Shown here piece by piece: positions 1 to 20,089 of a DNA stretch of 20,089 bases. The position numbers were made by a program, and so were the translations under genes. Positions within the stretch are counted from its first letter, which is position 1, and each line of letters opens with the position of its first letter. A model generated the notes under the pieces. That model did not search any database. It had not been told where the DNA came from and saw only the letters and a program-made list of their open reading frames with translations. The DNA is from a virus. The stretch lies in the IMG/VR virus record IMGVR_UViG_3300031565_000492, positions 1 to 20,089 of that record. One strand, 5' to 3'.

Positions 1-1
1 T

Positions 2-97
2 CAGCGGATTCCGGTTAAAAAAACGGATACGGCGATTTATCTACTGGACGGTCAGCAACCCCGGCGGCGGGGTCAAATTCCGGGATTTAAGGGATAA
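2..97 (+). CDS. C-terminal fragment of an upstream gene (partial, frame uncertain)
   Basis: The first 100 bases precede the first complete gene and are probably the end of another one. Frame 2 is open from the left edge to a TAA at 95-97 and gives about 31 residues, with a basic, proline-rich tail (QPRRRGQIPGFKG). Frame 3 is also open from the edge, to a TGA near 144-146, and reads like protein too (it contains YWTVSNPGGGVKFRDLRDNY), but it would overlap the next gene by more than 40 bases. I prefer frame 2 because its stop sits just before the next start, as at other junctions here. No function can be given. Confidence 0.3.
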   Translation, partial: QRIPVKKTDTAIYLLDGQQPRRRGQIPGFKG

Positions 98-99
98 TT

Positions 100-819
100 A
101 TGAAGATGCCTTTTCTAAAATTTTTCACGCGCGACTGGCAGGCTGATCCTGAGCTTCGGTTGTGCTCTTTGGAGGCGCGGGGATTGTGGATTGAAATGAT
201 CTGCATTATGACCTCGGCGAAGCGTCGGGGGTACCTTGAGTCACCCCAAGGGTCACCTTTAAACGACGAACAGCTAATTCGTTTAATCGGCACCTCTAAA
301 GATACCCTTTATGGGTGCAGGAAGGAACTTCTTGAGGCGGGGGTTCCGTCGATTGAGGATGAAACGGGTATAATCTATTGCCGCAGAATGGTTAAGGATG
401 ATTGGAAATCAAAAAAATGCTCGCAGGCTGCCAAAACCGGCGGGGGAAATCCGGCTCTAAAAAACAGCGACACAATAGAACCTATATATATTCCAGAAGC
501 CAGAAGCCATATAAGTATAAACGCCACCTTTAAAGGTGTAGATTCGGCGGCTGCGGCGAAGGTTGAGGAGATTCTCAACTGCCGGGATGAATTCAACCAT
601 CTTCCGCAAGAAGCCTTTTTCACGGCCATCCACAACAACAAAGCCAATCCGCTGTTTGAGCAGAATCACGCCGACTTCGTTTTTTCTATGACGAATGCCC
701 GGACACTGCCGAAGTGTCCAGTTACGGCTTACATTGCGTTTTTAGAAAGCACAGGGAAGCCGGGCACCACCAACCCTCCACAAGCTACAAAGCGTCCCGG
801 CCGCCCAAAATTTGATTAA
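100..819 (+). CDS. Phage replisome organizer / replication initiation-like protein
   Basis: This 239-residue protein opens with FFTRDWQADPELRLCSLEAR, followed by a GLW..M...M tract, a GYL and a short helix-turn-helix-like stretch (NDEQLIRLIGTSKDTLYGC, about 54-72). That arrangement is typical of the N-terminal domain of phage replisome organizers and DUF1376-like replication proteins, which bind the origin and load the helicase. The second half (about 140-215) looks like a separate helical domain. The tail is basic (KRPGRPKFD). A DnaB-type helicase lies downstream in the same transcription unit, which fits a replication role. The linker contains a short direct repeat (CCAGAAGCCAGAAGCCA, 493-509) of the low-complexity type seen elsewhere in the window. 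The family call is from recalled motif pattern, not a search; the exact partner is inferred. Confidence 0.6.
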   Translation: MKMPFLKFFTRDWQADPELRLCSLEARGLWIEMICIMTSAKRRGYLESPQGSPLNDEQLIRLIGTSKDTLYGCRKELLEAGVPSIEDETGIIYCRRMVKDDWKSKKCSQAAKTGGGNPALKNSDTIEPIYIPEARSHISINATFKGVDSAAAAKVEEILNCRDEFNHLPQEAFFTAIHNNKANPLFEQNHADFVFSMTNARTLPKCPVTAYIAFLESTGKPGTTNPPQATKRPGRPKFD

Positions 820-833
820 ACGGAAGGAAAACC

Positions 834-1172
834 ATGCCAAGAGTAACAGAAAAACGAGAGCACGTTGTGACCTGCCCCAAGTGCGGGAACCAGCAGAAGA
901 CGAAGGCCGTCACCGGGTTTAAGTGCAGGGATTGTGGTCATTTTTTTGCGTTGCGCGGGACGCAAAAAAAAATGCGACCGCCGTTTGATCACTTTATCAC
1001 GGTTCCGCTGGCGGGGTATTGCTCTGATTGCGGGTTGATGAGGATGGAAAATGAAAAAAAATGCGCGCGGTGTGGCGGGACGGGGATCACGAATGTGGCT
1101 CCGCCGGATTCAAAACTCAGGATTTGCGTCGGGGATGAGCTCCAGCGGTTTCAGAGAAGTTATCAGGGGTGA
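834..1172 (+). CDS. Double zinc-ribbon protein of unknown function
   Basis: The 112-residue product has two zinc-ribbon knuckle pairs: CPKCG with CRDCG in the first 40 residues, and CSDCG with CARCGG in the last half. These should bind two zinc ions, and they suggest nucleic-acid or protein contact. No enzymatic motif is visible. The start follows a GGAAGG ribosome-binding site 14 bases after the replication gene's stop, and the methyltransferase follows 15 bases later, so the three are probably co-transcribed. It could be a transcription-modulating protein or an anti-restriction accessory; neither is supported beyond the ribbons. Confidence 0.65.
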   Translation: MPRVTEKREHVVTCPKCGNQQKTKAVTGFKCRDCGHFFALRGTQKKMRPPFDHFITVPLAGYCSDCGLMRMENEKKCARCGGTGITNVAPPDSKLRICVGDELQRFQRSYQG

Positions 1173-1187
1173 AAAAGATAGGAATCA

Positions 1188-2288
1188 ATGAATGAGTTGG
1201 CACTTTTCGCAGGCGCTGGAGGCGGCATTCTTGGAGGAAAACTCCTGGGATGGCGAACGGTGTGCGCGGTTGAAATTGATCCCTTTTGCGCCCGACGACT
1301 CTGCCAGCGGCAAAATGAAGGACACCTGGCACCGTTCCCCGTTTGGGATGATGTTTGTACCTTCGACGGAATCCCTTGGCGCGGCGTTGTTGACGTGGTT
1401 TCTGGCGGGTTTCCCTGTCAGGACATCTCCGCTGCCGGAAAAGGCGCCGGAATCACCGGAAAGAGATCGGGGCTGTGGACGGAGTTCGCGCGAATTATCG
1501 GTGAGGTACGACCGCGATACGTCCTCGTGGAAAACAGTCCGCAGTTGCTTACGGCCAGAAAGCGTTGGGCCTTACTCATCCAAGTGGTGGCTTCTCTCTT
1601 TGGGAGAGTTCGGCTGCGCGAAGTCGTTGCTTTGCGATCACAGCCAGACGCTCTTCGAGTCTTGGGAGACCTTACCGAAATGGGGTTCGATGCGCGATGG
1701 GGTGTTGTCGGAGCACACCACGCCGGTGCTCCGCACAAACGCGACCGAATCTGGATTGTGGCCGACGCCAACGACACAGGACAACATTCAGCTCAAAGGA
1801 AAAGACAAACGCGGAACGACACTCGGCGGGGCCGCTCGATTCTGGCCGACGCCGAAGGCGAGCGCGGCGGGGCCGGACTTTGCGAAGCTGGATCGCTCCT
1901 CAACGGGGATCAGCCTGCAAACGGCGGCGGCGATGTGGCCGACCCCCTGCGCGACGGATCACAAAGGGGCGGGGAAAAACGGCCAGCTCCACGACCGGCT
2001 GGATTATGCGGCGGAGCGCGGTGCGACGAAGAGCAAGACCTATCCAACCCCGAAGACGAACGGCTTTTGCGGGGGATCGGGAGCGGCGGCGAAGATTCGG
2101 CAGAACGCGGATCTTTCGACGGAGGAGAAGCGGTCGATGCTGGCGGGCAATGGTGGGCAACTGAACCCGGATTGGGTCGAGTGGCTCATGGGGTGGCCGC
2201 TCGGGTGGACCGACTCAAAGCCATTGGCAACGGCCAAGTTCCGGCAGTGGTTCGACTCGCATGGAGGGTGCTGAGTAATGTTCAATGA
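1188..2288 (+). CDS. dcm: C5-cytosine DNA methyltransferase (orphan phage Dcm type)
   Basis: This 366-residue protein carries the ordered motifs of C5-cytosine methyltransferases: motif I FAGAGGG (residues 8-14, S-adenosylmethionine binding), motif IV GGFPCQDIS with catalytic Cys77, motif VI as ENS (115-117, normally ENV), motif VIII HKRDRIWIVA (183-192) and a motif X-like GNGQVP (347-352) after WWATEPGLGRV. It should methylate the C5 of cytosine in a short DNA site, either to evade host restriction or as an epigenetic mark. No restriction endonuclease is adjacent. Oddities: residues about 123-155 look like an insertion compared with remembered relatives, and the target-recognition region (about 193-320) is a Gly/Asp/Arg-rich low-complexity stretch. 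The whole gene overlaps another long frame at 1192-2274. The C-terminal codons and TGA fall in a TTCAATGATCAATT repeat. An AGGA lies 6 bases before the ATG. Confidence 0.85.
   Translation: MNELALFAGAGGGILGGKLLGWRTVCAVEIDPFCARRLCQRQNEGHLAPFPVWDDVCTFDGIPWRGVVDVVSGGFPCQDISAAGKGAGITGKRSGLWTEFARIIGEVRPRYVLVENSPQLLTARKRWALLIQVVASLFGRVRLREVVALRSQPDALRVLGDLTEMGFDARWGVVGAHHAGAPHKRDRIWIVADANDTGQHSAQRKRQTRNDTRRGRSILADAEGERGGAGLCEAGSLLNGDQPANGGGDVADPLRDGSQRGGEKRPAPRPAGLCGGARCDEEQDLSNPEDERLLRGIGSGGEDSAERGSFDGGEAVDAGGQWWATEPGLGRVAHGVAARVDRLKAIGNGQVPAVVRLAWRVLSNVQ
1192..2274 (+). CDS. Overlapping alternative-frame gene inside the methyltransferase (WPTP / GWPLGWTD protein)
   Basis: A 360-codon frame begins four bases after the methyltransferase ATG (ATGAATG) and stays open almost to the end of that gene. 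Its product starts MSWHFSQALEAAFLEE. It contains LAGFPVRTS (the other reading of GGFPCQDIS), LPKWGSMRDGV, four W/Y-PTP units (about 1759, 1843, 1936, 2041) and ends with NPDWVEWLMGWPLGWTDSKP. I recall an abundant phage protein family with these features (WPTPTxxD blocks, then NPxWVEWLMGWPxGWTD), also seen as stand-alone genes and as fusions to methyltransferases. The WPTP blocks coincide with the VADA/LADA/VADP segments of the methyltransferase frame. Whether it is translated is unknown: high G+C alone can keep frames open, and a third forward frame is also open at 1565-2164. Its function is unknown. Confidence 0.45.
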   Translation: MSWHFSQALEAAFLEENSWDGERCARLKLIPFAPDDSASGKMKDTWHRSPFGMMFVPSTESLGAALLTWFLAGFPVRTSPLPEKAPESPERDRGCGRSSRELSVRYDRDTSSWKTVRSCLRPESVGPYSSKWWLLSLGEFGCAKSLLCDHSQTLFESWETLPKWGSMRDGVLSEHTTPVLRTNATESGLWPTPTTQDNIQLKGKDKRGTTLGGAARFWPTPKASAAGPDFAKLDRSSTGISLQTAAAMWPTPCATDHKGAGKNGQLHDRLDYAAERGATKSKTYPTPKTNGFCGGSGAAAKIRQNADLSTEEKRSMLAGNGGQLNPDWVEWLMGWPLGWTDSKPLATAKFRQWFDSHGGC

Positions 2289-2312
2289 TCAATTTTCAAT
2301 AATCAATGTTTA
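2276..2312 (+). repeat. Interspersed repeat, TCAATG family
   Basis: The stretch between the methyltransferase and the next gene is built from variants of AATGTTCAATGATCAATT. A related block lies at 13369-13398, and the reverse-complement type lies at 5625-5643. It supplies the last codons and stop of the methyltransferase and runs straight into the AAGGTGGTG ribosome-binding site of the next gene. Confidence 0.7.
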
Positions 2313-2325
2313 AGGTGGTGAAAAT

Positions 2326-2778
2326 ATGAAGATACATAAAATTGGATGGTTGAATGTTCCGGGGTTCGTGCCGGAGAGCTGGAACCCGATTGTGGGGTGC
2401 TCGAAGGTTTCTGAGGGGTGCGAGCATTGCTACGCCGAGCGGCTGGCGCGGCGGCTGGCCTCGATGGAGACGGCTGGCTACACGGACACAACGGGCCATC
2501 CCTGCCTTTTGGAATGGAAAACGATGAAGAGACTCGGTCCAGTTGCGCAGGTTGTGGCTCTGGTGCTGTTTGTTGCGGCGCTGGGCGTGGATGTTTTGGT
2601 TTTTAATGCGCTGGTGGAACCGCAGAAGCCGGTCAGGGAATTGAACGGCTATCGGCTGGTTTGCGCAGGTGGAGAAATCAGGACGGTCTATACCGCCCGG
2701 CCCGTTGGAACGGGGCTGGTGCTGAGTGTGGAATATTTGGATGAGGTGTCTGACTGGATGGAAGGCGGTGTGAAATGA
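2326..2778 (+). CDS. Truncated gp37/gp68-like (DUF5131) N-terminus fused to a small membrane protein
   Basis: Residues 1-66 match the start of the phage gp37/gp68 family, a radical-SAM-like fold: SWNPIVGCSKVSEGCEHCYA gives Cys25, Cys32 and Cys35, followed by ERLARRL. Family members are normally several times longer. Here the match stops at residue 66 and continues directly into MKRLGPVAQVVALVLFVAAL (67-86), a hydrophobic segment with the look of a true N-terminus, followed by about 55 soluble residues. The internal ATG at 2524 may be the real start of an 84-residue membrane protein, leaving 2326-2523 as a remnant. The upstream ATG does have a strong site (AAGGTGGTG). The downstream lysozyme-like gene overlaps by ATGA, so the membrane part could be a holin or spanin-like lysis partner; that is inference. 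The radical-SAM activity is very unlikely to survive. Confidence 0.55.
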   Translation: MKIHKIGWLNVPGFVPESWNPIVGCSKVSEGCEHCYAERLARRLASMETAGYTDTTGHPCLLEWKTMKRLGPVAQVVALVLFVAALGVDVLVFNALVEPQKPVRELNGYRLVCAGGEIRTVYTARPVGTGLVLSVEYLDEVSDWMEGGVK

Positions 2779-3119
2779 CGAATGCAATTATGGGAATCGT
2801 GATGGCGTTGATGCTTGTTGAAAACAGCGGGCCAACAGATCGTGGAGCCTGTGGCGGCGTCGGGGTGCTTCAGATTACGGAAATAATGTTTCGGGAGTAC
2901 GTCCGGCTGGGCGGGTTGCTTCCGCCGGAGGCGAGGGAAAGTCCGATGCTGTCGAAGCAGATTGCGCATAAGGTTTTGAGCGAACGGTTTAAACGGCGGG
3001 GAACAGACCCCTCCACGTCCGAGGGAATCCGTTACGCCGCGTGGCTCTGGAATCCGCACGATCCGAAGTATTACTCAAAGCTGAAAGGAAAATTAAATGA
3101 AGTGCCAGCGTGGGACTGA
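2775..3119 (+). CDS. Lysozyme/transglycosylase-like protein, putative endolysin
   Basis: The 114-residue protein has the pattern of a small lysozyme-superfamily domain: MLVENSG with candidate catalytic Glu16, then GGVGVLQIT (27-35), a common G-x-LQI substrate-cleft motif, and a C-terminal WLWNPHDPKYYSKLKGKL resembling the W.N...YY.KV end of phage transglycosylase-like proteins. It would cut the glycan strands of peptidoglycan. It overlaps the preceding membrane-protein gene by four bases (ATGA at 2775-2778), so a holin-endolysin pair is possible. It lies before the helicase gene, an unusual place for a lysis gene. The N-terminus is somewhat hydrophobic but is not a clear signal peptide. Alternatives are a virion-associated lysin or a general structural protein of the same fold. 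Confidence 0.5.
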   Translation: MTNAIMGIVMALMLVENSGPTDRGACGGVGVLQITEIMFREYVRLGGLLPPEARESPMLSKQIAHKVLSERFKRRGTDPSTSEGIRYAAWLWNPHDPKYYSKLKGKLNEVPAWD

Positions 3120-3134
3120 ACAGAACGGGGGCTT

Positions 3135-4652
3135 ATGAACGAGGTTAATGAAAGAGGGCAGCGGCTTCCGCCGTGCAGTGAGGAGGCGGAACGCGGGGTA
3201 CTGGGCTCGGCGCTGATTGAGCCGATCCTGGTGATTTCGATGTTGAAGGGGAAGTTTTTGTTTACAGCGGATCATTTTTATGTGCCTGCGCACCGGGTGC
3301 TTTGGGAGAGTCTGGACGAAATGTATTTGGCGAATAAGCCGGTGGATTTGATGCTGGTTGGTGAGCACCTGAAAGATAATGAAATGCTGGATCAGGTGGG
3401 GGGTTATGCGTTTTTGGAGGGACTGATTGACAGCACGCCGACCTCGGCCCATGCGGAGTTTTATGCGGAACAGGTGCGCGCCAAGTGGATTCTGCGCGGC
3501 GCGATCCGGCAGGCGAATCTGGTGATTGATAAGGCGTATCTGCCGGACTCGACGGAGAACGCGGAGGCATTTCTGGCGGAGATCCCGAACGGGTTTATGC
3601 AGATTGCCGGCGGGATTGTGAAGGAGGAGAGGCGCTCGGACGCCTTTGACGCTGTGATTGAGGAAATTGAATATTCCAAAAGCCGTCAGGTGGCGATCAG
3701 CCGAGGCGAGATCCCCCCTCCTCCGCGCTATGTTTCGACGCCGTGGGAGGAGATCAATCAGAGCATCGGCGGCGGATTCCGTCCCTATTTCCATGTGATC
3801 GGAGCGGAAAGTTCTGCGGGGAAAACGACGATGGTGGCGCAGTTGGCGGAGCACATTGCGGGGACACTGGGAAAGAAGGTGCATTTTCTGTCGATGGACG
3901 CCGATGCCGAGGAGCACGCAGCGCGGGATATGTCGCGCAACTCGGGGGTGTCGTTGCCGAAGTTGATGAGCGGGTTTGCCCGGCGCGGCCAGATGGAGTC
4001 GTTTAAGGCGCAGGCCGCGCGGCTGGTTGGCCTTCCGATTGTGATTGACAGCAAGAGTTTCACGCTGGACGCGCAAGAGGCCAGCATTCGGATGAGCCAT
4101 ATGCGCAGTCAGATTGGTGTGGTGATTATCGACTATTTTCAGCTGACCCGGTTGGGCGATCATAAGGTGGACATGATGGAAAACTACCGGATCAGTGCCT
4201 GCTGCAAGCGCTATAAGGAGCTGGCGCGCGAGCTGGGAATTCCGTTCATCGGCCTATCGCAAGTCAACCGCTCGGCACACACACAGAACCGCTTTATTAT
4301 GAAGCAGGATCTGCGCGGATCGGGGGAGATTGATGAAGTGGCGCACACGATTTTGCTGATGTATAAGGACCGAGACATCACGGACAGCAAGGGCAAAGTG
4401 ACCACGACGGGGGCTTTGGAGGAAAACCATATTCGGCCGGTCTGGTGGGAATGGGTGAAGAATAAGAACGGCCCGCTGGGCGCCTACGAAACGTGGTTGT
4501 ATTCCAATTATTTTAAATTTGAGATTGCCGCCGAGGGCGCGTTTGAAAGGGCGGCGCAGGCCCAGTCCGAGGGTCGGCTGGCGCACGGGATTCCGGCACG
4601 CGATGAAGGGCCGGATGAAGACGACCGGGAACCGGAGGGGATGATTTTGTAG
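3135..4652 (+). CDS. dnaB: Replicative DNA helicase, DnaB type
   Basis: This 505-residue protein has the full DnaB layout. The N-terminal domain starts PPCSEEAERGVLGSALIEP and includes DQVGGYAFLEGLIDSTPT (86-103), typical of DnaB-N. The RecA-like ATPase domain follows from about 200: Walker A GAESSAGKTT (223-232), Walker B VVIIDYFQL (329-337), then GLSQVNRS (373-380) and QDLRGSGEIDEVAHTILLMY (391-410), which carries the sensor and arginine-finger region. It unwinds the phage replication fork from 5' to 3' as a hexamer and presumably cooperates with the organizer protein at 100-819. Its length is slightly above the usual 450-480 because of an acidic tail (DEGPDEDDREPEG). The ATG follows a GGGGGC site. 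No primase is visible in the window, so the host enzyme or an unseen gene would be needed. Confidence 0.9.
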   Translation: MNEVNERGQRLPPCSEEAERGVLGSALIEPILVISMLKGKFLFTADHFYVPAHRVLWESLDEMYLANKPVDLMLVGEHLKDNEMLDQVGGYAFLEGLIDSTPTSAHAEFYAEQVRAKWILRGAIRQANLVIDKAYLPDSTENAEAFLAEIPNGFMQIAGGIVKEERRSDAFDAVIEEIEYSKSRQVAISRGEIPPPPRYVSTPWEEINQSIGGGFRPYFHVIGAESSAGKTTMVAQLAEHIAGTLGKKVHFLSMDADAEEHAARDMSRNSGVSLPKLMSGFARRGQMESFKAQAARLVGLPIVIDSKSFTLDAQEASIRMSHMRSQIGVVIIDYFQLTRLGDHKVDMMENYRISACCKRYKELARELGIPFIGLSQVNRSAHTQNRFIMKQDLRGSGEIDEVAHTILLMYKDRDITDSKGKVTTTGALEENHIRPVWWEWVKNKNGPLGAYETWLYSNYFKFEIAAEGAFERAAQAQSEGRLAHGIPARDEGPDEDDREPEGMIL

Positions 4653-4662
4653 GGAGAAAGAT

Positions 4663-4690
4663 GAAACCTGAAACCTGAAACGTGAAACTT
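4663..4690 (+). repeat. Interspersed repeat, GAAACCTGAAACC family
   Basis: Tandem GAAACCTGAAACCTGAAAC units fill the gap between the helicase stop and the next start. The same family occurs at 4969-5000, 5780-5812, 8318-8374, 11535-11572 and 18181-18225. Confidence 0.85.
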
Positions 4691-4706
4691 TTGGGATTTT
4701 AAAACT

Positions 4707-5012
4707 ATGACTGCGAAGCTGACAAGAGACTGGTGGGTGTGTCTGTGCGACGAGTACGGCAATGCGCATCACATGACCGTGGGGGAGTGGCTGGGGGCCA
4801 ACCGGCTGGCGTTGCTGCAAGGCGGCTGTGAGGCGCAGGCCGTGGCGCTGGCGGACAGTCTGGACAGCTCTCAGGCGGCGGGTCGGATTGTGAAGCGGCA
4901 GATTGCCGCAGCGCGGATTGCGGCGGCGGATGCCGCCGTGGCGGCAGAGAACGGGGGGGAGCTTTGCACGAAACTTGAAACTGGAAACCTGAAACCTGAG
5001 GGAAATGTATGA
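4707..5012 (+). CDS. Hypothetical protein with repeat-derived C-terminus
   Basis: I do not recognise this 101-residue protein. The first 40 residues (TRDWWVCLCDEYGN...GEWLGANRL) look like a small folded domain. Residues 45-85 are an Ala-rich, probably helical segment ending DAAVAAENGG. The last residues (KLETGNLKPEGNV) are translated from a GAAAC-type interspersed repeat, so the C-terminus was probably acquired when the repeat inserted. It overlaps the next gene by ATGA (5009-5012). No strong Shine-Dalgarno is seen before the ATG. Confidence 0.55.
   Translation: MTAKLTRDWWVCLCDEYGNAHHMTVGEWLGANRLALLQGGCEAQAVALADSLDSSQAAGRIVKRQIAAARIAAADAAVAAENGGELCTKLETGNLKPEGNV
4931..4953 (+). repeat. 23-bp palindromic repeat, copy 1
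   Basis: The 23 bases are identical to 8883-8905. The core TGCCGC-CGTG-GCGGCA forms a 6-bp stem with a four-base loop, followed by GAGAACG. Both copies lie in frame near the 3' end of a small gene and encode AAVAAEN. Confidence 0.7.
4969..5000 (+). repeat. Interspersed repeat, GAAACCTGAAACC family (inside a coding region)
   Basis: Degenerate GAAACTTGAAACTGGAAACC units form the end of the 4707-5012 reading frame and run up to the GAGGGAAATG that provides the ribosome-binding site of the next gene. Confidence 0.8.
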
Positions 5013-5269
5013 CGGAAGTTATTGATTTGAGGCGGCTGTGCGCGCAAAGGCGCAAAGGCGCGAAGGTTTGGAAGATGGCGGGTCGCATTTTTAAAAGTGA
5101 GCTGGTGATCAGCTATGACCGGGCGACGGGGCGGAGCCGGTTGTTTTTCCGCCTTCGCCCGGGCTATAGCGGACAGGGAGGGATAGAGGTTGACCCGAAT
5201 TACGCGCCCCGCACGAGCGGGTTAAAAATGAACGCGAAAGGGAAGCAAGTAGATGGCGAAGAAAACTAA
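5009..5269 (+). CDS. Hypothetical small protein; N-terminus partly repeat-encoded
   Basis: The 86-residue frame starts in an ATGA overlap with its upstream neighbour and has GAGGGA as a ribosome-binding site. Residues 10-20 (LCAQRRKGAKV) come from a CGCAAAGGCGCAAAGG-type repeat. The part after it, from an internal Met at 5075, reads as a compact beta-rich domain (MAGRIFKSELVISYDRATG, then SRLFFRLRPGYSGQGG). So the original gene may have begun at 5075. The function is not recognised. It overlaps the next gene by 17 bases. Confidence 0.5.
   Translation: MTEVIDLRRLCAQRRKGAKVWKMAGRIFKSELVISYDRATGRSRLFFRLRPGYSGQGGIEVDPNYAPRTSGLKMNAKGKQVDGEEN
5039..5066 (+). repeat. Interspersed repeat, CGCAAAGGCGCAAAGG family
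   Basis: A run of CGCGCAAAGGCGCAAAGG followed by CGCGAAGG, inside the 5009-5269 frame. I recall this type as a common dispersed low-complexity repeat in PVC-group genomes; this is not verified. Confidence 0.65.
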
Positions 5270-5636
5270 ACTGCTGGATTTGATCGCGCCGGTTGAGCTG
5301 TTTGGAAACAGCTATGCGTCTTCGTGCGGGGAACGGTGGAGTGCGGGTCTTCTATATGCCGAAGTGAAAAGGCAAAAGATTCAACCAGAGCGGTTTCCCC
5401 TGCGCTTTGCAAACACCTCGGAGTCTCCATTCGATGGAGATCGGATGTGCGACTTCATCTATCACGCCCGGCGCATTCTGAATGCGGACTATAGTATTCC
5501 GATTGTTATCAGTCCGCAGGGCGGAATTGTGGACGGATTTCACCGTGTTGCGCACGCGATTCTCGACGGAAAAGATTTTGTGATGTGTTACCGCTTGAAT
5601 GAAATGCCGGAGCCGGACGGAAAGGATGAGCAATGA
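5253..5636 (+). CDS. ParB/sulfiredoxin-like small protein
   Basis: In this 127-residue protein the C-terminal half (PIVISPQGGIVDGFHRVAHA at about 83-102, then ILDGKDFVMCYRLNEMP) follows the pattern of the ParB/Srx N-terminal fold: a hydrophobic strand, then G.I.DG.HR..A, which carries the conserved nucleotide- and phosphate-contacting DGxHR box. Such stand-alone phage domains can be CTP-binding or nuclease-like. No DNA-binding domain follows, so this is not a full partition protein. The N-terminal half is not recognised. It starts 17 bases inside the previous gene. Its last residues (GKDEQ) and stop lie in a GAGCAATGAGCATTGAGC repeat that also contains the next gene's ATG. Confidence 0.55.
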   Translation: MAKKTKLLDLIAPVELFGNSYASSCGERWSAGLLYAEVKRQKIQPERFPLRFANTSESPFDGDRMCDFIYHARRILNADYSIPIVISPQGGIVDGFHRVAHAILDGKDFVMCYRLNEMPEPDGKDEQ

Positions 5637-5643
5637 GCATTGA
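5625..5643 (+). repeat. Interspersed repeat, inverted TCAATG family, spanning a stop-start junction
   Basis: GATGAGCAATGAGCATTGAG is the reverse-complement type of the CTCAATGCTCAATG repeat at 13369-13398. It contains the stop of the 5253 gene and the ATG (5633) of the next gene. Confidence 0.6.
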
Positions 5644-5965
5644 GCGGGTGAGCCGATGGTTTGCGATGGGGTTCCGGGCGGGTGAGGACGGGAAGGATGA
5701 GAGCGCCCTGCCCTTGTCGTCCTGCCCGGATGAGTGGCAGGCGGCGGAGCTTCGGGCGGGGTACGCAACTGCGTTGCGGAAATCTGAAATTGGAAATTTG
5801 AAACCTGAAAAAGAAGGTGGCGCACATATTCAGTTTTGGATGGTTTCCGGGGATTGGAAACACGCGGATGTTGAACGGGAGATTTTGACCACGGAATACA
5901 CAGAAAACACGGAAGGGATGAACGTGGAGCACAGCGGCAAAGAAAGCCGCAGAGAGGACGGTTGA
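5633..5965 (+). CDS. Small protein with a long repeat-derived C-terminal half
   Basis: Residues 1-47 (MSIERVSRWFAMGFRAGEDG, then ...WQAAELRAGYATA) look like a genuine small domain. The W..GF..G..G ... W......GY pattern weakly recalls the Rmf/CrpP-like mini-proteins of phages. The rest is largely a translation of dispersed repeats: KSEIGNLKPEK from a GAAATTGGAAATTTG unit (5780-5812) and TTEYTENTEG from an ACCACGGAATACACAGAAAA unit (5888-5915). The true protein may once have ended near residue 48. It starts four bases before the preceding gene's stop. Function unknown. Confidence 0.45.
   Translation: MSIERVSRWFAMGFRAGEDGKDESALPLSSCPDEWQAAELRAGYATALRKSEIGNLKPEKEGGAHIQFWMVSGDWKHADVEREILTTEYTENTEGMNVEHSGKESRREDG
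5780..5812 (+). repeat. Interspersed repeat, GAAACCTGAAACC family (in frame)
   Basis: Degenerate units AAATCTGAAATTGG, AAATTTG and AAACCTGAAA inside the 5633-5965 frame. Confidence 0.75.
5888..5950 (+). repeat. Interspersed repeat, ACACGGAA family with hairpin
   Basis: ACCACGGAATACACAGAAAA followed by CACGGAAGGG, then a small inverted repeat GCGGC-AAAGAAA-GCCGC (5934-5950). I recall the first part as a dispersed repeat of PVC-type genomes, where it yields TTEYTENTE peptides in gene calls; not verified. Confidence 0.65.
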
Positions 5966-5966
5966 C

Positions 5967-6254
5967 ATGAACAGACCACGCAAGCGCGGCTTTCTTTGTA
6001 CGCTGATGCGTTTTGTTCGGCGTCACCGTCCCTGGGTACAGTCACAACTGATTTCCCGCGACGGACAGATGATCTACACCGTGCGAGATCGGGAAGGCGA
6101 CGAGCGCCAGGTGCTACACAATCAACGCGGGTGGGTGCCGGTGAGCGCGGCGCGGTTCTCGATGCTGCCATGCTTCGAGGACTACCACCGCGAGAAGTTT
6201 GAGACTGCGATTCCATATACGCCGAACAAGGTAATGGCCGGAAGCGGCAACTAA
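5967..6254 (+). CDS. Hypothetical basic protein
   Basis: A 95-residue protein with an Arg-rich N-terminus (MNRPRKRGFLCTLMRFVRRH) and a likely beta-rich middle (SQLISRDGQMIYTVRDREG). No family is recognised. It starts one base after the previous stop (TGACATG) with GAGAGGACGG as ribosome-binding site. By position, just before the large terminase, it could be a terminase small subunit, but it has no helix-turn-helix that I can see, so I do not assign that. Confidence 0.55.
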   Translation: MNRPRKRGFLCTLMRFVRRHRPWVQSQLISRDGQMIYTVRDREGDERQVLHNQRGWVPVSAARFSMLPCFEDYHREKFETAIPYTPNKVMAGSGN

Positions 6255-6307
6255 CCTAAATGGTGTAAGATGGCTGATACGAAGTAGATACGAAAGAGCG
6301 AACAACG

Positions 6308-8314
6308 ATGACGAAGGCGACGAAACATCCTGTGTACCCGGTGGTTGAGATCCGGGACGCGCTGGCGCTTCTGAAGGCGGAGGGCAATTTGATGCCGTCG
6401 CAGGCGGAGCTGAAGGCGAAGTACAACTGGCTGTTCAAGATGCGGGAGGCGAAGATTTTCCGGGAGGTGAATAATCCGCTGCTGTACGGCTATAAGCCGA
6501 GTATCTGGTTTATCTGTATGGCGCTGGTAGGGCTGGACTGGATGATTCCTCCGTCGCTGTTTAAGGACGACGGGACGCGCGTTGAGGGCGGGGAGGCGTT
6601 CGGGCGGGTGGTGCGCAAGGCGTTTGGTCTGGAGGTGCCGTGGGATGTGCTGTGCGTGCTGGGCGGCAACGGGTCGGCGAAGACGCATTTTGAATGTTAC
6701 TGCGCGATGGCGAGCATATACAATTATCCTGACTCCAAGGTGCAGATGTACCATTTGGACAGTGAGACAAGCCGGGATATTCATCAGGCGCGGATGCACG
6801 AGTTTTTGATGCCGGAGGATCGGGGAACGCAGCGCAGCGAGCACGCTTATATTGCGTGGAAACAGAAGACGGGGTTTTCGGATAATAGTTTTATTCTGCC
6901 GAACCGGTCGGAGTGCCAGTTCCGGTATTACGAGCAGAAGGATGCCAAGCCGGAGGGGAGTGAGCCCGGCGATAAGACGGGTCGCAACCGGGCGGTGGGC
7001 TATGCGGCCGACGAGCTGGCTCCGATCGGGCTGATCAATACGCTGGATTTACGGCTGGCTCGTTTTAATTCTGTGGGGCTGATCGGGTTTACTCCGACGG
7101 AGGGGTATTCGACGACGGTGGGGCGGTTTGTCGATGGGGCCACGGCACTGCATTACGGCAAGGCGTTTCTGGTTCCGAGGGATAATCAGGGTCCGCTGCC
7201 GGAGATGGCATTTCAGCATGAGGATTGTCTGGAGTGGTTTGATTTTGAAAACGGAACGCTGAAGGAGTCGGAGAAAAGTGTTCCGGCCAAGTTGGTGGAT
7301 AAGCGGCGGCTGATTGGAACGCACGAAGGACGGGAGTTTGCGGTTACGCCGAGGGTGATGCGGAGCGCCAGTAAGACGGACGGGCTGGTGTGCTTTTTCA
7401 CGGACGACAACCGGTTTTTGGATCCGTTCAATGTGTGGAAAAAGGTGGACGGGAAGTCGGAGGATTATGTTTTTGAGCGGTACTACGGGTTTACGAAGCG
7501 CAAAATTGCGGGGGGGTTTCCTCTGTTTGATGAGGATGTCCACACAATCGCGCCGGAGGCGATTCCGAAGGAGGGAACGAATTACATGATTTGCGACCCG
7601 TCGGGGACGCGCAATATGTTTATGCAGTGGTTCCGCTGCACGTCGGATGAGGATGTTTTCCAGACGCGGGAGTGGCCGTGTCCGTCTTACGCGATTCCGG
7701 GCGAGGGGTTCACGGGTCCGTGGGCGGAGCCGAGCGATAACTCTAAGCGTTACGACGGGAAGATGGGCCCGGCGCAGAAGAATTTCGGCTGGAGCCTGTG
7801 GCAGTACAAGAAGGAAATTGCCCGGCTGGAGGGGTGGGAGTGCTATCAGGCCGACGCCACGGCGGCGGAGGTGAAGAAGTGGGACGAGAACGGCCCTGCC
7901 CGCGAAAAGGTTTATATGCGCTATCTCGATGCGCGGTTCGGCAACGCGGATCGCGGGTACGACGACGGCGGCCAGACCAATCTGTTTGAGCAGTTCGACG
8001 AGATCGGGCTGACGTTTTATGAAACGTCCGGCGGTGGTCAAACGCAACGCAGCATAAAGGAGGGGGTGCAGTTTATTAACGACTGGCTGGCGTATGACAC
8101 CGGCAAGCCGGTGGACTTTACGAACCGTCCGACGCTGCGGATCAACAAGGAAAATCTGAATTCGATTTTTGCGATGAAGGTCTGGACGGGGCTCGATGGA
8201 CAGAAGGGCGCCTGCAAGGATCCGATTGACTGCACGCGTATGGCGGCTCTGAAGCACATTTGTTACATGAACGAGCAGCGGGCGATGAGGTCCGCCGGGG
8301 GGGGGTGCTACTGA
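6308..8314 (+). CDS. terL: Terminase large subunit
   Basis: This 668-residue protein is the DNA-packaging motor. The N-terminal ATPase shows a Walker A variant GGNGSAKT (119-126) after VLCVL, a Walker B-like YAADE (232-236) and a coupling motif-like FTPTEGYS (261-268). The C-terminal nuclease domain shows YMICDPSG (427-433, candidate metal-binding Asp430), an ADATAAEV region, and an end segment with ACKDPIDCTRMAALKHICYM containing an acidic residue in the usual last-motif position. It docks on the portal (15233-17503), translocates genomic DNA into the prohead and cuts it. The length is at the long end for TerL. The start is preceded by AACAACG with no strong Shine-Dalgarno. No convincing small subunit lies directly upstream. 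Confidence 0.88.
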   Translation: MTKATKHPVYPVVEIRDALALLKAEGNLMPSQAELKAKYNWLFKMREAKIFREVNNPLLYGYKPSIWFICMALVGLDWMIPPSLFKDDGTRVEGGEAFGRVVRKAFGLEVPWDVLCVLGGNGSAKTHFECYCAMASIYNYPDSKVQMYHLDSETSRDIHQARMHEFLMPEDRGTQRSEHAYIAWKQKTGFSDNSFILPNRSECQFRYYEQKDAKPEGSEPGDKTGRNRAVGYAADELAPIGLINTLDLRLARFNSVGLIGFTPTEGYSTTVGRFVDGATALHYGKAFLVPRDNQGPLPEMAFQHEDCLEWFDFENGTLKESEKSVPAKLVDKRRLIGTHEGREFAVTPRVMRSASKTDGLVCFFTDDNRFLDPFNVWKKVDGKSEDYVFERYYGFTKRKIAGGFPLFDEDVHTIAPEAIPKEGTNYMICDPSGTRNMFMQWFRCTSDEDVFQTREWPCPSYAIPGEGFTGPWAEPSDNSKRYDGKMGPAQKNFGWSLWQYKKEIARLEGWECYQADATAAEVKKWDENGPAREKVYMRYLDARFGNADRGYDDGGQTNLFEQFDEIGLTFYETSGGGQTQRSIKEGVQFINDWLAYDTGKPVDFTNRPTLRINKENLNSIFAMKVWTGLDGQKGACKDPIDCTRMAALKHICYMNEQRAMRSAGGGCY

Positions 8315-8317
8315 TAG

Positions 8318-8374
8318 ATGAAACCTGAAACCTGAAACTTGAAACCTGAAACCTGAAACCTGAAACTTGAAATT
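8318..8374 (+). repeat. Interspersed repeat, GAAACCTGAAACC family, longest copy
   Basis: About eight consecutive units of GAAACCT or GAAACTT follow the terminase stop. Read on the minus strand this gives the peptide FQVSGFRFQVSGFRF, a familiar artefact in gene calls. Confidence 0.9.
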
Positions 8375-8408
8375 GAACACAGAGGAAACGAAGGAAACGG
8401 AGGAAAAG
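8375..8408 (+). repeat. Interspersed repeat, ACAGAGGAAACGAAGG family, supplying a ribosome-binding site
   Basis: ACACAGAGGAAACGAAGGAA then ACGGAGGAAAAG leads directly into the ATG at 8412. The GGAGG inside the repeat is placed as a Shine-Dalgarno. Confidence 0.7.
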
Positions 8409-8411
8409 ATC

Positions 8412-8597
8412 ATGGATAAGAACGTGGAAATGATAGACGCCTTGGTGTTTGGTGATTTAGTGCGAGTGTTTCTTGAAATCGAAGGGTGCCGCAATGTCGA
8501 ACTCCGCCTGACGATTGAGAAAGGCGATCTGATAGACGAAGTATCGTCCGTTTATTTTGTAAATCAGGTGATTCTTGTGGATGGGGAGTTTAAATAA
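8412..8597 (+). CDS. Hypothetical small acidic protein
   Basis: A 61-residue protein (MDKNVEMIDALVFGDLVRVF...) with no recognised family. An upstream ATG at 8367 would add 15 residues (LNTEETKETEEK) encoded by the dispersed repeat. I choose 8412 because a GGAGG lies at the right distance before it and the extension is only repeat sequence. It may be a small regulator or an anti-defence protein; nothing in the sequence decides this. Confidence 0.55.
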   Translation: MDKNVEMIDALVFGDLVRVFLEIEGCRNVELRLTIEKGDLIDEVSSVYFVNQVILVDGEFK

Positions 8598-8622
8598 CCG
8601 GAGTTCCGGGTGTTGGAAATTT

Positions 8623-8650
8623 GAACAGAAGGCAACGAAGAGAAAGAAGG
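8623..8650 (+). repeat. Interspersed purine-rich repeat upstream of a start
   Basis: GAACAGAAGGCAACGAAGAG followed by AAAGAAGG, related to the 8375-8408 block. It provides the AGAAGG ribosome-binding site of the gene starting at 8656. Confidence 0.5.
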
Positions 8651-8655
8651 TGCCG

Positions 8656-8910
8656 ATGAGTAAACAAAAGAAGAAAGAGTCCCCTGCCCTGGTTCCGGTG
8701 GATTATCCGTCGTTTCAACGGTCGCAGGTGGTGAAGGCGCTGGGAGAGAACGCGAAGCTGCGGCCGGCGTTTTACGTTAAGCGGCGGCACATTATGGATG
8801 CGTACGGGATTACGCGCCATACGTTTCGTCAGTTGGTGGATTCCGGGCAGCTGGAGAAGAAGCATTTTGTTTTTAAAGAGGTTGCCGCCGTGGCGGCAGA
8901 GAACGACTAA
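8656..8910 (+). CDS. Small helix-turn-helix-like protein
   Basis: The 84-residue product contains YVKRRHIMDAYGITRHTFRQ followed by LVDSGQLEKKHF (about 36-67). This is arranged like the first helices of a MerR/excisionase-type winged helix-turn-helix (helix, turn at YGIT, recognition helix, wing). It may bind DNA; following the terminase, it could be a displaced terminase small subunit or a late regulator. Start at 8656 chosen: an AGAAGG lies before it, whereas an in-frame ATG at 8575 would add 27 residues that overlap the previous gene and consist of repeat sequence. The C-terminal AAVAAEN is encoded by the 23-bp palindromic repeat shared with the gene at 4707. Confidence 0.5.
   Translation: MSKQKKKESPALVPVDYPSFQRSQVVKALGENAKLRPAFYVKRRHIMDAYGITRHTFRQLVDSGQLEKKHFVFKEVAAVAAEND
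8883..8905 (+). repeat. 23-bp palindromic repeat, copy 2
   Basis: Identical to 4931-4953. The stem TGCCGC/GCGGCA lies in frame at the end of the 8656-8910 gene. Confidence 0.7.
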
Positions 8911-8941
8911 GTGAGCGGCGGGATGCTCCGGAAAGGAACGT

Positions 8942-9094
8942 ATGATAAGATTAACATTACCACCATGCGACCACGACCAATGCGGGCCAACAGGATGTAA
9001 GCGAGTTTTCGATGGGCGGGTTCGACACACATTGTCCGCGCACAAAGTCCAGCACAACAACGATCCTCGCCGAAGCAGACGGGGGCGCAAATGA
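8942..9094 (+). CDS. 50-residue Cys/His-containing mini-protein
   Basis: A short frame begins after CCGGAAAGGAACGT and ends in an ATGA overlap (9091-9094) with the next gene, so its coding status is well supported by context. The product starts MIRLTLPPCDHDQCGPTGCK. Three Cys at 9, 14 and 19 and a His at 11 could bind a metal ion. The C-terminus is strongly basic (RRSRRGRK). Function unknown. Confidence 0.55.
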   Translation: MIRLTLPPCDHDQCGPTGCKRVFDGRVRHTLSAHKVQHNNDPRRSRRGRK

Positions 9095-9342
9095 AACAAC
9101 CTGTCTACCGCGCTCACCTGTTAAAATACAAGACTGGATTTAAGGCCGTGGTGAAATTTGAAGACTGGTCGCACACGGCCCAGTGGTACAAAACCGAGGA
9201 AGAAGCGATGCGCGAAACAGAACGCTTCTCGTTTAAATATTGGGATGGCGCAAAAATGGAATGGCACCCCACAATCGATAAACGAAGGAAGTCGAACAAA
9301 AAAGATCAGGGGCTGGATGCTCCGAGAAAGGACTCTAAATGA
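9091..9342 (+). CDS. Hypothetical protein
   Basis: An 83-residue protein with aromatic and charged residues (YRAHLLKYKTGFKAVVKFED, then W....QWYKTEEEAMRETER) and a Lys-rich C-terminus. The first half reads like a small beta-sheet plus helix domain of the kind found in phage accessory proteins. It is coupled by ATGA overlaps on both sides (9091-9094 and 9339-9342). No family is recognised. Confidence 0.6.
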   Translation: MKQPVYRAHLLKYKTGFKAVVKFEDWSHTAQWYKTEEEAMRETERFSFKYWDGAKMEWHPTIDKRRKSNKKDQGLDAPRKDSK

Positions 9343-9626
9343 AGAATGAAATTTTGCCGGAGCAGACAGTACCTTCTGAATCGTCTGGTTCTGTTTTGCA
9401 GCTTGAACTTCCGAGCATTGGACTTGGAATCCAAAGAACATCTGGAACGTACCTGGCATTACTGCTTCACCTCGAAGCCGATCAAGCTGCCTCCGTGTTG
9501 GTCGAAGCTGCGAAGGATGTCGGCATCACACTCGAACAGATCACAGAAATTTGGAACGATAAAATGTGTCATAAGTGCGGAATGGCAACTCGGTTTCATC
9601 ACCCGATTACTGGGGAATGCCAATAA
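9339..9626 (+). CDS. Hypothetical protein with C-terminal Cys knuckle
   Basis: A 95-residue protein. The middle is probably helical (YLALLLHLEADQAASVLVEA). The C-terminus has CHKCG plus HHPITGEC, giving two Cys, two His and a final Cys that could complete a zinc site. It overlaps the previous gene by ATGA and its start follows the shared GGATGCTCCG...GAAAGGA leader. Function unknown; it is a neighbour of another Cys-rich protein at 9673. Confidence 0.55.
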   Translation: MKNEILPEQTVPSESSGSVLQLELPSIGLGIQRTSGTYLALLLHLEADQAASVLVEAAKDVGITLEQITEIWNDKMCHKCGMATRFHHPITGECQ

Positions 9627-9643
9627 AACAGAACGTTACCAAT

Positions 9644-9658
9644 GAGCCTCCAAGGCTC
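9644..9658 (+). promoter_or_regulatory. Small hairpin before a ribosome-binding site
   Basis: GAGCCT-CCA-AGGCTC is a 6-bp perfect inverted repeat ending two bases before the GAAAGGA of the 9673 gene. It has no T-run, so it is not an obvious terminator; it may affect translation or mark the cassette junction. Confidence 0.4.
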
Positions 9659-9672
9659 GGAAAGGATTCTAA

Positions 9673-10092
9673 ATGAACGATAAAATTTCAGGCGAGCCGA
9701 AGGTAGGTTCTCCATTGGCTGGTTCGGCAAAGTGCGTCGATTGCGGGGTTGATGTTCGCGATGACGACAAGTTCTGTCTGCGGTGTTGTGGAAAGCAGAT
9801 TCCTTCTGGCCCACCACTGAAACGATGCAGGAAATACGGATTCAAAGTGACCTATGCGCAACGCCAAACGATGAAACTTGAGAAGGAAGTCTGCGGAGCC
9901 ATTCCGGTTGACGCTGACGAATCGCGACACGCTGTGAAAATGGGACATCTTTATGTGGCTTGCAACGGGAAAACATACGTTGGCTACACATGGTGCTTCG
10001 CTTGTGGATCAGATTTTGGATTCAGCGAGTCTTATCCGCCGAACGCCACCGATGAGGCTTTGCAAAAACAACAAAAGGAGAATGACCAATGA
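9673..10092 (+). CDS. Zinc-ribbon protein of unknown function
   Basis: A 139-residue protein with an N-terminal zinc ribbon (CVDCGVDVRDDDKFCLRCCG, about 21-40) and a second Cys pair, CFACGSDFG, near residue 109. Between them lies CGAIPVDADESRHAVKMGH, which may be a metal-binding or structural loop. The start follows GGAAAGGATTCTAA. It overlaps the lipoprotein gene by ATGA (10089-10092). The G+C content here is visibly lower than in the virion genes, suggesting separate acquisition. Function unknown. Confidence 0.6.
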   Translation: MNDKISGEPKVGSPLAGSAKCVDCGVDVRDDDKFCLRCCGKQIPSGPPLKRCRKYGFKVTYAQRQTMKLEKEVCGAIPVDADESRHAVKMGHLYVACNGKTYVGYTWCFACGSDFGFSESYPPNATDEALQKQQKENDQ

Positions 10093-10319
10093 AGAAAATT
10101 AAAGCACTACTGAGCGGGTTAGCAATAGTCTCTATGGGCTTGTTATCTGGATGTGATGCGCTTGTTTATCCGAATGACAAGATGATCGTCGCCAACAAGA
10201 AACTGGTTAAAGATGGAATGTTTGATTACAAAATCAACATAAACGCATCTCGATGCATAACCGTAAGAACAACCAACCAATTCTGCGTTGGGGAAGAACT
10301 TATTTTCACATCCAGATAA
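10089..10319 (+). CDS. Small phage-encoded lipoprotein
   Basis: This 76-residue protein has a classical lipoprotein signal: MKKIKALLSGLAIVSMGLL followed by the lipobox LSGC with the lipidated Cys at 22. The mature part is about 55 residues with a Cys pair (ASRCITVRTTNQFC). It would be exported by Sec and anchored in the host envelope. Small phage lipoproteins often block superinfection or protect the host surface, but here that is inference from type alone. An alternative is an outer-membrane spanin (Rz1-like), though Rz1 proteins are proline-rich and nested in Rz, and this one is neither. It lies in an A+T-richer accessory stretch. Confidence 0.7.
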   Translation: MKKIKALLSGLAIVSMGLLSGCDALVYPNDKMIVANKKLVKDGMFDYKININASRCITVRTTNQFCVGEELIFTSR

Positions 10320-10320
10320 C

Positions 10321-10334
10321 GACTGAAATCAGTC
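10321..10334 (+). promoter_or_regulatory. Small hairpin after the lipoprotein gene
   Basis: GACTG-AAAT-CAGTC is a perfect 5-bp inverted repeat just after the stop. No T-run follows, so a terminator role is weak. Confidence 0.3.
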
Positions 10335-10382
10335 TGAGGCGTAGCCGATAGATTCTGGATTGACTGGTTGGAAAGGAATGAG

Positions 10383-10535
10383 ATGAAATATTTTGTAACA
10401 CACACAACGGGAACTTGGATTGAAGCCGAAACCGAAGAAATTGCGCAGGCCGAATTGTGCCGATTGATTCAGGAAAATATCGAGCCTTCGCATTGCTGTA
10501 TCGACGGAGAAGATGATTCCAACAAGGTAATATGA
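10383..10535 (+). CDS. 50-residue mini-protein
   Basis: A short frame with a good ribosome-binding site (TTGGAAAGGAATGAGATG) encodes a 50-residue acidic protein, MKYFVTHTTGTWIEAETEEI then ...EPSHCCIDGEDDSNKVI. It reads like a small strand-helix-strand fold. Its leader matches the GAAAGGA leaders of 8942, 9339 and 9673, which supports it as a real gene. It ends in an ATGA overlap with a seven-codon frame (10532-10555). Function unknown. Confidence 0.5.
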   Translation: MKYFVTHTTGTWIEAETEEIAQAELCRLIQENIEPSHCCIDGEDDSNKVI

Positions 10536-10555
10536 GTAAAGAGCAACTAACTTAA
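10532..10555 (+). other. Seven-codon leader frame, possible translational coupler
   Basis: ATGAGTAAAGAGCAACTAAC-TTAA encodes MSKEQLT. It overlaps the stop of the previous gene by ATGA and ends ten bases before the GTG start at 10566, which has no visible Shine-Dalgarno. It may bring ribosomes to that GTG, or may be chance. Confidence 0.25.
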
Positions 10556-10565
10556 CTGGCGTAAC

Positions 10566-10868
10566 GTGGCATCTGCCAGATATATAGAGAAGATTCGCAA
10601 GCGGAACTCTGCGCGCGGGAATCTTGGTGTGGCCGCTCGGCGGCGCATCCGCGAGGAGCAGGCCGTGGAAATGCGGGTTGTTGCTACCGTTCGCACGTCT
10701 GGGAGTCTTGGGGAACATTTGATTGAGCTTCTCGATTGCGGGGAACCGATGATGGTTTGGATTCGGGTTGACGGGAAAGTTAGAAGACCGCGCACTGCGC
10801 GGGGGTTTGTTACTGGTCTTGGGAAATGGTTGTGGAAACAAAGGAAGAGAACAGGGAGGACTGAATGA
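10566..10868 (+). CDS. Hypothetical basic protein
   Basis: A 100-residue protein with a GTG start. The first 35 residues (ASARYIEKIRKRNSARGNLG, then VAARRRIREEQ) are a highly basic probable helix. The remainder alternates short strands (VEMRVVATVRT, PMMVWIRVDGKVR) and ends basic. Nucleic-acid contact is plausible. The start lacks a clear ribosome-binding site. The bases before it (CAACTAAC.TAA.TGG.GTAA) resemble those at 6248-6268 upstream of the terminase. It overlaps the next gene by ATGA (10865-10868). No family is recognised. Confidence 0.5.
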   Translation: MASARYIEKIRKRNSARGNLGVAARRRIREEQAVEMRVVATVRTSGSLGEHLIELLDCGEPMMVWIRVDGKVRRPRTARGFVTGLGKWLWKQRKRTGRTE

Positions 10869-11170
10869 AGAAGTTTAAGAAGTGGATTGAGAGATGCCTG
10901 CCGGCTCGGCGGGTGGTGGTGGTTTTGAAGCTGGGTGGGGAGTCCGATGAGATGCTCTCCACGCTGCTGGCGGCGGGGCCGGAGGCGCACGTCTGGCGGG
11001 GGATGGATGAATGCTCGCGCCGGTTGATGGCTCGCTGGGAGGATGATGCCGAGGGGTCGCTGGAGGAGATGGGCCTGGCGGTGGTCAGGTCGCAGGCGTT
11101 GATGGAGCTGAGGGCCGATATGCTGGCGGTGTATCATGCGCGGCAGAAGAAGATTGCGGCGGGGAAGTAG
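10865..11170 (+). CDS. Hypothetical helical protein
   Basis: A 101-residue protein: a basic start (MKKFKKWIERCLPARR), a hydrophobic strand (VVVVLKLGG) and then mostly predicted helix (SLEEMGLAVVRSQALMELRA, then DMLAVYHARQKK). The base composition returns to the G+C-rich style of the structural genes. It is the last gene before the hairpin-rich intergenic region and could be a small head-module protein such as a terminase-associated or capsid-assembly factor; nothing specific supports one choice. Confidence 0.5.
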   Translation: MKKFKKWIERCLPARRVVVVLKLGGESDEMLSTLLAAGPEAHVWRGMDECSRRLMARWEDDAEGSLEEMGLAVVRSQALMELRADMLAVYHARQKKIAAGK

Positions 11171-11189
11171 GGAGCCAGTGCGGTGCGGG

Positions 11190-11205
11190 TTCCGCTGTAG
11201 CGGAA
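11190..11205 (+). promoter_or_regulatory. Hairpin in the early-late intergenic region
   Basis: TTCCGC-TGTA-GCGGAA is a 6-bp perfect stem with a four-base loop, 20 bases after the 10865 gene. No T-run follows. It lies in the 234-base gap at 11171-11404, which holds no convincing gene. Confidence 0.4.
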
Positions 11206-11289
11206 GAGAACGGGTGAACTTTTGAGGGGATGTCAAGGAGTTATCTCATGCTAATTTGATCCATTTCGGGTGAAGTTGGACGGATTGAG

Positions 11290-11328
11290 CGCGGCACGGT
11301 TTACATCGTGTCGCGTTTTACTTTTTCT
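11290..11328 (+). terminator. Intrinsic terminator before the capsid module
   Basis: CGCGGCACG (11290-11298) pairs with CGTGTCGCG (11307-11315), giving nine pairs including one G-U and an 8-base loop, followed by TTTTACTTTTTCT. This is a strong rho-independent terminator on the + strand. It would separate the accessory genes from the virion genes. A promoter for the latter should then lie close by, but I could not identify convincing -35/-10 boxes. Confidence 0.7.
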
Positions 11329-11331
11329 GAT

Positions 11332-11356
11332 CTCGCGGGAAGGGATTTCTCGCGAG
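11332..11356 (+). promoter_or_regulatory. Hairpin before the scaffold gene
   Basis: CTCGCG (11332-11337) and CGCGAG (11351-11356) form a 6-bp inverted repeat with a 13-base loop between the terminator and the scaffold start. It may act as an operator or as a 5' stabilising structure. Confidence 0.35.
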
Positions 11357-11404
11357 GGAATCTGGCGGCCCTTCAATCTGCCAGTTCACTTGATGGAGAG
11401 CGTC

Positions 11405-12295
11405 ATGAAAGAAAAAGGAAACCTGGATCAACAGCCGGACGCGGGACGCGTCGAAATTGTTGACGAAAACGCAGATACGCTGAATGCGTTGATTGACTCG
11501 ATGGATGCCCCGGCCGCTGAGGAGCAGCCGGGAGAGAAACCTGAAGCTGGAAACCTGAAACCTGAAACAGAAGAAGTTTCGGCGGAAGAGGAACCGGAGA
11601 CCGAGGACGGAGAGCCGGAGACTGAGGGCGAAGCCGTTGAAGAGGAAGAAGAGCTTACTGAGGAGCACAAGGGTGTGTTCTCGGAGGAGGCCTATAAGAT
11701 CTTCAAGCAGCGGATTGGCAAGGAGAAAGGCAAGCGCGAGAAGCTGGTTACGGAGCGGGATGCTCTGCTGGCGGAACGCGATGAGCTGAAGAAGAGTGCC
11801 GATCCAGTGTTGCGGGAAGCCGTTAGTGCATCCGGGATTGCCCCGGAGTTTCTGGAGGGAGACGCCGCCCAAACGATTGCGGAGGCTGAAAAGCTGACGC
11901 ATCGGATCGCCTGGGCCCGCAACGCAGCCAAGAACCCGGACGGGTTTGAGGATGCAGCCGGGAAGGTTTACAGCTCGAATGAGCTGCTGGCCTATGCGAT
12001 GGAGCTGGCGACTGATCCCGAGAATATGGCTGTTCTGGCGGAAGCGCGCGCAACGAAGAAGAGCGCGCTGGCACGTCAGAAGGAGGCCATTGCCGAAGGT
12101 TTGAAGGTGATCACGGCTCGGGAGAAGGCGAAGAAGGCTCTGGCTCCCGGCGCGAAGAAGGCTGCTAAAGCCGTTCCCCCTGCCCCATCGAGTACACCCA
12201 CCGCACCCAGTAAATCTGCATCGACAGGCGACTATCGTGACAAGTTTCGCAAGAGCGAGGGCACGATCGGCGACCTGATTGACGCTATTACCTAA
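11405..12295 (+). CDS. Putative capsid scaffolding protein
   Basis: From the ATG at 11405 (after GGAGAGCGTC) the product has 296 residues. It is extremely acidic in its first 100 residues (many E in EEEPETEDGEPETEGEAVEE), then has a long coiled-coil-like stretch (FKQRIGKEKGKREKLVTERD, then ALLAERDELKK), an Ala-rich helical part, and a Lys/Pro-rich linker before the C-terminal GDYRDKFRKSEGTIGDLIDA. Acidic plus coiled-coil plus a position directly before the major capsid gene is the usual signature of phage scaffolds, which guide prohead assembly and then leave. An earlier in-frame GTG at 11270 would translate through the terminator and is rejected. The part KPEAGNLKPETEE is encoded by a GAAAC-family dispersed repeat (11535-11572) lying inside the gene. 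Confidence 0.7.
   Translation: MKEKGNLDQQPDAGRVEIVDENADTLNALIDSMDAPAAEEQPGEKPEAGNLKPETEEVSAEEEPETEDGEPETEGEAVEEEEELTEEHKGVFSEEAYKIFKQRIGKEKGKREKLVTERDALLAERDELKKSADPVLREAVSASGIAPEFLEGDAAQTIAEAEKLTHRIAWARNAAKNPDGFEDAAGKVYSSNELLAYAMELATDPENMAVLAEARATKKSALARQKEAIAEGLKVITAREKAKKALAPGAKKAAKAVPPAPSSTPTAPSKSASTGDYRDKFRKSEGTIGDLIDAIT
11535..11572 (+). repeat. Interspersed repeat, GAAACCTGAAACC family, inside the scaffold gene
   Basis: GAGAAACCTGAAGCTGGAAA followed by CCTGAAACCTGAAACAG lies in frame in the acidic region of the scaffold gene and encodes EKPEAGNLKPET. Confidence 0.85.
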
Positions 12296-12309
12296 TCAGG
12301 AGATTTACC

Positions 12310-13338
12310 ATGAGTTTGAGAACAGGACCTTTGACTGAATCCATTCAGTCAAATAAGAAGCTGGACTGGAGCGATGTGCTCCATACCGCCGGCCAAGTGA
12401 CCGAGCCGTTTTTGGCGTTGCTGAAGGCGGGGAAGAAACCGATCAATAAAGAACATAGCTGGCCGGTGTATGAGCTGGGCCGCAGTGGATATGCGGGAGA
12501 GCTGGACGGAGCTGTTGCGGGCACCGCCAACAACCAGAGTCGCGGATCACTGAAGAGCGTTGCGCAGTGGGTTCGCAAAGTATGGCAGGTTACGCACTTT
12601 GCGGAGCTGACAGAAACCCACGGGGTGAAGGATGAGATTAAGTTCCAGAAGGAACAGGGTCTCCTTGATCTGCGGCAGGGTTTGGAAATGCTGTGTCTGT
12701 CCGCACAGGACTGCTCTGTTCAATCGGGGGAAACGCCGAATCAGACACGCGGCGCGGCGATGTGGCTGGCGAACAGCGGGCACAACGCGGAATATCCCAT
12801 TGCCTCGGATTTCGTGGTCAGCTCCGGCTGCATCTATGACAGTACGCTGGCGGCATTCGACGCGGCGGCCTGTGAGGTGCTTCTGCGAACCGCTTCGATG
12901 GATCGTCTGGGTGCCGTGACGCTGGACGCGCAGTGCGGTCCGGCGCTGAAGGCTCGTATGGACGACTTCGGTGCGCATGACATTAAGGCGACCACGACCA
13001 ATGCGGCGCTGAAGGTGTACAACGCGCAGGCGAAGGACAAGGAGTTTACGAGTGTGATCGACTTCTTCCAGTTCAGTTCCGGGCTGGTACGCACGCACCT
13101 GAACTACAACCTGTGGCGCGACTCTGCCGGTGCAAAAACCAGCATTTTGAGCAATGCAGGCGGGCTGTTCCTTGACATGAAGATGTGGGAAATCGCCTTC
13201 ATGGACGCCATCAATCACGACGATCTGCCGTTTGACGGCGGGAATGTGAAGGGCCAGTGGCACGCGACGGCTATGCTGAAGTGTTTCATGCCGAAGGGCC
13301 AGGCGATGGTGACTCCGTCGGCTGAGGCGCTGAGTTAA
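12310..13338 (+). CDS. Major capsid protein (DUF5309 / SU10-like)
   Basis: A 342-residue protein directly after the scaffold and before other virion genes. The N-terminal half has the features I associate with the SU10-like major capsid family: a short N-arm, then AGTANNQSRGSLKSVAQWVR, then FAELTETHGVKDEIKFQKEQ and GLLDLRQGLEMLCLSAQDC, a helix like the HK97-fold spine helix. The remainder has the mixed helix-strand pattern and ends with KGQWHATAMLKCFMPKGQAM. It would form the icosahedral shell. A good AGGAG site lies before the ATG. The call rests on size, position and remembered family pattern; a structural search would be decisive. A strong hairpin follows the stop. Confidence 0.7.
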   Translation: MSLRTGPLTESIQSNKKLDWSDVLHTAGQVTEPFLALLKAGKKPINKEHSWPVYELGRSGYAGELDGAVAGTANNQSRGSLKSVAQWVRKVWQVTHFAELTETHGVKDEIKFQKEQGLLDLRQGLEMLCLSAQDCSVQSGETPNQTRGAAMWLANSGHNAEYPIASDFVVSSGCIYDSTLAAFDAAACEVLLRTASMDRLGAVTLDAQCGPALKARMDDFGAHDIKATTTNAALKVYNAQAKDKEFTSVIDFFQFSSGLVRTHLNYNLWRDSAGAKTSILSNAGGLFLDMKMWEIAFMDAINHDDLPFDGGNVKGQWHATAMLKCFMPKGQAMVTPSAEALS

Positions 13339-13344
13339 TCGAGA

Positions 13345-13368
13345 TCCGGGCGGCTCTTGCCGCCCGGA
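13345..13368 (+). terminator. Strong hairpin after the major capsid gene
   Basis: TCCGGGCGG (13345-13353) pairs perfectly with CCGCCCGGA (13360-13368) around a 6-base loop. It begins six bases after the capsid stop. There is no T-run, so it may be a partial terminator, a processing site or an mRNA-stabilising stem that raises capsid expression. Confidence 0.6.
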
Positions 13369-13398
13369 CAATGCTCAATGCTCAATGTTCAATGTTTA
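13369..13398 (+). repeat. Interspersed repeat, TCAATG family
   Basis: CAATGCTCAATGCTCAATG then TTCAATGTTTAATT, related to 2276-2312. It leads into the AAGGAGGAG ribosome-binding site of the next gene. Confidence 0.75.
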
Positions 13399-13412
13399 AT
13401 TAAGGAGGAGAG

Positions 13413-14834
13413 ATGAAGAAGTTTACGATGTTTGTGATGATCGCGTTGCTGGTGTTTGCCGGTATTGCGCAGGCCGCCGAATGGCGACCGGCGGACCTGA
13501 TGGAACAGGCCCGCACCGGAGCCACCCGTGTTTATGAGGTGGACTACAGCGACCTGACCAACACTACGAACAACACCGCACAGACGCTGACGGTGAGTCT
13601 TCCTGCGAAGACGGCGGTGCAGTTCGTGATGATGGAGCTGGAGACGGCCTTTGACACCGAAAACACCAACTATACCGGAAGTCTGGCGGTGATTGTGGGG
13701 GACGGGACGGATGATGATCTGTTCCTGGACTCGACGGAGCTGGCGAGTGACGGCACGGAGGTCTGGAAGAAGTTTGCTGTGGCCAACGGCGGAACGATTG
13801 CGGTTACGGCGCAGACGATGGACGTTGAAACTGATCCTGTGCTGACGCTGCAAACGGATGATGTTGAATGCGATCCGGTTCTGACGCTGCAAACGGATGA
13901 TGTTGAATGCGATCCGGTTCTGACGCTGCAAACGGATGATGTTGAATGCGATCCGGTTCTGACGCTGCAAACCGATTCCATTGAGGGTGATCCGGTGTTG
14001 ACGTTGCAGACCGATACGGTTCTTGGCGACCCGGTGCTGACGCTGCAAACCGATTCCGTTGAGGGTGATCCGGTGTTGACGCTGCAAACCGATTCCATTG
14101 AGGGTGATCCGGTGTTGACGTTGCAGACCGATACGGTTCTTGGCGACCCGGTACTGACGGTAAACACCACCACAATAGAGGCTGATCCCGTGCTAACGCT
14201 GTACACTGTTTCACTTACGGACACGAACGGGGTTACAGCGCTTTGTGTCACCAACGTAACCGTTGCGACCACAACCTACACCGTCGTCACGAATGTGTCG
14301 GTAGCGACGACCAGTTATGACTTCCTGACGAACACGACGGTAGCGACGACCAGTTATGATGTTCTGACGAATGTCACGGTTGCGACAACTGCGTATGACT
14401 TCCTGACGAACACGACGGTAGCGACGACCAGTTATGATGTTCTGACGAATGTGTCGGTAGCGACAACCGCGTATGACTTCCTGACGAACACAACGGTAGC
14501 GACAACCACGTATTCGCCGCTGACGAACGTGACGGTTGCGACGACCACGTATTCGCCGCTGACGAACGCGACGGTAGCGACAACCACGTATTCGCCGCTG
14601 ACGAACGTGACGGTTGCGACGACCACGTATTCGCCGTTGACGAACGCGACGGTAGCGACGACGACCTCGACTGTGGCGACGAACGCGACGGCTGTGTTTA
14701 CTGCCGGGGTGCTTGGCGAGACGGTCTATACAGAGGTGGATACGCTCGACATTAAGTTCACTCCGAACGCGGATGAAGCGGTTGCCGACAACACCAGTGG
14801 AAAAGTGAGGTTCTACTTTAACGTGCAGAAATAA
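13413..14834 (+). CDS. Secreted-type virion-associated protein with two 13-residue repeat arrays
   Basis: This 473-residue protein has a clear Sec signal peptide (MKKFTMFVMIALLVFAGIAQ, cleavage after about residue 21). Residues 22-140 (YEVDYSDLTNTTNNTAQTLT, then ...LAVIVGDGTDDDLFLDSTE) and the last 45 (TLDIKFTPNADEAVADNTSG, then KVRFYFNVQK) resemble the start and end of small phage head-decoration-type beta domains. Between them lie ten units of DPVLTLQTDDVEC (residues about 141-270) and, after an 8-residue spacer, eleven units of LTNVTVATTTYSP (about 279-421). Both arrays have an exact 39-bp period. The repeats are Thr/Val-rich with alternating hydrophobics, as in beta-solenoids or stacked strands. 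A strong AAGGAGGAG site precedes the ATG. Position between capsid and portal suggests a virion role; the signal peptide suggests export. These two clues conflict. An alternative is a phage-encoded host surface protein. Confidence 0.6.
   Translation: MKKFTMFVMIALLVFAGIAQAAEWRPADLMEQARTGATRVYEVDYSDLTNTTNNTAQTLTVSLPAKTAVQFVMMELETAFDTENTNYTGSLAVIVGDGTDDDLFLDSTELASDGTEVWKKFAVANGGTIAVTAQTMDVETDPVLTLQTDDVECDPVLTLQTDDVECDPVLTLQTDDVECDPVLTLQTDSIEGDPVLTLQTDTVLGDPVLTLQTDSVEGDPVLTLQTDSIEGDPVLTLQTDTVLGDPVLTVNTTTIEADPVLTLYTVSLTDTNGVTALCVTNVTVATTTYTVVTNVSVATTSYDFLTNTTVATTSYDVLTNVTVATTAYDFLTNTTVATTSYDVLTNVSVATTAYDFLTNTTVATTTYSPLTNVTVATTTYSPLTNATVATTTYSPLTNVTVATTTYSPLTNATVATTTSTVATNATAVFTAGVLGETVYTEVDTLDIKFTPNADEAVADNTSGKVRFYFNVQK
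13833..14222 (+). repeat. Tandem repeat array 1, ten units of 39 bp
   Basis: Units begin at 13833 and every 39 bases to 14184, each encoding a DPVLT... 13-mer. Units 1-4 are nearly identical (GATCCGGTTCTGACGCTGCA core). Units 4-8 show a higher-order order of TDSIEG, TDTVLG, TDSVEG, TDSIEG, TDTVLG endings, a sign of segmental duplication. Confidence 0.9.
14247..14675 (+). repeat. Tandem repeat array 2, eleven units of 39 bp
   Basis: Units begin at 14247 and every 39 bases to 14637, each encoding an (L/V)TNxTVATTxYxx 13-mer, with a degenerate partial unit (ATNATAVF) after it. Two-unit super-repeats are visible: YDF/YDV alternation first, then V/A alternation in TNVT/TNAT with YSP. Confidence 0.9.
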
Positions 14835-14864
14835 AGTGGCGAGTGTCGGGTGGCAAGTGGCGAG
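14835..14864 (+). repeat. Interspersed repeat, GTGGCGAGTGTCG family
   Basis: AGTGGCGAGTGTCGGGTGGC then AAGTGGCGAG directly follows the repeat protein's stop. It contains a GTG that could be mistaken for a start (14850). Confidence 0.6.
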
Positions 14865-14884
14865 GGCCATTTGTTACCCGGCGC

Positions 14885-14903
14885 TTTTCCAATGATTGGA
14901 AAA
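14885..14903 (+). repeat. Palindrome TTTTCCAAT-G-ATTGGAAAA
   Basis: A perfect 9-base inverted repeat around a single G just before the 14907 start. Related palindromes lie at 5843-5861 (GTTTCC/GGAAAC) and 17540-17554 (TTCCAA/TTGGAA). Confidence 0.55.
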
Positions 14904-14906
14904 CGA

Positions 14907-15218
14907 ATGTCTGGATTTTCGCAAGCGGTTCTCGACAAAGCGGCAGCGAAGCAGCGCAAGGCTGCGGAAAAGCGTTCTGTCAGCGCGGAGGTTGGAGCGG
15001 GCGGTGTCCGGACGCATCAGGTTGACTCGATCCTGTTCCATCAAGGGGTGGCGTATGGCCGCGAGCACGGGGTGCATCAGCCGTGGGATGATCCCAATTT
15101 TGTTCAGGAAGTGGAGAAGGTTCACCCGGAGATTGTGGTTGGAAGCGGCGGTGGGGGTTGCTCGCCGGTGACGGCATCTGCCCTGGAAGCTGCGAAACGC
15201 CTTGTTAGCAGGATGTAA
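14907..15218 (+). CDS. Hypothetical small head-module protein
   Basis: From the ATG at 14907 the product has 103 residues: a helical basic start (MSGFSQAVLDKAAAKQRKAA), a short strand region (GGVRTHQVDSILFHQGVAYG) and a Gly-rich stretch (VVGSGGGGCSPVTASALEA) before the C-terminal helix. Upstream in-frame starts at 14892 (ATG) and 14850 (GTG) would add 5 or 19 residues made of the palindrome and the GTGGC repeat, so I prefer 14907. The portal gene follows 14 bases after its stop, so it probably belongs to the head assembly operon. No family is recognised. Confidence 0.5.
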   Translation: MSGFSQAVLDKAAAKQRKAAEKRSVSAEVGAGGVRTHQVDSILFHQGVAYGREHGVHQPWDDPNFVQEVEKVHPEIVVGSGGGGCSPVTASALEAAKRLVSRM

Positions 15219-15232
15219 TCGGAGAGTTTAAA

Positions 15233-17503
15233 ATGTCAGACGAAACCTATCAGCTTGATCGGATTGCGGCGGACGGGGGAAGCGAGAAGGGGTCTGCGGA
15301 GCAGGTGCAGGCGGTCAAGACGTGTCTGGATAAGATCCGCAAGGATCTGGTCGATAATGTTTATGCGGAGCGTGAGCGGCTTTCTCAGGTGCGGTTTTGT
15401 CAGTGGGACGGCCAGAGCGATGATGGCCGCAAGCATGATGTGGCGGGTGAGCGCGCCCTGCCCTTTGACGGGGCGAGCGATACGCGGCCATTCACGGCGG
15501 ACGGGATTATCAATTTTATTGTGGCGGAGCTTTCGACGGCGGCGAGCCGGGCGGTTCCGCGTGATACGGGGATGGAGTCGTCGGATGCGCAGGGCGGCGG
15601 GTTTAATTCGACGCTGATCAAGTGGTTGATTACAAACCAGTGGGCGGACTACCGCCGGATGGTGGAGCTGGCGGTGCAATATGCCTATGGGGATTCTCCG
15701 GGCGGGGCGATGTTCTGGACGGACTGGGTTGAGGATAAAGAGGTTTCGCTGCAAAAGCTGACGGTGGAGGAGCTGGCTGCGCAATTAGGCGGCGAGCTGG
15801 ATCCTGAGTCGAGTGAAGAGGAGCAGCTGAATATTCTGGATATGCTGTTCAACCCGGCGCGGTCGGCTGATTTGAAGGCGGTATTGAGCCAGTATTATCC
15901 GAATTTGTCTACGGGCCGGATTGCGAAGGTTGTGCGGTCGATCTATAAGGGCGAGGCAGCGGAGTTTCCGGTTCCGAGGGTGAAGAGTGCGATTCCGCGC
16001 GTCAAGGTTTTGCGGCTTTTCAAGGATGTGTTCTTTGATCGCAATGCGGAGGACATTCAACGGACTCCGGTGGCGGTGGCGGCGTACCATACGGCGGCGG
16101 GAATCCGCGAGGAAGCGGCAAAGCATGGGTGGAAGAAGTTATTTGTTGAAGATTTGCTGGAGAGCGGCAAGGGCCGGAGCGCGTTTAATGAGACCGCGCT
16201 GACGCCGGCGGCGGCGGCGATCAGTACGGAGGCGCAGCCCGATGCGGAGTTGTTTGAGATTTTGACGGTTTTCACGCGCGCGGTGAATGAGGACGGGATT
16301 CCCGGCGTGTACTGGCAAACCCTCTCTTATTTTGTGGAAGAGCCGGCGACGGATCGCAATTTGTTCGACCGGTCGCACGGGGAGTATCCGTTCGACTATT
16401 ATTCGCGGGAGGCGTTGACGGCGTGTCTGGTGGACAGCCGGGGAGTGTCGGAGACGGCTGGAACGGATCAGAACAGCATCAAGCTGCTGGATGATAGTTT
16501 TGAGGATCATGTTCAGATTGCGACGGTTCCGATCCGCAAGATTCCGAAGGGGTATCCGGCGGGGACGTTCCGATGGGCTCCGGGTGCCGAGGTGGAGGTT
16601 GGTCCGCGCGACGGGGGATCAATCGGGTTTGTGGAGAACCCGGATTATCCGACGGCGAATAAGGATCATTACACCCGGATGCGGGTGAAGCTGTCGGAAT
16701 ACTGGGGTATTCCGTTTGAGGATGTTGATGAGCGGTTTCTGGTTTTATACAGCCAGCAGCGGGTGGACGGGTTGCTGTCGGTTTTGCGCAAAGTGTTTAC
16801 GCGCTCGCTGCAACTGATCGACCAGTTTATGGAGCCGGAGCAGATTGCGCGGATTACGGGGCAGAGTGTGCAGAGCCTTAATCAGAATCGGCGGCAACGT
16901 TCTGAGATTCAGGGCAAGTACGATATTTCTTTGACGTTTGATGTGCGCGACCTGGACATGGAGTTCCTGATTAAAAAGGTGGATACGGCGCTGAAGATCC
17001 GTCAGCTCGACCCGAGCCAGCGGATCGATATTGGAAGTATTGCGGTGAATGCGATTTCGAGTCTGGATCCGAACTGGGCGCAGGATGCGGTTCGCAGCGA
17101 GGCAAAGGCCAATGCGGCAGAGGAGCAGGCGGCGAAGGATGATCTGGTGCGGATGCTGAACGGTGTGCAGGTGAGGCTTGCGGAGGATCCGTGGAGCATC
17201 GACCCGCAGACGCGCAAGCAGACGATGGATCAGGAGCTGATGCTCCGGCAGCAGAACCCGCAGGCGTTCCCGCCGATTACGCCGTCGGCGGCGGCGCTGA
17301 TTCAGGATTACTTGCTCAATCTGGAGCAGATGGGTGTTCAGCAGCAGAATGCGATTACGGGCCGGACGGGGGTTGAGCAGACTGACCTCGCGACGCTCGG
17401 GCAGTCTGGCATGGAGCATGGAGCAGAGGGCATGGAGACGGGGGTCGGCCCTGACAACCAGCAACCGGCAACGATCAACCTTCAGCCCGGAGGGCAGCCA
17501 TGA
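15233..17503 (+). CDS. Portal protein
   Basis: A 756-residue protein with the features of the large portal proteins of podovirus- and SU10-type phages. The N-terminal part has a Tyr/Arg-rich helix and RALPFDGASDTRPFTADGII (about 75-94), matching the usual FPGASD..P..... motif. A large mixed domain follows (MFWTDWVEDKEVSL, then KVLRLFKDVFFDRNAEDIQR at about 257-276), then YSREALTACLVDSRG and a long C-terminal helical region (QDAVRSEAKANAAEEQAAKD). Twelve copies would form the ring through which the terminase pumps DNA. An acidic insertion (LGGELDPESSEEEQLNILDM) is unusual. The tail ends Gln/Gly-rich. It overlaps the adaptor gene by ATGA (17500-17503). It lies after, not before, the capsid gene. 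Confidence 0.8.
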   Translation: MSDETYQLDRIAADGGSEKGSAEQVQAVKTCLDKIRKDLVDNVYAERERLSQVRFCQWDGQSDDGRKHDVAGERALPFDGASDTRPFTADGIINFIVAELSTAASRAVPRDTGMESSDAQGGGFNSTLIKWLITNQWADYRRMVELAVQYAYGDSPGGAMFWTDWVEDKEVSLQKLTVEELAAQLGGELDPESSEEEQLNILDMLFNPARSADLKAVLSQYYPNLSTGRIAKVVRSIYKGEAAEFPVPRVKSAIPRVKVLRLFKDVFFDRNAEDIQRTPVAVAAYHTAAGIREEAAKHGWKKLFVEDLLESGKGRSAFNETALTPAAAAISTEAQPDAELFEILTVFTRAVNEDGIPGVYWQTLSYFVEEPATDRNLFDRSHGEYPFDYYSREALTACLVDSRGVSETAGTDQNSIKLLDDSFEDHVQIATVPIRKIPKGYPAGTFRWAPGAEVEVGPRDGGSIGFVENPDYPTANKDHYTRMRVKLSEYWGIPFEDVDERFLVLYSQQRVDGLLSVLRKVFTRSLQLIDQFMEPEQIARITGQSVQSLNQNRRQRSEIQGKYDISLTFDVRDLDMEFLIKKVDTALKIRQLDPSQRIDIGSIAVNAISSLDPNWAQDAVRSEAKANAAEEQAAKDDLVRMLNGVQVRLAEDPWSIDPQTRKQTMDQELMLRQQNPQAFPPITPSAAALIQDYLLNLEQMGVQQQNAITGRTGVEQTDLATLGQSGMEHGAEGMETGVGPDNQQPATINLQPGGQP

Positions 17504-18183
17504 GAGAATTAACTTTCCAGACATTTTTTGAGGGGTTTGTTCCAAGCATTGGAAAGTCGGTTGAGGAGTTTCCGTGCGGGTCGGTGGACGGGGAGCGTCA
17601 TTGCGCAGCGATCAATGCGGCGGTGCGCCGGGCGTATGAGTATGATTTTTTCCCGGAGACGCTGGTGATTGAGGAGCGGACACCGGACAGCGACAATGTG
17701 GTTGCGCAGGCGGAGAGCGGGGAGACGGAGATCGATACGGTGCAGGGTTTCTTTGCGTCGGAGGCGAATGCGCGGGCGTTCAGCTGTCCGCTGCCGGCGG
17801 AGCGGATTCCGAGCGGCTGGCTTTTGCAGGATGCGGCGGACAGCGTTTGGGTGCGGTTCCGTCCGGTGGCGCCGAAGTTTACGCGGGTGAAGTGGGATGT
17901 AACGAAGACCTACGCGGTGAATGATGTTCGTTATCTGGACACGAACGGGAAGTGCTATAAGGCGCTGCTGGCGGGTGCCGGGAACTATCCGGAGACGGCG
18001 ACGACGTATTGGGCGGAGCAGCCCTTCCCTGGTTTCTTTGAGCCGTTTGTGCAGTATGCGGCGGCAGCGGCGAACTGGAAGTTTGAGCATCAGTGGAGCG
18101 AGGCCGGCTCGGCGGGGTCTGATGCGAAGGATGAGCTGTCGCGGCTGCGGGTTGTTGCGAAACAGCAGGGGGGACAGCTTTGA
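17500..18183 (+). CDS. Head-tail adaptor (neck) protein with a carbohydrate-binding-like insert
   Basis: A 227-residue protein that directly follows the portal with an ATGA overlap. Residues 1-60 (FEGFVPSIGKSVEEF...CAAINAAVRRAYEYDFFPE) look like the first helices of phage adaptor proteins, which dock under the portal ring and connect to the tail. Residues about 125-170 (VKWDVTKTYAVNDVRYLDTN, then GKCYKALLAGAGNYPETATT, then YW) follow the W....Y..GD.V...g..Y.A.....g..P.....YW pattern of a CBM5/12-like small beta domain, common in phage neck and tail proteins. The C-terminal helix (AAAAANWKFEHQWSEAGSAG) resembles the adaptor end helix. The reading frame contains a TTCCAA/TTGGAA palindrome at 17540. 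Confidence 0.65.
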   Translation: MRELTFQTFFEGFVPSIGKSVEEFPCGSVDGERHCAAINAAVRRAYEYDFFPETLVIEERTPDSDNVVAQAESGETEIDTVQGFFASEANARAFSCPLPAERIPSGWLLQDAADSVWVRFRPVAPKFTRVKWDVTKTYAVNDVRYLDTNGKCYKALLAGAGNYPETATTYWAEQPFPGFFEPFVQYAAAAANWKFEHQWSEAGSAGSDAKDELSRLRVVAKQQGGQL

Positions 18184-18225
18184 AACCTGAAATGGGAAAC
18201 CTGAAACCTGAAATGGGAATTTGAA
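18181..18225 (+). repeat. Interspersed repeat, GAAACCTGAAACC family
   Basis: TGAAACCTGAAATGGGAAAC, then CTGAAACCTGAAATGGGAA and TTTGAAATG. The repeat fills the gap between the adaptor stop and the next ATG and includes two copies of CTGAAATGGGAA. Confidence 0.85.
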
Positions 18226-18876
18226 ATGTCAACTTTGAACCGGAAACATTTATGGATTAAGGCGGACATCCGCAAGGGCGAGTTGGTCGATGCGGACACG
18301 GGGGAAGTGCTTAGCTGCTTCCGTGGGAATGATCTGGCTGTGCATGTGGCCTTCTTTAACGGGGGCACCCTTCTTTCTGTCGCCAACCTTACGCAAGCGG
18401 TGCTGACGGTGAAGGATCCGGCCGATCTGGAAGGGGATGCGTTGATGTATAAGGCGCAGGCGAGCCTGGATGATGATCTGACGGTTGCGGAGTGGAACGC
18501 GCGGGCCAATGAGCACGCGCTGTTTGAGTTTACGGGTGCAGAAACGAATGTGGATATTGATGCGCAGGTGTTTAAGGACCTCTACGTTGGCGTGAATGTG
18601 GATACGGATGATACGCCCGGCAAGGATTTGTGCTTTGGTACGGCGGATCTGCGGATTGTGGAGGACGGCCGGGGCGACGGAGACGACGCGCCGGAGATTC
18701 CTGCGGAGTATTATACGAAGGATCAGGCGGATGCGCGGTATGCGAGGTTGTACAGCGGGTCTTCAAACATCCGCTTTGTCGATGGGATGTATCTCGAATT
18801 ATTTGACTATGGCGATTCGACATGGAAGCGGGTCGTTCTCAACAACGGGGAGTTACAAGTTTATGAAGAAGCGTAA
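18226..18876 (+). CDS. Baseplate/fibre-like virion protein
   Basis: A 216-residue protein. The first 135 residues read as a beta-rich domain (LWIKADIRKGELVDADTGEV, then LAVHVAFFNGGTLLSVANLT, then LTVKDPADLEG) of the kind found at the start of phage baseplate or fibre proteins. The segment AEYYTKDQADARYARLYSG (about 161-179) contains the YYTK..AD.RY motif common in tail fibres, where it forms the collagen-free shaft. A short beta C-terminus follows. It probably forms or attaches to a fibre or spike. No ribosome-binding site other than the GGGAATTTGAAATG repeat sequence is visible. It overlaps the next gene by 14 bases. Confidence 0.55.
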   Translation: MSTLNRKHLWIKADIRKGELVDADTGEVLSCFRGNDLAVHVAFFNGGTLLSVANLTQAVLTVKDPADLEGDALMYKAQASLDDDLTVAEWNARANEHALFEFTGAETNVDIDAQVFKDLYVGVNVDTDDTPGKDLCFGTADLRIVEDGRGDGDDAPEIPAEYYTKDQADARYARLYSGSSNIRFVDGMYLELFDYGDSTWKRVVLNNGELQVYEEA

Positions 18877-20089
18877 TACAGTTATCGGTTATTTGTTATT
18901 GGTTGTGGGGTGCGCTGCATTCGCGGATCCAACCAATACTGTCCCTGCGTCCGTCGCCGGGCGGACAGTCATGTGCGACACCAACGGGGCTGTTGTTGCC
19001 CCGACCAACTTTGTTGACGCCAACGGAATCGCCACGACAGGAGAAGTGGCGACGGTGGCGGCGAATCTGGTGACGGTTAGCAATGCGCTGGACATTGCCG
19101 AGGCGACGCTGGCGAGCACGACCGGGACAGTTGCGGATTTGACCTCTGATTTGGCGACGGTGAGCAACCGCACCGTTGCGCTGGAGGGGCGTTCCAATGT
19201 TTGGAACACGGCCTACGGCTGGGGCGACCATTCGGCGGCGGGTTACGCTGATGAGACGGCGGTCAGCGGTCAGATTTCAGCGGTCAGCAACCGGGTGACG
19301 GATGTGGAGGCCGAAACGAATGACTGGAACACGGCCTACGGCTGGGGCGACCATTCGGCGGCGGGTTACGCCGATGAGACGGCGGTCAGTGGTCAGATTT
19401 CAGCGGTCAGCAACCGGGTGGCGGTGCTGGAAACCAACACCCACACGATCGCCGAGGCCGACGCGCTGCTCGATGCAAAAGTAACTGCTCCTGTTTTGGA
19501 CTACGGTTTAACCTATACGAGTATTGATGCGACGACAACGAGCCTGACGGGGTACACCGGAACGCCGGTGAATGTGGTAGTCCCTGGAACGGACCCAGCC
19601 ACGGGGAAAACAGTTGTTAGTGCTGACGTTTCGGCGTTTGCAGGTGATACGAACCTCGTATCTATTGTTTTTTCGACTGGCTTAACGAACATCGCCGGGG
19701 GTGCATTCGATACGTGTACGAGTCTAGTCTCTGTTGTAACACCCGAAAGTTTGATAGGCATTGGAGATTACGCATTTGCCGCATGTAGCAGTCTCGCATC
19801 CATTACGCTTCCTGAAGAATTGACGAGTGTTGGAACTGCGGTATTTGGAGGATGTACGAGTTTGACGTCTATTACACTTCCTGATGGTTTAGCAACTATT
19901 CAGCCGGAAGCCTTTACCTCTGCTGGATTGACCTCAATTATATTTCCTGACGGTGTAACAAACATATATGATTCTGCCTTCGACACGTGTACGAATTTAG
20001 TCTCTCTTGTGTTTAGGGGGGATGCTCCCGCTCTAGGCGCGCAGGCTTTTCTTAATGTTACCGGCACTGTCTATTACCACGCGAGTGCG
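18863..20089 (+). CDS. Fibre-like protein with export signal and BspA-type leucine-rich repeats (partial)
   Basis: The frame is open for 409 codons from the ATG at 18863 to the right edge, so the C-terminus is missing. It begins MKKRNTVIGYLLLVVGCAAFADP, a Sec signal with either an AFA cleavage site or a VVGC lipobox. Residues about 50-115 are Ala/Thr/Val-rich heptad-like sequence. Two copies of a 41-residue module follow (WNTAYGWGDHSAAGYADETA, then VSGQISAVSNRV), a motif widespread in tail fibres. From about residue 240 the sequence becomes LRR_5 (BspA/TpLRR) units: AFDTCTSLVSV, AFAACSSLASITLPEELTSV, VFGGCTSLTSITLPDGLATI and so on. These repeats mediate adhesion in several bacteria and here may bind the host. 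The start overlaps the previous gene by 14 bases. Confidence 0.7.
   Translation, partial: MKKRNTVIGYLLLVVGCAAFADPTNTVPASVAGRTVMCDTNGAVVAPTNFVDANGIATTGEVATVAANLVTVSNALDIAEATLASTTGTVADLTSDLATVSNRTVALEGRSNVWNTAYGWGDHSAAGYADETAVSGQISAVSNRVTDVEAETNDWNTAYGWGDHSAAGYADETAVSGQISAVSNRVAVLETNTHTIAEADALLDAKVTAPVLDYGLTYTSIDATTTSLTGYTGTPVNVVVPGTDPATGKTVVSADVSAFAGDTNLVSIVFSTGLTNIAGGAFDTCTSLVSVVTPESLIGIGDYAFAACSSLASITLPEELTSVGTAVFGGCTSLTSITLPDGLATIQPEAFTSAGLTSIIFPDGVTNIYDSAFDTCTNLVSLVFRGDAPALGAQAFLNVTGTVYYHASA
19202..19420 (+). repeat. Two copies of a 96-bp unit at 123-bp spacing
   Basis: 19202-19297 and 19325-19420 differ at two synonymous positions by my reading (GCT/GCC and AGC/AGT). Each encodes the WNTAYGWGDHSAAGYA fibre module. 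The near-identity points to recent duplication or gene conversion. Confidence 0.85.

Follow-up and report, generated by a model that had tools for sequence, protein, structure and literature searches.

The closest described counterpart of the protein analyzed here is gp15 of the Helicobacter phage KHP30 (7dn2), the protein adjoining the major capsid protein (MCP) that is named 'Cement protein gp15' in the PDB. Its gene lies directly after the MCP gene and is followed by a small ORF and the portal gene. Solved cement proteins are also available from the cyanophage Pam1 (7eel) and the Ralstonia phage GP4 (gp1, 8h89), with chains of 140 and 155 residues, and the accessible portions of their descriptions mention no tandem-repeat arm. 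GP4 gp1 is described as an Ig-like protein that forms trimers at quasi-threefold axes (PMC9698820). A literature search on decoration proteins with signal peptides or tandem repeats returned few matches, and nothing directly relevant among them.

Head fibres such as phi29 gp8.5 project from the head surface. These are separate fibre proteins, whereas in the protein described below a loop is expanded by twin arrays.

We compared these systems with a virus record of 20,089 bases, analyzed over its whole length and referred to as the window; the window and the contigs of its relatives are metagenomic. The gene in question lies after the MCP gene, with a small ORF and then a portal-like gene downstream, the same order as in KHP30, the two small ORFs being compared by position alone. 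Unlike the window protein, KHP30 gp15 is 126 residues long, lacks a signal peptide and repeats, and has a short loop. The MCPs also differ, that of KHP30 belonging to Pfam Phage_capsid_3 and that of the window to SU10_MCP. On balance, we lean towards reading the gene as a capsid cement protein in which one hairpin loop has been grown by twin arrays into a head-surface spike.

The locus and its relatives

The genes around the arrays and the parts of the cement-like protein outside its loop are as follows.

12310..13338 (+): major capsid protein, SU10 type (Pfam PF17236 SU10_MCP, 1.1e-26; phrog_1328, major head protein)
13413..14834 (+): gene of the cement-like protein, 473 aa, which holds both arrays; Shine-Dalgarno-like AAGGAGGA before the ATG at 13413
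13413..13475 (+): putative Sec-type signal peptide, MKKFTMFVMIALLVFAGIAQA before AEW, from a crude signal-peptide scan; this type of N-terminus is common to the family
13476..13796 (+): base domain, N-terminal part (residues 22-128), from the conserved family alignment and the L020 model
14715..14831 (+): base domain, C-terminal strands (GETVYTEVDTLDIKFTPN...FNVQK), from the conserved family alignment
14850..15218 (+): small ORF between the cement-like and portal-like genes, with tblastn matches in L003, L004, L006-L009 and L015
15233..17503 (+): portal-like gene, conserved next-but-one neighbour of the cement-like gene

Using the protein and alignments of its relatives as queries against viral contigs, we found 13 relatives in distinct sequences from uncultured phages; near copies of the window genome may lie outside the set searched. 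A signal peptide and the base domain are common to the relatives. The base consensus reads FDTxNTNYTGSLAVxVGDGxDxDLFLTSTELASDGTEVxxKF before the loop and KVYTAADTxDFxFTPNxEEAxxANTSGxxxFYFxV after it. A Sec-type signal peptide was recognized in all 14 family members listed, and in most of them the start codon is preceded by purine-rich sequence resembling a ribosome site. The window protein matched no Pfam or PHROG family, and its relatives gave weak or sub-threshold PHROG matches, all to families of unknown function. Among annotated phages, tblastn detected no relatives of either the array protein or the base domain on its own, and a host and prophage search of bacterial genomes detected no relative of the cement-like protein or the MCP.

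The cement-like gene stands after the MCP gene in every family locus where both were found. Across the contigs that are long enough, the order is broadly terminase-like, scaffold-like, MCP, cement-like protein, small ORF and portal-like gene, the last being placed partly differently in L018, L023 and L012. The MCPs of the loci with conserved order are mostly only 28-51% identical to the window MCP. The portal-like gene, named from position and size only, had no significant match in Pfam or PHROG.

Several other features were observed in the window, where neither an Rfam family nor a tRNA was found. Two long frames on the same strand, 1188-2288 and 1192-2274 (+), overlap almost completely and are both protein-like: one encodes a C5 cytosine methyltransferase (PF00145, 8e-30; phrog_363), and the other, shifted by one frame, a WPTP/LNPxWVEWLMG protein of 360 aa (phrog_1008, 3e-29). 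In several phages (e.g. OQ471969) the same DNA carries homologues of both, which suggests conserved dual coding. Short repeats of period 7 or 14, many of them intergenic and with letters that differ by site, occur in the window (8319-8372, 2277-2310 and 13371-13400) and in the related phages L003 (3702-3736 and 4742-4787) and L004 (1330-1360, 2415-2445 and 8120-8151). At 18863-20089 (+), a tail-fibre-like protein that runs off the record has a direct repeat of 123 bp (WNTAYGWGDHSAAGYADETAVSGQISAVSNRV) together with a region of leucine-rich repeats of the BspA type (PF13306, 2.1e-32). Its N-terminus is signal-peptide-like, as are those of the fibre-region proteins of L004 (11838) and L020 (8933), and the corresponding protein of L006 (8951) has a lipoprotein-like N-terminus.

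Two arrays on either side of one turn

Within the gene, the loop between the two parts of the base domain is made up mainly of the following elements.

13833..14222 (+): array 1, 10 units of 39 bp, DPVLTLQTDDVEC type, proposed outgoing arm
14217..14243 (+): conserved turn TDTNGVTAL between the arrays, proposed spike tip; TDTNGVT is identical in the array-free loops of L002 and L020
14244..14672 (+): array 2, 11 units of 39 bp, LTNVTVATTTYSP type, proposed return arm
14673..14711 (+): twelfth unit of array 2, decayed (VATNATAVFTAGV)

The first-pass annotation had described 10 and 11 units with an exact 39-bp (13-residue) period in both arrays, and we confirmed this description; TRF gave a period of 39 with 0% indels. 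The gap between the arrays is 21 bases in our register, against 24 in the earlier one. Autocorrelation peaked only at 13 and 26 residues (0.79 and 0.78 for array 1, 0.77 and 0.84 for array 2), over a background of about 0.02-0.20 in both. The higher-order pairs seen earlier were also recovered: units 2 and 3 and units 5 and 8 of array 1 are identical in DNA, with a three-unit period, as are units 3 and 5 and units 8 and 10 of array 2, with a two-unit period. Such identical units support the earlier proposal of tandem expansion within each array, and the three-unit and two-unit patterns of recent duplication indicate that the arms grew by different events.

The arms are nearly but not exactly equal in length, at 130 residues for array 1 and 143 for array 2. 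Units 9 and 10, which adjoin the turn, diverge most in array 1; the most divergent units of array 2 lie at both of its edges, 1 and 2 beside the turn and 11 with the decayed twelfth at the far end. Between units, pN/pS is 0.36 and 0.43, the differences falling mainly at silent sites, and the V, L, T and N columns are fixed. The longest exact direct repeat is 92 bp in array 1 and 66 bp in array 2, so a short-read assembly may have miscounted the units.

As for composition, the arrays contain no Lys, Arg or His, and Cys recurs (13833-14246) at the end of units 1-3 of array 1 and once at the start of array 2. The O-glycosylation motif of Bacteroidota is D(S/T)(A/I/L/V/M/T). Array 1 units (13989-14144) carry DSI, DTV and DSV, a fit that may be chance.

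One earlier suggestion was that the two arrays are a single repeat that diverged. We compared their unit profiles in every cyclic register against column shuffles, and the best forward register gave P = 0.84 and the reversed one P = 0.36. The core noted before, LTL in one array and VTV in the other, can be seen, but shuffling the columns gives unit profiles just as similar, so the arrays are not one diverged repeat. The L-T-L and V-T-V resemblance is what Thr/Val-rich sequence yields. We therefore rejected a single diverged repeat as the source, the sources being two strands of one hairpin.

The relatives point to those strands. Between the conserved halves of the base, their loops measure 6, 6, 8, 20, 20, 28, 28, 42, 48, 51 and 69 residues, compared with 316 in the window, and the length variation between related phages that had been predicted is thus large. 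L003 and L004 have repeat-free loops of 28 and 42 residues, and their MCPs share 86% and 85% identity with the window MCP. L002, a distant relative, keeps a single hairpin, and its loop PVVTLGRVTVTDTNGVTFSAVTNVTVTAT aligns without gaps (0 of 2000 shuffles) to the window junction PVLTLYTVSLTDTNGVTALCVTNVTVATT, which starts in the last unit of array 1, crosses the turn and ends in the first unit of array 2. The same hairpin occurs in L020, where it has two return strands and aligns to the junction with gaps (0 of 2000 shuffles); independently, tblastn matched L020 to window residues 261-301 at 61% identity. The array 2 unit also matches the loops of L002, L003, L004 and L020 (P 0.0005-0.004; 0.0025 for L003 and 0.0005 for L004).

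The correspondence between the L002 hairpin and the window junction implies that the junction is old and that each array is a strand amplified on its own side. Read at the sequence level, each strand of one hairpin has been tandemly amplified separately, on either side of the conserved TDTNGVT turn. The earlier idea that the common period reflects one structure gains support in this form, with the hairpin strands of relatives as the sources. When we looked for further array-bearing phages, the DNA patterns of the units gave only single matches, in 20 stretches of viral contigs, and none of these stretches matched any window protein tested, including the array protein, with an E-value of 1e-3 or lower.

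Predicted structure of the base and the arms

We modeled the window protein and L020 with AlphaFold2. The L020 base was predicted with a pLDDT of 62-93, mostly 85-93, and its hairpin loop was left unmodelled. In VIA-align searches with this base, the top three of 989 chains were cement proteins: KHP30 gp15 (Z 9.1, rmsd 2.8 over 108 residues), Pam1 (Z 9.0) and GP4 gp1 (Z 8.5). Unrelated chains scored 7.5 and below, the best of them being nucleoplasmin-type; nucleoplasmins and CUB domains were also considered as structural neighbours and were read as generic beta-sandwich matches. With the window model, KHP30 ranked third, aligned over residues 37-473. Foldseek with the base found no significant match in the PDB (best E 0.0097, meprin), and its non-significant E-values make the evidence for a cement-type Ig-like or jelly-roll beta-sandwich moderate. 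The hhalign comparison with KHP30 gp15 covered 51 collinear columns at a non-significant E of 0.26, and no PDB sequence match was detected. Going by the models, the base is probably a cement-type domain.

The structure prediction proposed for the arrays gave a divided answer. Array 1 was drawn solenoid-like, as a regular 9-residue strand with a 4-residue turn (pLDDT about 66-81), and array 2 had a pLDDT below 50. VIA-align of the window model returned CsgA (Z 11, rmsd 8.8) and beta-helices such as SufB (Z 9.8). AlphaFold2 is documented as drawing unrealistic beta-solenoids for perfect repeats, as it did for 32 of 78 random repeat proteins (PMC11795689). Given this bias on near-perfect repeats, we do not take the solenoid-like model of array 1 as evidence. 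By charge and hydropathy, both arrays plot on the folded side of the boundary, and they have high beta propensity; simple disorder of the arrays is accordingly not supported.

Whether the arms pair is a finer point. An equal period in both arrays would be needed for a constant register of paired arms, although the equality could be chance. If the arms packed together, within a subunit or a trimer, so that each unit met an equivalent unit, the same period would be kept. Because the period of 13 is odd and every array 1 unit contains Asp-Pro, the faces of a straight two-stranded ribbon would be swapped from one unit to the next, so paired arms would need a break in each unit. When we examined the hydrophobic pairing register, one of the 12 constants tried stood out (i+j = 539), and it does not fit the DTNG turn. 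Pairing of the arms may well occur, at a likelihood we place slightly short of even.

Competing readings and the export signal

In the reading that we lean towards, a beta-sandwich base would sit on the outside of the head, as in KHP30, Pam1 and GP4, with a hypervariable loop between two of its strands. The ancestral loop was a single beta-hairpin with the TDTNGVT turn, and in-frame 39-bp tandem duplications would have turned the outgoing strand into 10 units and the returning strand into 11. The loop would now be a long, acidic, Thr-rich protrusion running out and back, and many such spikes on the head surface could serve attachment, spacing or shielding.

The loop might instead be a flexible, mostly unstructured acidic Thr/Ser-rich brush, mucin-like and perhaps glycosylated after export, with the equal period a coincidence of slippage-prone arrays. 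The low pLDDT of array 2, the likewise unmodelled L020 loop, the Ser/Thr content of array 2 (66 of 154 residues) and the lack of Lys and Arg in the arrays would all suit a brush, and a signal peptide would allow contact with periplasmic glycosylation. We nevertheless consider it unlikely, though worth keeping in view, because the charge-hydropathy result and the high beta propensity of the arrays point to folding, their units are under purifying selection with fixed columns, and the exact equality of the periods is left without explanation. A beta-solenoid for each array, as two adjacent coils or stacks on the base, would agree with the strand-turn units modeled for array 1 and with the CsgA and SufB matches. 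That array 2 was predicted differently, that such models are a known artefact of perfect repeats, and that the ancestral loop of the relatives is too short for a coil stack together make this quite improbable. The least credible reading, to our minds, is neutral slippage as the source of the arrays, or faulty assembly as the source of their copy number, in a loop under no constraint. It would account for the identical units, the long exact repeats in a metagenome-derived contig and the array-free loops of close relatives, but frame, period and conserved columns are maintained, pN/pS is low, and the unit types vary along each array, which argues against a collapsed or looped assembly.

The signal peptide bears on a different alternative, in which the product is exported to the surface or periplasm of the infected cell and its gene stands beside the capsid genes by chance, the arrays being an adhesin stalk. 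Cement proteins are expected to carry no export signal, and this family carries one in all its members; the lack of such a signal is what cement proteins usually show, not a criterion that defines them, and its presence here lowers the claim to plain membership. An export signal is odd on a protein added to heads that are assembled in the cytoplasm, its conservation throughout the family beside the capsid gene was unexpected, and no other observation weighs as heavily against plain cement membership. The fold match is moderate, and sequence similarity to the solved cement proteins was not detectable. Even so, an exported cell protein would hardly be expected to hold a fixed place between MCP and portal-like genes when the MCPs have diverged so far, to share its gene order with KHP30, or to have cement proteins as its top three fold matches, and we regard this reading as improbable.

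The signal peptides may mean that surface proteins are exported before assembly at lysis; they may also mean that the protein is not part of the virion. A bolder picture, which we hold only as a long shot, is a tailed-phage lineage with a Sec-exported head decoration and a Sec-exported tail-fibre-like protein, in which heads are dressed with spikes in the periplasm or at lysis; in this phage, the two arms of a mirrored pair of arrays would have to lengthen in step. The conserved signal peptide of a cement-like protein encoded next to the capsid gene also poses a question of its own, namely where these heads acquire their decoration.

Taken together, the relatives give a concrete origin for twin arrays of one period, namely the strands of a surface hairpin, each amplified beside a turn that was kept. 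If the arms pair, the gain of a unit on one side should require a gain on the other, which would provide a simple rule for the growth of a beta spike by slippage.
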